The notes under the pieces: model-generated
What the model saw: only the letters and a program-made list of their open reading frames with translations
The model's database searches: none
What the model was told of the DNA's origin: nothing
Part shown: piece after piece, positions 1-64,000 of the stretch
Layout: every line of letters starts with the position of its first letter
Numbering within the stretch: position 1 is the stretch's first letter
Source of the DNA: Brevibacterium sp.
GTDB lineage: Bacteria; Actinomycetota; Actinomycetes; Actinomycetales; Brevibacteriaceae
DNA: 64,000 bases
Reading direction: 5' to 3'
Assembly: GCA_030457025.1 (NCBI GenBank)
Contig: JAKDSA010000009.1
Coordinates: forward strand, 1 to 64,000
Made by a program: the position numbers and the translations under genes

Positions 1-1045
1 CCAGGGTCTGGATTCCGGCCCAGGTGCAGAACATCGCCGTCTCCGAGGCATTGAGTTTCGCCATGGCCGCCGCGGCGGTGACCTTCTCCCGCGGCACCGC
101 ATCACCCGCATCGATCATCCGAGCCGCATTGAGGACCTGCAGCCAGGCGGAATCGATGCGCGCGGCCATGTCTGCAAGCCGGAAGGCCACAGCCTGGTGA
201 TCGATGATCGGTGTGCCGAACTGTATGCGTTCACGCGCATAGTCGCGGGCATATTCGTAGGCGGCCCTGGCCGTGCCCAATGACGCTGCACCGAGGACCA
301 CACGGGAGATGTCGAAGGTGCGCATCAGCCCGTAGAAGCCCTGCCCCTCCTCGCCGAGGCGGTTGTGACTCGGCACGAACGCATCGGAGAAGAAGATCTC
401 CCGGCACACGATCGCACGCTGGCCCATCTTCTTCATCGGCGCCCCGAACTCCATACCCTCGGTGCCGTGTGGCAGGAGGAAGGCCGTGACCCCGCGCGAG
501 CGCTGAGCAGGATCGGTCTTGGCGAAGACGACATACCCCTCAGCCAGTCCGGCGTTGGAGATCCAGACCTTCTGCCCGTTGAGCAGGTATCCGCCCTCGA
601 CAGGCTCGGCCCTGGTGGTGATCGAGGCGGAGTCGGACCCCGAACCCGGTTCGGTCGTCGCCAGAGCGGTGAAGACCGGGTCTGGCCCGGTCAGGGGACG
701 CAGCCAGGTTTCCTTCTGTTCCTCGGTGCCCAGCGCCAGGACCGGATCGGCGAAGAAGCCGTTCGAGCACAGCAGGTTTCCGATGCCGGGATCCCCGAAG
801 CACAGCTGCTCCTGGACGAGGCATTGGGTGAAGACGTCGGTGAAGCCACCGCCCCCGTACTCCTCGGGGATCATGAAATCGGTGATGCCCACGCGTGCCG
901 CCTCGCGGAACAGCTCAACCGGGGACTCGGTGTCCGCCTCGTCGACGCCCGGACCTGCCGGGCGGATCTTGTCCTTCGCAAACGTGCGGCACAGTTCGAT
1001 GATGTCATTCTGCTCGTCGGTCAGCGGCCAGGATGTGTAGCTCAT
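1..1045 (-). CDS. Acyl-CoA dehydrogenase, partial (3' end beyond window edge)
   Basis: The protein starts MSYTSWPLTDEQ and reads open to the window edge, about 348 residues of an expected 380-390. The family oxidises an acyl-CoA to the 2,3-enoyl-CoA with FAD. Visible marks are the FAD-binding stretch TTEPGSGSDS near residue 130, a following SNAG segment, and the helical C-terminal domain containing RERIQFGTPI. The catalytic Glu region lies outside the window. The ATG overlaps the stop of the upstream ThDP enzyme by 4 nt (ATGA), so the two are translationally coupled. It is the last visible gene of a TetR-controlled catabolic operon; isovaleryl- or 2-methylacyl-CoA are plausible substrates by context only. 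Confidence 0.9.
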   Translation of the reverse strand, partial: MSYTSWPLTDEQNDIIELCRTFAKDKIRPAGPGVDEADTESPVELFREAARVGITDFMIPEEYGGGGFTDVFTQCLVQEQLCFGDPGIGNLLCSNGFFADPVLALGTEEQKETWLRPLTGPDPVFTALATTEPGSGSDSASITTRAEPVEGGYLLNGQKVWISNAGLAEGYVVFAKTDPAQRSRGVTAFLLPHGTEGMEFGAPMKKMGQRAIVCREIFFSDAFVPSHNRLGEEGQGFYGLMRTFDISRVVLGAASLGTARAAYEYARDYARERIQFGTPIIDHQAVAFRLADMAARIDSAWLQVLNAARMIDAGDAVPREKVTAAAAMAKLNASETAMFCTWAGIQTL

Positions 1046-2742
1046 GTCAGGTCCCTCTCTTCGTTCGCAGCCGCCTGCTCGGTTGGCCGCGTCTGCCGGG
1101 ATCGGCCCAGCATGTCCGTGGCGGCTCGGGAGTCCTCGGTCATATGGATGAGGGTCGGGCCTGCGAAGTCCTCGGCCTGCCTCAGCGCCGAGTGCAGCTG
1201 GGTCTGCGTCTCGACGTGGAGACCGCGAGCGCCCATCGACTGAGCTAGGGCCGGGAAGTCGGGGCCCAGCAGTGCCACACCCGCAGGAGTGTCACCGCGA
1301 TCGGCCATCTCATTGCGAATCTCCCCGTAGCCGCCGTTGTCGACGATGATGAGTGACAGTGATGCTCGTGCCTGCACTGCTGCGGCGAGTTCGGCGATCG
1401 TGAACATCGCGCCCCCGTCGCCCTCGATCGCCACGACCCGGGCTTCGGGGACGGCGAGTTTCGCACCGATCCCCGCCGGCAGCCCGTACCCCAGGGTTCC
1501 TGCGCCTGCCGGGTAGAGGAAGCGGTCACCTCGGCGAGCTTTCCATCCGGTCTGGACTCCGTAATAGCAGCACATCGCGGAATCGGCGGCGACGATGACC
1601 GGTGAGGCCGCCGAGGTGGTGTAGTCATTCAGCCCGCCGCACAGCTGTGCCCAGGGTGCGCCTTCAACCTCGGCCGCGGCCGTGATCGTGTCCTGCCAAC
1701 CGCGCAGCCACTGGCTTGCCGCCTGTGAGAGGCTGGGCGATCTGGCCTGGCGCAGCTGGTGCGTCAGCGCAATCGTCGAGTCCTTCGCGTCGGCTGGGAT
1801 GGGGTGGGTGACGCGGGCGTTGCGCAGCATCTGGACCTCGTCGAGGTCGATGCGGACAACCGTGTCCGGCAGAGGCAGCGGCTCGGGCCAGAAATCACTG
1901 GGAGCAAGTTCCGTGCCGATGGCGACGACGGCATCAGCAGCACTGAGCAGTTCCGGCAGCGCTTCGAGGACTCCGATGGCGCCGAGGTTGTTCTCGAAGT
2001 CATCGTCGATCGTTCCCTTTGCGTTCGAGGACAGGATGACCCCGGCGCCGAGCGCCTGGGAGAGCTCTGCGATCTCTTCCCCGGCGCTGCGGGCGCCGGC
2101 ACCGACGATGAGGAGAGGGCGCTGGGAGCCGGCCAGCGCCTCGGCGGCGGACCTGATGGCCGACGGTTCCGGTGCCGGCACGGACCGGGTCACTGCCGGG
2201 TGCAGCCAACCGGGTCCTCTCGCCTCGATGAGGTCGAGCGGGATCTCGATGTAGGCGGGACGGGTGCGCCCGGTTCGCATACTCGACAGCGCCTGTCCGA
2301 CTGCCAGGGACACCTCACCGGGGCTGGTCACCCGGTGGCTGCCTCCCAGGACAGCTTCGACGGCCTGGCCCTGGTTGCGCACCTCGTGGAGCAGTCCGTT
2401 TCCGCGACCGGGGTGGGTCAGTGGCATGCCGGGGCTGACGAGCAGGACCGGGACCGAATCGGTGAATGACTGCAGCAGCGCGGTCAGCGCGTTGAACACT
2501 GCCGGCCCCGTCGTCGTGACAACGACCTGCACCTCGCCGGTGACGCGGGCCGCGCCGTCGGCCATGTACCCGGCTCCCTGCTCGTGCCGAGGTGAGACGA
2601 TGTCGATGCCCTCGACTGCCAGCTGCGCGAAGATCTCAAGATTGTGGGTCCCGGGGATGCCGAAGACCCGCGTGATTCCCTCGGCTCTCAGCGCACGGGC
2701 CAGATGTGCCCCGCCGGTGATCTCACTCTGTTCCTCTGTCAT
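1042..2742 (-). CDS. Thiamine diphosphate-dependent enzyme, acetolactate synthase/2-oxo acid decarboxylase-like
   Basis: 566 residues with the three-domain ThDP-enzyme layout. The N-terminal domain has the activating Glu in PRHEQGAGY (Glu54), and the C-terminal ThDP domain has EGDGG near residues 440-444 followed by VDNGGYGE, the GDG...N cofactor/Mg motif. The family includes acetolactate synthase, benzoylformate decarboxylase and indolepyruvate/phenylpyruvate decarboxylases. No small regulatory subunit is nearby, and it sits between an acyl-CoA synthetase and an acyl-CoA dehydrogenase, so a catabolic decarboxylase or lyase is more likely than a biosynthetic acetolactate synthase; that is inference. 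The start follows AGAAGGAG at good spacing and overlaps the upstream stop by 4 nt. Confidence 0.82.
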   Translation of the reverse strand: MTEEQSEITGGAHLARALRAEGITRVFGIPGTHNLEIFAQLAVEGIDIVSPRHEQGAGYMADGAARVTGEVQVVVTTTGPAVFNALTALLQSFTDSVPVLLVSPGMPLTHPGRGNGLLHEVRNQGQAVEAVLGGSHRVTSPGEVSLAVGQALSSMRTGRTRPAYIEIPLDLIEARGPGWLHPAVTRSVPAPEPSAIRSAAEALAGSQRPLLIVGAGARSAGEEIAELSQALGAGVILSSNAKGTIDDDFENNLGAIGVLEALPELLSAADAVVAIGTELAPSDFWPEPLPLPDTVVRIDLDEVQMLRNARVTHPIPADAKDSTIALTHQLRQARSPSLSQAASQWLRGWQDTITAAAEVEGAPWAQLCGGLNDYTTSAASPVIVAADSAMCCYYGVQTGWKARRGDRFLYPAGAGTLGYGLPAGIGAKLAVPEARVVAIEGDGGAMFTIAELAAAVQARASLSLIIVDNGGYGEIRNEMADRGDTPAGVALLGPDFPALAQSMGARGLHVETQTQLHSALRQAEDFAGPTLIHMTEDSRAATDMLGRSRQTRPTEQAAANEERDLT

Positions 2743-4883
2743 AGTGGCTCCTTCTCGCCATTTCGGTCACTGTCGGTGCTGCTGGTGCTGCTGGTCCTAT
2801 CGTCGTCGCCGATGTCACGGTCACGGTCGCTGTCGCTGTCGCTGTCTTCACTGTCGTTGACCGGATCTGTCACGACCAGTGCGTCGACCGCAAGCGCCCC
2901 AACGGGGGTGACGCGGACCGGATTGATCTCGATCTCCTGGATCTCATTGCTGCCCGCAATCAGGCGGGAGACCGAGACGATGATTTGGGCCAGTTCGTCG
3001 AGGTCGGCTGCCGGCTTCCCCCGCCATCCGGTCAGCAGCCGATAGCATGTCAGCCGCGAGACCATGTCGAGAGCTTCCGCGTGCGAGACCGGTGCCAGCT
3101 CGAGCCAGGTGTCACCGTAGAGCTCTGTCTCGGTTCCTCCGGCCCCCACCATCACAATGGGCCCGAAGTTCTCGTCCCGTCGTCCGCCGACGAGGATCTC
3201 GACGACCTCTTTGCGGGTGTCCATCTCCTCGACGATGTACTCGCCCTCGCCGAGCCGGGCCACCATCTCCGCATGGGCGCCTTCGAGTGCTGCGGTGTCG
3301 CCGAGCCCGAGGGCGATCGCGGCGAGTTCGGTTTTGTGGGCGGGCCACCCGGCCTTGAGCACGAACGGCGGTGTCAGGCTGGAGCCGGACATCACCTCGG
3401 CGAGCGTGGTTCCGCGGCTGAGGGTCACTGCCCGCGGCACGGGCACCCCGGCCGCGGAGATCGTGTCCCGGGCCGCACCGTACCCGGTCCCCCAGGGCGT
3501 GACCGGGCCCGATTGCTCCAGGGCTTCGGTGATGCGCCCGGCGTGCGAGGCGTAGAAGCCGGCGCCGGCAACGACACGCATGACCGAATCGATCGAGGTG
3601 TAGACGGGAATCGAGTTCTCCCATAGTGCTGCCACGGCGCGCGAATCGGCGCTCATCGAGTGGACGATGAGGGGTTTGCGGTGGCCGCGCACGATCGCAC
3701 CCAGCCGGTCCACTTCGGCCAGCTCTGCCTCGAGGAGAGCAGGGATGTCCTCGCCGTAGCAGCCGAAGTACCCGCTGAGGATGACTGCGTGAAGCGCCCC
3801 ATCGGCCAGGAGCTCGTCGACGAGGCGTGAGTGCACCGACAGGTCCGCCTCCCCCGCCCCGTCGAGGTCGATCGGGTTGTCGATGTGCCCGGCCTGCGGG
3901 AGGTGGGCTTCGACGCGGGTGCGGGTGGCGGCGTCGAGGACATCGACGCGCAGCCCATGGGACTCCGCTCGGTCCGCCGCGATCGCGCCCTGCCCACCGG
4001 AGTCGGAGATGATGGCGATCCTCCTGCCCTCAGGCAGCCAGGATGTGGCGAGGAAACCGGCGAGTTCAACGGCCTCACCGGGGGTGGAGAGTCGGATGGC
4101 ACCGGCGGCTCGGCAGGCGGCATCGACCGTGTCCATCGCCGAGGTGAGCGATCCGGTGTGTGATCTCGCGAGCCTGGCCCCGGCGTCCGATTGGCCCGTG
4201 GTGAGGATCATTGTGGGCTTTCCGGCCGCGCGCAGTGCCTGCATGGCCGAGACCAGGGCGCTGCCGCCGGTGAAGGATTCGAGGTAGAGAACGACCTGTG
4301 TGGTGTCGGCATCGTCGACGAGGGTGTTCAGGATCTCTGCCGCCCGGACGTCGGACTGCCCGCCGATGGAGGCGAAACGTGAGATCCCGAGTCCGCTGCG
4401 TGCGGAGAGGGTGGCGATCTCCGTTCCCAATTGACCGCTCTGCGTCACCACAGCCAGAGAGCCTGGGGTGAAGTTTCCCCAGGCCAGAAGGAGATCGTTG
4501 CCCGAATCGACGACGCCCAAGGATGAGGGGCCGATGAGACGTGCGCCCGCAGACACGATGCGCTCTGCCAGGTTGGCAGCGCCGGGAACCCTGGACGAGA
4601 TGATGAGGAAGGCCGTCACTCCTGCGGCAAGCGCCTCGTCCACCACAGCCGGAACACCAGTGCCGGGGATCGATATGACCAGAAGCTCCGGGGTCTCCGG
4701 CAGGTCAGCGAGACTCGCGAACGTGGGCTCGGACTGGATTGAGGCGACCCGGGAATTGATGAGGTGGACCCTGCGCCGGTGGGCGCCTTCCAGCGCACCT
4801 GCGGAGAGCCAGAACCCCCATTTCGCTGGGTCGTTCGAGGCTCCGAGGACGGCGACGCTGCCGGGGTCGAAGAACCGGTTCAT
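2739..4883 (-). CDS. NDP-forming acyl-CoA synthetase (single-chain, ATP-grasp)
   Basis: 714 residues from ATG 4883 (MNRFFDPGSVAVLGAS), 4 nt after the upstream stop. An in-frame start at 4988 would overlap the dehydrogenase gene and lacks the family sequence. Domains in order are a CoA-binding Rossmann domain (residues 5-130), two succinyl-CoA-ligase-like flavodoxin folds (VVTQSGQLG; IISDSGGQG), and a C-terminal ATP-grasp domain (FVLKAGWPAHK; EIEINPVRV). The class makes acyl-CoA from a carboxylic acid, ATP and CoA, releasing ADP and phosphate. It would supply the acyl-CoA used by the dehydrogenase two genes down. The last ~40 residues are an Asp/Ser/Arg-rich tail not typical of the family, encoded by short tandem repeats near 2761-2860. 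Confidence 0.88.
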   Translation of the reverse strand: MNRFFDPGSVAVLGASNDPAKWGFWLSAGALEGAHRRRVHLINSRVASIQSEPTFASLADLPETPELLVISIPGTGVPAVVDEALAAGVTAFLIISSRVPGAANLAERIVSAGARLIGPSSLGVVDSGNDLLLAWGNFTPGSLAVVTQSGQLGTEIATLSARSGLGISRFASIGGQSDVRAAEILNTLVDDADTTQVVLYLESFTGGSALVSAMQALRAAGKPTMILTTGQSDAGARLARSHTGSLTSAMDTVDAACRAAGAIRLSTPGEAVELAGFLATSWLPEGRRIAIISDSGGQGAIAADRAESHGLRVDVLDAATRTRVEAHLPQAGHIDNPIDLDGAGEADLSVHSRLVDELLADGALHAVILSGYFGCYGEDIPALLEAELAEVDRLGAIVRGHRKPLIVHSMSADSRAVAALWENSIPVYTSIDSVMRVVAGAGFYASHAGRITEALEQSGPVTPWGTGYGAARDTISAAGVPVPRAVTLSRGTTLAEVMSGSSLTPPFVLKAGWPAHKTELAAIALGLGDTAALEGAHAEMVARLGEGEYIVEEMDTRKEVVEILVGGRRDENFGPIVMVGAGGTETELYGDTWLELAPVSHAEALDMVSRLTCYRLLTGWRGKPAADLDELAQIIVSVSRLIAGSNEIQEIEINPVRVTPVGALAVDALVVTDPVNDSEDSDSDSDRDRDIGDDDRTSSTSSTDSDRNGEKEPL

Positions 4884-4887
4884 GGTT

Positions 4888-6057
4888 CTACCGGTCTGCC
4901 ATCGAGTCGGACCGGAGAACTTCGAGGTTCGCGTCGACCCTTGCCTGCCCCGCCTGCCGAGGGGTGATGTGCTGCCGGCCGGCCTCATCCAGGACGTCGC
5001 GCGTGAGTTCGCGCAGAGTCGTCGTCACGATCGACCTGCTGGCCTCCCAGCTGCCATCGACATCGCCGAACGTCACCCACCACCACCATGCATTCGTCGC
5101 CGAGTTCGCCAGGAAATCGGGAACGACTGTGACACCGCGAGCCTGCAGGAGGTCTTCGGCCTCAGGCAGGACTGGCATGTTCGCAGCCTCGACGATGAGC
5201 CCGGCGGTGATGGTCTCGCAGTTCTCAGGCGTGATCGCGTAGCTGACCGCGGCGGGAACAAGCACATCGGCGTCAGCGGCCAGCCAGTCTCCCCGATCGC
5301 CGTCCTGGTCCCCAGGGCGCAGCGTGGCTCGGTCGATGCCGCCGAAGGAATCGCGGGTTGCCAGCAGGGCTTCGACGTCGAGGCCGGCTGGGTTGGAGAC
5401 GAACCCATCCGCATCGGCGATGCCGACGATGCTCACACCTGCCTCGGCGAGGAAGCGGGCACTCGCCCCGCCCATCGATCCGAATCCTTGGATCACTGCG
5501 CTCGCGGATGCCGGGTCCCGGCCGTCGGCTTCGAGCGCCGCAATCACCGAGGTGGCCACTCCCAGTCCCCCGACGAGCTCGTCCTGGGTCACACCGTCAA
5601 CGATTGTGGAGAAAGCCGCAGCGGCCCGCGCTGCAGCCGCGTTCGGATCGTCCAGCAGCTTCTCGACGGCGCTCAGACCGCTTCCGAGACCACTTTCGGC
5701 GAGGATGTCGTCGATGTCGTTCTGACGTACACCCAGGTCCTCGCCGAGTGCCCAATAGGCCCGCATGATCGGGTTCATGGCGACGAGGAAGCGTCCGAGG
5801 ATGTCTGTGGCCCCAGGGGCGCGAGGATCGAAGTCGATGCCGCCTTTCGCCCCTCCGACGGGAACGTAGCGGCGGCCGGGTCGAAGGTGGATCGCCTCCT
5901 TGCGAGTCATCCCCTCAGCCAGTCCCCGCACCTCTTCGAGAGTGCAACCCTGACGCATTCGCAGGCCGCCCGAGGCTGTTTCCCTCACCAGTGTGTCGAT
6001 GACGACGAATCCGTGTGCTCCAGTGACCGGATCCTGCCAGGTGATGTCCATGAACAT
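4888..6057 (-). CDS. Glu/Leu/Phe/Val dehydrogenase family protein
   Basis: 389 residues. The family oxidatively deaminates an L-amino acid to the 2-oxo acid with NAD(P). The catalytic-Lys motif GGAKGGIDFDP is at residues 68-78 (Lys71), the Rossmann fingerprint GFGSMGG at 191-197, and a Trp-rich WWWWVTFGD segment near 335. GGAKGGI resembles glutamate dehydrogenases more than leucine dehydrogenases, but the length is nearer the shorter Leu/Phe/Val enzymes, so substrate cannot be assigned. It is the first gene of the operon: a GGGAG Shine-Dalgarno precedes ATG 6057 and a 7-6-7 palindrome lies just upstream. A second ATG two codons in is possible. Confidence 0.85.
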   Translation of the reverse strand: MFMDITWQDPVTGAHGFVVIDTLVRETASGGLRMRQGCTLEEVRGLAEGMTRKEAIHLRPGRRYVPVGGAKGGIDFDPRAPGATDILGRFLVAMNPIMRAYWALGEDLGVRQNDIDDILAESGLGSGLSAVEKLLDDPNAAAARAAAAFSTIVDGVTQDELVGGLGVATSVIAALEADGRDPASASAVIQGFGSMGGASARFLAEAGVSIVGIADADGFVSNPAGLDVEALLATRDSFGGIDRATLRPGDQDGDRGDWLAADADVLVPAAVSYAITPENCETITAGLIVEAANMPVLPEAEDLLQARGVTVVPDFLANSATNAWWWWVTFGDVDGSWEASRSIVTTTLRELTRDVLDEAGRQHITPRQAGQARVDANLEVLRSDSMADR

Positions 6058-6074
6058 GTCGCTCCCAAGGATTT

Positions 6075-6094
6075 AACTGAATCGCCGTTCAGTT
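6075..6094. promoter_or_regulatory. Palindromic operator candidate upstream of the catabolic operon
   Basis: Perfect 7-bp inverted repeat AACTGAA-N6-TTCAGTT, 18 nt upstream of the amino-acid dehydrogenase start and within the 106-nt gap below the tetR gene. Size and symmetry are typical of TetR-family operators, and its position would block transcription of the four-gene operon. Binding by the adjacent regulator is inferred. Confidence 0.55.
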
Positions 6095-6163
6095 GAGTTC
6101 AGACCACCAGTCTGGCCGTCCGAGACTGCTGCGTCAAGATCGATTTGGGAGCAGGTGCGAAGC

Positions 6164-6841
6164 TCAGTCCAATTCGCGTGCGACAAAGACGTCGACCCAG
6201 TTCGCCAGGGTCGCAGGCGTCACGGATTCGGGGTTGAAGATGAGTTGGATTGCCAGCCCGTCGAGGTAGGCGAGGATCCGTGTGGCACAGTCCTCGGCCG
6301 CCTCGGCGATTGTTGCGCCCGCGAACTCTCCCGCGCCCCCTCCTGAGGTATCCCCTGAGGTCTCTCCTGAGGCTTCTCCCGCCAGGTCCCCTGCCTCGGA
6401 GCACCGGAATTCCTCGGCTTCGAGTCCCTCGACGATGAGTCCAGCCAGAATCGTCTTCCACTCGCGGTCGAGTGCGGCGAACGTCGATCTCACCCCGTCG
6501 TCGAAGAGCCCGGCGGACCAGCCGTCGATCCAGATCTTCCAGCTCCTCGTCGAGCCGGTCGGCATGTACCACCGCAGGACGTCGCTCAGTCTCTTTCGTG
6601 CCGACTTCCGACCGGCTGCGAGTCGACGCGCCCGGTAGAGGTCGTTCTCCCCGGCATGCGCGAAGGCTGCGGCGACGAGGGCCTCCTTCGTCACGAAATG
6701 GTAGATGACCAGGCTCGGGCTCAGGCCCAGCCGTGCTGCGACATCGGCGACTCGGAGGGTGCGTAGGCCCGTGCTCTCGATCTCCTCCACGGTCGCTGCC
6801 AGGATCTCCTCCCGACGGACCGAGGCGCTCTTTCTGGGCAT
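6164..6841 (-). CDS. TetR-family transcriptional regulator
   Basis: 225 residues from ATG 6841 (MPRKSASVRREEIL), preceded by GGGGGAGAGG. A longer frame to 6901 would begin inside a palindrome and adds residues unlike the family. The N-terminal HTH at residues 10-52 (TLRVADVAARLGLSPSLVIYHF) is a classic TetR DNA-binding domain. The C-terminal ligand domain is less conserved. Near its middle are seven consecutive tetrapeptides of the form [D/E/G]-x-[S/A]-G (nt 6317-6400), encoded by 12-nt repeats; this could change in copy number without a frameshift. It is upstream of and co-oriented with the operon it probably controls. The ligand is unknown; an acyl-CoA or 2-oxo acid is a guess. Confidence 0.9.
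   Translation of the reverse strand: MPRKSASVRREEILAATVEEIESTGLRTLRVADVAARLGLSPSLVIYHFVTKEALVAAAFAHAGENDLYRARRLAAGRKSARKRLSDVLRWYMPTGSTRSWKIWIDGWSAGLFDDGVRSTFAALDREWKTILAGLIVEGLEAEEFRCSEAGDLAGEASGETSGDTSGGGAGEFAGATIAEAAEDCATRILAYLDGLAIQLIFNPESVTPATLANWVDVFVARELD
6317..6400 (-). repeat. 12-nt minisatellite inside the tetR gene
   Basis: Seven degenerate 12-nt units, based on TCYCCTGAGGYY on the plus strand, encode the tetrapeptides SEAG, DLAG, EASG, ETSG, DTSG, GGAG and EFAG in frame. Confidence 0.75.
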
Positions 6842-6865
6842 GAACCTCTCCCCCACACAGACAGA

Positions 6866-6902
6866 AATGGCTGTACAACAAGGTTCTTGTTGTACAGCCA
6901 TT
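6866..6902. promoter_or_regulatory. 37-nt perfect palindrome upstream of tetR (operator candidate)
   Basis: Two perfect 17-bp arms (6866-6882 and 6886-6902) are separated by GTT. The core TTGTTGTACA/TGTACAACAA lies 25-61 nt upstream of the tetR start. A TAGAAT that could serve as a -10 box on the minus strand overlaps its upstream edge, so a bound protein would cover the transcription start: autoregulation is the simplest reading. It is not GC-rich and has no clear U-tract, so a terminator for the M16 gene is less likely. Confidence 0.6.
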
Positions 6903-7012
6903 CTAAATGCTCACGGCATCGAGTTCTGCGCCATTGCCTCCGGGCACGCCCTTGCGTGCCTCAGCGCAGAGTCGTCTCAGCGCGGAATCTTCTCAGCGCA
7001 GAGTCATCTCAC

Positions 7013-8296
7013 TCAGGGCAGTGCGACGTCAGCCTGCGGTCCCACGAGGGACAGCGACTTCGGCCGGCTCATGAGGTCACTCGCCATCGTGGACACCTGC
7101 TCGGCAGTGACCGAACGGACGCGCTCGATGAGGTTCAGTGGCGATTCGAGCGGGATCCCGAAGAGCTCCGATCTGGCCAGGCGGTTCATGCGTGCTGCCG
7201 AGGACTCGAGTCCGAGGACCATCGACCCCGAGAGCTGAGATACGATCGCGTCCAACTCCGTCCGGCTCGGGGCCTCCTGCGCCAGTCGGTCCCATTCGGC
7301 CAGCGCCAGGTCGACGACGGCCTGACCGTTCTCGGGTGTGCATCCGGCGTAGATGCCGAACGTGCCGAAATCGGTGAACTGGCTTGCCACGCAGTTGACG
7401 GCGTAGGCGAGCCCACGCTGTTCGCGCACACTCTGGAACAGTCGCGAGGACATGCCCCCGCCGAGCATCGTCAGCAGCACCGAATAGACGAAGCGATCGG
7501 GATGCCCCTCTTCAAGACCTTCGCAGCCGAGCAGGATGCCCAGCTGTTCGGTGTCCTTGACGGTGTGCGATCGTCCGGAATGGAACGTAGGCGCCACCCG
7601 CGCCGCGCGTCCGTGACTCGAACCGGCCGCATCAGACTCGTCCCAGGCATGTGTTCGGGCCTCGGAGCCGATGCCCGCCTGACTCAGTGCATCCTCGACC
7701 ATGACCAGAACCTCGTCGTGGGTGGCACCGCCTGCGGCGGCGATGACCAGGCGAGGGGGAACATAGGTCGTGAAATGGTGTTCGAGCAGTGTGTGATGGC
7801 CCAGCACCCGGATCTGGTCCTTGGTCGCGCCGACCGGGCGCGCCAGTGGGTGGTCGCCGAAGATGAGCTTGTCGAAGTCATCGAACAGGACCTCACCGGG
7901 ATCGTCGGCCGACATCGCCAACTCTTCGATGATGACTCCGCGCTCGCGTTCGAACTCCTCAGCATCCAGCTTCGAGTTCGAGACCATGTCGACGAGCAGA
8001 GCAGTGATGTCCGACAGGTCTGTGACCAGGCAGCGGGAGTAGTAGCAGGTGAGTTCCTTGGCCGTGATGGCGTTGGAGTCTCCCCCGGTCCGGTCGAAGG
8101 CTGCGGCGATCGTCTTCGCATCCTTCGTCGGCGTTCCTTTGAAGAGCATGTGCTCGAGGAAATGGGTCGATCCGGCGGTCTCGATCGATTCGTCACGCGA
8201 ACCGGCCGCGACCCAGATGCCGATGGTCTCCGACGCCAGCCCGGGCATGTGTTCGGTGGTCACCGTCAAACCACCGGGGAGGACAGACCGATCAAT
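7013..8296 (-). CDS. M16-family zinc metallopeptidase (pitrilysin-like)
   Basis: The M16 zinc motif HFLEH lies near residues 45-49, with a downstream ERGVIIEELAMS segment supplying the further Glu ligands. About 427 residues matches single-chain bacterial processing-protease homologues, normally encoded just after pnp as here. The start is odd: no ATG, GTG or TTG gives the conserved SVLPGGLTVTTEHM opening. The first standard codon, TTG 8269, would delete the conserved VLPGG. An ATT at 8296 sits 8 nt after a strong GGGGAGG, so I placed the start there. TTG 8269 remains the conservative alternative. Confidence 0.85.
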   Translation of the reverse strand: MDRSVLPGGLTVTTEHMPGLASETIGIWVAAGSRDESIETAGSTHFLEHMLFKGTPTKDAKTIAAAFDRTGGDSNAITAKELTCYYSRCLVTDLSDITALLVDMVSNSKLDAEEFERERGVIIEELAMSADDPGEVLFDDFDKLIFGDHPLARPVGATKDQIRVLGHHTLLEHHFTTYVPPRLVIAAAGGATHDEVLVMVEDALSQAGIGSEARTHAWDESDAAGSSHGRAARVAPTFHSGRSHTVKDTEQLGILLGCEGLEEGHPDRFVYSVLLTMLGGGMSSRLFQSVREQRGLAYAVNCVASQFTDFGTFGIYAGCTPENGQAVVDLALAEWDRLAQEAPSRTELDAIVSQLSGSMVLGLESSAARMNRLARSELFGIPLESPLNLIERVRSVTAEQVSTMASDLMSRPKSLSLVGPQADVALP

Positions 8297-8331
8297 TCGG
8301 CTGCCCTCCCCGGTGTGAGAATCTTTGAGTA

Positions 8332-10551
8332 TCAGTTGTCTGATTCCTCGTCTGTCGATTCGTCATCGTCGCCGACTGGCGAGAGTGACAGCTTGCCGCG
8401 GTCGTCGATCTTCGTGATCTCGACCTGGACCTTCTGTCCGACTCCGACGACGTCTTCGACGTCCTCGACGCGGGCGCCATCGTTGAGCTTGCGCAACTCG
8501 GAAATGTGCAGCAGGCCGTCCTTACCCGGTGTCAGGGAGACGAATGCGCCGAAGCTCATCGTCTTCACGACGGTTCCGAGGTAGCGTTCGCCGACCTCAG
8601 GCACCTGCGGGTTGGCGATCGCGTTGATCATCGAGCGGGCAGCCTCGGCGGCCGGTCCGTCGGTGGCTCCGATGAGGACGGTTCCGTCATCTTCGATGCT
8701 GATGTCAGCGCCGGTGTCTTCCTGCATCTGGTTGATCATCTTGCCCTTGGGTCCGATGACCTCGCCGATCTTGTCGACGGGGATGTTCACCGAGATGATG
8801 CGCGGAGCCGTCGGTGCCATCTCTGCCGGAGCGTCGATGGCCTCGTCGATGACGTCGAGGATGACCATGCGTGCTTCGTGAGCCTGCTTGAGTGCGGCAC
8901 CGAGCACTGAGGCCGGCAGACCGTCGAGCTTGGTGTCGAGCTGGATCGCGGTGATGAAGTCACGTGTGCCGGCGACCTTGAAGTCCATGTCGCCGAAGGC
9001 GTCTTCGGCGCCGAGGATGTCAGTCAGTGCCGCGTATGCGGTCTGGTCACCGGTGTCGGTGGAGATGACATCGGAGACGAGGCCCATGGCGATGCCTGCG
9101 ACAGGAGCCTGCAGCGGCACACCGGCCGAGAGCATGGCCAGAGTCGAGGCGCAGACCGAGCCCATCGAGGTCGAACCGTTGGATCCGAGTGCCTCAGAGA
9201 CCTCGCGGATGGCGTAGGGGAAGTCCTCGCGCTTGGGCAGAACCGGCACGAGGGCACGTTCTGCCAGTGCACCGTGTCCGATCTCGCGGCGCTTCGGGCT
9301 GCCCACGCGACCGGTCTCTCCGACCGAGTAGGGCGGGAAGTTGTAGTGGTGCATGTAGCGCTTCGTGGTCTCAGGCGACAGCGAGTCGATGTGCTGTTCG
9401 AGCTTGAGCATGTTCAGCGTGGTGACGCCGAGGATCTGGGTCTCTCCGCGCTCGAAGATGGCCGAGCCGTGAGCGCGTGGGATCACGTTCGTCTCTGCGG
9501 TCAGCGGACGGATGTCCTTGAGTCCACGTCCGTCGATGCGGATCTGCTCGGTGAGGATGCGCTTGCGCACGACCTGCTTGGTCAGGGCGTTGAGGGCACC
9601 GGCGATCTCCTTCTCGCGGCCGGCGAAACGCTCACCGAGCTTGTCGAAGAGCTCTGAGAGCAGAACTTCGCCTGCGGCTTCGCGTTCCTGCTTATCTGCG
9701 ATCTGGAAGTTCTCGGTCTGCTTGGCCTCGGCGAGTTCACGCACGGCCTCGTAGACGTCGTCCTCGTAGTCCTTGAAGACCGGGAATTCGACGCTGGGCT
9801 TGGCGGCGCTGTCGGCCAGCTCCTGCTGCGCGCGGCAGAGTTCGCTGATGAACGGCTTGGCTGCTTCGAGTCCCTCGGCCACGACCTCTTCGGTCGGTGC
9901 GGCGGCGCCGGTCTTGATCCGGTCCATGGCGTTGTCGGTGGCTTCGGCCTCGACCATCATGATCGCGACGTCGTCACCGACGACACGGCCGGCGACGACC
10001 ATGTTGAAGACGGCGTCGTCGAGCTGCGAATGGTTCGGGAAGGCCACCCACTGGTTGTCGATGAGTGCTATGCGCACGCCGCCGATGGGCCCGGAGAAAG
10101 GCAGTCCTGACAGCTGAGTCGACATCGAGGCTGCGTTGATGGCCAGCGCGTCGTAGGTGTGGTCAGGGTGGATCGACATCACTGTGACGACGACCTGGAC
10201 CTCGTTGCGCAGTCCCTTCACAAAGGACGGACGCAGCGGGCGGTCGATGAGTCGGCAGGTCAGGACGGCGTCGGTCGACGGGCGGCCTTCGCGGCGGAAG
10301 AACGATCCGGGGATGCGGCCGGCCGCGTACATGCGCTCTTCGACGTCGACTGTCAGGGGGAAGAAGTCGAAGCCCTCACGGGGGTTCTTGCCGGCCGAGG
10401 TGGCCGAGAAGAGCATGGTTTCGTCATCGAGGTAGGCGACAGCCGAGCCGGCGGCCTGCTGTGCGAGCCGTCCTGTTTCGAAGCGGATGGTGTGTGAACC
10501 GTAGCTGCCATTGTCGATGTGCGCTACGGCGGATTCAGGGTTGAGTCCCAC
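8332..10551 (-). CDS. pnp: Polyribonucleotide nucleotidyltransferase (PNPase)
   Basis: 739 residues from GTG 10551, preceded by AAGGAG. This 3'-5' phosphorolytic exoribonuclease degrades RNA. It has two RNase PH domains (first with [21 protein letters not shown]; second opening with [13 protein letters not shown]), a KH domain ([12 protein letters not shown] near residue 600) and a C-terminal S1 domain ([13 protein letters not shown]). The C terminus is an acidic tail. In actinobacteria the enzyme can also make heteropolymeric 3' tails and degrade ppGpp-linked substrates, which cannot be judged here. The longer frame to 10743 is not needed: Shine-Dalgarno and homology both mark the GTG. Confidence 0.97.
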
Positions 10552-10862
10552 GTATTCTCCTTGTTCGTAACCGGCACGCGGACACCCTCGAAGTATGAGG
10601 GCGGAAAGCCCGCGTCGATCCGGTGGATATTGACTTGGACATCCCATGGATCCAAGCCGGTCATCGATCGGGGCCCACGGAACCGACGTGTTCGTGCACG
10701 ATCTTCCGGAAGCCACTACCGAGGACCGAAACGTCCATGGCATGATTGTCCACTCTCAAGTCTACCGCAGATGCCCCGTTTCCCAGTCGAGACGCGTGCC
10801 ACCCGGGTCTGCCGTGGAAAACGAGCAGCCTGGGCGCGTATACAGGGCGCTGGGAAGACGAA
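10552..10862 (-). other. Long pnp upstream region, no gene
   Basis: 311 nt between the rpsO terminator and the pnp start hold no convincing ORF. On the minus strand a TAGACT that could be a -10 element lies about 190 nt before pnp, implying a long untranslated leader containing short inverted repeats. PNPase leaders are often autoregulated; no specific motif was recognised. Confidence 0.4.
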
Positions 10863-10891
10863 GAAGCGCCCTGCATGATGCAGGACGCTTC
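10863..10891 (-). terminator. Rho-independent terminator of rpsO
   Basis: On the minus strand GAAGCGTCCTGCAT and ATGCAGGGCGCTTC form a 14-bp stem with one G-U pair and a minimal loop, followed by TTCGTCTT. It lies 75 nt after the rpsO stop. Confidence 0.8.
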
Positions 10892-10965
10892 GTGTCGTCT
10901 GAGCGAGTTCTCGTTCGAGCCGGTGTCGGTTCGTCGGAGCAGCGCTCGATGTGAGGGTGCTGGTC

Positions 10966-11235
10966 TCAGCGACGCAGGCCCAGGCGCTTGATGAGCGAGC
11001 GGTAGCGCTCGATCTCGACGCGCTGCAAGTACTTGAGCATCCGGCGGCGCTGGCCGACGAGGAGCAGCAGGCCACGACGCGAGTGGTGGTCCTGCTTGTG
11101 ATCCTTGAAGTGCTCGGTGAGCTCGCTGATCCGGCGGGTGAGCAGCGCAACCTGAACCTCGGGAGAACCGGTGTCGCCCTCGTGAGTTGCATATTCCTTG
11201 ATGATCTCTTGCTTTTCAGCAGTACTGAGAGCCAT
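10966..11235 (-). CDS. rpsO: 30S ribosomal protein S15
   Basis: 89 residues, exactly the family length. It starts [12 protein letters not shown] and has the S15 signature with [17 protein letters not shown] (residues about 50-66), which contacts 16S rRNA helices 20-22. An AAAGGAG Shine-Dalgarno precedes the ATG. It is followed by a strong terminator and then pnp, the usual rpsO-pnp pairing. Confidence 0.98.
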
Positions 11236-11327
11236 GGACTTCTCCTTTTGATCGTTGCGCGGCGCCGTGACCTGTCAGTCTCAGCACTATCGAACCGCGG
11301 CCGGTGAAAACGGCAACGTTCAGTTTA

Positions 11328-12266
11328 TCAGGTGTGGAGCACCTCGCGCACATCAGCAATGTCCTCGTGCATCTTCACGACGAGCTCGTCCATGCCGGTG
11401 AACGTCACCTGGCCGCGGATCCGCGACACGAACTGGAGGGTCATGTGCCTGCCGTAGACGTCGAATTCACCGAATTCCTTATCGAGCACATGCGCCTCGA
11501 CCCGGCGAACGCTGCCTTCGAATGTGGGATTGGTGCCCACCGAGATCGCTGCGGGATATGCCTGGTCCTCACCGGAGAACCTCGCCCACCCGGCGTAGAC
11601 ACCATCGGCGGGAATGAGGCCCTCGGCATCCTCGGACAGATTCGCGGTCGGGAAGCCGAGGTCGCGACCGCGGGCGTCACCGTGAACGACCCTCCCTTCG
11701 ACCCTGTGGTAGCGACCCAGCTGATCAGCAGCCTCGGCGACATCGCCGGCGACGATCTGATCTCGGATCCGCGACGAGGAGTATCGGCCGCCGCGTCCGA
11801 CCTCTTCGATCGTCTCGGTCCGGAAACCGTATGTGCGGCCGAGCTGGCGCAGTGTCTCGATGGTGCCCTCGTTGTCTTTGCCGAACCGCACGTCATCGCC
11901 GACGACGACGATCTCACAGTGCAGAGCCTCAACGAAGTATTTGCGGACGAACCCCTCAGCGCTCTGGGCTGCGAAGTCGAGGTCGTAGTGCTGGACGAAC
12001 AGGGCGTCGATGCCGGTGTCCGCGATGAAGTCGGCTTTCTGATCGGTGCTCGTGATCATCAGCGTGGGGTCATCCGGGCGATGGACCGTCCGCGGATGCG
12101 GGTCGAAGGTCATGGCCACGGAGCGCAGAGATCGGTCGCTGGCCAATGCCGCGACAGCTTGGAGAACGGTTTGGTGACCGCGGTGGACTCCGTCGAAGTT
12201 GCCCAGGGTCACGACGGTGCCGACTTCGTCGGTCCCGACCTCATTCAGTCCGTGATAAAGCTCCAC
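11328..12266 (-). CDS. ribF: Bifunctional riboflavin kinase/FAD synthetase
   Basis: 312 residues from GTG 12266, preceded by AAGGAG; a longer frame from 12290 would place this Shine-Dalgarno inside the gene. The N-terminal FMN adenylyltransferase domain has the nucleotidyltransferase motif LGNFDGVHRGHQ near residue 20 and SSSRIRDQI. The C-terminal riboflavin kinase domain has GRDLGFPTANL and ISVGTNPTF. It converts riboflavin to FMN and then FAD in the cytoplasm. Its place between truB and rpsO is conserved in actinobacteria. Confidence 0.97.
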   Translation of the reverse strand: MELYHGLNEVGTDEVGTVVTLGNFDGVHRGHQTVLQAVAALASDRSLRSVAMTFDPHPRTVHRPDDPTLMITSTDQKADFIADTGIDALFVQHYDLDFAAQSAEGFVRKYFVEALHCEIVVVGDDVRFGKDNEGTIETLRQLGRTYGFRTETIEEVGRGGRYSSSRIRDQIVAGDVAEAADQLGRYHRVEGRVVHGDARGRDLGFPTANLSEDAEGLIPADGVYAGWARFSGEDQAYPAAISVGTNPTFEGSVRRVEAHVLDKEFGEFDVYGRHMTLQFVSRIRGQVTFTGMDELVVKMHEDIADVREVLHT

Positions 12267-12339
12267 TCGACGTTTACTCCTTCCGTGCACCGAATCAGGT
12301 TATCGCAGAGATGTTCCGACGTGCTAACCCACGCACGCG

Positions 12340-12711
12340 TCAGGAGATGACGGCCCAGCCGATCACACCGGCCAAGGAGGCGATCGTGATCGAGACGAAC
12401 GTTCCGATGATGAATCGCTCACCTGCGGCAGCTGAGGATTTGATCTCTGCGAAGCGCCCGAGCCCTTTGACCGCGACAACGACGGCCATGAGCTCCGGGC
12501 GCCCCAGCACGATGGCTCCGGCCACAAGCGCGCGTTCGACGATGCCGATCCACATGCCGCCGTGCAGAACCTCGATGTCCTCGCTGCCGGTGCGAGTGGG
12601 CTTCGAGCCAGGCCCGTCATGGGTCATCCGCAGGAATAGGGGAACGAGCGGATATCCGCCCGCTGCGGCCACGATCGCTGCGAGGACCGCGATGAGTACG
12701 TCAAACCACAT
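12340..12711 (-). CDS. Small three-helix membrane protein, SatD-gene partner
   Basis: 123 residues with hydrophobic segments at about 3-27, 52-80 and 99-122 and a short polar loop (HDGPGSKPTRTGSE). It overlaps the end of the SatD-like gene by 11 nt, so the two are coupled. I do not recognise a named family with confidence. The pairing of a SatD-type protein with a small membrane protein suggests a two-part unit of unknown role; the link to acid or stress tolerance is only through the SatD name. Confidence 0.75.
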   Translation of the reverse strand: MWFDVLIAVLAAIVAAAGGYPLVPLFLRMTHDGPGSKPTRTGSEDIEVLHGGMWIGIVERALVAGAIVLGRPELMAVVVAVKGLGRFAEIKSSAAAGERFIIGTFVSITIASLAGVIGWAVIS

Positions 12712-13294
12712 GGTCGCCTGCCTGGTTGAGGTGGAAGGTCGAGAGCGCGCAGGCGCCTTCGATGAGTTCCACGCCGCCTGGGGAGAGCACGCGGGAGACC
12801 GCCTGCTGGGAGACGTCGAAGTGTTCAGCGATGTCGTTCTGGGTGGATTCGGGATGCTCGAGTCGGTGGTCGATGTAGCGACGGGACTGGGAGCGGACGT
12901 TCTCGAACGTCCAGATCATCAGGCGCAGAGCACTTTCAGCCAGATACGAGTGCTCCGTCGCCGGGTCCACGACAAGATGGGCGGAAGCGGCCTTCGCAGC
13001 TTCGACCGCACGCCTGGCGGCATAGAACGCCTCGCCCCTGCCTTCGGCGGTGGAAGTCGGCAATGGAGTGTCGACCGGTCCGATTCCGATTCCGATATGC
13101 CACCCCGTCTGCGCAGCCAGCAGGCGCACCGCCAGTGTCACCTGCTCGGGTGAGTCGAGAACGCCCTGCACCTCATCACCGATCGTGCGCTCAAAACCGC
13201 GCTGGGTCTCAACTCGGCCCAGAATGTCGAGCACCCCGGGCACACCATCGGTACGGTCACGAGATCCTCGCTGATCGATGGTCATGACGTACAT
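12701..13294 (-). CDS. SatD-like protein with C-terminal helix-turn-helix
   Basis: 197 residues. The N-terminal half contains ERTIGDEVQGVL (residues ~35-46), close to the GDE-F-Q-G core of SatD-family proteins. The C-terminal part has a probable HTH, TQNDIAEHFDVSQQAVSRVL (residues ~150-170). SatD was named from an acid-tolerance locus of Streptococcus mutans; its biochemical role is not established. The start ATG is preceded by a 7-5-7 palindrome about 45 nt upstream, a possible autoregulatory site. It overlaps the following membrane-protein gene. Confidence 0.7.
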   Translation of the reverse strand: MYVMTIDQRGSRDRTDGVPGVLDILGRVETQRGFERTIGDEVQGVLDSPEQVTLAVRLLAAQTGWHIGIGIGPVDTPLPTSTAEGRGEAFYAARRAVEAAKAASAHLVVDPATEHSYLAESALRLMIWTFENVRSQSRRYIDHRLEHPESTQNDIAEHFDVSQQAVSRVLSPGGVELIEGACALSTFHLNQAGDHVV

Positions 13295-13338
13295 GACTCA
13301 AGTACACCAAACCCCAACACAATAGACAAGCGTTACAG

Positions 13339-13357
13339 TTGTATTTATCGAATACAA
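13339..13357. promoter_or_regulatory. Palindrome upstream of the SatD-like gene
   Basis: TTGTATT-N5-AATACAA, a perfect 7-bp inverted repeat in AT-rich DNA 45 nt upstream of the SatD-like start and just beyond the truB stop. This AT-richness stands out in the GC-rich surroundings. It is a plausible operator for the HTH of the SatD-like protein; unproven. Confidence 0.5.
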
Positions 13358-13373
13358 GCGAAGACGTTGTGCG

Positions 13374-14291
13374 TCAGGCGAGGTCGATCGCGAAGGCCGT
13401 CTGGGACTTCAACCCTCCCCCGGCTCGCATCGCCGCAATCGAGACGAGCTCGTCACCGCAGACCACAGCGACCTCATCGCCCTGATCCGGGTTCCGCTGG
13501 GTCGTGATGATCTTGCCCTGCATCAGCGCCTTGGCCTCAGCCGCATCGACGTGCACAGTCGGAAGCAGCGACCGGGCCACCTCGGCGAGCGATGTCAGCG
13601 GGGGTGCTTCGGCATCGAGGTCGACCGGAATCGTCACGGCATCGTCGATGCCGAAGGCGCCCACTCGAGTGCGCCGCAGAGCGATGAGATGACCATGGAC
13701 GCCGAGGCTGTTGCCCAGATCTCGCGCCAAAGCACGAACGTAGGTCCCCGATGAGCAGTCGACTTCGACGTCGACATCGATGTGGCCTTCCGCAACGGAG
13801 TACCGGGTATTGAGGATGGTGAAGGACGAGATCTCGACGCCGCGCGCCTTGAGTTCGACGTCTTCACCGGCACGGACACGCGCGTAGGAGCGTTGGCCGT
13901 TGACCTTGATCGCGGAGACGGCGCTGGGGACCTGATCGATGGGGCCGGTCAGCGCAGTGACGCCCTGAGCGATTCCATCGTCGGTGACTGCGGACAGGGC
14001 AGCCGGCTCGGCGAAGAGATCCGGATCGGAGTCGGCGTCATCGGTCGGTGTCGCCGAGCCGAGCCGGATGGTCGCCAGATAGGTTTTGGACACTCCGGTG
14101 ATGTAGCCCAGAAGTTTGGTCCCGCGCCCCAGCCCGAGGACGAGCACGCCCGTGGCCATCGGGTCGAGGGTTCCGGCGTGTCCGACCTTGCGGGTGCCGT
14201 ACCAGCGCCGAATCCGAGACACGACGCCGTGGGAAGTCAGGCCTTGGGGTTTGTCACAGACAAGCACCCCCTGCGGGGAAGCATCGCTCAC
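13374..14291 (-). CDS. truB: tRNA pseudouridine-55 synthase
   Basis: 305 residues from GTG 14291. The catalytic Asp lies in GHAGTLDPMATGVL (Asp43), and the N-terminal VCDKPQGLTSH motif is typical. A C-terminal PUA-like region (KALMQGKIITTQ) follows. It converts U55 to pseudouridine in the T-loop of tRNAs. The frame continues upstream to 14357, but that would overlap the preceding gene; GTG 14291 starts 13 nt after that gene's stop. The Shine-Dalgarno is weak, so translation may be coupled. Confidence 0.96.
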   Translation of the reverse strand: MSDASPQGVLVCDKPQGLTSHGVVSRIRRWYGTRKVGHAGTLDPMATGVLVLGLGRGTKLLGYITGVSKTYLATIRLGSATPTDDADSDPDLFAEPAALSAVTDDGIAQGVTALTGPIDQVPSAVSAIKVNGQRSYARVRAGEDVELKARGVEISSFTILNTRYSVAEGHIDVDVEVDCSSGTYVRALARDLGNSLGVHGHLIALRRTRVGAFGIDDAVTIPVDLDAEAPPLTSLAEVARSLLPTVHVDAAEAKALMQGKIITTQRNPDQGDEVAVVCGDELVSIAAMRAGGGLKSQTAFAIDLA

Positions 14292-14304
14292 GTCAAGAGC
14301 GCGA

Positions 14305-15198
14305 TCAGTTGAACGACACGTGCACGTGGTCGAAGTGGTTGTCCGTGGGTGACCCACGGTCTTCCATGCTCGACCAGCCGCTGCCCGGGTTCCAGATGCG
14401 CTGCTGCCAGATCACGTACTTGACGTTGAGCGCACCGGAGTTCTTGATCAGGTAGTCAGCGATGCGGTCGCCGGTGGCGCCGGTGATCATGATGTCGACG
14501 GCTCCGCCGGTGTAGTGGTCCGAGCTGCCCGAACCCGGGCGAACGCCGCCGTAGGTTTTGACTTCTGGGAACTTCGCACAGACGGCGCGGTAGCCGTTGA
14601 CCGCATTGGGCTGCAGTCCGGACTCGATCGAGGACGAGACCGAGCAAGGCTCGTTCGAGATGCCCTCTGGAGTGCCTCCGCCCTCGGACGATTTCTCATC
14701 CGAGCCCGAGGACTTCTCGTCGGAAGACTTCGCACTGGCGGACTCAGTGTCGGCCTTCTCGCTCGTCGGGGACGGCTTGGGCCTGGGGGACTTGACGTCG
14801 AGTGTCGTCTTCGAGGTCTTGTTCTTGTACTTGGGGTCGTCCTTGACGCCCTTGAGGTACTCTTCGCCGGCCTTCTCACGCTGGGCGTCGATCTCATCCT
14901 GGCTGACGGCCGAGGGGCTCGACTTCGCCTGCTGCGCAGAAGTGTCAGCGGCCTCGGTCGTGACGCTGCCAGCCTCGGGCGGGCTCATGACGACGGTGGA
15001 GCCGACGACGGCAGCGGTGGCTGCGGCCGGAACCGCGATCGCGGCAACGACGGGACGCTGGCGGACTGTGGCCAATACCGAGGTGGCAGTTGACGGCGCG
15101 TCCGAGGAGTGCCGACCGGCAGAGCGCTTGCTGGCGGGAGTCAGATCCCGGACCAGCTGCTTGGCGAAGCCAGGCTTTGGCGAAGAGTGCTTACCCAA
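14305..15198 (-). CDS. Membrane-anchored LAS/M15-like peptidase-fold protein
   Basis: 297 residues beginning with TTG 15198, 8 nt after AAGGGG. A basic cytoplasmic N-terminus is followed by one membrane segment (residues ~48-72, VVAAIAVPAAATAAVVGSTV), then a long Ser/Lys/Glu-rich linker, then a compact C-terminal domain (from about residue 175). That domain has DHYTGGAVDIMI and HFDHVHVSF, the zinc-binding His/Asp pattern of D-Ala-D-Ala-peptidase-like folds seen in actinobacterial secreted proteins. It is probably a cell-wall enzyme acting outside the membrane. The exact activity is unassigned. The 183-nt upstream region is AT-rich and carries its promoter. Confidence 0.8.
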   Translation of the reverse strand: MGKHSSPKPGFAKQLVRDLTPASKRSAGRHSSDAPSTATSVLATVRQRPVVAAIAVPAAATAAVVGSTVVMSPPEAGSVTTEAADTSAQQAKSSPSAVSQDEIDAQREKAGEEYLKGVKDDPKYKNKTSKTTLDVKSPRPKPSPTSEKADTESASAKSSDEKSSGSDEKSSEGGGTPEGISNEPCSVSSSIESGLQPNAVNGYRAVCAKFPEVKTYGGVRPGSGSSDHYTGGAVDIMITGATGDRIADYLIKNSGALNVKYVIWQQRIWNPGSGWSSMEDRGSPTDNHFDHVHVSFN

Positions 15199-15381
15199 TG
15201 CAGAAACCCCTTAACAGAGTCGTAATCATTTCGTTACCGGAAAAAGTCTAAACCAGAACCGAAAGATAACAAAACTGTTACGTCGAGTTTTCCCGAGGAG
15301 TGATTGAACTCGCAATTGCGTCAGCGGAGTTCGCTGCGCCTCAGCCGGAACTCGACGCTTCGCCGCGATGGTGTTGCGGGA

Positions 15382-15810
15382 TCAGTCCTGGTCGTCGGAC
15401 TTCTTGTATGGGTCCTCATCACCGGCAGGCTGAGCGTCCTTGGCCAGTCCGGCAACCCGAGCGTCATCGGCTGCGGCTTGGGCCAGGAGACTGTCCAGGT
15501 GGGCGGCAGCCTCCGGGACGGCGTCGGCGATGAATTCGAGACTGGGAGTCAGTCGGATAGTCAGGCCCTTGCCCACCTCGGACCGGATGAAGCCCTTTGC
15601 AGACTCCAGTGCCTTGCCTGTGGCGTCGAGGTCCTGTCCATCGCCGAAGACCGTGTAGAAGATCGAGGCGTGCTGCAGGTCGCCGGTCACGCGCACATCG
15701 GTGACCGTGACGAAACCGAGACGGGGATCCTTGAGCCTGCGTTCGATCGTACTGGCGACGATGACCTTGATCTGGTCGGCGATCTTGCGCGCCCGAGTTG
15801 CATCTGCCAT
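15382..15810 (-). CDS. rbfA: 30S ribosome-binding factor A
   Basis: 142 residues from ATG 15810, with GAAGGAAG upstream. The family opening MADATRARKIADQIKVIV is clear, and the KH-like fold follows (LGFVTVTDVRVTGDLQHA). RbfA helps mature the 5' end of 16S rRNA and is needed for cold adaptation in model bacteria. The acidic C-terminal extension (DEDPYKKSDDQD) is common in actinobacteria. The frame runs open to 16104, but the upstream part is non-coding spacer. Confidence 0.95.
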   Translation of the reverse strand: MADATRARKIADQIKVIVASTIERRLKDPRLGFVTVTDVRVTGDLQHASIFYTVFGDGQDLDATGKALESAKGFIRSEVGKGLTIRLTPSLEFIADAVPEAAAHLDSLLAQAAADDARVAGLAKDAQPAGDEDPYKKSDDQD

Positions 15811-15897
15811 TGTGACTTCCTTCTTCATCTGAGCTGTGACTGTGAGCGAATTCGCCTGGAACCGCCACTTGAGTATCTGGGCTGGAGCTGGACCTGT

Positions 15898-15939
15898 GGA
15901 ACCGTGTCTGCGGAACCGTGTCTGTGGAACCGTGTCTGC
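15898..15939. repeat. Three 14-nt tandem repeats
   Basis: Units GGAACCGTGTCTGC, GGAACCGTGTCTGT and GGAACCGTGTCTGC are directly adjacent, with one substitution between them, in the infB-rbfA spacer. Confidence 0.9.
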
Positions 15940-16067
15940 GGTGGAGATGTGTCCGGGCGAAGCTGCTCCTGCATGGGAGCCTTCACCGGCATATCCTCTC
16001 ATCGTCGCAATCGCAGTGCGCAGCGCTGCCGCGGGCCGCGAACCGCAGACCGGGTCCTGCCCGGGCC

Positions 16068-16106
16068 GTGTGCAGGCGAGTGGCCTCATGCCACCCGCCC
16101 GCACAC
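16068..16106 (-). terminator. Stem-loop after infB, complete only on the transcribed strand
   Basis: On the minus strand GTGTGCGGGCGGGTGGC pairs with GCCACTCGCCTGCACAC across a 5-nt loop: 17 bp, two of them G-U. On the plus strand those two pairs are A-C mismatches, so the fold suits RNA made in the infB-rbfA direction. No U-tract follows; it may be a U-less terminator, a processing site or a stabiliser. Confidence 0.55.
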
Positions 16107-16145
16107 TCCCCGATCAGAACCCGGTACAGGAGAGTGACCTGCTGA

Positions 16146-19100
16146 TCAGTCGCGAGGCTTCTCGACCGTCTCGACGGTCTCGATGATGTCGCCGACACGC
16201 AGATCGTTGAAGCTGCCCAGGCCGATGCCGCACTCGAATCCCTCGCGGACCTCGGTGGCGTCGTCCTTGAAGCGACGCAGGGACTCGATCTTGACCTTGT
16301 CCCCGACGACGACTCCATCACGGGTGACGCGAGCAGATGCGTTCCTGGTGATGTGACCATCGCGAACGATGGAGCCGGCGATGTTGCCGAACTTGGAGGA
16401 CCGGAAGACTTCGCGGATCTCCGCGGTGCCTGTCTGGACCTCTTCGTACTCCGGCTTGAGCATGCCCTTGAGCGAGCTCTCGATGTCGTCGATGGCCTGG
16501 TAGATGACCGAGTAGTACCTGACGTCGACGCCTTCGCGTTCGCCCAGGTCGCGAGCCTTCGCTTCCGGACGGACATTGAAGCCGATGACGATCGCGTTGT
16601 CGACCGTCGCCAGGTTGATGTCGTTCTCGGTGATCGCACCCACGCCGCGGTGGATGATGCGCAGGTCGACTTCCTCGCCCACATCGATCTTGAGCAGCGA
16701 ATCCTCCAGTGCTTCGACTGCACCGGACACGTCGCCCTTGAGGATGAGGTTGAGCATGTCGACCTTGCCCTCGGCCAGTGCCTTGGTGAAGTCCTCGAGG
16801 CTGATGCGCTTGCGACCGCGAGCCTGAGCGGCATTGCGTTCGATCGCGTCACGCTTCTCAGCGATCTGACGGGAGGTGCGGTCATCATCTGTGGAGATGA
16901 ACGAGTCACCGGCACGCGGCACGGAGGACAGACCCAGCACCTGGACCGGACGCGAAGGTCCGGCTTCCTCGACGAGGATGCCGTTCTCATCGAACATCGC
17001 ACGCACACGTCCGTAGGCAGTGCCACACACGATGGCATCTCCCTGGCGCAGGGTACCGGATTCGACGAGCACGGTCGCAACCGCGCCACGACCCTTGTCC
17101 AGCTTGGCTTCGATCGCGATGCCGCGAGCGGACTTGTCCGGGTTGGCCCGCAGGTCCAGTGCAGCATCGGTGGTCAGCAGAACGGATTCGAGCAGTTGGT
17201 CGATGCCCTCGCGCTTGAGCGCGGAGATCGGCACGAACATGGTTTCGCCGCCGTATTCCTCGGCGACCAGATTGTACTCGGTCAGCTGCTGCATGACCTT
17301 GGAAGGGTTAGCGCCTTCCTTGTCGGTCTTGTTCACTGCGACCACGATCGGCACATTCGCCGCCTGAGCGTGGTTGAGTGCTTCAACGGTCTGCGGCATC
17401 ACGCCGTCATCGGCCGCGACCACGAGGATCGCGAGGTCCGTCGACTTCGCACCACGGGCACGCATGGCGGTGAACGCCTCGTGACCTGGGGTATCGAGGA
17501 AAGTGATCTTGCGATCGAGGCCCTCGTGTTCGACCTCGGCCTGGTAGGCACCGATGTGCTGGGTGATTCCGCCGGCTTCGCGGGCAGCCACGTTCGCGGA
17601 GCGAATGGCGTCGAGAAGCTTGGTCTTACCGTGGTCGACGTGACCCATGACGGTGACGACCGGTGGACGTGCTGCGAGATCCTCATCGTCCTCATCCGCG
17701 GCTTCCGCGTCAAGGTCGATGTCGAAGGTCTCGAGCAGCTCACGGTCTTCGTCTTCGGGCGAGACGATCTCGATCTTGTAGCCGAGCTCCTCGCCGAGGA
17801 CCTCGAATGTGCCCTCGTCCAAGGACTGAGTGATGGTCGCCATCTCGCCGAGGTGGAAGAGCACCGTGACGAGGTTCGTCGGATCGGTGTTGATCTTCTC
17901 AGCGAAATCGGCCAGCGAGGATCCGCGTCGCAGACGCACCGCAGTCGTGCCGTTGCCGCGTGGAACAGAGACGCCGCCGACCGACGGTGTCTGCATCTGC
18001 TCGAACTCGGCGCGCTTCGCCCGCTTCGACTTGCGTCCCTTCTGACGGGGACCGCCACCGCGGCCGAATGCACCCTGAGTGCTGCCGCGACCGCGACCTG
18101 AGCCACGACCGCCTGGGCCGCCTCCGGGACCGCGACGACCTGCCGGTGCGCCAGCTGGTGCACCCGGCGCTCCGCCTGGACCGCCGCCGGCGGGCGCGTT
18201 TCCGCGTCCTTTGCCGCGGCCTGGAGCCGGCTTGTTCAGCGCAGAGTTCTTCATCATCGATGGGTTGGGGCGAGGTGCGCCCGGACGCGGTGACGGACGT
18301 GGACCTGCCGAGCCTTCTTCACCGGAGTCGCGAGGCTTCTGACCCGGTTTCGGCATCCCCTGCGAATTCGCGAACGGGTTGTTGCCCGGGCGTGCACCCG
18401 GCCCGCCCTGACCACCTTGGCCGCCGGGACGGTTGCCGGATTTGGGGCCGCCGCGTCCGGCTGGTTTGGGCATGCCCTGTGCTGGAGCGAAGGGGTTGTT
18501 TCCGGGACGCGCCGGCGAACGACCGCCTGGCTTCGGTGCGGCACCGGGCTTCGGTGCGGCGCCTGGCTTCGGTGCGGCACCTGGCTTCGGTGCGGCACCT
18601 GGCTTCGGTGCGGCACCTGGCTTGGGAGCGGCAGTCGGCTTCGGCGCTGCGCCTGGCTTCGGCGCGTTCGAACGCGCCGCGGGCTCGGCCTCCTCGGCCG
18701 AGGAGTCGGTCGCGGCCTTGGACGGCGCATCAGCAGATGCGTCGGTTCCGGCAGGCGTGGCCTCTGCAGCTGGCTGTGCCTCTGCAGCAGCAGGCTTCGC
18801 GCCCGGCTTCGCACCGGTCGACTTGGCTGCGGGCTTCGTCTCTGCAGGGGTGGGTTCGGCTGCTTCGGTCGGCGCCGATGCTGCCTTGGCGTCGGGCTTG
18901 GGCGCTCCGGGCTTCGCCGCGGGCTTTGCACCCGGCTTGGCTGCCGACTTCGAATCGGCGGATGCCTTGTCTGAGCTGGACTTGGCGTCAGAGCTGGACT
19001 TGGCCGGAGCAGAATCAGCGAATGATTCCTTCACCTTGCGCACGACGGGCGCTTCGAGGGTCGAGGAAGCTGAGCGAACGAATTCGCCCAGGTCCTGAAG

Positions 19101-19169
19101 TTTTTCGAGGACGTTCTTACTTGTAGTGCCGAGCTCTTTCGCGAGCTCATGGACACGGGGCTTTGCCAC
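16146..19169 (-). CDS. infB: Translation initiation factor IF-2
   Basis: 1007 residues from GTG 19169, preceded by AGGAGA. IF-2 is the GTPase that places initiator tRNA on the ribosome. An N-terminal IF2 helix ([17 protein letters not shown]) is followed by ~350 residues of Ala/Pro/Lys- and Gly/Arg-rich low-complexity sequence, then the second IF2_N domain, the G domain (G1 GHVDHGKT near residue 512; NKTD), domain II and the C-terminal initiator-tRNA domains. The low-complexity part has repeats of PKPGAA. Length is normal for actinobacteria, which carry long N-termini. Confidence 0.98.
18527..18664. repeat. 18-nt tandem repeats inside infB
   Basis: About seven to eight near-identical 18-nt units based on GGCTTCGGTGCGGCACCT encode PKPGAA-type repeats in the disordered N-terminal region of IF-2. 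The unit length keeps frame, so copy number can vary without inactivating the gene. Confidence 0.85.
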
Positions 19170-19301
19170 AGTTCTCCTGTCCGGGTTCTTTCCCGGTCAG
19201 GAAAGAACCTCATCAATGAAGAGCAGTTCTCATTTCACTGCTCTCTCGAATTCCGATAGCGGTGTCATCGCACGACACTCACAACTTGTCATCCATTCGG
19301 G

Positions 19302-19577
19302 CTACCCGCTCTTCTTGGGTTCGGTATCCATCCTCGGCAGATCCGAGGCGGTGACCTTCGTTCGAAAGGCTCGAGCGAAGGATGCGGACGTCAACGCCTT
19401 CTTCAGGCATGCGGCGTCCGGGTGCACCCAGGCTCCTCGTCCCGGCAGTGTCGCTGACACGTCATGGACGATGGCCGGATGCTGATCGGGTCGAATCACG
19501 AATCGTGTGAGTTCGTCCCGGTCGGCCTTTTGCCTGCAGGCGATGCACGTCCTGAGGGGTGCATCGCCAACAATCAC
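19302..19577 (-). CDS. ylxR: YlxR-family (DUF448) RNA-binding protein
   Basis: About 91 residues from GTG 19577 with the family core [19 protein letters not shown] near residues 9-27 and [10 protein letters not shown] around residue 45. YlxR proteins are small nucleic-acid-binding factors encoded between nusA and infB and have been linked to RNase P modulation and transcription control. The exact start is uncertain because no good Shine-Dalgarno is visible; the frame extends upstream to 19931 without homology. Confidence 0.88.
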
Positions 19578-19648
19578 AGTACACAATTCTACAGCACTTC
19601 CGTCCCCACCAGTGCCACACCCCGCGTGGTTCAGGTCACGCCTGATGC

Positions 19649-20611
19649 CTACTCGCCAGCGATGATGTCGATCTTCCAGCCGGTGAGCTTGGCCGCCAGG
19701 CGCGCGTTCTGCCCTTCCTTGCCGATGGCCAGGGAGAGTTGGTCCCGGGGGACGATGGCACGCGATTCCTGCAGGTCGGGGTCGAGGATGTCGACCTGCT
19801 TCGCCTTGGCAGGTGAGAGTGCGTGAGAGATGAACTTCGCCGGGTCGTCGCTGTAGTCGACGATGTCGATCTTCTCCTGGCCCAGCTCGTTCATCACGGC
19901 GCGAACACGGGAACCGAGTTCGCCGATGCATGAGCCCTTCGCGTTCACCCCGGGCTTCGTGGCGCGCACCGCGAGCTTCGTCCGGTGGCCGGCTTCACGA
20001 GCCAGAGAGACGATTTCGACGGTGCCGTCTGCGATCTCCGGTGTTTCGTGGGCGAACAGCCTGCGCACGAGGTTCGGGTGTGTGCGCGACACGGTGACGG
20101 AGGTGCCTTTCGGTCCCTTGTGGACGTCGGCGATGTAGACGCGAAGGCGTGTTCCGTGACGGTAGACCTCACCCGGCACCTGTTCATGCGGGGGCAGCAC
20201 TGCCTCGACATCACCGAGGTCGACCTGGACCATCTGCGGGTCCCTGCCCTGCTGGATGGTGCCGGAGACGATCTCACCTTCGCGACCCTTGAAGCTGCCG
20301 AGCACCGATTCGTCCTCGACATCGCGCAGACGCTGATGGATGACCTGGCGGGCCGTCTGCGCAGCAATGCGTCCGAAGCCGGTGGGGGTGTCGTCGAATT
20401 CGCCGATCGGATTGTCATCGTTGTCGAACTCCACGGCAAGGATGCGGACCTCTCCCGAGGCCTTGTCCAGTTCGGCGCGGGAATCCGGCCACGCACCCTC
20501 GGTCTTCTGATAGGCAAGGAAGAGCGCTTGTTCGATGAGTTCGATCAGAGTGTCGAGCGGAATCTCCCGCTCTCGCTCGATAATGCGCAGAACACTGAGG
20601 TCGATATCCAT
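19649..20611 (-). CDS. nusA: Transcription termination/antitermination factor NusA
   Basis: 320 residues starting [16 protein letters not shown]. It has the N-terminal RNA-polymerase-binding domain, an S1 domain ([22 protein letters not shown]), and two KH domains ([39 protein letters not shown]). Length matches actinobacterial NusA, which lacks the acidic repeats of enterobacteria. It modulates pausing, termination and rRNA antitermination. An AGGATATAGGCC-type leader precedes the ATG. Confidence 0.97.
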
Positions 20612-20694
20612 GGCCTATATCCTCTCCGGCTCCCTCGAGCATTGAATTGTCTGTCTTCATTTATGCAGGCGTGACATTCTATCTCAGATTACGC

Positions 20695-21159
20695 TCACCG
20701 AAATTTGAGTTCGACCTGTGCCTTGACGATGTCGCTGAGCGAGACCGTGCGCTTCTCACGGCTGGCGGGATCGATTCCCGAAATTGAGTTCTCGCCCACA
20801 TCATCGAGATCGAGCTTGAAGGAGTCCTTCTTCGTGTTGATTTCGAGCCGGCGGCCGAGCACGCGCTTGAAGTGCCGGGGGCGCTCGAGCTTCCGCGTCG
20901 CGCCCGGGCTGGTGACCTCGAGCTGATAGGGCTTATCACGGAAGATCTCGATCTCGTCGAGGGTGTCACCGACGAGCCGACTGGATTCTGCGATCTTGTC
21001 CATCGACATCGCGTCCGTGCTGGATTCGTCGAGATCGACGACGACCGTCAACGCCCGTCTCTGGCCGGCGGCGACTGCCTTCACCGATTCCAGGTAGAAC
21101 CCAGAGGTCTCCAGCGGCTCCCGCAGGAGCTCTTCGATCTGTGCCACGTCCTCGTCCAT
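20695..21159 (-). CDS. rimP: Ribosome maturation factor RimP
   Basis: 154 residues from ATG 21159, preceded by CTGGAGG. A frame to 21234 adds residues without homology. The RimP N-terminal domain (FYLESVKAVAAGQRRALTVVVD; LDEIEIFRDKPYQLEVTSPG) and the C-terminal SH3-like domain (FKLDLDDVGENSI) are visible. It assists 30S assembly. Position before nusA is the standard order. Confidence 0.95.
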   Translation of the reverse strand: MDEDVAQIEELLREPLETSGFYLESVKAVAAGQRRALTVVVDLDESSTDAMSMDKIAESSRLVGDTLDEIEIFRDKPYQLEVTSPGATRKLERPRHFKRVLGRRLEINTKKDSFKLDLDDVGENSISGIDPASREKRTVSLSDIVKAQVELKFR

Positions 21160-21290
21160 GTGTCCTCCAGTCCTTGTTCCACCTGCAACTTGCGCCCCGT
21201 GTGGAATCGTTGTCTCTTCCCTGCTGAGGGCCATAGCCCCACCCTAGGCGACTCCCCCGGGGAAGGTTAAGCATCCGCTAGGATTGGCCT

Positions 21291-22268
21291 ATGCGTTTTC
21301 CCGTCAGCCGCCGCGCTCTTCTCCTCCTCGGCGCGAGCGGGGCGAGCCTGGGCCTGCTGTCGGGCTGCGGCGTGAGACTCGATGCTCCCCCAGACGTGCC
21401 GACTCTCGATGAGACGAACCGGCTCCGCAACCGGATTGCCAGGATCCTCGCCGCCACCACCGCCGAAGACACCGATCCGGAGACCGCAGGTGAGGACCTG
21501 CAGAAGCTCCGGGCTGCCATCGGTCCGGTGTGGGCACCGCCAGCCGAGATCGCCACCGAACCTCCACCGACCGAAGAGCCCCGCACCTACATCGACGCCG
21601 CCGAGGTGGTCTCCACTGCCGTGTTCGACGCCGTCCCGACATTGAGCTCAGCCCTCATCCCGGTCCTCATCGACGTGGCGACCGGCCTGGCTCTGACTGC
21701 GGGCACCGAACACGCCGAGATCATTCGCAGCGCAGACGCCCTAATCCGGGACTCACACGAATCCGGCCGGGCCGGCGCCTCCGGCGAACCGGGCTCCGCG
21801 ACGGAGCCGAACGGGCCTGCTGTGCCGTCTCCGAGCGCCGAGGATTCCACCGCCGCCCCGAGGTGGAACGCCATCCTCGACCAGGCCAGAGCCGCCTCCT
21901 ACGGGTATGAGCGTCTTGCTGTGAACTTCGATGCGAAATCGCGGCAGCGCAAACGTGCTGTGGCGCGGCTTGAGTCCCTGGGGTCGCTGTCGGGAGAGAT
22001 GCTCGAAAAGCTCGGTGAGAAGAATGCGGAACCGGGTGCTCCCGCGTGGAAGCTCGACCCCACTCCCACTGACTCGGAGACCGCCGAGGAGCTGGCTCTG
22101 TCCCTTGAAGACGGGGTCGCTGCTGCTCTCCTGCCGTGGCTGCAGACCGATGCGCGAGCCGCCCTGCGTCTGTGGGAGTCGGCCCGGGCGCGTGCGGTCT
22201 TCGCGCATCCGCAGGTGCTTCGCTACTCCTATTCCGGGAACACCGGAGAGGCGGAGGCGAAGAGATGA
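21291..22268 (+). CDS. Secreted lipoprotein, ferritin-like (DUF4439-type) candidate
   Basis: 325 residues. The N-terminus combines a twin-arginine-like SRRALLLL with a lipobox LLSGC (Cys26), so it is probably exported and lipidated. The body is helical and Ala/Glu-rich, with two Pro/Glu-rich linkers. The conserved place next to rimP and before an aminoglycoside-phosphotransferase-like gene matches the DUF4439 ferritin-like family in other actinobacteria; this assignment rests more on context than on motifs. The stop overlaps the next start by 4 nt. Confidence 0.7.
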   Translation: MRFPVSRRALLLLGASGASLGLLSGCGVRLDAPPDVPTLDETNRLRNRIARILAATTAEDTDPETAGEDLQKLRAAIGPVWAPPAEIATEPPPTEEPRTYIDAAEVVSTAVFDAVPTLSSALIPVLIDVATGLALTAGTEHAEIIRSADALIRDSHESGRAGASGEPGSATEPNGPAVPSPSAEDSTAAPRWNAILDQARAASYGYERLAVNFDAKSRQRKRAVARLESLGSLSGEMLEKLGEKNAEPGAPAWKLDPTPTDSETAEELALSLEDGVAAALLPWLQTDARAALRLWESARARAVFAHPQVLRYSYSGNTGEAEAKR

Positions 22269-23284
22269 AGATCCCACCGGTCCTGTTCAACGCCACTCGC
22301 GACATCATCGGCGAGTTCCGCACCGCTTCTTGGGTCGCCGCACTGGATTTCATGGCCAATGAGCTCACCGACCGGTGGAAGCTGAGCTTCGATGATGTCC
22401 CCGGTGCCCCGTGGGCCGGATGCGAAAGCCTCGTCATTCCGGTCCTGACCCGGGAGAACTACCAGGGCGTGCTGCGTTTCGCTGCCCCCACCTCGGCGCA
22501 TACGGCCGCACATGCACAGGCTCTGCGTGCGCTGAAGATGTGGAACGGGCATGGCGCCGTCCGTGTGATCAGGGACGATCACAGCTTCAGGGTGACGCTG
22601 CAGGAGCGGCTGCGGACGAAAGACAACCTCTCCGTGCTGCCCTTGGCCGATGTGCCCCCGATCTGGGGCGCCCTGCAGAGGTCGCTTGAGATTCCGGCGG
22701 ATTCTGACTTCCTGCGTGTCCAGGATGTGGCCGCAGGATGGCTGAGCACCTTCGACGCCGATGCCGGTCTGCTCAGCGGCTGGTCCGAGGCCGGTCCCGG
22801 TGATTCGCTCCTGCTGTCGTTCGCGCACAATTGGATGCGCACTCTGGCCGCCTCCGACGAAAACTGGCTCATCCACGCCGACCTGCATTACTACAACATC
22901 CTCGCCGGCAACCCCGATGCCGCTGGCATCTCAACGTGGAAGGCCATCGATCCGCTGCCTTTGTCGGGCCCGACCGCCTACACCTTGGCACCCGTTCTGT
23001 GGAACCGTCTCGTGGAGATCCCATCCCAACATCCGCAGGCCCAGGCCGCCTGGCTGCGCGGTTTCGCCACCGACCTCGCCCTGTGCGCAGGTATGGACCC
23101 GCAGTACGCAATGGGCGCCGCCGTCGCGCGGGAGGTCACGAACATGTTCTGGTACCTCAGATCCGCCCGCAGCGGATCGACCGGGGCCCTGGCCGATGCG
23201 GCGCGGTCCCTGTGGGTGGCGCGCGCCCTGTCGGGTGCCGACGTCTCCGGCGTCAATGCCCACGCCCTCAAACCGATCGGCTGA
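22265..23284 (+). CDS. Aminoglycoside/hydroxyurea phosphotransferase-like kinase
   Basis: 339 residues from ATG 22265, overlapping the lipoprotein stop as ATGA. The kinase catalytic loop HADLHYYNIL (His204, Asp206, Asn211) and a metal-binding Asp in AIDPLPL (Asp229) match the streptomycin-6-kinase/APH branch. The N-lobe nucleotide-binding part is less clear. Conserved beside rimP in actinobacteria, it is probably a housekeeping small-molecule kinase rather than a resistance gene. Substrate unknown. Confidence 0.78.
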   Translation: MKIPPVLFNATRDIIGEFRTASWVAALDFMANELTDRWKLSFDDVPGAPWAGCESLVIPVLTRENYQGVLRFAAPTSAHTAAHAQALRALKMWNGHGAVRVIRDDHSFRVTLQERLRTKDNLSVLPLADVPPIWGALQRSLEIPADSDFLRVQDVAAGWLSTFDADAGLLSGWSEAGPGDSLLLSFAHNWMRTLAASDENWLIHADLHYYNILAGNPDAAGISTWKAIDPLPLSGPTAYTLAPVLWNRLVEIPSQHPQAQAAWLRGFATDLALCAGMDPQYAMGAAVAREVTNMFWYLRSARSGSTGALADAARSLWVARALSGADVSGVNAHALKPIG

Positions 23285-23370
23285 GCACTCCCCGACCGCC
23301 TGCGGGCAGCCCAGCTGCCTGGCGCAAGGCTACTGAGCCGCCGTCAGCGACGTTAGGTAGCTTGGGCCGC

Positions 23371-23438
23371 ACTCAGCAACCCGCCGGGCTCTGAGCAACC
23401 CCGCTAAAGGTTGCCGGGCACCCGGGAGGTTGCTGAGT
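23371..23438. terminator. Nested hairpin between convergent genes
   Basis: An outer 11-bp arm pair (23371-23381 with 23428-23438) continues, after a 2-nt mismatch, as 5 more pairs. It encloses an inner 6-bp hairpin GCAACC/GGTTGC (23395-23400, 23409-23414). It lies between the plus-strand kinase gene and the minus-strand permease gene and probably stops transcription from both sides. Confidence 0.6.
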
Positions 23439-23468
23439 CCTGTCAGTCAGGCAGCAGTTGGTTTGCTG

Positions 23469-24275
23469 TCAGTGGATCAGGCCCGAGATCACGTCGTAGC
23501 CGAGTTTGAGGATCATCGCCGAGACCACGACGACGAAGACGACACGGACGAATCCGGACCCCTTCTTCAGCGCCGTGCGGGCACCGAAGGTACCTCCGAG
23601 GACATTTCCCACGGCTACGACGAGTCCGAGCGCCCACACCACCTGACCGTCGGGGATGAAGTAGACGAGGGCACCGAAGTTCGTCGCCCAGTTGATGATC
23701 TTCGCGGTGACAGAGGCCTGAAGGAACGAGAACCCGATGACCGAGACGAACGCGATCACAAGAAAGGAACCGGTGCCGGGCCCGAGCACGCCGTCATAGA
23801 TGCCGATCGCAAAACCGATCAGCCATGACAGCCCGTGGTGGCGTTTCGATGTCTCCCCGAACCGCAGGCTCGCCTCGGCGCCGAGGCTGGGGTTGAGCAC
23901 CGTGAAGAGCCCCACCCCGATGAGGACCGCCAAGATGATCGGGGTGAAGAGTTCGCTGGGCACGAGGGTCGCGAGCTTGGCGCCCAGAACCGCGCCGAGG
24001 AATGCTGTGGCCGCGGCGGGAATCGTCGCTGAACGATCAGGGGTGACCTTGCGCAGATAGGTCATCGCCGAGGCGGTCGTGCCCGCGATCGATCCCACCT
24101 TGTTCGTCGCCACCGCCTGGACCGGCGTCATGCCCGGCACCAGCAGCAGCGCCGGAAGCTGGATCAGACCGCCCCCGCCGACGACGGCGTCGATCCATCC
24201 GGCCAGTGCTCCCGCGGCCAACAGCCACAGAAGCATGCCGAGGGTGACGTCGATGCCGGCGGTGAGAGCCTCCAT
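23469..24275 (-). CDS. TauE/SafE-family membrane permease
   Basis: 268 residues from ATG 24275, 13 nt after the proS stop. Seven to eight hydrophobic segments are visible, and each half has a family-like motif: AGWIDAVVGGGGLIQLPALL near residue 25 and IGIYDGVLGPGTGSFLVIAF near residue 150. These are typical of the sulfite/organosulfonate exporter (TSUP) family, which moves small organic or sulfur-containing anions. The substrate cannot be deduced. It follows proS in the same direction, but no functional link is evident. Confidence 0.88.
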   Translation of the reverse strand: MEALTAGIDVTLGMLLWLLAAGALAGWIDAVVGGGGLIQLPALLLVPGMTPVQAVATNKVGSIAGTTASAMTYLRKVTPDRSATIPAAATAFLGAVLGAKLATLVPSELFTPIILAVLIGVGLFTVLNPSLGAEASLRFGETSKRHHGLSWLIGFAIGIYDGVLGPGTGSFLVIAFVSVIGFSFLQASVTAKIINWATNFGALVYFIPDGQVVWALGLVVAVGNVLGGTFGARTALKKGSGFVRVVFVVVVSAMILKLGYDVISGLIH

Positions 24276-24288
24276 CACTTGTCTCGGC

Positions 24289-26166
24289 TCAGAGTGCCGG
24301 GCTCCGGCTCGTGGTGTCGACGTCCACGGCCTCCGCAGCCACTGCGGTATCGGCCGCGGCATCGGCCTCGGCGTAAGCGGCGCGGATCGTGGCCACGGTG
24401 TCAGCGACCACCTCGGCGACGGGCTGCTCCTGTTTCTCATCGGTCAGGCGATTGCGGACTTCGACCACTCCATCGACCAGGCCGCGGCCGACGACGATCA
24501 CGGTGGGTATGCCGATGAGTTCAGCGTCGGCGAATTTGAAGCCGGGTGAGACCTTGTTCCGGTCGTCGAGGAGGACGGTGAGACCCTCGGACTCGAGTTC
24601 TGTCGTCAGCTTCTCGGCTGCTTCGGCGATCTCCTCGCCCTTGCCTGCCGCGATGATGTGAACGTCGGCGGGGGCCAGGTGCTGGGGCCAGAGGAGACCG
24701 GATTCGCTGTGGTACTCCTCGGCGATGCAGGCCATGACGCGGGTGACCCCGAGACCGTAGGAGCCCATGGTCACGGTCGTGGCCTTGCCGTTGCGATCGA
24801 GGACCTTGAGGTCAAGCGATTCGGCGTACTTGCGACCGAGCTTGAAGATCTGTCCGATCTCGACTCCGCGGGCCAGTTCGAGTGGACCGGAACCATCGGG
24901 AGCCGGGTCGCCGAGAACCACCTGCGCGGCCTCGATGGAGCCATCGGCGGCGAAGTCGCGGCCGGCGACGAGGTCGAAGACGTGGCGGCCGGGCTCGTTG
25001 GCGCCGGTGATCCATCGGGTGCCGTCGACGACGCGGGGGTCGAGCAGGAAGCGGATCTTCGAGCTGCCTTCGAGTCCGAGGACCTGATTGTCGAGATCGA
25101 GGCCCGGTCCGATGTAGCCCTTGACGAGCTCGGGGTGGGCGGCGAGATCTTCGGCAGTGGCCGCTTCGAGGCGGACTTCGCCGGCACCGAGCATTCCTGT
25201 GCCGGCGGCGCGGTCGAGGTCGACCTCACGGTCGCCGGGCAGACCGATGATGATGATCTCGCGAGTGCCGTCGGGGTGGGTGACGGCGCAGGCGACGTTT
25301 TTGAGTGCGTCGGCCGCGGTCCATTCGCGGTCTTCACGGGGATGGTTCGCGTTCGCAGCAGCGACGAGAGTCTCGATAGTCGGGGTCTCGGGGGTGTCCT
25401 CGACGTGAGCGGCGGGCGAGTTCTCGTACGGGATCGCCTCGCCCACGATCGAGGTCACTGCCTCGACATTCGCGGCGTATCCGCCGGGTGAGCGCACGAA
25501 GGTGTCCTCGCCGACCTCTGAGGGGTAGATGAATTCCTCGGTGCCGGATCCGCCCATGGCTCCCGGAGTTGCCTTGACTGGCAGGCACGGCACGCCGAGT
25601 CGAGCGAAGGCACGCAAATAGGCCACGCGCATCGCTTCGTAGGAGGCGTCGAGTCCGGCGTCGTCGATGTCGAAGGAGTAGGCGTCCTTCATGATGAATT
25701 CGCGTCCGCGCAGCAGACCCGCCCGCGGCCTGGCCTCGTCTCGGTATTTCGTCTGGACCTGGTAGATCGAGAGCGGGAGGTCCTTGTAGGAGGAGTAGAG
25801 ATCCTTGACGAGGAGGGTGAAGACCTCTTCGTGGGTGGGGGCGAGGATGTAGTCGTTGTCTTTGCGGTCCTTGAGGTGGAACAGGTCCGGTCCGAAGGCC
25901 TCCCAGCGTCCGGACTTCCGGTACGGGTCGGCGGGCAGCAGGCCGGGGAAGTGGACTTCCTGTGATCCTGCTCGGGCCATCTCCTCACGCACGATGGCTT
26001 CGATCTTGCCCAGGACCTGCAGGCCCAGCGGCAGCCATGTGTAGATCCCCGGTGCCGATCGGCGGATGTATCCCGCCCGGTGCAGCAGTTTGTGGCTGGC
26101 GACCTCGGCTCCGACCGGGTCCTCCTTTTGGGTTCGCACAAACAGGGACGACATGCGCAGGGCCAT
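24289..26166 (-). CDS. proS: Prolyl-tRNA synthetase (bacterial type)
   Basis: 625 residues from ATG 26166, with GAGGAG at good spacing. Class II aminoacyl-tRNA synthetase: motif 2-like [23 protein letters not shown] (listed here as [12 protein letters not shown] then LLRGREF) and motif 3-like [12 protein letters not shown]. An editing insertion domain occupies roughly residues 225-380, which defines the bacterial (ProRS-p) form, and the anticodon-binding domain is C-terminal. It charges tRNA-Pro in the cytoplasm and can clear misacylated Ala. Confidence 0.97.
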
Positions 26167-26384
26167 AGGTGATACTCCTCAACTTGTCAGGACTCAGATC
26201 GAACACTATCGCACGCGAGTCGGCGCACGGCAATTGTGCGGCAAAACCCAGCAGACTGGATGTCGGGCTCAGGCTGCCGGTGGCTGTGGATTCGTCAGGT
26301 GGTGGAAGCGAATTAGACTGGTGGGCACAGACGTCCACCAAGGCCTGCCCGAACCAGGCCGATTCACTGACCGATACGAAGAGC

Positions 26385-27098
26385 ATGCCTGACTCCACTC
26401 AACTGACGCAGTTCCCGCGGCCTTCGGTCGCGGTCGACACCGCGGTCCTCTGCCCCGTTCCCGGACGTGGCCTGCACGTGCTCCTCACTCATCCCGGCGA
26501 CGGCGTTTGGCAGCTGCCGGGCTCGATTCTGCGTCCCCAGGAACGACTCGCCGAGGCTGTCGCCCGGTGCCTGCGCGAAAAGGCGCGGCTCGTCGACCGC
26601 GCCCCCGTCCAGCTCCATGTCTTCGACCAGCCCGATCGTGATGATCGCGGGTGGGTGATCTCGGTGGCCCACCTCGACGTGCTGTCGACGACCGATGTCG
26701 GATTCGGCGACGCGAGTTCCCCGGAGACCGAGCCCGACCCGAAGGATGCGCGGCGTCGAAAACTGGCACCCGTTCACTCTGTCCGTGAACTCAGCGCCGA
26801 GCATCAGGAGATCGTGCGGGTCGCGGTGCACCGACTGCGTTCTCTGCACGAGCGCACACCGGACCCGTTCGGGCTGCTGCCGGAAGAGTTCTCGCTGCGC
26901 CAGCTGCGTGAGCTGCATCAGATCGTCTCGGGAGAGAACCTGCAGGCAGACACGTTCCGCCGCACGATGTTGCCGCTGCTCGCTCCTACCGGGCAGGCTG
27001 TGTCCCAAGGGCGCGGCCGTCCCGCCCAAACATTCACCCGCCGCTCCGAGATCGCCCTGCATCGCGATGCAGGCGCCGACCATGGGCGGCAACGCTGA
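26385..27098 (+). CDS. Nudix-derived transcriptional regulator (NrtR-like)
   Basis: 237 residues from ATG 26385. The N-terminal half is a Nudix fold, but its box (GSILRPQERLAEAVARCLRE) has lost the catalytic REUXEE pattern. The C-terminal half looks like the winged helix of the NrtR family, ending in FRRTMLPLLAPTG then GRGRPAQTF. NrtR proteins bind ADP-ribose-type ligands and repress NAD or sugar metabolism genes; the regulon here is unknown. It is divergent from proS, with 218 nt between, and followed by an S4-domain gene 18 nt on. Confidence 0.72.
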   Translation: MPDSTQLTQFPRPSVAVDTAVLCPVPGRGLHVLLTHPGDGVWQLPGSILRPQERLAEAVARCLREKARLVDRAPVQLHVFDQPDRDDRGWVISVAHLDVLSTTDVGFGDASSPETEPDPKDARRRKLAPVHSVRELSAEHQEIVRVAVHRLRSLHERTPDPFGLLPEEFSLRQLRELHQIVSGENLQADTFRRTMLPLLAPTGQAVSQGRGRPAQTFTRRSEIALHRDAGADHGRQR

Positions 27099-27116
27099 GG
27101 ACAGTGGAGGCTGATC

Positions 27117-27533
27117 GTGGAGATTGATCGTGAACCGGGCAAGCACGTGCGTGTGGATGTATGGCTGTGGACGACTCGGATGTTCAAGACCCGGAACCTG
27201 GCGACTCAAGCCTGTCGTGGCGGACACGTTCGGGTCGACGGGCAGCGTGTGAAAGCAGCACAGAAGGTCGCCATCGGCCAGGAGGTGCGCGTGCGCAAGG
27301 CCGGCACCGAGTTCATCTGGAAGATCACAGGATTCGTCCCCACGCGTCCGCAATCGTCGATCGCCGTACAGTGCTACGAAGATCTCACGCCGCCGCCCGA
27401 TCCTGCCCTGCGCGGTTTCGTCCCGCGCAGGGACAAGGGGCTGGGCCGACCGACGAAGAAGGACCGCCGGGAGATGGAGAAGTTCCTGGGAGACATGGCC
27501 AAGCCTCGGAACCAGGGCCGACGCCAGCCCTGA
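27117..27533 (+). CDS. S4-domain RNA-binding protein, Hsp15-like
   Basis: 138 residues from GTG 27117, preceded by GGAGG. The S4 domain covers residues ~10-60 (RVDVWLWTTRMFKTRNLATQAC; GGHVRVDGQRVK), and the C-terminus is Arg/Lys-rich (KKDRREMEKFL). Hsp15 binds free 50S subunits carrying nascent chains and helps ribosome recycling in E. coli. It is probably co-transcribed with the Nudix-like regulator 18 nt upstream. Confidence 0.87.
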   Translation: MEIDREPGKHVRVDVWLWTTRMFKTRNLATQACRGGHVRVDGQRVKAAQKVAIGQEVRVRKAGTEFIWKITGFVPTRPQSSIAVQCYEDLTPPPDPALRGFVPRRDKGLGRPTKKDRREMEKFLGDMAKPRNQGRRQP

Positions 27534-27598
27534 CCTCGCCGAGCGGCGCTCACTTCCCACCGTTCAGTACGCGTCCACCGCCCAATAAGTGCCACAGC

Positions 27599-28477
27599 TC
27601 AGTACATGACCGTGGCGAAGGTGCCAACCTGCTCGAAGCCGATCCGCGTGTACATGCGCAGGGCCACCTCGTTGTAATCGTTGGCGTAGAGGCTCACAGT
27701 GGTGTGTCCGGCCGCTCTGGTCTGCGCCACGACCGCCGCCATACCTGCAGCGCCCAGACCCTGTTGCCGTACGTCGGGATGAACCCACACACCCTGGACC
27801 TGAACGATTCGCGGTGCCCGGATGCCGATGTCTGCTTTGAACAGCACCTGTTCGGCCTGGGTCGTCGCCGGCCAGCGCCTCACTGCTCCGCCTTGGGGCA
27901 GAGTGTCGGAGATGCGCGCGAAGCAGTTCTGGCCTCTGATGATGCTGCGGACTCGGGCCATGTAGCTCGATTGTCCGCCTTCGATGGGAGAGAAGCCCAC
28001 CTCGTTGGTGAACATGTCAACGCTGGCGGCGAACACCGCAGGCAGCTGCTCAGCCACGACCAGATGCACCGCCTCGTCGGGTTCGACCAAGGGCTCGGAG
28101 CTGATCGCCAGAAGCGGCTGCCGCTCGCGGATCCCACGAGGACGGCCCCAGTTCAGGCGGCTCTGCAGATCGAGGATGATATTGCGGGCACCGATGAGGG
28201 AGCAGGAGTAGCGCCCATCGGCGTTGAGCTTCTCGGCGAGGGCCTGATTGGTTCCGGGGGTCGCGGCGACGGGAATGATGTTGCCGCCGACCCAATAGGC
28301 GGCGACCGGTCGGTCACCGTCGAAGACACCCAACAGAGAACCGGACGGTGACCCCATCTGCGCTGTGCCCGTGACTTCGAGCAGCGCGATGAGGTAGACG
28401 TTCTCACACGGGTTGAGCGCGAGCAGACTCTTCAGCCAACGGGTGTGCTGGTGTGCCAGACGAGCGACTCTCAGCAC
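27599..28477 (-). CDS. GNAT N-acetyltransferase with DUF4081-type N-terminal domain
   Basis: 292 residues from GTG 28477, preceded by AGGAGG at good spacing. The C-terminal GNAT domain has the acetyl-CoA loop HPDVRQQGLGAAGMAAVV (residues ~236-253) and YANDYNEVALRMYTRIGF. The N-terminal 150 residues match the DUF4081-type extension. This gene directly follows ispG in many actinobacteria. The acceptor is unknown. Confidence 0.86.
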   Translation of the reverse strand: MLRVARLAHQHTRWLKSLLALNPCENVYLIALLEVTGTAQMGSPSGSLLGVFDGDRPVAAYWVGGNIIPVAATPGTNQALAEKLNADGRYSCSLIGARNIILDLQSRLNWGRPRGIRERQPLLAISSEPLVEPDEAVHLVVAEQLPAVFAASVDMFTNEVGFSPIEGGQSSYMARVRSIIRGQNCFARISDTLPQGGAVRRWPATTQAEQVLFKADIGIRAPRIVQVQGVWVHPDVRQQGLGAAGMAAVVAQTRAAGHTTVSLYANDYNEVALRMYTRIGFEQVGTFATVMY

Positions 28478-28555
28478 GAGAGAGCCTCCTGGTTCTGTTC
28501 GTCACTCATTGTTCTGATCGTCACACACCGGAGAATTTCCGCAACGAGTCGGGTC

Positions 28556-29704
<1,149 letters not shown>

Positions 29705-29868
29705 GAAGACAATCCCTTCATTGACGACTGGTGACCAGACTGATCGTTCGAGTCATTCACATTGTAGGACTTCAAACCGTGTCCGGGCCTTCCGACCACG
29801 GTGTGATCGCTCACCACACGGCGATTTCGCAGGTAGTGTGAAGTGGTCGTGCCGTTTGAGTAGAGGAG

Positions 29869-31326
29869 ATGCCTGTGTACCGAGGAGATTCCGCGACGTT
29901 CACCCAGCCCGATACCGAAGCGATCATCAGCGGGCTCGAGACTTCGGCGAAATCTCTGCGAGCTCAGGGTGGAACGCTGGCGTGGGGTGTCTTCCGCCGA
30001 GGCGGGGCCGGCACGGTGGCCAACGGCGACATCCCCTACCGGATCGCGTCGATGACGAAGTCGTTCACGGCAGCGACGATCGGCTTCCTCGCGGCCAATG
30101 GCTTGGATCTCGATATGCCGCTGGGCCGCCTCGTCCCCGATCTCGTGGGCACCGCAGTCGCCGACCGCACATGCCGGCAGGCGCTGACCATGGGCACCGG
30201 TTTCACGAAGGACGATCCCTGGGCGGATCGGGTGGAGTCGATGACGGGTGCCGAACTCATCGCCTATCTGCGCCGCGGTGCCATTCCGCTGGCCCCGGCC
30301 GATACCGGTTACGAGTATTCGAACCTCGGCTATGCCCTTCTGGGCGTCGTCGCAGAATCCGTGACGGGCAGGTCGTTCATCGACCTCACCACCGCCGAGG
30401 TGCTCGCACCCTTGGGTCTGTCTCGCACCGGTTTCGACATCGCCGACTTCCCGGATCTGATGCCCGGCATCCGCCTCGACCGAAACGGTCAGCCCCATGA
30501 AGCTGAGCTCACCGGCCCCGGCGTCTTCTCCCCCATCGGCGGGGCCATCTCCACGGTCAACGATATCGGTGCGTGGATGAACGTCCATATGGATGCCCTC
30601 GAGCTGGATGCCCTCGAGCGTATCGATTCCTATGCACCGGGGTCGTGGTCGCGGATCCTGACCGACAATCAGCAGGCGCATCGTCTCATCGAGACCCAGC
30701 ACAGCGAGCACCACACCGAATCCGTCAACTACGGCTTCGGCCTGCAGCCGCGCCTCGACTCCCGCTTCGGCCGCGTCGTCTGCCATTCCGGCGGCTACCC
30801 CGGGTACGGATCGCACATGCGCTGGTATCCGGACCTCGATCTGAGCATCGTCGTGTTCGGCAACACCACGTACTATCCGGCCGAACGCGTCGTCAGGAAC
30901 GTCATCGACGCCGGCTGGACATCCGCCACCGGCACTCCTGATCTGGAGCTGACACGAACGTCCACGGCGGTCCCCGCACCCCACTACCCTGCTGCCCCGG
31001 CGCAGTCAGAGACCGTGCTGCGGGCGGCGAACCTGGTCATCGACTTCGACGATACCGTCGCCGACGAGCTCTTCACCGTGAACATGGACCTCGATGAACC
31101 CCGGGCCGAACGCCGCGAGCGCTTCGCCGACTGGCGCCGTGATCTGGAGCTGACGCAGGCCTTCACCCCGGGCGACTGCGAGATGAGGACACCGCTGTCC
31201 GGGACGGTGACGGTACCCGGCTCATATGTCCGCGGCAGCGAGGACTCGGCCGAGAAGCCATCGGCGACGATCACGGTGAGCCTGGACCACCTCGGCGCGG
31301 TGCAGACGATCACGCTGAGCGGCTGA
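29869..31326 (+). CDS. Serine hydrolase, class C beta-lactamase/esterase-like
   Basis: 485 residues. The SxxK motif is in IASMTKSF (near residue 64), the Y-x-N motif in YEYSNLGYALLG (~150), and an HSGGYPGYGSH segment (~306) stands where KTG is expected. This defines the broad serine-hydrolase family that includes D-aminopeptidases and esterases. No signal peptide is visible, so it is probably cytoplasmic and not a resistance enzyme. Start choice: AGGAG lies directly before ATG 29869 (too close) but 6 nt before GTG 29875, which may be the real start. Substrate unknown. Confidence 0.82.
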   Translation: MPVYRGDSATFTQPDTEAIISGLETSAKSLRAQGGTLAWGVFRRGGAGTVANGDIPYRIASMTKSFTAATIGFLAANGLDLDMPLGRLVPDLVGTAVADRTCRQALTMGTGFTKDDPWADRVESMTGAELIAYLRRGAIPLAPADTGYEYSNLGYALLGVVAESVTGRSFIDLTTAEVLAPLGLSRTGFDIADFPDLMPGIRLDRNGQPHEAELTGPGVFSPIGGAISTVNDIGAWMNVHMDALELDALERIDSYAPGSWSRILTDNQQAHRLIETQHSEHHTESVNYGFGLQPRLDSRFGRVVCHSGGYPGYGSHMRWYPDLDLSIVVFGNTTYYPAERVVRNVIDAGWTSATGTPDLELTRTSTAVPAPHYPAAPAQSETVLRAANLVIDFDDTVADELFTVNMDLDEPRAERRERFADWRRDLELTQAFTPGDCEMRTPLSGTVTVPGSYVRGSEDSAEKPSATITVSLDHLGAVQTITLSG

Positions 31327-31365
31327 GCAGCTGAGGACGCTGCTCACCGGCTATCTGCTCACCGG

Positions 31366-32853
31366 TTATCCGGAGTTGAAGATCGCGTCGAGGGTGACCG
31401 GTTTGACGAGGTCGACGTAGACGAGCAGAGCCGTCATGCACAGCATCAGCCCGATGACGACATAGGTCAGCGGCAGCAGTCGGGCCGTATCGAACGGTCC
31501 GATCGTGCCGCGCCCGCGGAACCTGTTGATCTGGCGGCGGGCGCCTTCGTAGAGGCCCACAGCGATGTGGCCGCCGTCGAGCGGCAGCAGCGGGATCATG
31601 TTGAAGGCGAACAGGAAGATGTTGAGTGAGCCGAGCATCCCCAGCCCCACCTGGGCCTTGTCTGCGATCTGGAGTTGGTCGGTCGACACGATCTCGCCGG
31701 CGATGCGGCCGACTCCGACCATCCCGACCAGGCCCTCGGCGTCGCGTTCCTTCGAACCGGTGGCCACCTCGGCGATGTCGATGAGTTTGACCGGCAGGGT
31801 CGCGATCGCGTGGAAGACACCACTGACCTGATCCCAGACGGCGCCGGGAAACTCGTTCAGCGGCAGCGGCTGACGCTCTTGGACGGGACCGACGCCGAAG
31901 AATCCCTCGGTCACGGTCTGCGGTGTGCCGTCGGCGTTCTTCAGGGGCTGTCCGCTGTCGTCAACGCGAGCACTCTCGTGCGCGATGATCGGGACGTTGA
32001 CCGTGTGCGCGGCGCCGTCGCGGGTGAACTCCACGTCGACTCGCTCACCAGCATGGTCCTTGATGACCGCGGACAGTTCGTCCCAGCTGTCGGTGGGCAC
32101 TCCCGCGACCGAGGTGATGTCGTCACCGGGTTTGATCCCGGCTTCCCAGGCGGGGGTGAGCGGATCGTCGTCCTGGCAGCTCTTCTTCTCATCTGCGGGT
32201 CGTTGGGCTGCCTCCGAGGCCGGAACCGCGCATTCGACGACGGTCTGGACCGTGGTCGTCGGGGTCATGATCCCGATGCCGATGAGTGAGATCGCCATGA
32301 TGATGATGCCCAGGACCAGGTTGACCAGGGGGCCTGCGAACATCACGACGAGTCGCTTGGGCACGTTCAGGGCGTAGAACGTCCGGTGCTCCTCCCCCGG
32401 TTCGATCTCCTGGTTCGAGAAGTCCCGGGCATCGGCCATCGTGTTCTCGAACAGACGGCCGCGCCGCTGCTTCCGCGGTCGGAGAGGGGCCTCGGTGACG
32501 ACGTCGGCATCTCCCTCACCGATGCCATCGCCGAGGTGGTCGTCCTCTGCTGCGTCACCAGCGAGACGGGCATGGGCGTCCTTGGCTCTGCCCGCCCGGC
32601 GGCTCGTCGCCTCGATCGGAGGGTACATACCCGGCATGGCGATGAATCCGCCCAAGGGCAGCGCCTTGATTCCGTACTCGGTCTCGCCGCGGCGGAAGGA
32701 GAAGACCGTCGGCCCGAAACCGACCATGTAATGGGTGACCTTGACCCCGAACTTCTTCGCCGGAGTCAGGTGGCCGAGTTCGTGCAGACCGATCGAAATC
32801 GAGATTCCGACGAGGAAGAGGACGATCCCGACGATGTAGAGGATGACTGTCAT
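31366..32853 (-). CDS. Site-2 protease, M50 family (RseP/Rip1-like)
   Basis: 495 residues from ATG 32853, 1 nt after the dxr stop. The frame extends to 32976 over dxr and without homology. The zinc motif HELGH sits in the first membrane helix (residue ~22), a PDZ-like domain follows (GDDITSVAGVPTDSW), and the third ligand is in MIPLLPLDGGH near the C-terminal membrane segments. These enzymes cut transmembrane anti-sigma factors and other membrane proteins. A ~50-residue acidic insertion (residues ~75-125) between the first helix and the PDZ region is longer than usual. dxr-protease-ispG order is conserved in actinobacteria. Confidence 0.93.
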   Translation of the reverse strand: MTVILYIVGIVLFLVGISISIGLHELGHLTPAKKFGVKVTHYMVGFGPTVFSFRRGETEYGIKALPLGGFIAMPGMYPPIEATSRRAGRAKDAHARLAGDAAEDDHLGDGIGEGDADVVTEAPLRPRKQRRGRLFENTMADARDFSNQEIEPGEEHRTFYALNVPKRLVVMFAGPLVNLVLGIIIMAISLIGIGIMTPTTTVQTVVECAVPASEAAQRPADEKKSCQDDDPLTPAWEAGIKPGDDITSVAGVPTDSWDELSAVIKDHAGERVDVEFTRDGAAHTVNVPIIAHESARVDDSGQPLKNADGTPQTVTEGFFGVGPVQERQPLPLNEFPGAVWDQVSGVFHAIATLPVKLIDIAEVATGSKERDAEGLVGMVGVGRIAGEIVSTDQLQIADKAQVGLGMLGSLNIFLFAFNMIPLLPLDGGHIAVGLYEGARRQINRFRGRGTIGPFDTARLLPLTYVVIGLMLCMTALLVYVDLVKPVTLDAIFNSG

Positions 32854-32854
32854 A

Positions 32855-34126
32855 TCAGGAGCCGCCGGGGGTCTTGCCCTGTGCGGACTGGACGGACTGG
32901 GTGGTCTCTGTGGTCTGTTCCGCTTGCGCGGCCAAGTCCTGGCGGGCGAACTCTCGGGCCCAGGCGTCGGCGGCAAGGACGGTGTCGACCGTGTGATCAG
33001 CGGCGGGCTCGTGGGCCTTCAGCGCTCGCTCGATTCCCTTGTCGATGCCGGTGAATGGGATCTCACCGGCCACGAAGGCTTCGACGAGGACCTCGTTGGC
33101 CGCGTTGAACACCGCAGGGAAGCTCCTCTTCCTCCGCCCTGCTTCGACAGCCAGACTCAACGCTGGGAAGGCGACGTGGTTGACGGCTTCGAACGACCAA
33201 TGCATCGGCTGTCCCCAGTTGTTCGCCACCGCCCCGGACGCCAGGCGACGAGTCTGACCATCGGATTCAGTGCCGAGGGCATAGGCGATGGGCAGCCGCA
33301 TGTCTGGTGGGGAGATCTGCGCGATCGTCGAGGCGTCGGTGAACTCGACCATCGAATGGATCTGGGACTGCGGGTGGACGACGACCTCGATGTGATCGAA
33401 GTCGATGTCGAAGAGCAGATGGGCCTCGATGACTTCGAGGCCCTTGTTGACCAGGGTCGCCGAGTTGATGGTGATCATCGACCCCATCGACCAGGTGGGA
33501 TGTTTGAGCGCCTGAGCCGGAGTGACACGACGCAGCGCATCGCGGGTCATGCCGCGGAACGGTCCTCCGGAGGCCGTGATGACGAGCTTGCTCACCTCGC
33601 CGTGGGTGCCCGAGCGCAGGGCCTGGGCAATCGCGGAGTGCTCGCTGTCGACGGGGATCAGCGCAGCCCCGGTGCGGGCGGCGGCGTCGAGGACGATCGA
33701 GCCGCCGATGATGAGTGATTCCTTGTTCGCCAGCGCCACATCGGTGCCGCGTTCAAGGGCGGCCAGGGTTGCACCGAGGCCGGCGGCTCCGGTCACTGCG
33801 TTGAGGACGATGTCGGCTGTGGCGGCGGAGACCACCTCGGCGGCATCGGGGCCGACGTGGATCTCACGGACAGGATCACTGATTCCCCGTTGGCCGGCGG
33901 CGTGCTCCAATCGCTGCCGGATCTCGGGCGCACCACCCTCCGGTGGGTTGGTGAGGCCGATGACGGGGACCGAGAATTCGAGGGCCTGGACGACCAGTGC
34001 ATCGAGTTGGGTGCCTGCTGCGAGGCCGATGACTTCGAAATCCGCCGCGTTCTCCGTCAGGACGTCGAGGGCCTGGGTGCCGACCGAGCCGGTCGAGCCG
34101 ACTACAATGATTCTACGTTTGCTCAC
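32855..34126 (-). CDS. dxr: 1-deoxy-D-xylulose 5-phosphate reductoisomerase
   Basis: 423 residues from GTG 34126 (VSKRRIIVVGSTGSVG). TTG 34144 is an alternative. It makes MEP, the second step of the non-mevalonate isoprenoid route. The NADPH motif GSTGSVGTQ, ALANKESL, the metal-binding PVDSEHSAI and the flexible loop near MTRDALRRVTP are all present. The C-terminus carries an extra Gln/Thr/Glu-rich tail of about 30 residues. It is coupled to the site-2 protease gene. Confidence 0.96.
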   Translation of the reverse strand: MSKRRIIVVGSTGSVGTQALDVLTENAADFEVIGLAAGTQLDALVVQALEFSVPVIGLTNPPEGGAPEIRQRLEHAAGQRGISDPVREIHVGPDAAEVVSAATADIVLNAVTGAAGLGATLAALERGTDVALANKESLIIGGSIVLDAAARTGAALIPVDSEHSAIAQALRSGTHGEVSKLVITASGGPFRGMTRDALRRVTPAQALKHPTWSMGSMITINSATLVNKGLEVIEAHLLFDIDFDHIEVVVHPQSQIHSMVEFTDASTIAQISPPDMRLPIAYALGTESDGQTRRLASGAVANNWGQPMHWSFEAVNHVAFPALSLAVEAGRRKRSFPAVFNAANEVLVEAFVAGEIPFTGIDKGIERALKAHEPAADHTVDTVLAADAWAREFARQDLAAQAEQTTETTQSVQSAQGKTPGGS

Positions 34127-34225
34127 GCCTACCGATAATGCCAAAGTTCTCTGAGAAATGACTCGACACCGGTGTCATCGGCGACGTGAGATATGCAATG
34201 CGAATCAATGGCGAGAGAGGTTTCT

Positions 34226-35425
34226 ATGAGTACAACGCTGAGCCCCGACGACATTCTGGGATTGGATTCGGTCTTCGAGGAAGATGACCTCGAGTTCGCG
34301 TCGATCGTGAAGAAATGGCTTGATGAGAACGTCCGAGAGAAAATCGGCGACTACTTCCTCGATGCCACGATCCCAGCCAGGGAGCTTGCCGAGGGCCTGG
34401 GCGAGCTCGGGCTGCTGGGCATGCACCTCGACGGCTACGGCTGCGGCGGGTCCACTGCCACCCAGTACGGTCTGGCCTGCCGCGAGCTCGAAGCCGTGGA
34501 CTCCGGTCTGCGCTCGCTCGTATCGGTCCAGGGGTCACTGGCCATGTTCGCCATCCATCACTTCGGCTCCGAGGCGCAGAAGGAGGAATGGCTGCCGAAG
34601 ATGGCTGCCGGCAAGGCCATCGGCTGCTTCGGGCTGACCGAGCCGGATGTCGGTTCTGACCCTTCGGGTATGAAGACGACCGCGAAGAAGGACGGCTCCG
34701 ACTGGATCCTCAACGGCGCGAAGATGTGGATCACGAACTCCCCCGTCTCCGACGTCATGGTCGTGTGGGCCAAGACCGAGGAAACCGATGCCAAGGGCAA
34801 GCCGGTCGTGCGCGGATTCGTCGTCCCCTCCGACACCGAAGGTGTCCAGACTCCTGAGATCCACCGCAAGATCTCCCTGCGCGCCTCGATCACCGGCGAA
34901 ATCGTCCTCGACAACGTCCGCCTGCCCGAAGACGCCATGCTGCCTGAGGCCAAGGGGCTGAAGGGACCACTGTCGTGCCTGTCCGAGGCCCGCTACGGAA
35001 TCGTCTTCGGCGTCACCGGTGCAGCTCGCGATGCCCTGCAGTCTGCCTTGGAGTACACAGGCACCCGCATCCAGTTCGACCGTCCGCTGTCTTCGTTCCA
35101 GATCAGCCAGCAGAAGCTGGCGAAGGCCTTCGGCCAGTACTCGCAGATCACGCTTCTCGCCGCACACTTGGGCAAGCTCAAGGACTCGGAGAACGGCGTG
35201 CGTCCTGAGCAGATCAGCTTGGGCAAGATGGTCAACGTCGACACGGCGATGAACGTGTGCCGCGACCTGCGTGCGCTGTTCGGCGGTTCGGGCATCACCA
35301 GCGAGTACCCGCCGCTGCGCCACGCCGTCAACCTCGAAACCGTGCTCACCTATGAGGGCACCCACGAGGTTCATCAGCTCACGCTGGGCCGGGCGCTGAC
35401 TGGGATCAACGCCTTCGCCAACTGA
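34226..35425 (+). CDS. gcdH: Glutaryl-CoA dehydrogenase-like acyl-CoA dehydrogenase
   Basis: 399 residues from ATG 34226, preceded by GAGAGAGG. FAD-dependent oxidation and decarboxylation of glutaryl-CoA to crotonyl-CoA is the likely reaction. FGLTEPDVGSDPSGMKT (near residue 140) and the C-terminal TYEGTHEVHQLTLGRALTG, with its catalytic Glu, closely resemble known GcdH rather than chain-length-specific dehydrogenases. It lies alone on the plus strand between dxr and a PrmC-like gene, away from other lysine or tryptophan catabolism genes. Confidence 0.84.
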   Translation: MSTTLSPDDILGLDSVFEEDDLEFASIVKKWLDENVREKIGDYFLDATIPARELAEGLGELGLLGMHLDGYGCGGSTATQYGLACRELEAVDSGLRSLVSVQGSLAMFAIHHFGSEAQKEEWLPKMAAGKAIGCFGLTEPDVGSDPSGMKTTAKKDGSDWILNGAKMWITNSPVSDVMVVWAKTEETDAKGKPVVRGFVVPSDTEGVQTPEIHRKISLRASITGEIVLDNVRLPEDAMLPEAKGLKGPLSCLSEARYGIVFGVTGAARDALQSALEYTGTRIQFDRPLSSFQISQQKLAKAFGQYSQITLLAAHLGKLKDSENGVRPEQISLGKMVNVDTAMNVCRDLRALFGGSGITSEYPPLRHAVNLETVLTYEGTHEVHQLTLGRALTGINAFAN

Positions 35426-35440
35426 TCGCGTCACGGTCAC

Positions 35441-35512
35441 AGCAACCGCTGGCCAAACGTGCCCGCGCCCTGCACATGCGCGGGGCCCCTACACGTTTGG
35501 CCAGCGGTTGCT
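35441..35512. terminator. Long perfect hairpin between convergent genes
   Basis: Perfect 21-bp arms (35441-35461 and 35492-35512) enclose a 30-nt loop that itself holds a 7-bp hairpin CCCGCGC/GCGCGGG. The element starts 16 nt after the gcdH stop and ends about 100 nt before the PrmC-like stop, so it can terminate both strands. Confidence 0.7.
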
Positions 35513-35610
35513 CTTGTTCCACGCAGGGCTGCGTGCGGGCGGTGTGCGCACGCCGCCGGTGCGCGGGCGCATCCGGTGTCGCGTTTCGGTGTGCGGGTAG
35601 GCGGGTGCCG

Positions 35611-36426
35611 TCATCGGCTCAGACGCAGTTTCAGCACCGCGGTCTGTTCGTCATCGCCGAGGACACTGCGAGTCCTGAAACCCAGCGTGGTTGCGAAGTC
35701 CGAGGCACTGTGTCGCTGTTCGCTGCCGAGTTCGATGAGCACCACTCCACCGGGTGCCAGCCACTGACGTGATTCAGTGATGAGGCCGCGGACCAGATCC
35801 AGCCCGTCTGCTCCCCCGAACAGAGCAGTCGGAGCCTCATGATCCACTGCCTCACGAGGCAGGAACTTCGCAGCGGAGTCTGGGACGTAGGGCGGGACCG
35901 CGGAGATGGCGTCGAACCCGCCGACCAGAGTCTGCGGCAGGCCTGTCAGAGTCTTGAGCAGATGGGCATGGGCCCGGGGCCCGACATTCATCCGCGCGCA
36001 GCCGAGTGCCGTTTCATCGTGGTCGCCGAGGTGGATCTGCGTCCCTGGGATTGCCCGCGACACCGCAGTGGCTACGGCCCCCACTCCACAGAACGCTTCG
36101 AGGAACCGTGCCGCGCATGCAGCATCCTTCACCCCACGGCCTGCAGCCTTCACGGACTGCACAGCCTTGATCGATTGCGTCGCCAGCAGCGTGGTTCTCT
36201 GCCGAGGTACGAAGACTCCTGGAGCGACGGCGATTCGCAGACCAGCGAACTCGACCCACCCGACGACCTGCTCGAGAGGTTCGCCAGCGACGCGGCGAGC
36301 CAGGAGCTCGACCAGGGTGGCATAGCGCTCTGCTCTGTCGAAAGAGCATTCCTGCGCGGTCTGCATCAGAATCCGGGCCTCGTCCTCGGCGAAGACGCAC
36401 CCTGCTTCTCGCAGATGGGCCACCAC
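35611..36426 (-). CDS. PrmC/HemK-like protein methyltransferase, altered catalytic motif
   Basis: About 271 residues from GTG 36426, giving VVAHLREAGCVFAEDEA, the usual opening of the PrmC-related family; the frame is open to 36525 but would then overlap the upstream gene by 56 nt. SAM-dependent methyltransferase fold with CGVGAVATAVSRA and a GDHDETAL acidic turn. The family normally has NPPY (or NAPY) where the Asn and Pro hold the glutamine substrate; here it reads AVPPYVP, with Val replacing Asn. Activity on release factors is doubtful. A second, canonical prmC is expected elsewhere. Confidence 0.72.
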   Translation of the reverse strand: MVAHLREAGCVFAEDEARILMQTAQECSFDRAERYATLVELLARRVAGEPLEQVVGWVEFAGLRIAVAPGVFVPRQRTTLLATQSIKAVQSVKAAGRGVKDAACAARFLEAFCGVGAVATAVSRAIPGTQIHLGDHDETALGCARMNVGPRAHAHLLKTLTGLPQTLVGGFDAISAVPPYVPDSAAKFLPREAVDHEAPTALFGGADGLDLVRGLITESRQWLAPGGVVLIELGSEQRHSASDFATTLGFRTRSVLGDDEQTAVLKLRLSR

Positions 36427-36469
36427 AGAGGCGCAGCCCAGCTGTCCAGTCTCGTCCGGTCCGGAGGCG

Positions 36470-37165
36470 TCAGGCCTCAGAAAGAATCTCCTGGGACAGC
36501 CATTCCAGGCTGGATTCTGCGTCAAGCGCTCTCTCGTCCGTGACGATCAGCGGCCGGTCCGGTGTCAGTGCGACCACTGCGGCCGATTCGACTCGAGAGT
36601 CTCGCATCGCCTGGTCGATGTTCGCGGTCTCCCCTGCAACGGTGATGCCGACACCTTCGAACCGGGAGCGGATGACCTTGACCGATGCCCGTCCCAAGTC
36701 GATCGGAGGAACGTCGATCGTGTGGACGACCACAGACGTGACCTCACCGTCTCCCCCGTGAGCCGAGGAGGAGCTCGCGGCCCCCGTGCGCGCATCGACG
36801 CTGGCCCCGATGCGGACGGCGCCGAGGATGCTCAGCGCCCGAGAGATCGGTGGAACATCCTCGGCGATGACGATGCGTTCGTGGACTGTGCCGACGATGC
36901 CCATGGCACGAAGGATTCCGCCGAGCTTCGCACTCCGGTCGAGCACCTCGGCGCGGTCGAGTTCTACGGGCTTCGACAGCGCCTTGACCAGGCGAGGGTC
37001 AGTGACTTCGCGGCCGTCGACCATCGGCGTGTCCGGGGCCGGGCCGGTCAGGACGATGTCCTCGGCTCCGCCCATGACGATCGGGAAATCGAGCAGCTCG
37101 AACACCGGGTTGAGCGTTCCGGCCGAGCTGTCTGTGGGTGCTTCGAAGTAATGGAAGTCAGTCAA
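36470..37165 (-). CDS. Conserved hypothetical protein
   Basis: 231 residues from TTG 37165; the start overlaps the DivIVA-repeat gene by 8 nt. I do not recognise a family. It is soluble, rich in Val, Asp and Ala, without membrane segments or signal peptide, and has no obvious catalytic motif. Three blocks look structured (residues ~25-60, 75-125, 140-195), separated by a Ser/Gly/Ala-rich linker (GAASSSSAHGGDG). Its position between a DivIVA-repeat protein and a PrmC-like protein suggests one transcription unit of three genes. Confidence 0.65.
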   Translation of the reverse strand: MTDFHYFEAPTDSSAGTLNPVFELLDFPIVMGGAEDIVLTGPAPDTPMVDGREVTDPRLVKALSKPVELDRAEVLDRSAKLGGILRAMGIVGTVHERIVIAEDVPPISRALSILGAVRIGASVDARTGAASSSSAHGGDGEVTSVVVHTIDVPPIDLGRASVKVIRSRFEGVGITVAGETANIDQAMRDSRVESAAVVALTPDRPLIVTDERALDAESSLEWLSQEILSEA

Positions 37166-37718
37166 CGGAGGCCATCACTTCGACGACGCGGTCGATGAAC
37201 GCATCCACCTGGTCTTCGTCGTAGGCTTTGTTGCCCTTGGCCGTCTTGAACAGGACGCGGCGGACCTGGTCGACGCTCATCGCCACGCCCTGCGTGAAGT
37301 AGGCGTTGACCTTCTCACACATGTCATCGACCTGATCGATGTCGTAGCCGATGACCCCCGGAGCCGGATTGTCGAAGTGCTCACCGGGTTCGCGGACCAG
37401 GCGTCCCCGCAGGGACGCGGCCACACGGGTCAGTTCGGATACCCAGGCATCTTGGCCCGACTGTGCGATCAGGCGGTCACGCGCCTGTTTGGCGAAGGCG
37501 TCTTCGAGGCGGTCGAGGGCGGCGTCGACGACGGCGACGTGGTAACCCTTGCGCACCAGGTCGAAGCCGACCGTCCGCACAGCGCGGGAGTCGAGGTCAC
37601 CGGGCTGCGGGGTGGGACGTTCGAAGGATTCGCGTGCACGTTTGAAGAAGCTGTCGACCTGTTTCGGGTCGTAGCCGTTCTTCCATCCGGACATTCGGGG
37701 GAAGGTCGTGTCCGCCAT
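37158..37718 (-). CDS. DivIVA-domain repeat protein
   Basis: 186 residues from ATG 37718, preceded by GGAGG. Four copies of the DivIVA-type pattern G-Y/F-D-x(2-3)-Q-V-D-x-F are visible: residues 16-32 (GYDPKQVDSFFKR), 51-75 (degenerate), 124-141 (GYDIDQVDDM) and 158-182 (AYDEDQVDAFIDR). The motif in DivIVA/Wag31 binds curved polar membrane. Here there is no long coiled coil, so this is not the main polar scaffold but a repeat member of the family. Its role is unknown; a cell-pole or division function is inference. Confidence 0.8.
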   Translation of the reverse strand: MADTTFPRMSGWKNGYDPKQVDSFFKRARESFERPTPQPGDLDSRAVRTVGFDLVRKGYHVAVVDAALDRLEDAFAKQARDRLIAQSGQDAWVSELTRVAASLRGRLVREPGEHFDNPAPGVIGYDIDQVDDMCEKVNAYFTQGVAMSVDQVRRVLFKTAKGNKAYDEDQVDAFIDRVVEVMASVD

Positions 37719-37801
37719 GTTGCCTCCAGAAGCCAATCGAGCGAAAGTGTCATTTCCACCATGATAAATGGCAGACGCGGAAAATGCGTGTTCGAGGCGT
37801 C

Positions 37802-39109
37802 TCAGTCGGCGGCGGCGAGCTGTCCGCAGGCCCCGTCGATGTCCGAACCGCGCGTATCGCGGATGGTCGTCGGGATCCCCTGGTCGATGAGGCGGCGCAC
37901 GAATTCGTTCGCTGCCTCCGGCTCGGAGGCTGTCCACACGGAGCCGGGCGTCGGGTTGAGCGGGATCGGGTTGACGTGGACCCAACCACGACCGCGAGCA
38001 TTGAGCTTCTTCGCCAGCAGCTCCGCACGCCAGGGGTGGTCGTTCATGTCCTTGATGAGCGCGTATTCGATGCTCACCCGACGACCTGTCGCCTGATAGT
38101 AGTTGTATGCGGCGTCGATGGCTTCATCGGCCTTCCAGCGGGTGTTGACCGGGATCATCTCATCGCGCAGCTCGTCATCGGGTGCGTGGAGGCTCAGCGC
38201 GAAGGTGACCGGGATCTCCTCGGCGGCAAGTTTGTTGATGCCTGGGACCAGGCCGACCGTGGAGATGGTGATCCGGCGGGCCGACATTCCCAGTCCCTGC
38301 GGTGCAGGCTCGACGAACCGGCGCACCGCGTTCATCACGCGTTTGTAGTTGGCCAGCGGTTCGCCCATTCCCATGAAGACGATATTGGAGACACGTTCGG
38401 GTCCCGTCGCCGAGGCGGCCGCTTCCGGTGCGTCGACCGTGGCCTCAGATGATTCGCCCTGAGCCTCATCGGCTTCGGCCCCGAGCGCGGTCTCACCATC
38501 TGCTGGCATGTCGCCCGAGGGAGCGGGCGCGAGCTCGCCGTCAGCGATGACCTGGTTGGCGCGGATGACCTGGTCGACGATCTCGGCCGCGGACATGTTG
38601 CGTGTCAGCCCCTGCTGGCCTGTCGCGCAGAAGGGGCAGTTCATTCCGCAGCCGCACTGGCTGGAGACACACAGGGTGACGCGGTTGCGGTAGCGCATGA
38701 GCACCGATTCGACGAGCGCACCGTCGTAGAGGCGCCACAGGAACTTGATCGTGTCGCCGTTCTCGGTCCGCAGACGACGAACCTCTGTCAGGAGGTGGGG
38801 GAAGAAGCGCTCTTGCAGGTCCGCGCGCAGATCCTTGGGCAGATCCGTCATGGACTCGACGTCGCTCTGGTAATGCGAGAAGTAGTGGGTCGAGATCTGC
38901 TTGGCCCGGAAGGCAGGCAGTCCCATCTCTTTGACGGCCGCGATGCGTTCGTCCATCGTCATGTCGGCCAAATGCTGCTTCGGCTGACTGGCTCGCGGTG
39001 ATTTGAAATTGAGCAGCGGACGACCGTCACGCGTCGGTGTCTTCGATGTCGTGCCGTCTGCATGTTCGACGACGGGCCGTGTCTGCCTGTTACCTGCTTG
39101 AGAACTCAC
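37802..39109 (-). CDS. rlmN: Dual-specificity 23S rRNA/tRNA adenine-C2 methyltransferase RlmN
   Basis: 435 residues, GTG start. The radical-SAM cluster motif is CGMNCPFC (Cys154, Cys158, Cys161), and the rest of the RlmN pattern follows (VFMGMGEPLANY; ITISTVGLVPGI; FALSLHAPDDELR). It methylates A2503 of 23S rRNA and A37 of some tRNAs. An acidic, Ala/Glu-rich insertion of ~48 residues (about 190-238) splits the radical-SAM domain between VIRANQVIAD and the SNIVFMGMGE strand; the usual enzyme is about 350-390 residues. Confidence 0.96.
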   Translation of the reverse strand: MSSQAGNRQTRPVVEHADGTTSKTPTRDGRPLLNFKSPRASQPKQHLADMTMDERIAAVKEMGLPAFRAKQISTHYFSHYQSDVESMTDLPKDLRADLQERFFPHLLTEVRRLRTENGDTIKFLWRLYDGALVESVLMRYRNRVTLCVSSQCGCGMNCPFCATGQQGLTRNMSAAEIVDQVIRANQVIADGELAPAPSGDMPADGETALGAEADEAQGESSEATVDAPEAAASATGPERVSNIVFMGMGEPLANYKRVMNAVRRFVEPAPQGLGMSARRITISTVGLVPGINKLAAEEIPVTFALSLHAPDDELRDEMIPVNTRWKADEAIDAAYNYYQATGRRVSIEYALIKDMNDHPWRAELLAKKLNARGRGWVHVNPIPLNPTPGSVWTASEPEAANEFVRRLIDQGIPTTIRDTRGSDIDGACGQLAAAD

Positions 39110-39159
39110 ACGTCCATTGTCTCATGAGAGCAAATCTCGTGGAGTGTGTGGGCCGCCAC

Positions 39160-39221
39160 GGGTCTGCCGTCCCGGTTGTCGGGGTCTGCCGGCCCGGTTG
39201 TCGGGTCTGCCGACCCGGCTT
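39160..39221. repeat. Three ~21-nt tandem repeats between cdsA and rlmN
   Basis: GGGTCTGCCGTCCCGGTTGT and two near copies follow each other in the 121-nt gap; the last copy is less perfect (GACCCGGCTT). No promoter is obvious in the gap. Confidence 0.8.
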
Positions 39222-39230
39222 CGGCGCCTC

Positions 39231-40253
39231 TCAGAGGTAGCCGGGCAGGACCGAGAACATCACCAGAGCCACCGGGGCGGTGGGCAGGATCGAATCCAGT
39301 CGGTCCATGACTCCACCGTGGCCAGGCAGCAGTGTTCCCATGTCTTTGAGTTCGAGGTCGCGCTTGATCATCGATTCGCTGAAGTCACCGAGGGTGGCGA
39401 ACGCCGGGATGACGACGCCGAAGACCAGCCCGGTCCAAAACGGGGCGTCGAAGAGAGTCACCGCGAGGACGGTCGCGACGGCTGCGGCGAAGATCACCGA
39501 GCCGATATAGCCCTCCCAGGACTTCTTCGGGGAGATCCTGGGTGCGATCGGATGCTTGCCCCACAGGACTCCGAAGACGTAGCCGCCGGTATCGGAGGCG
39601 ACGACGCTGGCGAGGAACAGGATGACGTAGAGGTTCCCGTCGGGCTGTGTCAGCAGATAGACGAGGAAGCAGGCCATGAGGCCGACGTAGGTCAGCGCGA
39701 ACAGAGACAGCGAGACATCTTTGACCGCGTTCTTGCGTCGCTCGACCATGGTGAAGAGCATGACGGCCCCGGCGCTGGCGGCGAAAGTCACCCACAGTGC
39801 TTCCCGGCCGCCGACGAAGGTCGCCACCACCATGCACGCGGCCGACACCATGGTCGGGATCCGCGACACCACTGAGCCCGACCGAGACAGCGCATTGGCC
39901 AGCTCCCACATCGCAGCGACGATGGCGATGAGGATGATGAAGAGGAAGGAGATCGGGAAGACGATGAGGGAGACCAGGACGACGCCGCCGATGAGCAGCC
40001 CGATGCCGATTGCGGCCGGCAGGTTTCGTCCGGCCTTGCCGTAGTCCTTCGGTTCCTCCTCTGGAGCCTCCTGCCCGGTCTCCGCGGCCGGGTTCGTCTC
40101 CGGGTCTTCCGGCGAGTAGGCCTTGTCGGAATTGCGCAGGTCTCTGCGCTTGGGGAAGGGGGCCTCAGAACCCGACGCACGGGCAGCCGCATCCGACTCC
40201 CCGGAGGGAGTCGGATCGGGTGCTTGATCGCCTGGCCCGGTCAACGCAATCAT
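39231..40253 (-). CDS. cdsA: Phosphatidate cytidylyltransferase
   Basis: 340 residues. It makes CDP-diacylglycerol from phosphatidate and CTP in the membrane. The first ~75 residues are polar and Pro/Glu-rich, then eight or so membrane segments follow, ending with the CDS signature around DLELKDMGTLLPGHGG (residues ~298-313). The start overlaps the frr stop by 1 nt (TGATG). Confidence 0.96.
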   Translation of the reverse strand: MIALTGPGDQAPDPTPSGESDAAARASGSEAPFPKRRDLRNSDKAYSPEDPETNPAAETGQEAPEEEPKDYGKAGRNLPAAIGIGLLIGGVVLVSLIVFPISFLFIILIAIVAAMWELANALSRSGSVVSRIPTMVSAACMVVATFVGGREALWVTFAASAGAVMLFTMVERRKNAVKDVSLSLFALTYVGLMACFLVYLLTQPDGNLYVILFLASVVASDTGGYVFGVLWGKHPIAPRISPKKSWEGYIGSVIFAAAVATVLAVTLFDAPFWTGLVFGVVIPAFATLGDFSESMIKRDLELKDMGTLLPGHGGVMDRLDSILPTAPVALVMFSVLPGYL

Positions 40254-40810
40254 CAGACCTCGAGGAGCTCAGCTTCCTTCTTGGACAGCATCTGATCGAC
40301 GCTGTCGACCTTCTTCTTCGTCAGGTCGTCGAGTTCGGAGATTCCACGTGTGACCTCGTCCTCGCCGGCGTCTCCGTCTTTCTTGATGCGTTCGAGGGTC
40401 TCTTTGGCATGGCGACGGATATTGCGGATCGAGACCTTGCCGTCTTCAGCCTTGCTCTTGACGATCTTGACGTATTCTTTGCGGCGCTCCTCGGTGAGTT
40501 CCGGGAGTACGACGCGGATGACGTTGCCGTCATTGGCCGGGTTGGCGCCGATGTCCGAGTTGCGCAGAGCGGTCTCGATGTCTCCCAGTGCTCCACGATC
40601 GTAGGGAGTCACGAGGATCGTGCGAGCTTCCGGGGTCTGGAACGAGGCCAGCTGTTGCAGAGGCGTCGGTGCACCGTAGTAGTCGATCTCGATCGCGGCG
40701 AACAGTGCGGGATTGGCGCGGCCGGTGCGGATGGACGAGAAGTCCTCCTGCGTGAATTCCACGGCTTTGTCCATTTTCTCTCTGGCCTCGGCCAGTGTTT
40801 CTTCAATCAC
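40253..40810 (-). CDS. frr: Ribosome recycling factor
   Basis: 185 residues, the exact family length, GTG start. It opens [19 protein letters not shown] and contains the RRF core [10 protein letters not shown] and [19 protein letters not shown]. With EF-G it splits post-termination ribosomes. It is followed directly by cdsA and preceded by pyrH, the standard order. Confidence 0.98.
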
Positions 40811-40938
40811 GACTCACTCTTTCCGTCGGTGGGAGCTTTGGTTTCATTCTATGGGCCATAGCTCGCGAATGCCGCACTCGATCGGACCAGGGAGAGTCCT
40901 GGCCTTCGTGTGAGGAGATGTTTCGGTCTGGCCTGGGG

Positions 40939-41691
40939 CTATTTGACGACGGTGCCGATCTTATCGCCGACGATCGCCTTGCGCAGATTCCCCTCGCCTT
41001 GCATGCCGAAGACGTGCATGGGCAGCTTGTTGTCCATGCACAGGGAGAAGGCGGTTGCGTCGACGACCTTGAGGCCCTTCTGCAGCGCCTCCTGGTAGGT
41101 GATTTCGGCGATCTTCTCCGCGCTCGGGTCGATCTTCGGGTCGGCTGTGTAGACGCCGTCAACCCCGTTCTTGGCGATGAGGACTTCGTCGGCGTGGATC
41201 TCCAGCGCACGCTGGGCGGCGACGGTATCGGTGGAGAAGTAGGGCAGTCCGGCTCCGGCGCCGAAGATGACCACCCGGTTCTTCTCCATATGACGCATGG
41301 CCCGGCGCGGAATGTAGGATTCGGCGACCTGTGACATGGGAATGGCGGTCTGCACGCGAGTTTCGACTCCGAGCTGCTCGAGAAAGTCCTGCAGCGCGAG
41401 GCAGTTCATCACGGTTCCCAGCATGCCCATGTAGTCGGCACGAGTGCGATCCATTCCCCGCTGGGACAGCTCTGCTCCACGGAAGAAGTTTCCGCCGCCG
41501 ACGACGATGCTGACCTCCACCTCGTCGACGGTGGGGGCTACTTCCCTGGCCACAGTGGCAACGACATCGGGGTCGACTCCGATTTTGCCTCCACCGAACA
41601 CTTCACCTGAGAGTTTGAGGAGCACGCGGCGGCGATGGGTGCGGACTGGTCTGCTGGCGTAGCTGGATTCGTGAACCGGGGTGGATGTCAT
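40939..41691 (-). CDS. pyrH: UMP kinase
   Basis: 250 residues from ATG 41691 with GAAGGA upstream. Amino-acid-kinase fold: [21 protein letters not shown] (residues ~64-73), and [16 protein letters not shown]. It phosphorylates UMP to UDP. The N-terminus has ~20 extra residues before the kinase core, common in actinobacteria. It starts 174 nt after tsf, from which it is separated by a strong terminator. Confidence 0.97.
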
Positions 41692-41755
41692 TTAGTCCTT
41701 CTTCCGTCTGGGCAGCTTCGAGCCCGGATGAGTCGTCGGTGTCAGTGTAGCGAAA

Positions 41756-41785
41756 ACGGGGCCGGACCGAATGGTCCGACCCCGT
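41756..41785 (-). terminator. Rho-independent terminator of rpsB-tsf
   Basis: On the minus strand ACGGGGTCGGACC and GGTCCGGCCCCGT form 13 pairs (one G-U) around loop ATTC, followed by TTTTCG. It lies about 80 nt after the tsf stop. Confidence 0.9.
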
Positions 41786-41864
41786 CAGCCGATTGAGAGT
41801 TCACTCTCAAATCAGACGACTGCTGTGCGGGTCGGTGACGACTCGCTCAACGGTCAATTGTGAT

Positions 41865-42692
41865 TCAGGCTCCGACGCGGTAACGCAGGAATCCGGTGGC
41901 TTTGACGCCGGCCGCTTCGAGGACCTTGCTCACGGACTGCTTGGGATCCTTGGCGAATCCCTGGTCGAGCAGGCAGTTCTCCTTGAAGAAGCCGTTGACG
42001 CGGCCTTCGATGATCTTGGGCAGAGCCTTCTCAGGCTTGCCTTCGTTCTTCGCGGTGTCCTCAGCGATGCGACGTTCGTTCTCCACGAGCTCGGCTGGGA
42101 CCTCGTCACGGGAGAAGTACTTCGGGCTCATCGCAGCGATGTGCACGGCGACATCGTGTGCGACAGTTGCGTCGTCACCTTCGTATGCCAGCAGGACGCC
42201 CACCTGAGGCGGCAGGTCCTTGTTCGTGCGGTGCAGGTAGGACTCGACCTTTGCGCCTTCGATGCGTCCGACGCGACGGAGGGCAACCTTCTCGCCCAGA
42301 GTCGCACCGCTTTCGGTGATGAACTCCGAGACGGGCTTGCCGTCCTTGGTGGACTCGAGGACGGCCTCGGCCGAATCGGCGTTGCTGGACACGGCCAGGG
42401 CCAGAACTTCGTCAGCGAGTGCGACGAAGGGATCGGACTTCGCAACGAAGTCGGTCTCCGAGTTGAGTTCGATCATCGTTCCGACGCCGCCCTCGACCTG
42501 CGTGGCCACGAGTCCGTCGGAGGTCGAGCGACCTTCACGCTTGGTGGCGCCCTTGAGACCCTTCACACGGAGGACCTCGATGGCTTTCGCCTGATCGCCG
42601 TCTGCTTCGTCAAGAGCCTTCTTGACATCCATCATTCCGGCGCCGGTCTTCTCGCGCAGCACCTTGATATCGGCGGCAGTGTAGTTTGCCAT
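41865..42692 (-). CDS. tsf: Elongation factor Ts
   Basis: 275 residues from ATG 42692, with TAGGAGAG upstream. The N-terminal UBA-like domain (LREKTGAGMMDVKKALDEADGD) and the EF-Tu-binding TDFVAKSD segment (near residue 80) are clear. It exchanges GDP for GTP on EF-Tu. It lies 34 nt after rpsB, in the usual pair. Confidence 0.98.
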   Translation of the reverse strand: MANYTAADIKVLREKTGAGMMDVKKALDEADGDQAKAIEVLRVKGLKGATKREGRSTSDGLVATQVEGGVGTMIELNSETDFVAKSDPFVALADEVLALAVSSNADSAEAVLESTKDGKPVSEFITESGATLGEKVALRRVGRIEGAKVESYLHRTNKDLPPQVGVLLAYEGDDATVAHDVAVHIAAMSPKYFSRDEVPAELVENERRIAEDTAKNEGKPEKALPKIIEGRVNGFFKENCLLDQGFAKDPKQSVSKVLEAAGVKATGFLRYRVGA

Positions 42693-42726
42693 TCTCTCTC
42701 CTAAAAGTTGGTGGAGTTAAAGGAAA

Positions 42727-43749
42727 TCAGGACTCTGTCGACTCGGTGGAGTCAGCGGCAGCCTCGGCAGCAGGAGCTTCGGTCGCCTCGTCAGCGGCCT
42801 TTGCAGCAGCCTCAACTGGGGGCTCGTCGGTCGCCTCTTCAGCCGCAGCAGCGGCATCAGCGGCAGGCTTCTCAATAGGATCCGCAGCCGGAGCGGCAGC
42901 GTCGGCTGGCTTCTCAGCAGCAGCCGGCTTTTCAGCGTCTGCAGCCGGAGCGGCAGCTTCCTCAGAAGCAGGAGCGTTGCCCTCGAGCAGTTCGCGTTCC
43001 CACTCAGGCATCGGTTCGACGGCCGAGACGTTCTTCTCTCCGCTGTCGTCGTCCGAGGAGTGGCGTGCGATGAGGCCCTCTGCCACGGCGTCGGCGATCA
43101 CGCGGGTGAGCAGGGACACCGAGCGGATGGCGTCGTCGTTGCCCGGGATCGGGTAGTTGACGTCGTCAGGGTCGCAGTTGGTGTCGAGGATCGCGATGAC
43201 CGGGATGCCCAGCTTGCGTGCTTCGTCGACAGCCAGGTGTTCCTTCTTGGTGTCGACGATCCAGACGGCCGACGGGGTCCGCTGCATGTCGCGGATACCG
43301 CCGAGGGTCTTCTCCAGCTTGTCCTTCTCACGACGGAGAATGAGCAGTTCCTTCTTGGTGTGTGAGGAACCTGCAACGTCATCGAAGTCGATCTCTTCGA
43401 GTTCCTTCAGGCGGCGCAGACGCAGGGAGATGGTCTGGAAGTTGGTGAGCATACCACCGAGCCAGCGCTGGTTGACGTAGGGCTGGCCCACGCGCTTGGC
43501 CTGTTCGGCGATCGATTCCTGTGCCTGCTTCTTGGTGCCGACGAAGAGGATCGAGCCACCGTGGGTCACGGTTTCCTTGACGAATTCGAATGCAGTGTCG
43601 ATGTATCCCAGCGACTTCTGCAGGTCGATGATGTAGATGCCGTTGCGCTCGGTGAAGATGAAGCGCTTCATCTTCGGGTTCCAACGACGGGTCTGGTGTC
43701 CAAAGTGAACGCCGCTGTCGAGCAGCTGGCGGATGGTGACGACGGCCAT
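42727..43749 (-). CDS. rpsB: 30S ribosomal protein S2
   Basis: 340 residues from ATG 43749 with GAGGAGG upstream. S2 signatures [19 protein letters not shown] (residues ~7-25) and [13 protein letters not shown] (around residue 180) are present. After the S2 core (to ~residue 265) it carries a ~75-residue Ala/Glu/Pro-rich tail ending ADSTESTES. Such tails occur in actinobacteria and are probably disordered. S2 binds late in 30S assembly and is next to S1. Confidence 0.97.
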
Positions 43750-43963
43750 ACCGACGTCCTCCTCTCTCTTGCGCCCGGAGGCGCTTTTACGTCATTGTTC
43801 TCCGCCGGCATTGAGCCGACGGCAACAGTGACATTTTCGGTTGATTCCTGGTACTCGGTTCATCCGCCCCACAAATTGGCCTTTGCAGGCTATTTGCACC
43901 ATGGGATGGAGAAGAAATCGAATACGCGTAGTCAGAAGACACGCTTCTGCTGATGCCAGTCTA
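43750..43963 (-). promoter_or_regulatory. rpsB promoter and structured 5' leader
   Basis: On the minus strand TAGACT (43958-43963) is a good -10, giving a leader of about 200 nt. The leader holds an 8-bp hairpin CCGTCGGC-TCAAT-GCCGGCGG (43802-43822) and a 5-bp hairpin GCGCC-TCCG-GGCGC (43771-43784) just before the Shine-Dalgarno. S2 leaders are autoregulated in several bacteria; whether this one is cannot be told here. Confidence 0.5.
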
Positions 43964-44313
43964 TCCCTGTTGCCCAAGCCTTTTCCAATCGGTCGGGCGC
44001 CTGCCGAATGGGCGCCATCACACCTTCGGCAGCTTTCCGACTGCCAGGCGGAAGCGATCATCCTCGACTCGTGTCTGATGATGTGTGGATATCGGTGCCC
44101 CGTGCTGGTGTGACAGCATCGAAACCGCATCGGACCTCTCGGACTCAGAACGTGCGCAACTGTCTGATCAGGCGGTTCGCGCAGCGACTCGTGGGTCGTC
44201 TCCTGAGGATCGTCGCACGACTCGTGTTCGTTTCGCCTGTGGACATCAGCACACCGTCCACAGGCACTGTCCGTGCACCTGACATCTCGCAGCGACCCGG
44301 CTTCCATGGGTTC
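43964..44313 (+). other. Region between rpsB promoter and the peptidase gene
   Basis: 350 nt that stay open in the peptidase frame from 44008, but the product is Arg/Ser-rich and without homology, so it is more likely untranslated DNA with the peptidase promoter. No strong terminator or repeat is visible. Confidence 0.4.
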
Positions 44314-45351
44314 ATGGACTGCGTCGTCGATCCTCCGCACACCGCCCGGCTGACCCGAACTCGATCTCCGTCGGCGTCTTGCTGCTTGCGTCTCATCGCT
44401 GCCGTGAGCTTGATGGTCTTCGCCTTCACCTTCGCCGAGGCGGGGATGCCGTTCGCGGCTTCTGCCGAACCCGGTTCCCACGATCGGACCACGTGGGTCT
44501 CTCCTGTGCCTGCGATGGAGATCATCGAGGCCTTCGATCCGCCCTCGGAGGCGTGGTTGAAGGGGCACCGAGGCATCGATGTTCTCACGGTCAGTGGTGA
44601 ACCGCTGCGGGCCCCTGCCGCAGGCACCATTCGCTTCCGCGGTACCGTGGTCGGCACCGCGACCGTGAGCATCGAGACGGACTCCGGGCATGTGGTCTCT
44701 CTCCAACCGGCGGAGTCGGAGCTGAAGATGGGAGAGAAGTTCGCCGCCGGTGCACGGATCGGAACGGTCGCCGAGGGCGGCCACTGTGACGAATCGTGCC
44801 TGCACATCGGTGTCTGGAAGTCCGAGGGAAAGAAGAAGTACCTCGACCCGGCGGGCTTCTTCGGACAGGAGCAGTCGATCCTCTTGCCGCTGTCACGCAA
44901 ACCCGCACGGGAACCTACCGGGGACTCCGCAACGTCGGGAGCAGGCGCTTGGGGTGGGCACCGCAACGGTCGGATCCCCGCTGCCGCGATGTGCTCGCTG
45001 ACGTCGGCACCAGGACAGATGCTGCGCTGCGATGCCCAAGCGGCGTTCGACCGGATGTCCCATGCCTATGAAGCCAGATTCTCGACTCCGATCTCCGTCA
45101 CGGATGCCTACCGCGACTACGACACCCAGGTCATCCTGAAAAGGCGCAAAGGCCGGATGGCGGCAACTCCAGGAACCTCGAACCACGGTTGGGCATTGGC
45201 AGTCGACTTAGGCGGCGGAATCAACTCGTTCGGCAGCGCCGAGCATCAGTGGATGCGTGCCAACGCACCCAAATTCGGCTGGATCCATCCGGGCTGGGCC
45301 CGCCAGTCTGGTTCACTGCCCGAGCCGTGGCACTGGGAATTCAGAAAGTGA
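44314..45351 (+). CDS. Secreted M23-like and M15 (VanY-type) peptidase fusion
   Basis: About 345 residues if started at ATG 44314, whose product has a signal-like hydrophobic segment (RLIAAVSLMVFAFTF) ending near EAGMPFAASAEP; the frame is open from 44008. The first domain is LytM/M23-like: KGHRGIDV and SCLHIGVW, where Cys replaces the first His of HxH, so it is probably non-catalytic. The second is an M15 D-Ala-D-Ala carboxypeptidase: SNHGWALAVDL and PEPWHWEF carry the zinc ligands and catalytic residues. It is expected to act on peptidoglycan outside the cell. Position beside rpsB matches the M23-type gene in mycobacteria, but there the M15 domain is not part of it, as far as I know. Confidence 0.78.
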   Translation: MDCVVDPPHTARLTRTRSPSASCCLRLIAAVSLMVFAFTFAEAGMPFAASAEPGSHDRTTWVSPVPAMEIIEAFDPPSEAWLKGHRGIDVLTVSGEPLRAPAAGTIRFRGTVVGTATVSIETDSGHVVSLQPAESELKMGEKFAAGARIGTVAEGGHCDESCLHIGVWKSEGKKKYLDPAGFFGQEQSILLPLSRKPAREPTGDSATSGAGAWGGHRNGRIPAAAMCSLTSAPGQMLRCDAQAAFDRMSHAYEARFSTPISVTDAYRDYDTQVILKRRKGRMAATPGTSNHGWALAVDLGGGINSFGSAEHQWMRANAPKFGWIHPGWARQSGSLPEPWHWEFRK

Positions 45352-45424
45352 TGACTTCTACCGGACCGACCCTGGCGGGAGAAGCCGATTGGCCGGCGGC
45401 ACAACCGCGGTCGGCCTCGGGTGA

Positions 45425-46384
45425 TCAGGCCCGGGGGTGCGCCTGCCGATAGGTCTCCTGCAGTCGCTGCATCGAGACGTGGGTGTAGATCTGAGTACTG
45501 CTCATGGTCGAGTGCCCCAGAAGTTCCTGGATCTGCCGCAGGTCCGCTCCCCCGTCGAGCATGTGAGTAGCGGCCGAGTGCCGGAGCCCGTGCGGGCCAA
45601 TATCAGGTGCGCTGGGGTCATCGGAGCCGTAGCGATGCACGAGCTCCCTCACCTGCCTGGCTCCGATGCGACCACCCCTCACACCGAGGAAGAGCGCATC
45701 AGCGCTGCCCTTCGACACGAACGTGTCCCGCAGGTTCAGCCACTGCTGCAAGGCCGACTGGGCGGGCTTGCCGAAAGGGACTCGTCGTTCCTTGTTGCCC
45801 TTGCCCAGGACAGTGATCATCGAACGCTGGTGGTCGACGTCGCTGCGGTTGAGCCCGGTCAGCTCCGAGACCCGCACTGCCGTGGCATAGAGCATCTCGA
45901 GGACGGCCGTGTCCCGGGCCTGCTTGGCCACGTCAATGGGGTCGCTGCTCTCAGTCTCCGTCTGGGAAGCACGCTGCGCCGACACCAGATCGGCAGCCTG
46001 CTGTGGTTTGAGCACGGTGGGCAGGCGAGAGTCCTTCTTGGGAGTCCGCAGCCGCGCCGCCGGATTGTTCGTCAGCCCCTGGTGGTTCACACAGTAGGCG
46101 AAGAACGACTTCACGGCTGCGATCTTGCGCGCCACTGTCGACTTCGCCGCTCCGGCGTCGTCGAGGGTGATGAGCCACACACGCAGGTCATTGAGATCGA
46201 TATCGGCCACACCGGATTCGGCGACGGTCGACGTGGAGTGGGCGGTTGGCGTGTGGGCCGCATGATCGAAGAAGTCGGTGACATCGCCGATGTAGGCCCT
46301 CGAGGTGTGGGCGGAGACGTCGCGCGATCTCAGGTGGTCGGCATAGCCGGACACCACCTCGGCGATGGTCATCGGTTGGGTCAC
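45425..46384 (-). CDS. xerC: Tyrosine recombinase XerC
   Basis: 319 residues, GTG start; ATG four codons in is possible. N-terminal SAM-like core-binding domain to ~residue 110, then the catalytic domain with Arg in YATAVRVSELTG, Lys in LGKGNKERRVP, HGLRHSAATHML, LGHSTMSSTQ and the nucleophile Tyr in IYTHV. With XerD it resolves chromosome dimers at dif. Location next to dprA is conserved in actinobacteria, so it is a chromosomal resolvase and not a phage integrase. Confidence 0.93.
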   Translation of the reverse strand: MTQPMTIAEVVSGYADHLRSRDVSAHTSRAYIGDVTDFFDHAAHTPTAHSTSTVAESGVADIDLNDLRVWLITLDDAGAAKSTVARKIAAVKSFFAYCVNHQGLTNNPAARLRTPKKDSRLPTVLKPQQAADLVSAQRASQTETESSDPIDVAKQARDTAVLEMLYATAVRVSELTGLNRSDVDHQRSMITVLGKGNKERRVPFGKPAQSALQQWLNLRDTFVSKGSADALFLGVRGGRIGARQVRELVHRYGSDDPSAPDIGPHGLRHSAATHMLDGGADLRQIQELLGHSTMSSTQIYTHVSMQRLQETYRQAHPRA

Positions 46385-46436
46385 AGCCCCAGGTTACGCG
46401 ATCACCTGAGGCCAGGGGCGGACCTTCCACGAAGCT

Positions 46437-47651
46437 TCATGTCTGTCTGCGCACCTTGACCCACCCGGATTCGCGGCGGGCGCTCAAGCCGGCGAGTTCG
46501 AGGACGGCGAGCGCAGAGAGGGTGTGAGGCACCGTCAGTCCGGCTCGTCCTGCCACGGTTCCGACGTCCAGTGCTTTGGTCGTCGACAGCACATTGACAC
46601 AGATCTTCTCCCGCTCAGCGAGGTCATCGATCGGATCTGCGGTGACACGGCTGGGATGGTCGGTGGGGTGACTCCCATCGTCGAACAGCGTCGGTTCTGA
46701 CCCACCGATGAGTTCGACTACGTCCTCGGAGCTGGTCACCAGCTGCGCTTCATGCAATCGGATGAGCCGGTGGGTTCCCGTCGACGACGCCGAGTACACG
46801 GATCCGGGGAATGCCGCGACCTCGCGTGAGAGTTCGAGAGCGTGGCGAGCGGTGTTGAGGGCTCCGCTGCGCCAGCCTGCTTCGACGATGACGGTGACCC
46901 GAGACGAGGCGGCGATCAGGCGGTTGCGGAGTAGGAAGCGATGCCGCATCGGTGTCATCCCGGGGGCGGTTTCGGATACGATCGCACCACGGTCGAGCAC
47001 CTGGTGGAACAGCTCGGTGTTCGCTGCCGGGTAGAAGCGGTCGACTCCCCCAGCCATGAACGCGATCGTGGTGCCTTCTCGGGCGATGACTGCCCGGTGG
47101 GCGGCCGCATCGATCCCGAAGGCTCCCCCGGAGACGATGGTGAGTCCCTTCGCTGCCAGGTCCCAGGCAAGGTCTGAGGCACATTTGGTGCCGTAGTTGC
47201 TGGCCGCACGTGCTCCGACGATCGAAACCGCCGACTGCAGAGCTGTGTTGAGCCGCGCCTCGCCTCGGACCCACAACCCCAGTGGAGCCGCCGGTCCCAG
47301 TTCCGTGAGAGCAGCCGGCCATTCGCCGTCGCCGGGGATGACGAGCCTCCCGCCCAGTCTGTCCACGGCATCGAGGTCACGATGCCCCTGCGCGTCCTCG
47401 CCACGTATGGCCCACCGGTCGATTGCCTCCCCGAGCTGTCCGCTGCCTGCGACTGCGGTCACGACCGACGACAGGCTTTCGGCGGCCTCGGCTGCCGATG
47501 ACTTTCCTGCGGCCACCGCCCTGATCAGTTCGAGCACTGCGATCGGACCGACCTCGGCGACGAGGCCTGTGAGCAGCCCATCGCCGGGTTCTGCGATCCG
47601 CAGCAGGGCAGCCACCGCCGCACGAATCTCACCACTGACGATCTCGTTCAT
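46437..47651 (-). CDS. dprA: DNA-processing protein DprA
   Basis: 404 residues. The Rossmann-like DprA core is clear: VSGGAFGIDAAAHRAVI, FMAGGVDRFYPAAN and FLLRNRLIAASS (residues ~185-275). A helical N-terminal domain and a C-terminal winged-helix (VGTVAGRAGLTVPHTLSAL) flank it. DprA loads RecA on incoming single-stranded DNA during transformation; many actinobacteria keep it without known competence. The ATG overlaps the comM stop by 4 nt. Confidence 0.94.
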   Translation of the reverse strand: MNEIVSGEIRAAVAALLRIAEPGDGLLTGLVAEVGPIAVLELIRAVAAGKSSAAEAAESLSSVVTAVAGSGQLGEAIDRWAIRGEDAQGHRDLDAVDRLGGRLVIPGDGEWPAALTELGPAAPLGLWVRGEARLNTALQSAVSIVGARAASNYGTKCASDLAWDLAAKGLTIVSGGAFGIDAAAHRAVIAREGTTIAFMAGGVDRFYPAANTELFHQVLDRGAIVSETAPGMTPMRHRFLLRNRLIAASSRVTVIVEAGWRSGALNTARHALELSREVAAFPGSVYSASSTGTHRLIRLHEAQLVTSSEDVVELIGGSEPTLFDDGSHPTDHPSRVTADPIDDLAEREKICVNVLSTTKALDVGTVAGRAGLTVPHTLSALAVLELAGLSARRESGWVKVRRQT

Positions 47652-49198
47652 GAGTCCTGCGTCCTCAGGGCGAGCGCCGTCGTGATCCTGTCGGGACTCG
47701 GTGCCTCTGCCCCCTCAAGGTCAGCCAGGGTCGTTGCCACCCTCAGCACTCTGTCATAGCCGCGCATGGTGATCCTTCCGGTGTCGAGTGCGCGGTCCAG
47801 GTCGCGCAGACTGTTCGGGCTCATCGCGAAGTGCTCCCGCAGCCAGGCCCCGGGAGCATTGGAGTTCAGCGCCCATTCGCAGTCGACGTAGCGGTCGGCC
47901 TGCCGCTGTCGGGCACGTCTGACTCGCCCAGCGACGGTCGAGCTGTCCTCCTGCATCCCTCCGAGGCGGATGTCGGCTGGGGAGACGGGGAACAGTTCCA
48001 GCTGCAAGTCGACTCGGTCCAGCAGGGGGCCGGACAGTCTGTTGCGGTAGCGGCGTTTGTCCATCGGGGTGCAGCGGCAGGTGGATTCGGCTCCGCGCAT
48101 CCCGGCCCCGCACGGGCAGGGATTGGCCGCCATCACCAGTTGGAACGATGCCGGGAGCACCATGGAACCCCAGGCCCGGTGGATGTGAACCTGTCGAGCC
48201 TCCATCGGCTGACGCAGTGCCTCGAGGACGTCGCGTGAGAACTCGGGCGCTTCATCCATGAAGAGGACGCCCCGGTGGGCTCTGCTGAGAATTCCTATCG
48301 ATCCCGGTCTGCGGCCGCCGATCAGCGCCGAGGCGGTGCTGCGGTGGTGGGGCGCTTCGAACGGAGGCCTGTGATCGAGTCCTTCTCCGCCGCGCAGCTC
48401 TCCGCGCAGCGAGCGCACCGCTGCCACCTCGACCGCTTCGGGGTCATCCAATGATGGAAGTATTCCGGGCAGGCACTGTGCCAGCAGCGTCTTCCCGGCT
48501 CCCGGTGTGCCCCGCATCAGCAGGTTGTGCCCACCGGCTGCTGCGACTTCGAGCCCGAATCGTGCTTCAGCCTGCCCTTGGACTTCGGCGAGGTCGTGGC
48601 GTTCGTATGTTTCGGGTTTGGCAGTCTCGGCGTCGACGACCGGCGGCAGCAGCGGAACGCTGAGCGTGCCGCCATAGATGTTGATGAGTTCGGCCAACGA
48701 GTTGACGGCTCTGACTCTGGTGCCCTCGAGCAGCGCGGATTCTTCAGCGTTGCCGACGGGTACGACGAACCGTTCGAAGCCGGCCTGCAGGCCGCTGTGC
48801 AGGCTCGGCAGAACACCGTTGACCGGCCGGATTCGCCCATCGAGGCCGAGTTCACCGCAGTGGATGATCGATTCCGTGTCCGTCTGGGTGATGACGCCTT
48901 GGGCTTTGAGCACGGCCACGGCGATTCCGAGGTCGAATCCGGTGCCGATCTTCGGCACGCTGCCTGGAGTGAGGTTGATCGTCACATGCTGCGTGGCGAC
49001 GGGAATCCCCAGATACGCCAGGGCGGCGCGAAGTCGTTTCCGGGATTCGCTGACGGAGGCGTCGGGCAGACCGACGATGTCGATTCCCGGCAGACCTGCA
49101 CTGACGCAGGCTTCGATCGACACGATCTTGCCCGCCAGCCCCCATAGGGCCACGGCCGAGGAGCGCCCGATCACGTTGAGCTTCGCTTCTTCGCTCAC
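47648..49198 (-). CDS. comM: YifB/ComM-family Mg-chelatase-like AAA+ ATPase
   Basis: 516 residues. An N-terminal Lon-protease-like domain (residues 1-170) is followed by an AAA+ module with Walker A MRGTPGAGKTLLAQCL (~residue 228), Walker B GVLFMDEAPEF and a sensor region, and a Cys-containing loop NPCPCGAGMRG. In Vibrio and Haemophilus ComM is a branch-migration helicase in transformation. Adjacent dprA is consistent. GTG start overlaps the yraN stop (GTGA). Confidence 0.93.
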   Translation of the reverse strand: MSEEAKLNVIGRSSAVALWGLAGKIVSIEACVSAGLPGIDIVGLPDASVSESRKRLRAALAYLGIPVATQHVTINLTPGSVPKIGTGFDLGIAVAVLKAQGVITQTDTESIIHCGELGLDGRIRPVNGVLPSLHSGLQAGFERFVVPVGNAEESALLEGTRVRAVNSLAELINIYGGTLSVPLLPPVVDAETAKPETYERHDLAEVQGQAEARFGLEVAAAGGHNLLMRGTPGAGKTLLAQCLPGILPSLDDPEAVEVAAVRSLRGELRGGEGLDHRPPFEAPHHRSTASALIGGRRPGSIGILSRAHRGVLFMDEAPEFSRDVLEALRQPMEARQVHIHRAWGSMVLPASFQLVMAANPCPCGAGMRGAESTCRCTPMDKRRYRNRLSGPLLDRVDLQLELFPVSPADIRLGGMQEDSSTVAGRVRRARQRQADRYVDCEWALNSNAPGAWLREHFAMSPNSLRDLDRALDTGRITMRGYDRVLRVATTLADLEGAEAPSPDRITTALALRTQDS

Positions 49199-49593
49199 GA
49201 GTCGACCTGCGCGTTGCGTCGATGAGAGTAGTCGGGCGCGGGTTCCATCACGATGCCCAGGGCATCGATGCGGATGGTGGCAAAGAACTCGCTCTGCCCG
49301 CGCAGCCAGATGCCCGAGAGCATTCTGATCCGTCTCAGTTTCGCCTCGGTCACGGCCTCGAGCGGAGAACCGAGAGCGAGGGTCCTGCGGGTCTTCACCT
49401 CGACGAAGACGATGGCTTCACCGTCTCGGGCGATGATGTCGATCTCTCCCCGTGCGCACCTGAAGTTGCGTTCGATGATGACCATCCCCTGCCGTTGCAG
49501 GAAATGTGCAGCCAGGTCCTCCCCTGTCTGTCCCAGGGCGCGTTGGCGCATCCCCGATGTCGTGGTGCTGCGTTTGTCAGATGTCGGTCCCAT
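49195..49593 (-). CDS. YraN/UPF0102 endonuclease-like protein
   Basis: About 132 residues from ATG 49593; ATG 49551 is also possible. The UPF0102 signature NFRCARGEIDIIARDGEAIVFVEVKTR (shown in part: FRCARGEIDII, FVEVKTRR) is an endonuclease-like PD-(D/E)xK core. Function is not settled. It begins the yraN-comM-dprA coupled unit. Confidence 0.9.
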   Translation of the reverse strand: MGPTSDKRSTTTSGMRQRALGQTGEDLAAHFLQRQGMVIIERNFRCARGEIDIIARDGEAIVFVEVKTRRTLALGSPLEAVTEAKLRRIRMLSGIWLRGQSEFFATIRIDALGIVMEPAPDYSHRRNAQVDS

Positions 49594-49641
49594 GGGAGAC
49601 AGACCACCACTGCCGTTGAAGACGAGACAAGGGCAGAGGAC

Positions 49642-49676
49642 TGGCCTGTGGACGGCGCTTCGTCGTCCACAGGCCA
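49642..49676. terminator. 13-bp hairpin between the DUF2469 gene and yraN
   Basis: TGGCCTGTGGACG and CGTCCACAGGCCA pair perfectly around a 9-nt loop. It lies 49-83 nt upstream of yraN and after the DUF2469 stop. No U-tract follows on the minus strand. Confidence 0.6.
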
Positions 49677-49774
49677 TTCACGTGCAAGTCGGAGACCAGT
49701 CCACAGCCGACTGTGCGTCAGTTGCTCCTCCTTGTCAGAAGCCCCTGTTCGACTATCAGCCCCCTATTCGACAG

Positions 49775-50092
49775 TCAGCCTCTGATCGACGTCGGTGGTT
49801 CAAGATCGCTTTTGGCGATCTCCTCGATGTTGACGTCTTTGAAGGTCAGCACGTGCACGGTCTTGATGAAGCGCGCGGATCGGTAGCTGTCCCACACCCA
49901 AGCGTCGCGCAGCGTCAGTTCGAAATAGACGTCTCCGGCGTCGTTGTGGGCCTTGAGATCGACGTGATTGGCCAGATAGAAGCGCCGTTCGGTCTCCACA
50001 ACGTAGGCGAAGAGTCCCACGACATCCCGATACTCCTTGTAGAGCTGAAGCTCCAGCTGTGCTTCGTAATCGTCCAGATCATCAGTGCTCAT
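49775..50092 (-). CDS. DUF2469-family protein
   Basis: 105 residues from ATG 50092, overlapping the rnhB stop by 4 nt. Highly conserved actinobacterial family: acidic N-terminus DDLDDYEAQLELQLYKEYRDVV and a C-terminal half with TLRDAWVWDSYRSARFIK. Function unknown. The gene always follows rnhB in mycobacteria and relatives. Confidence 0.93.
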   Translation of the reverse strand: MSTDDLDDYEAQLELQLYKEYRDVVGLFAYVVETERRFYLANHVDLKAHNDAGDVYFELTLRDAWVWDSYRSARFIKTVHVLTFKDVNIEEIAKSDLEPPTSIRG

Positions 50093-50820
50093 AACGATTC
50101 CTCCTTCGCATCGTGCGTCGTTTGCAGGCGGAAGCTTCTCCGGTGGTGAATGCTGGGGCCGGAATCGGCGATGCCCCGACGATGTTTGATGGTTCCGTAT
50201 CCGACATTCGACTCCCAACCATACTGGGGGTGTGCCTGCGCGAGAGCGATCATCGCCTCGTCACGGTGGACTTTGGCGACGATACTCGCCGCGGCGATGA
50301 CCGGAACACTGCCGTCGCCTTTGATCACGGTCCTCACCTGAGGCAGATCGAGGTCTGCAGCGGACCCGAATGTCCCCAGGCAGTCGAGCGTGAGTGGAGC
50401 CGACAGCCAGTCATGTTTGCCGTCGAGGAGCACCATCGTCGACGGTGGAAAGCTCGCTGAGCCGAGGAGAGGCACCAGCATATCGCACAGTGCCCGACGA
50501 CCGGCCAAGTTCAATGCCATGGTCATTCCGAGTTCGTCGAGTTCGTTCGGGCTCGTCGAACCCACAGCCGTGGCCCGCGCCCACCCAGTCACACGAGCGG
50601 TCGCAGTTTGACGCGACAGCGCGCTCAACTGCTTCGAATCATGAATTCCCTCGGGCACCTCGGCGGTGGTCAATGTTGTCAGGTCGAAGAGGGCAACGCC
50701 CACGCTGACCGGTCCCGCCAGTGCCCCCCGACCGACTTCGTCGATGCCGATGACGCACTCATAGCCTTCTGCCAGCAGGGCGCGTTCAAGGCTGAGGTCG
50801 TGCAATCCTGCCTGTGCCAT
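50089..50820 (-). CDS. rnhB: Ribonuclease HII
   Basis: 243 residues. The active-site DE pair lies in GIDEVGRGALAGPV (residues ~26-39); VLLDGKHD, VIKGDGSVPVIAAASIVAKVHRD supply the other acidic residues. It cuts RNA in RNA-DNA hybrids and single ribonucleotides in DNA. The ATG overlaps the lepB stop by 1 nt (TGATG). Confidence 0.96.
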   Translation of the reverse strand: MAQAGLHDLSLERALLAEGYECVIGIDEVGRGALAGPVSVGVALFDLTTLTTAEVPEGIHDSKQLSALSRQTATARVTGWARATAVGSTSPNELDELGMTMALNLAGRRALCDMLVPLLGSASFPPSTMVLLDGKHDWLSAPLTLDCLGTFGSAADLDLPQVRTVIKGDGSVPVIAAASIVAKVHRDEAMIALAQAHPQYGWESNVGYGTIKHRRGIADSGPSIHHRRSFRLQTTHDAKEESL

Positions 50821-51524
50821 CAGCTGCCGGTGATTCCTTCGGGAGCGGGAACGTCAGCGAACACCGCTTCCGGGGTGGACATCCAATTGAAGTGTTCGAA
50901 GGGCCAGTTGATGAGGAAGACGGTTCCCACCACATTGTCTTCGGACACATAGGGCTGCGTGTCGACGTGATACCGGGAGTCAGCGGAGTTGCTGCGATTG
51001 TCGCCCATCACCCAGTAGTGGCCTTCCGGCACGGTGACGTCGAATTCCATCTCCGAGGGGGCAATGCCGTCGTCGAGGTATGTCTCATCGATGGGTTCGC
51101 CGTTGACGAGGATGCGTCCCTGCCCGTCGCAGCATTCGACGGTGTCGCCACCGACGCCGATGACGCGTTTGATCAACTGGTTGCCCCCGTCAGAGGGAGC
51201 CAATCCGAGGAATTCGAGGACTGGGTTGGGCTGATACTCCGAAACCTCTTCAGGCGTCAGCCAATGGTCGGGGTCGTCGAAGACGATGATGTCGCCGCGG
51301 TCGGCCGGTCCGAACCGAGGCGCCAGCTGGTTGACGAGGACCCGGTCGTCGATCTGCAGGGTCTCCATCATCGAGCCCGAGGGGATGTAGAACGAACGGA
51401 CGACCCAGGTCTTCAGAGCGGTGGAGATGAGAATGGCGACGAGGATGATCACTGCGGTCTCGAGCAGGCCCCGGAGGAATCTCTTCGAGGCTGAAGGTGG
51501 GGAAGCTTCTGATTCGGCTGACAT
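50820..51524 (-). CDS. lepB: Signal peptidase I, first copy
   Basis: 234 residues from ATG 51524. One N-terminal membrane helix (TAVIILVAILISTAL) is followed by the catalytic Ser in YIPSGSMMETL (Ser51) and the general-base Lys in LIKRVIGVGGD; the MGDNRSNSADSR box is present. It removes signal peptides from exported proteins outside the membrane. A GTG nine codons up is possible but lacks a Shine-Dalgarno. Confidence 0.94.
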   Translation of the reverse strand: MSAESEASPPSASKRFLRGLLETAVIILVAILISTALKTWVVRSFYIPSGSMMETLQIDDRVLVNQLAPRFGPADRGDIIVFDDPDHWLTPEEVSEYQPNPVLEFLGLAPSDGGNQLIKRVIGVGGDTVECCDGQGRILVNGEPIDETYLDDGIAPSEMEFDVTVPEGHYWVMGDNRSNSADSRYHVDTQPYVSEDNVVGTVFLINWPFEHFNWMSTPEAVFADVPAPEGITGS

Positions 51525-51603
51525 TCGTTCGCTTTCGCATCGGACCACAGGTTCCGCAGAGGGACTGAAATGAGCGTACCAGCACCTCGTCGCGGCACCT
51601 TTC

Positions 51604-51629
51604 AGGCAGCGACCATCTCAGCTGCCTGG
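51604..51629. terminator. Weak hairpin between the two lepB genes
   Basis: CAGGCAGC and GCTGCCTG pair perfectly around a 10-nt loop, between the two signal-peptidase genes. No U-tract. Confidence 0.35.
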
Positions 51630-51653
51630 CGACTGCCCGGCCGGTCGGCTGGA

Positions 51654-52295
51654 TCAGTCGACCGAGGAGCCATGTCCGATCACGGGTCCGATGACACGGT
51701 CGAGAGGAATGAATCCGCCACCGGGTCTGCCCATCAGCGCGCGTGAATCTGCGGAGTTGTTGCGATTGTCGCCCATCACCCACATCGTGTCGGCGGGGAC
51801 TTCGATCGAGAACTCGGCAGCCGAGGCCGGGTGCGGTGCGTAGTCCTCGTCGAGCGGTTCGTCGTTGAGCAGCAGACGGCCCTGCGCGTCACAGCATTGG
51901 AGCGTGTCTCCGCCGACTGCGATGACGCGTTTGACGTAGTAGACGTCTCGACTTCCGAGCCCGACCCACGATCCGACCTTCTGCAGCGGAGTCGGCAGAG
52001 CATCGTCGACGAAGGATCCGCGCCCGTCGAAGACCACGACGTCTCCGCGTTGGATGTCTGAACTCAGCGCGTCGGGTCGCCACACGGTGATCTCGTCGCC
52101 GACGTGAAGGGTCGGCTGCATCGATGCGCTGGGGATTGTGAACCGTTGGATGATGAATCCGCGGACACACCCGCCGATGACGATGATGAGGATCACAATG
52201 ACGGCGATGGTCTTCCAGAAGCGGCCCGAATACAGAAAACGCGACCCGAAGGTCGCGTTTTCATGATTCTGCGGCACAGCGTGATCATTGCCCAC
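51654..52295 (-). CDS. lepB: Signal peptidase I, second copy
   Basis: 213 residues if started at GTG 52295; GTG 52277 is equally possible and neither has a strong Shine-Dalgarno. A membrane helix (TIAVIVILIIVIGG) precedes the catalytic Ser in TIPSASMQPTL and the Lys in YYVKRVIAVGGD; MGDNRNNSADSR is present. It is paralogous to the next gene. Tandem lepB genes between rplS and rnhB are common in actinobacteria. A terminator-like hairpin lies inside its 5' coding region (52236-52261). Confidence 0.9.
   Translation of the reverse strand: MGNDHAVPQNHENATFGSRFLYSGRFWKTIAVIVILIIVIGGCVRGFIIQRFTIPSASMQPTLHVGDEITVWRPDALSSDIQRGDVVVFDGRGSFVDDALPTPLQKVGSWVGLGSRDVYYVKRVIAVGGDTLQCCDAQGRLLLNDEPLDEDYAPHPASAAEFSIEVPADTMWVMGDNRNNSADSRALMGRPGGGFIPLDRVIGPVIGHGSSVD
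52236..52261 (-). terminator. UUCG-capped terminator-like hairpin inside lepB 5' end
   Basis: On the minus strand AAAACGCGACC-TTCG-GGTCGCGTTTT is a perfect 11-bp stem with the extra-stable cUUCGg tetraloop, ending UUUU then CUGU. It begins 51 nt after the rplS stop, where an rplS terminator is expected, but is in frame within lepB codons for ENATFGSRF. Confidence 0.8.
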
Positions 52296-52311
52296 AGTGC
52301 CAGGCAATGAA

Positions 52312-52653
52312 TCAGGCCTTTTCGCGGATGCGCGCAGCCTTGCCGCGCAGTTCGCGCAGATAGTATAGCTTCGCGCGACGAACGTCACCGCGAGCGAGGA
52401 CTTCGAGCTTCTCGACGATGGGCGAGTGCACCGGGAAGGTGCGCTCGACGCCGACGCCGAAGCTGATCTTACGAGCGGTGAAGGTCTCGCGGACTCCGTC
52501 ACCCTGGCGACGGATGACGATTCCCTTGAACACCTGGATACGCGAACGTGATCCTTCGATCACCCGAACGTGAACGTTGAGGGTGTCACCGGGGCGGAAA
52601 TCAGGAACGTCAGTCTTCAACGAGGCTGCGTCAACAACATCAAGCTTCTGCAT
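52312..52653 (-). CDS. rplS: 50S ribosomal protein L19
   Basis: 113 residues, family length. L19 core: [26 protein letters not shown] and [17 protein letters not shown]. It sits at the 30S-50S interface. A GGAG Shine-Dalgarno lies 8 nt before the ATG, and a long structured leader precedes it. Confidence 0.98.
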
Positions 52654-52660
52654 TGTGTTT

Positions 52661-52804
52661 CTCCATGTGTCCCTGCTTCAGGTCGAGGACACGCATATCG
52701 GACCGGTTGGACCGGTGATTGGATCGTCTGTCGGGATCGCTCCCCGAGATTCTCCGATGACGACACCGGAGAACGGTCTTGGGCATCCATCCCCCTGAAG
52801 CAGG
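52661..52804 (-). promoter_or_regulatory. Structured RNA leader candidate of rplS
   Basis: On the minus strand CCTGCTTCAGG (52794-52804) and CCTGAAGCAGG (52672-52682) form an 11-bp closing helix around 111 nt. Inside are two hairpins: CGGAGAA/TTCTCCG (52750-52773) with extra pairing at its base, and ACCGGT-CCA-ACCGGT (52702-52716). The closing helix ends 7 nt before the GGAG Shine-Dalgarno of rplS. This junction-like layout resembles autoregulatory ribosomal-protein leaders. Confidence 0.55.
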
Positions 52805-52827
52805 TGAATGCCAACAAACGCGACGGT

Positions 52828-53613
52828 CTATTCTGTCATGGATTCGTCACCGGACTCAAACCGTTCCAAAAGGGCCCGGTCGTGCTTGTCCAGACCCCTG
52901 AGCTCGGCGAGCAGATCGGGCCTGACCTCGGCGGTGCGTTCAAGCCTCCGGTCGCGGCGCCACCGTGCGATCGCACCGTGGTTTCCGCTGAGCAGGATCT
53001 CGGGCACGTCCCGGTCCCTCCAGCTGGCGGGCTTCGTGTAGATCGGGTATTCGAGGAGCCCGTCCTCATGGCTCTCCTCTGTCAGTGACTCCGGGTTGCC
53101 GATGACTCCGGGAATGAGGCGGCTGACGGCTTCGATCATCACCATTGAGGCGACTTCTCCCCCGTTGAGCACATAGTCTCCGATGCTCATGGGGCGCAGA
53201 TCGAAGTGATCAGCCGACCAGTCGATGACCCGTTGGTCGATGCCTTCGTATCGCCCACATGCGAACACGAGGTGCTCGGCACCGGAGAGGTCCTCGGCGA
53301 TGTGCTGGTTGAACACCGGGCCGGCGGGGCTGGGCACGATGAGGATCGGCTTCTGTGCTCCCTCGGGTCCCCCACCGGCGCTGTTCCCGCCGAGGACGTG
53401 CTCAAGTGCCAGCGCCCACGGCTCAGCCTTCATCACCATTCCAGCACCCCCGCCGTACGGCGAGTCGTCGACCGTGTTGTGGCGGTCGAACGTGAAATCG
53501 CGCAGGTCGTGCACGTTCAGGTCCAGCAGTCCCTGATCGACGGCCTTGCCGATGAGGGAGAGCTTCAGCCCAGAAAGATACTCCGGGAAGATGGAGATGA
53601 CGTCGATCTTCAT
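52828..53613 (-). CDS. trmD: tRNA (guanine-37-N1)-methyltransferase
   Basis: 261 residues from ATG 53613. SPOUT-fold signature: [41 protein letters not shown] and [11 protein letters not shown], the knotted SAM site. It methylates G37 next to the anticodon to prevent frameshifting. It follows rimM by 8 nt. Confidence 0.97.
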
Positions 53614-53621
53614 GCCTGAGC

Positions 53622-54122
53622 TCACGGTGCGTCGAAGAGACCGGCCGGAGGCGTGACTGTGACCCAACCGGCTTCGACGTCGACCTCGGGCACGATCTCG
53701 GTGACGAAGGGAATGAGCGCCTGATGACCGTCGACGTGCTTCATGTGGAGCAGATCCTGGGCGGTGCCGTTCGTCACGTCGATGATGTCACCGACGTGCG
53801 TCTCTCCTTCGAAGACTCGAAGCCCGATGAGGTCTTCGAGGTACCAGGCGTCGTCTTCGGCTTCGTCCTCGTCCTGGTCACTGAGGATGAGGGTGTTGCG
53901 GATCTCCTCGGCCCGACTCCGATCCGGGACCTCATCGAAGCTCAGCAGCAGCCGATCCCGATGCCACCTCGCCGCCTTCAGCGTCAGCTCACCGATGTCG
54001 GGATCGGTGGAGTATGCCTGGCCAGGGACGAGTCGTTCGTCCGGCCGGTCGGTGCGCACCTCGACGGTGAATTCCCCTTTGATGCCGTGCGGTTTGCCCA
54101 ACCGGGCGAGAACCGTGTCCAT
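53622..54122 (-). CDS. rimM: 16S rRNA processing protein RimM
   Basis: 166 residues from ATG 54122 with GAGGAG upstream; the longer frame to 54182 reads through short repeats and lacks homology. It opens [14 protein letters not shown], has a PRC-barrel second domain ([28 protein letters not shown]) and an acidic insertion ([11 protein letters not shown]). It helps mature the 30S head with S19. Confidence 0.95.
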
Positions 54123-54232
54123 ACTGCTCCTCGTGCTCGTGAAAATGCTCAGACTCGTGCTCGTGAAGGTGCGGGTGCGCATTCACGTCAAGCACACAGT
54201 TTAGTCCGCTGCCCCGGTCATATCTCAGGCGC

Positions 54233-54267
54233 GTCCCGATGACGGCGCCCAGGTCCCGATGACGGCG
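54233..54267. repeat. Two copies of a 15-nt direct repeat
   Basis: GTCCCGATGACGGCG occurs at 54233-54247 and 54253-54267 (period 20) in the gap between rimM and the KH gene. Confidence 0.8.
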
Positions 54268-54324
54268 TCGCGCTGCCCACATCCGCGAGCGTTCGGAACC
54301 TGCTGGCTGCGTCGCCGATGAATG

Positions 54325-54370
54325 CAGAGAAGGGGGATGCAGCGATGACACGCCGCATCCCCCTTCTCTG
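54325..54370. terminator. 16-bp perfect hairpin after the KH-domain gene
   Basis: CAGAGAAGGGGGATGC and GCATCCCCCTTCTCTG pair perfectly around a 14-nt loop, 10 nt after the KH-gene stop on the minus strand. It lacks a U-tract but is by far the strongest stem nearby and likely ends or attenuates the rpsP-KH transcript before rimM. Confidence 0.7.
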
Positions 54371-54379
54371 ATGAAGGTG

Positions 54380-54610
54380 TTACGCCTCGATGAGGTCCAC
54401 TCGCACCGACTCGCGGCCGGCAAGAGAGTTGATCACGGTGCGCAGAGCCTTTGCGGTTCTCCCCGCGCGACCGATGACACGACCGAGGTCTTCCGGGTGA
54501 ACCCGAACCTCGAGCGTGGTCCCGCGCTGTGACGAGCGGGATCGAACAGCAACATCGTCTGGATGGTCGACGATGCCGCGGACCAGGTGTTCGAGCGAAT
54601 CAGCCAACAT
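54380..54610 (-). CDS. khpA: KH-domain RNA-binding protein (KhpA/YlqC-like)
   Basis: 76 residues. The single KH domain has the GxxG loop in VIGRAGRTAKALRTVI (residues ~45-60). Homologues bind small RNAs and, with KhpB, influence cell division. It starts 1 nt after rpsP. Confidence 0.94.
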   Translation of the reverse strand: MLADSLEHLVRGIVDHPDDVAVRSRSSQRGTTLEVRVHPEDLGRVIGRAGRTAKALRTVINSLAGRESVRVDLIEA

Positions 54611-54611
54611 G

Positions 54612-55028
54612 TCAGGCTTCAGCGCTCTCTTCGGAAGCAGCAGGAGCTGCGTCTTCGGCAGCCTTGTCCGACCCCTTAGGAGTGATGGCCTCCTTGATCA
54701 CAGAACCGACAGTGGGAGCCACGTAGGCTTCCTTCTCCGACTGCCCCTTCACAGTATTCACTGCTTCGCCGATGCCGGTGTGCTGCTGCCAGTCACCGGT
54801 GAGCTTGAGGAGGGCGCGAACCTGATCGGTCGGCTGAGCACCGACGGAGAGCCAGTGCTGAGCGCGCTCCGAATTGATCTCGATGACCGAAGGGTTGCGG
54901 GTCGGGTGATAGATGCCGATCTGTTCGATGGCCTTGCCATCGCGACGGGTGCGCGAATCGGCCACGACGACGCGGTAGTGCGGTGCACGGATCTTACCCA
55001 TGCGCTTCAAGCGAATCTTGACTGCCAC
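54612..55028 (-). CDS. rpsP: 30S ribosomal protein S16
   Basis: 138 residues from GTG 55028, 11 nt after AAGGAG. The S16 core is unmistakable: [24 protein letters not shown] (given in part as [17 protein letters not shown]) and IEQIGIYHP. After residue ~80 a 55-residue Ala/Glu/Lys-rich tail follows, typical of actinobacteria. S16 stabilises the 30S body. Confidence 0.97.
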
Positions 55029-55188
55029 TTTAGTGGTGTCTCCTTTTGTGTTTTTGTTGCACAGTGGTTCCAGAAGAATCGTGGGGTTGACCTGCCGGAA
55101 TCTGTGACCTGGACTATCACCACAACGCGGAAGAGAGGGCCCACGTCGGAAGCAAAAGTACAAGACTCAATTGTGCCAGAAAGGCCTA

Positions 55189-56805
55189 CTACTTTCCACC
55201 TGGGAACATACCGCCGAAGCCCTTGGGCAGATTCTTCATATCGAAGTCCTCTTCACCGTCGAGATCGACTCCCCCGAAGGCCGAACCGACCGGATCCTTC
55301 GTCTTGCCTGCCTTCTTGTCCTCAAGCGCCTGAGCCTGCTGTGCACGCTTGGCTGGGTTGCCGGACTGACCGCCCTTGCGGCCCTTCTTCTTTCCCGCGG
55401 CCTTCTTCTTACGGTTCGCGCCGCCACCGGGCATTGCGCCCATTCCGGGCATTGCGCCCATACCCGGCGCTCCGCCGCCCCCGCCCATTCCGGGCATACC
55501 GCCGCCACGAGTCATCCCGCGCATCATCTTCTGCGCCTGAGTGAATCGCTCCATCAGTTGGTTGACCGCGGTGACTGTGGTGCCGGCGCCCTTGGCGATG
55601 CGCGCCCGGCGTGAACCGTTGAGGATCTTCGGATTGGTGCGCTCTGCCGGAGTCATCGATCTCACAATGGCTTCGACACGATCGACCTCGCGTTCGTCGA
55701 AGTTCTCCAGCTGGTCCTTGTACTGGCTCATGCCGGGCATCATGCCCAGCATCTTCTTCATCGAGCCCATCTTCTTCAGACCCGACATCTGAGTCAGGAA
55801 GTCGTTGAGGTCGAAGTCCTCGCCGGATTCGACCTTCTTCTGGAGCTTCGCGGTCTCTTTTTCATCGAAGTTCTTCTCGGCCTGTTCGATGAGCGTCATG
55901 ATGTCGCCCATGTCGAGGATTCGGTCAGCCATCCGATCAGGATGGAACTGCTCGAATTCCTTCATCGACTCACCGGTCGAGGCGAACATGATCGGCTTTC
56001 CGGTCACCTCGGCGACGGACAGAGCAGCGCCACCACGAGAGTCACCGTCGAGCTTCGAGAGCACGACGCCGGTGAAGTCGACGCCCTCCAGGAACGCCTC
56101 GGCGGTCTTCACCGCGTCCTGGCCGATCATCGCGTCGATGACGAACAGAACTTCATCAGGATTGACAGCGGAGCGAATGTCGGAGGCTTGCTGCATGAGC
56201 TCCTCGTCGATGCCGAGACGACCGGCAGTGTCGACGATGACGACATCGTGGAGCTTGGACTTCGCTACCTCGAGCGAGTCGGTGGCCACCTGCACCGGAT
56301 CGCCGACACCGTTGCCGGGCTCTGGTGCATAGACGAAGGCGCCTGCACGCTCTCCGACGATTTCGAGCTGATTGACCGCGTTCGGACGCTGCAGATCGGC
56401 TGCGACGAGCATCGGGCGGTGGCCCTCGGACTTCAGCCAATGAGCCAGCTTGCCCGCAAGAGTGGTCTTACCCGCACCCTGCAGGCCGGCGAGCATGATG
56501 ACCGTGGGTGGGCGTTTCGCATAGTTCAGGCGACGGGTCTCACCGCCGAGGATGCCGACCAGTTCATCATTGACGACCTTGACGACCTGTTGGCCGGGGT
56601 TCAGGGCACCCGAGACCTCTTCGGACAGGGCCCGCTCGCGAATGCGCCCGATGAATGCACGGACCACAGGCAGGGCGACGTCGGCGTCCAGGAGGGCACG
56701 CCGAATCTCGCGGATGGTGCCATCCACATCGGCTTCGGACAGCCGGCCCTTGCCGCGTAAGTTCTTGAACGTCGCGGTGAGCCTGTCGGAAAGGGAATTA
56801 AACAC
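55189..56805 (-). CDS. ffh: Signal recognition particle protein Ffh
   Basis: 538 residues from GTG 56805 (MFNSLSDRLTATFKNLRGKG). N domain, G domain (GLQGAGKTTLAGKLA near residue 107; VIVDTAGRLGIDEEL; LSKLDGDSRGG), and a Met-rich M domain (KKMLGMMPGMSQ) that binds 4.5S RNA and signal sequences. The C-terminal tail is Gly/Met-rich with PGMGAM repeats and a Lys/Arg stretch. Confidence 0.97.
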   Translation of the reverse strand: MFNSLSDRLTATFKNLRGKGRLSEADVDGTIREIRRALLDADVALPVVRAFIGRIRERALSEEVSGALNPGQQVVKVVNDELVGILGGETRRLNYAKRPPTVIMLAGLQGAGKTTLAGKLAHWLKSEGHRPMLVAADLQRPNAVNQLEIVGERAGAFVYAPEPGNGVGDPVQVATDSLEVAKSKLHDVVIVDTAGRLGIDEELMQQASDIRSAVNPDEVLFVIDAMIGQDAVKTAEAFLEGVDFTGVVLSKLDGDSRGGAALSVAEVTGKPIMFASTGESMKEFEQFHPDRMADRILDMGDIMTLIEQAEKNFDEKETAKLQKKVESGEDFDLNDFLTQMSGLKKMGSMKKMLGMMPGMSQYKDQLENFDEREVDRVEAIVRSMTPAERTNPKILNGSRRARIAKGAGTTVTAVNQLMERFTQAQKMMRGMTRGGGMPGMGGGGGAPGMGAMPGMGAMPGGGANRKKKAAGKKKGRKGGQSGNPAKRAQQAQALEDKKAGKTKDPVGSAFGGVDLDGEEDFDMKNLPKGFGGMFPGGK

Positions 56806-56952
56806 GTACAAGCCTTCTTCACGATGAATTGGTCGACTCTCTAGCCTAACAACTGATCCCGGTCCGACTGAAACCGATGGAGCTGGGAATGCGCCCACAA
56901 CCGGTCTGCTCCGGAGGTACACATGCGAGCAGCAGCTCAGTCGAGCAGCAAC

Positions 56953-58095
56953 TCAGTCGAGGAGAGCGTCGACGAATCCTTCGGCGGTGAACGGCGCCAG
57001 GTCATCAGCACCCTCACCGAGGCCGATGAGCTTGACGGGAACTCCGAGCTCCCGCTGGACGGCCACAACGATTCCGCCCTTGGCGGTCCCGTCGAGCTTC
57101 GTGAGCACGATGCCGGTGATGTTGACCGCCTCGGCGAAGACCTTGGCCTGCTGCATTCCGTTCTGGCCGGTCGTGGCGTCGAGGACGAGGAGCACCTCGT
57201 CGATCTCGTGTCCCTCGCCCAGGGGACGCGTCGCCACACGCTTGACCTTGCCGAGTTCGTCCATCAGGCCGATCTTGTTCTGCAGGCGTCCGGCAGTGTC
57301 GATGAGCACGACGTCGGTGCCCTCGACTTTGCCGCGTTCGACTGCGGAGTAGGCCACGGAGGCGGGGTCTGCCCCTTCTTCGCCGCGGACGGTCTCCACG
57401 CCGACTCGACTGCCCCAGGTAGTCAGCTGTTCGGCAGCAGCGGCGCGGAACGTATCGGCAGCGCCCAGCAGCACGCTCTGGTCTTCAGCGACGAGCACAC
57501 GGGCGATTTTGCCCACGGTCGTCGTCTTGCCGGCGCCGTTGACTCCCACGACGAGCATCACTGCCGGGTCGCCGGCTGTACTCGCGGTGGCGAGTTCACG
57601 ATCCATTGTGGGATCGACGATGTTGAGGAGCTCCTCGCGCAGCAGTGCCCTGACCTCTTCGGGCTCGCGGGTGCCGAGGACCTTGACGCGTTCGCGCAGA
57701 CGGTCGACGAGTTCGGTGGTCGGATCGACGCCCACATCGGCGAGGATGAGTGTGTCCTCGATCTCCTCCCACGTCGATTCGTCGAGTGTGTCCCGGGACA
57801 GCAAGCTGAGCAGCCCCCGTCCCAGGCCGGTGTTGGACTTCGCGAGGCGCTCGCGCAGGCGCACAAGCCGGTTCGCCGGTTCGGTGGGAGTCTCGGAGCC
57901 GCGGGTCGCAGCCTTCTCCTTGACCACCGCCTCGGAGATCTCATCAATCGTGAGTTCGCCGGTGACATCGGCGTCGATGCTGCGCTTGTCACGCAGCCCT
58001 TTCCTCTTGGCATTGATGCGCAGGGTGAAGCCCACCCCGACGACCAGAATGAAGACGATGGCCGCGACGATGAGCAATACGATCGGCTGATCCAT
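56953..58095 (-). CDS. ftsY: Signal recognition particle receptor FtsY
   Basis: 380 residues from ATG 58095; GGAGG is 10 nt upstream. An N-terminal membrane helix (VLLIVAAIVFILVVGVGF) anchors it, unlike the E. coli form. Then the N domain and SRP GTPase domain: VNGAGKTTTVGKIA (~residue 190), LIDTAGRLQNKI, LTKLDGTAKGG. It docks SRP-ribosome complexes at the Sec translocon. Confidence 0.97.
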   Translation of the reverse strand: MDQPIVLLIVAAIVFILVVGVGFTLRINAKRKGLRDKRSIDADVTGELTIDEISEAVVKEKAATRGSETPTEPANRLVRLRERLAKSNTGLGRGLLSLLSRDTLDESTWEEIEDTLILADVGVDPTTELVDRLRERVKVLGTREPEEVRALLREELLNIVDPTMDRELATASTAGDPAVMLVVGVNGAGKTTTVGKIARVLVAEDQSVLLGAADTFRAAAAEQLTTWGSRVGVETVRGEEGADPASVAYSAVERGKVEGTDVVLIDTAGRLQNKIGLMDELGKVKRVATRPLGEGHEIDEVLLVLDATTGQNGMQQAKVFAEAVNITGIVLTKLDGTAKGGIVVAVQRELGVPVKLIGLGEGADDLAPFTAEGFVDALLD

Positions 58096-58274
58096 TGACG
58101 TACGTCCTCCTTTGAATACCTTCGCTGGCCCCACGTCCTCACGCGGCGACCACTGGTCAAGGGTGCTGCGCCGGTCCTGCTGCGTGCTCCGGCTCGTGAC
58201 CGTTGTCGCTCAGGGGCCCGCACCCATGCGCCCCTCTGTCTCGGGGACACGTGTGCTGATGTCGTATGGTCCGG

Positions 58275-58676
58275 TCAGGAACCTCGGCTGCCGAAGAGCA
58301 GACCGGCTGTGGTTCTCCACCCGGTGCCGGATTCCGGGATCTTCCAATGACGGGTGCGCGGCCTCACCGTCAGCAGCGAGGGTGCGGCGTGCCGGCGTGG
58401 CTGCGGCCTGAGCACGTAGGAATGGTCCCGGATCGCGGTGACGGCAGCCTGTTCCCGAGTAGCCAGATGGGAGGTGCCGTCATCGTGTCCGAAGAATTCG
58501 TGGACCTCATCGTCGTAGCCGGTCCACTGCCCCGGCAGGCGAAAGCGCTGCACATCGGATGAGTACTTCAGGCGGCCTTCGGCCCTCAGCCCTGGCAGCG
58601 CGACGAGGAGCACGACGACAAGGGCGAGCGCGAATGATACGGCGAGTCCGACGATGACGACGAGTACTGCATTCAT
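58275..58676 (-). CDS. Small membrane protein between ftsY and smc
   Basis: 133 residues with one N-terminal membrane helix (residues 4-28, VLVVIVGLAVSFALALVVVLLV) and a soluble, Arg/His-rich remainder. I do not recognise a family. It sits in the SRP-smc interval that often carries small actinobacterial membrane proteins. Gene calling rests on length, frame and clear hydrophobic segment. Confidence 0.6.
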   Translation of the reverse strand: MNAVLVVIVGLAVSFALALVVVLLVALPGLRAEGRLKYSSDVQRFRLPGQWTGYDDEVHEFFGHDDGTSHLATREQAAVTAIRDHSYVLRPQPRRHAAPSLLTVRPRTRHWKIPESGTGWRTTAGLLFGSRGS

Positions 58677-58874
58677 GCCTTCGAGCCACCTCGTGATTCA
58701 GTCGACTCGGCCATGGACGTCCCGCTCCTCAAGGTTTTCGACAATGCTTCCCTGTCCCCAAGTCTATCGTCCCACCCCACGACAATTGTGCTCCGGGGCC
58801 GTGAGCCTGTTGGAGAATTCCCTGGGACTCCCCTGGGCATCTCTGCCGAATCGGCCTCTCGCAGTCGGCTCCCG

Positions 58875-61800
58875 TCACGGGATACGCTGCGAAATGACCT
58901 TCGACACACCATCTCCGTGCATCGTCACCCCGTAGAGAGCGTCGGCGATCTCCATCGTTCGCTTCTGGTGGGTGATGACGATGAGCTGAGACGAGTCCTG
59001 CAGCTCCTCGAACACCGTCAGCAGGCGGGACAGGTTGAGATCGTCCAGTGCTGCCTCGACCTCGTCCATGACGTAGAACGGGCTGGGTCGGGCCTTGAAG
59101 ATCGCCACCAGCATGGCGACGGCGACCAGCGACCTCTCCCCGCCTGAGAGCAGGGACAGGCGCTTGACCTTCTTGCCTGCCGGTCGGGCGTGGACGTCGA
59201 CTCCGGTGGTCAGCATGTCATTGGGGTCAGTCAGGCTCAATGAGCCCTCACCGCCGGGGAAGAGACGGGAGAAAATGTCTTCGAACTCCTTCGCTGTGTC
59301 GGCATAGGCCTCGGCGAAGACGCGTTCGACGTGCCGGTCGACCTCCTCGACGAGTTTCATCAGGTCCTTCCTCGAGGACTCGATGTCGGTGATCTGCTTC
59401 TCAAGGAACTGGTGCCGTTCCTTCAGCGCTTCGTACTCTTCGAGCGCCAGAGGGTTGACTGTTCCGATGCGTTTGAGGGCAGCGGCTGCCTTCTTGTGTC
59501 GCTTCTCGACCTCGGTCCGCACATAGGGACGTTCCTCCTCACCGTCGTCGAAGGCAGGGACCGGAGTGTGGGGTCCGTAGAGTTCGACGAGTCGCTCGAG
59601 TCCGAGTCCGGTCTCCTCTCCTGCCCGGTTCTCGATCTCTTCGAGTTTGAGTCGGAACCGCTCCTTCGCGAGTTCGGCTTCGGCTGCGGCGTCTTTGAGC
59701 CGCTGCAGCTCTGTGCGAGTGGTGGCCAATTCCTCGCCGAGGTGGCCCTTCTCCTCTCGCAGCTGCCCGCGCTCTTCGACGAGGACCTGGATCTGGGCGC
59801 CGAGTTCACTCACCGCCGTCTCCGCGACACCTGCCGCTTTCTGCGCGGTTTCTGCGATGAGCAGCGCCGAGGCGGCCGACCGGTTCTTCCGTGTGATCGT
59901 GCGCTGGGTCTGTTCACGTGCTGCTTCCTCTGCCGCTGCCTGGCGCAGCAGGGAGTCGACACGGTCGGAGAGGAACCGTGCCCGGTCCGTGGCCGCCTTG
60001 TGGCTGATTCGGGTTTCGATGACGTCTTCGGACGATTGGGACACCTGTCGGCTCAGTTCGTCCCGGTCGGTGGTGTCGACGACCTCTTCGACGTCGCCTG
60101 CCCCGGCCAGTGCCGATTCGGCCGTGCGGGCGTCGCGTTCGGCGGTGTCCAGTCGTGCCGCGAGTTCGACCTCGTTGTCCTTGGCCCTCTGCAGACGAGT
60201 CTGCGCTGCACTGATGTCGCCGGTGATCCGGGAGACCTCTTCCCCAGCGGCCATGATCGCCGCATCCGAGGAGTGCAGCTTCTCCAGGGCGGCGGCGGCA
60301 GTCGTCTTCGCCTCGGCGAGCTTCGCCGTCACCCGGTCGATGTTCGAGTCGCAGTCGGTCAGTGCCGTCTGCAGCTCGGCGATCGAGGTGCGGGTGTCCT
60401 CGAGGGCCGTCTGTGAGGCCAGCCGGGTGCCAGAGGCGGTGCGGGCCCGGCTGACGCGAGTCGCGGTGAGGACCTCACCGCGGACCGTGACCGCGGTCAG
60501 ATCGGGATGGGAACCGATGATGGACAGCGCACTGGCAGCGTCGTCCACGCACACGACGGAGTTCAGGGCGGAGTTCAGCAGCGTCTCGAGTTCGGGGACG
60601 TCGCTGCTGACGACATCGGTCAGCCACCGCACCCTCGACTCCTCGCCCGCTGCGGAGTCACCTGTGGGCAGTGCCCTCCTCTCAATGCCTGATCTGGACG
60701 ACGAGTCCGCGCCCTTGCCTGCACTTGCACCGGCAGTCGCGCCTTCCTTCGACGTCGCGCCCACCGACGTCAATCCTGCGGGGATAGTGAGGTGGACGTT
60801 CGTGTCCTCACCGAGGTGGTCGAGCACTGTCAGTGCCACCTGACCGGAGTCGACGAGCACACCGGAGACGGTGTTCGACAGGGCGGCTGCCACGGCCATT
60901 TCGTATCCATTGGCCACACTCAGCCGTTCGGTCACGGCCGAGCCGACACCTGGCAGATCGGCGTTGACGATGTCCTCGAGGTCAGCTTCCAAGGCTGTGC
61001 CGAGAGACAGTGCCTCTGCCCGGGCTTCGGCCGAGGCGAGTTGGGAAGCGGTCTGGGCCTTCTGCGTTCGCAGCCCTTCGAATTCGGCCTCCAGCGCGGT
61101 CTGGGCGTCCTTGGCGGATTCGTAGTTCGTATCGAGTTCGCTTTCTCCGGCTTCGACTCCTTCGACTGCGGCCTCAGCGGTGCGCAGTTCCTCGCTGCGT
61201 TCGGCGATGCGTGTGGATGCGGTGTCGATCTCTGCCCGGTTGGCTTCGATCCGGGAGGTGAGGTCGCCGATGCGCTCACGCGCCTGGGAGGACTTCGACT
61301 GCAGTGCCGACCTGTTCTTGATCGCCTCGGTGATGGCCAGCTGTGCCGCCTTGACCTCGTCTTCGGCCTTCTTCAGTGCCAATGCGAGCTCTTCCTTGCG
61401 CATCTGGCTGCGATCCAGTGCTGCCGCGGATTCTTCTCTGGCTTCCTCAGCGGCGCCGAGCTCATCCTTGTGATGCTCCGCCTGGGACCTCAGCTCTTCC
61501 GGTGACTTCGATTCCCGCCGGCCCAGGCTCGCCACCTCGGAGAGCAGGTGTGCGCGTTTGTCCTCGGCGCGCTGGGCGATGCCCTGTGCCCGCACGATCT
61601 GGGTCTGTGTCCGTGACTCCGCGGTGCGCAGCTCCTCCAGTTCGGCATCGAGTCTCCCCAAGCGTGCCTCGATCTCCTGCAGTCGCTGCTCGGCGCGGGA
61701 CCGGCGATGCTCGAGGTCGCCGATGCGGTCGCCGCCGTCCTCGCCTTCAGCGCCGGTGGCGGAGGTTGCGGCCAATGATGCCTGCAGCCGCACGGTGTCA

Positions 61801-62495
61801 TCGGCCAGGAGCCGCGCCGTGGCATCGCGCAGCGTGGCTTGGACGGTGGCGGCCTTCGCCGCGGCCTCGGCCTGGCGACCGAGGGGCCCCAACTGTCGGT
61901 TGAGTTCGGTCCGCAGGTCCGACAGGCGGTCCAGGTTCGTCTGCAGGCCGGTGAGTTTGCGGACGGCTTTGTCCTTGCGTCTGCGGTGTTTGAGGACGCC
62001 GGCGGCCTCTTCGATGAAGCTGCGGCGTTCGATCGGGTCGGCGTGCAGAATCGCATCGAGACGCCCCTGGCCGACGATGACGTGCATCTCCTTGCCCAGA
62101 CCCGAGTCGTTGAGCAGCTCCTGAATGTCGAGGAGACGTGCCGGTGTCCCGTTGACGGCGTATTCGCTTCCTCCGGTGCGGAACAGGGTGCGCGAGATCG
62201 TGACTTCGGTGTAGTCGACGGGGATGGCTCCGTCGGTGTTGTCGATGGTCAGGGTCACCTCGGCGCGGCCCAGGGCCTGTCGCTTGGAGGTTCCGGCGAA
62301 GATGACGTCATCCATCTTGCCGCCCCGCAGATTCTTCGCACCCTGCTCCCCCATCACCCAGGACAGCGCGTCGACGACATTGGACTTGCCGGAGCCGTTG
62401 GGGCCGACAACGCAGGTGATGCCCGGCTCGAATCTGAGAGTCGTCGCCGAGGCAAAGGACTTGAATCCTCGCAGGGTCAGGCTTTTGAGATGCAT
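58875..62495 (-). CDS. smc: Chromosome segregation protein SMC
   Basis: 1206 residues. Walker A GPNGSGKSNVVDAL (~residue 32), ABC signature LLSGGERSLVAVAML (~1110) and Walker B FYVMDEVEAALDD. Two long coiled coils flank the hinge (residues ~500-680), which contains a Ser/Gly/Ala-rich stretch (SKEGATAGASAGKGADSSSRS) longer than usual. It compacts and segregates chromosomes with ScpAB. No rnc or mutM lies directly upstream; tRNA-Asn does. Confidence 0.97.
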   Translation of the reverse strand: MHLKSLTLRGFKSFASATTLRFEPGITCVVGPNGSGKSNVVDALSWVMGEQGAKNLRGGKMDDVIFAGTSKRQALGRAEVTLTIDNTDGAIPVDYTEVTISRTLFRTGGSEYAVNGTPARLLDIQELLNDSGLGKEMHVIVGQGRLDAILHADPIERRSFIEEAAGVLKHRRRKDKAVRKLTGLQTNLDRLSDLRTELNRQLGPLGRQAEAAAKAATVQATLRDATARLLADDTVRLQASLAATSATGAEGEDGGDRIGDLEHRRSRAEQRLQEIEARLGRLDAELEELRTAESRTQTQIVRAQGIAQRAEDKRAHLLSEVASLGRRESKSPEELRSQAEHHKDELGAAEEAREESAAALDRSQMRKEELALALKKAEDEVKAAQLAITEAIKNRSALQSKSSQARERIGDLTSRIEANRAEIDTASTRIAERSEELRTAEAAVEGVEAGESELDTNYESAKDAQTALEAEFEGLRTQKAQTASQLASAEARAEALSLGTALEADLEDIVNADLPGVGSAVTERLSVANGYEMAVAAALSNTVSGVLVDSGQVALTVLDHLGEDTNVHLTIPAGLTSVGATSKEGATAGASAGKGADSSSRSGIERRALPTGDSAAGEESRVRWLTDVVSSDVPELETLLNSALNSVVCVDDAASALSIIGSHPDLTAVTVRGEVLTATRVSRARTASGTRLASQTALEDTRTSIAELQTALTDCDSNIDRVTAKLAEAKTTAAAALEKLHSSDAAIMAAGEEVSRITGDISAAQTRLQRAKDNEVELAARLDTAERDARTAESALAGAGDVEEVVDTTDRDELSRQVSQSSEDVIETRISHKAATDRARFLSDRVDSLLRQAAAEEAAREQTQRTITRKNRSAASALLIAETAQKAAGVAETAVSELGAQIQVLVEERGQLREEKGHLGEELATTRTELQRLKDAAAEAELAKERFRLKLEEIENRAGEETGLGLERLVELYGPHTPVPAFDDGEEERPYVRTEVEKRHKKAAAALKRIGTVNPLALEEYEALKERHQFLEKQITDIESSRKDLMKLVEEVDRHVERVFAEAYADTAKEFEDIFSRLFPGGEGSLSLTDPNDMLTTGVDVHARPAGKKVKRLSLLSGGERSLVAVAMLVAIFKARPSPFYVMDEVEAALDDLNLSRLLTVFEELQDSSQLIVITHQKRTMEIADALYGVTMHGDGVSKVISQRIP

Positions 62496-62581
62496 TGTCC
62501 GCCCAGCATATCCCGAACGAGTTCCTGCAATTCTCGATTCGTTTGATAGAGTGTCTCCTCGTGCGCCGAAATCGGCGCCTT

Positions 62582-62654
62582 TCCTCCGTAGCTCAGTTGG
62601 CAGAGCATTCGACTGTTAATCGAAGGGTCGCTGGTTCGAGCCCAGCCGGGGGAG
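62582..62654 (+). tRNA. tRNA-Asn (anticodon GTT)
   Basis: 73 nt. Acceptor arms TCCTCCG/CGGGGGA pair with one T-G wobble; the anticodon loop reads CTGTTAA with GTT; the T arm is GGTTCGAGCC-like; discriminator base G. CCA is not encoded. A possible -10 TAGAGT lies about 40 nt upstream. Confidence 0.97.
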
Positions 62655-62660
62655 CACATC

Positions 62661-62686
62661 AGGCCTCGTCGTTCGCGACGGGGCCT
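62661..62686 (+). terminator. tRNA-Asn terminator
   Basis: AGGCCTCGTCG-TTCG-CGACGGGGCCT: 11 pairs, one U-G on the plus-strand RNA, with a UUCG loop, followed by TGCTCATT. It lies 6 nt after the tRNA. Confidence 0.8.
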
Positions 62687-62813
62687 TGCTCATTCACCGG
62701 TCGATTCCTCGTCGCGCCGCCCGATGAGACTCAACGCCCACCATGTACAGGGAGGAGCTCCGATCACCACTGCCTGCACCACCGCTGTGTCCACACCGAT
62801 CGGCAGCATCCCC

Positions 62814-64000
62814 ATGAGCAGTGAAACCACTGAGGCTCAGGAGCTGATACGGCAGCTGAAGAATCCGACCACGAGACAGAAGCCGCGCATCCGCACGGGT
62901 GTCGACAAAGTGGTGTTCTTCACTGCTGGTGTTCTCGCTGTTGAATTCGGCGTCTGAGGCTTCTTCTCTCCAGAGAGCCTCGGGTCTGTCGCAGGGACCC
63001 TGCTGAACGGCGTCATGGACAACTTCGGCTGACTCTTCGTCATCGCGGCCACCGTCTTCACGATCTTCGTCATCGTCGTTGCGCTGTCCAAATTCGGGCG
63101 AATCCCGCTGGGCAGGGACGATGAGAAGCCGCAGTTCAAGACCTCGTCGTGGATCTCGATGATGTTCGCCACCGGCATGGGCATCGGGCTGGTGTTCTCC
63201 GCCGTCGGTGAGCCCCTGTTCTTCTACATGTCTCCCCCACCCGCGACCGTCGATGGTTCCACTCCGGAGGCGATGGGCACCGCGATGGGCACAACGCTCT
63301 TCCACTGGACTCTCTACCCCTGGGCGATGTACGCGATCGTCGTCTCGGCGTCGCCTACGGTTCCTTCCGCCTCGGTCGGTCCCAGCTGTTCTCGTCGATG
63401 TTCACCCCACTGTTCGGCGAACGTGCAGTCAACGGCGCCGGCGGCAAGGTCATCAACATCCTCGCAATCCTCGCGACCCTCTTCGGCTCCGCGTGTTCGC
63501 TGGGCCTCGGTGCGATCCAGATCGGCGGCGGCATCGAATCGGCGGGCATCATGTCCGACGTCACCTCGCCGATCCTCGTCATCATCATCGCGATCCTCAC
63601 CGCAGCCTTCGTCGCTTCGGCCGTGTCCGGTGTCGAGAAGGGCATCCAGTGGCTGTCGAACATCAACATGGTCCTCGCGATCATCGTCGCGCTCATCGTG
63701 TTCATCGGCGGGCCGACGCTGTTCATCCTCAACGTCATCCCGTCCTCGATCGGCTCCTTCATCCAGGATCTGCCGCAGATGGCCTCCCGCACCTCGGCCA
63801 GCGGACAGGACGTCAACGCGTGGCTGTCCTCGTGGACCGTCTTCTACTGGGCCTGGTGGGTCTCATGGTCGCCCTTCGTCGGGCTCTTCATCGCCCGCAT
63901 CTCCCGCGGCCGCACCGTGCGTCAGTTCGTCCTCGGCGTCCTCATCGTTCCATCGGTTGTCTCGACCATCTGGTTCGCGATCTTCGGCGGCGGTGCCATC
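62814..64000 (+). pseudogene. Broken BCCT-family (glycine betaine/choline) transporter, 3' end beyond window
   Basis: From ATG 62814 the reading is a BCCT transporter: a polar N-terminus, [59 protein letters not shown] and [14 protein letters not shown]. It is interrupted three times. TGA at 62955-62957 and TGA at 63030-63032 are in frame, each where the family has Trp; and a net 1-nt loss near 63342-63346 shifts the frame, after which it stays open to the window end. The conserved Trp of GLVFW also reads Ser. Intact homologues are ~550-650 residues. It is a decayed Na+-coupled osmolyte uptake gene, unless assembly errors are involved. Confidence 0.85.

Follow-up and report, generated by a model that had tools for sequence, protein, structure and literature searches.

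Between trmD and the gene that we take, from its sequence and from its trmD neighbour, to be rplS, the minus strand of the 64,000-nt stretch of Brevibacterium DNA analysed here (the window) holds a gap of 174 nt. The question raised by this locus is whether the RNA of the gap is folded and, if so, whether it controls the synthesis of ribosomal protein L19. The gap begins after the trmD stop codon (TAG, 52830-52828), and the leader folds at -71.7 kcal/mol vs -59.6 +/- 4.3 kcal/mol for its shuffles (z = -2.84; 1 of 200 shuffles was equally good). The original prediction had described a structured gap of ~170 nt in which a perfect 11-bp helix closes 111 nt containing two hairpins, and both the gap and the helix were found as described. 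The helix joins CCUGCUUCAGG (52804-52794) to CCUGAAGCAGG (52682-52672) and encloses positions 52793-52683, with the two further hairpins at ~52773-52750 and ~52716-52702, while 7 nt separate its 3' arm from a GGAG motif. Downstream of rplS, the same strand carries two consecutive ORFs (50820-51548 and 51654-52502) that by eye resemble signal peptidase I, the start of the upstream one being uncertain.

Plan of the leader RNA

Leaders were collected from 57 Brevibacterium genomes, 80 named contigs, 62 loci of a class sample and 80 of the 147 other-genus genomes of an order sample; the named contigs nearest to the locus are themselves Brevibacterium. Placed side by side, many of these leaders share one plan, consisting of promoter-like letters, hairpin A, a spacer of variable length, hairpin B, a Shine-Dalgarno sequence and rplS (Table 1). 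The consensus loops of the relatives are UG-CCNCNGG-G for hairpin A and A-CCNGNGG for hairpin B. Since both arms of the 11-bp helix lie largely within these loops, the helix is at least partly a loop-loop contact and not simply a closing stem: it can be divided into a 7-bp loop-loop core (52800-52794 x 52682-52676) and four pairs on its outer side. Thus, the pairing predicted as a long-range closing helix is real, but in the relatives' leaders its core joins two hairpin loops. In 184 of 185 distinct leaders, loop B ends 16-32 nt ahead of the codon that aligns with residue 1.

The outer stem P1 has UUUG/CAGA vs UUCG/CGGA in part of Brevibacterium, and it is absent from the top 22 pairs of a covariation scan of the genus. 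At the place of the possible -10 element, the relatives have TGGCAGAAT, TAGACT or TAAACT. A strict consensus promoter scan returned 0 promoters and reported neither the -35 nor the -10 candidate, so the rplS promoter is kept as putative.

Table 1. Features of the trmD-rplS region, in window coordinates
Feature	Position	Strand	Basis
Possible -35, TTGAGT, inside the trmD end	52854-52859	-	By eye; TTGA-like letters in 55 aligned Brevibacterium leaders
Possible -10, CAGAAT; last base shared with the trmD stop codon TAG	52830-52835	-	By eye
Outer stem P1, CGUUUGUU (52820-52813) x GACAGACG (52732-52725)	52725-52820	-	By eye, Brevibacterium alignment
Hairpin A: stem 52812-52806 x 52788-52782; inner pairs 52804-52803 x 52792-52791; loop with 52800-52794	52782-52812	-	Covariation
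Loop A, CUUCAGG, 5' side of the 7-bp loop-loop helix	52794-52800	-	Column pairs 62-269, 64-266, 61-270
Variable hairpin, UUCUCCG ... CGGAGAA	52750-52773	-	Read off the sequence; length and letters vary in the genus
Small hairpin, ACCGGU-CCA-ACCGGU	52702-52716	-	Read off the sequence
Hairpin B: stem 52692-52687 x 52672-52667; closing pair 52684-52675; loop with 52682-52676	52667-52692	-	Covariation
Loop B, CCUGAAG, 3' side of the 7-bp loop-loop helix	52676-52682	-	Covariation, loop-profile counts
Likely Shine-Dalgarno, GGAG, 2 nt past stem B and 7 nt ahead of AUG	52661-52664	-	By eye
rplS (ribosomal protein L19, 113 aa)	52312-52653	-	ORF; relatives in 57/57 genus genomes

Covariation of stems and loops

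Covariation was assessed in an alignment of 76 distinct leaders (A1) made with MAFFT from sequence only, in which rows L162-L220 had been chosen by a score of at least 13 for complementarity between A and B. Nine of the 80 order leaders fell below this score (L140, L142, L143, L155, L161, L169, L192, L208 and L213); three of them, L140, L143 and L161, pair at all seven places by a later sequence profile. Six of the 82 listed leaders were excluded by hand (L136, L159, L170, L172, L194 and L197), and further leaders were dropped because they nearly duplicated others or because of their length. The seven loop-loop pairs are standard pairs in 97.9% of cells vs 89.9 +/- 0.6% after shuffling; changes on both sides occur in 38 cells vs 6.7, with a covariation score of 0.252 vs 0.097. 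When the 3' side is displaced by one, two or three columns, pairing falls to 23-48%. For the whole model of 19 pairs, 84.1% of cells are paired vs 71.4% in shuffled alignments.

An unguided all-against-all scan of the 113 well-filled columns (G-test with APC; null from 60 alignments simulated along a FastTree tree) placed only pairs of the model in its top seven. These are 56-80 of stem A, which ranks first, 62-269, 64-266 and 61-270 of the loop-loop helix, and 259-275, 258-276 and 260-274 of stem B. Four of them (56-80, 62-269, 259-275 and 64-266) exceed every simulated value, and the other three have E between 0.07 and 0.23; the eighth pair, 275-284, lies outside the model (E 0.57). By parsimony, double changes number 9 at 62-269, 3 at 64-266, 1 at 61-270 and 0 at 63-267 in the loop-loop helix, and 5 at 56-80, 12 at 258-276, 4 at 259-275 and 7 at 260-274 in the stems. 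An unpaired state is involved in 7, 1, 1 and 0 changes at the same four loop-loop pairs and in 2, 17, 11 and 13 at the same four stem pairs. The stems also contain unpaired cells, which make up between a third and half of all cells for the outer pairs of stem A; four stem B pairs have 14 to 27 such cells out of 76.

Within Brevibacterium the signal is weaker, because independent lineages are too few among the 55 distinct leaders of the genus. Stem A provides the highest-ranking pair there, 52809 x 52785 (E = 0.03, 30 simulations), and the loop-loop pairs are not significant in this genus (E = 4.6) and follow a split of 36 to 19 leaders.

The loops were also counted by sequence profiles, which were derived from A1 and placed each loop without requiring it to pair; divergent loops left 73 of the 282 leaders below the profile cut, many of these being leaders without the element. 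Among the 200 distinct leaders, all seven loop pairs form in 181 and six in 19, vs a mean of 95 and a maximum of 109 leaders with all seven when loop B is shuffled. Outside Brevibacterium, pairing is Watson-Crick at all seven places in 128 of 159 leaders vs 86 (maximum 96) after shuffling. In 51 of these non-Brevibacterium leaders loop A departs from the consensus, and all seven pairs are Watson-Crick in 20 of the 51, or standard in 34 when G-U is included; through G-U pairs, 33 of the 51 would match the consensus loop B as well. Compensated rare forms occur at nearly fixed places (CCACAGA/UCUGUGG, CCGCAGA/UCUGCGG, CCACUGG/CCAGUGG and CCUCGGA/UCCGAGG). The class leaders L281, L282 and L286 carry CCACAGA/UCUGUGG, CCACGAG/CUUGUGG and CCGCAGA/UCUGCGG, that is, joint changes where the rest of the set is fixed.

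The original prediction had made its case depend on compensatory changes and on the presence of the region in relatives; the A1 scan and the relatives' leaders provide both. The folded RNA is well supported, and a structure conserved with compensatory changes ahead of a ribosomal-protein gene, the pattern by which ribosomal-protein leaders are recognized, is what was found here.

Distribution and relation to known leaders

A covariance model built from A1, which contains stems A and B only and not the loop-loop helix, matches 49 of 128 class genomes, once in each. All 49 matches lie directly ahead of rplS on the same strand and none precedes another gene; their ends range from 5 nt within the L19 match to 60 nt ahead of it (49/49), L19 positions having been found in 127 of the 128 genomes. 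When 40 leaders from class genomes without a match were searched alone, 12 matched at E <= 0.002 and 28 did not, so the element is present in at least 61 of the 128 genomes. In a phylum sample, 12 of 197 genomes match, all 12 of them within the class. Leaders with a profile match and at least six loop pairs were counted as profile-positive, which applies to 57/57 Brevibacterium genomes, to 76 of the 80 other order leaders and to 55 of 77 named loci (L034-L110). The four order negatives are L142, L166, L169 and L196, of which L166 has the plan by eye, and the 22 named negatives include Blastococcus, Pseudonocardia, Saccharopolyspora, Nocardia and Corynebacterium. The element is conserved across 18 families of the order. 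It reaches beyond Micrococcales, the group named for a covariation search in the original prediction, to Streptomyces and Kribbella.

A different conserved rplS leader was seen on contigs of Nocardia, Corynebacterium and Antrihabitans and in family f21, which together with its kin that carry this leader presumably belongs to the Mycobacteriales. It is an irregular hairpin, GGAGCACGAACC(G/A)GUCGAGC ... GCCGC(CA/UC)GGUUCCUCUGCUC, that ends ~25-36 nt before rplS. A simple pattern search finds it in 30 of 35 leaders, some near-identical, namely in 25 of the 30 loci L291-L320 (within L291-L318) and in L050, L069, L084, L093 and L094. Exchanges such as GAGCA/UGCUC and GGAUA/UUUCC suggest that this hairpin, too, may covary. 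No Rfam family matches it in 16 loci.

The Rfam 15 families likewise give no match at the Brevibacterium leader, at gathering or at permissive thresholds. Elsewhere in the window, an Actino-pnp RNA (RF01688) is matched with 57.1 bits at 10656-10730 on the minus strand. The L19_leader of Firmicutes (RF00556, a presumed L19 binder with a gathering score of 36 bits) is not matched in the window, nor in 52300-53200 at E <= 10, nor in 16 actinobacterial loci (E <= 5) or three genomes of the genus; as a control, the model was run on 14 genomes and matched in Bacillus subtilis only. The lack of a Firmicutes-type consensus noticed at the outset thus extends to the relatives. Both leaders stand upstream of rplS, but the RF00556 model spans 42 positions, whereas the leader described here has two hairpins with loop anchors 52-168 nt apart.

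Leaders of L20 and S15 provide examples of long-range or pseudoknotted RNA beside a ribosome-binding site at which a ribosomal protein acts, and as commonly described they differ from the present leader in their proteins and sequences. Table 1 of a survey contains actinobacterial L31 leaders and L17 leaders of Actino- and Proteobacteria but no actinobacterial L19 leader, and the same source reports Firmicutes-type L19 leaders in Flavobacteria (PMC7247131). Like the leader described here, the L31 and L17 leaders are candidates from this phylum that were identified through covariation as ribosomal-protein leaders; however, they precede other genes, the five L31 motifs are single hairpins, and no loop-loop contact is described for them in the relevant part of that survey (PMC7247131). 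An actinobacterial L19 leader is not named in the available portions of the sources covered by a non-exhaustive search (PMC7247131, PMC2864571, PMC3848588, PMC10931766, PMC11109978 and PMC6429828), and a word search of the accessible text of PMC8632094 gave zero occurrences. The leader is placed here as a candidate L19 leader with a structural class of its own.

Competing explanations and proposed control of L19 synthesis

The leader is probably an actinobacterial L19 autoregulatory RNA that acts on translation initiation through a kissing-loop fold. We infer L19 binding, repression and the step controlled from the position of the leader, from the gene directly downstream, which encodes L19, and from known ribosomal-protein leaders. 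Transcription of rplS would start at its own putative promoter at the trmD end, placing hairpin A near the 5' end of the transcript and hairpin B just ahead of the Shine-Dalgarno sequence, with the loops paired over 7 bp as covariation supports. L19 in excess over rRNA would bind and stabilise the loop-loop complex. With hairpin B thereby kept at the site where ribosomes enter, loading of the 30S subunit would be blocked and less L19 would be made; once rRNA takes up L19, the complex would open and translation could resume. A transcription attenuator should show a terminator-like site (GC-rich hairpin and U run); there are 0 in 52600-52920, which fits translational control.

The same leader with the same purpose might instead work as a nested long-range duplex of 9-13 bp in which hairpins A and B are minor. 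ViennaRNA gives this duplex as the window leader's minimum-energy fold, and RNAalifold predicts no other structure for the 76 leaders, neither program being able to form a pseudoknot. Conservation extends to the two extra pairs of the duplex (G59-C273 in 194 of 197 leaders). However, it would open stems A and B at their loop ends, and pairs of exactly these stems are among the seven that covary best, which makes it quite improbable as the working fold. As the nested duplex is favoured by energy and its extra bases are conserved, a two-state switch is conceivable, in which L19 would choose between two forms of the 7-bp core, a kissing complex and an extended 9-bp duplex whose formation opens both stems at their loop ends. 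Among the bases of the extended duplex, U58 stands opposite a purine in 172 of 197 leaders, with C-G in 6 more, and the stem B pair that uses column 274 is pyrimidine-purine in 60 of its 62 standard pairs, a bias less marked in its neighbours (259x275, 28/62; 258x276, 27/59). On the other hand, the same 194 leaders use C273 to close hairpin B as well, and stacking within the kissing complex may be the reason why the purine is kept. Such a switch is therefore regarded as a tentative possibility.

A conserved rplS leader that does not respond to L19, but instead affects mRNA stability or processing or senses another ligand, is rather unlikely. Structure and place are observed and the ligand only deduced, and cis regulators of ribosomal proteins need not bind one, as a survey notes in the part concerned (PMC7247131). 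However, the element precedes rplS and no other gene in 49/49 class matches, and ribosomal-protein leaders are the usual kind of element at such a place (PMC7247131). Chance structure of GC-rich DNA has next to no probability: shuffles of the window leader still average -59.6 kcal/mol, but conservation in 18 families, covariation against two kinds of null and the constant placement at rplS contradict it.

According to the part on this operon of an E. coli-centred review of 2024, the regulation of the trmD operon (rpsP, rimM, trmD, rplS) is so far without information, a rare case among ribosomal-protein operons (PMC10931766). A candidate regulatory RNA can now be placed before the last gene of this operon, and it is widespread in the class Actinomycetes, including Streptomyces. 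If L19 is bound, the long-range loop-loop complex would add to the structural solutions of ribosomal-protein leaders and, together with the leaders of Nocardia and Corynebacterium and of Firmicutes, would suggest that L19 leaders have arisen several times.
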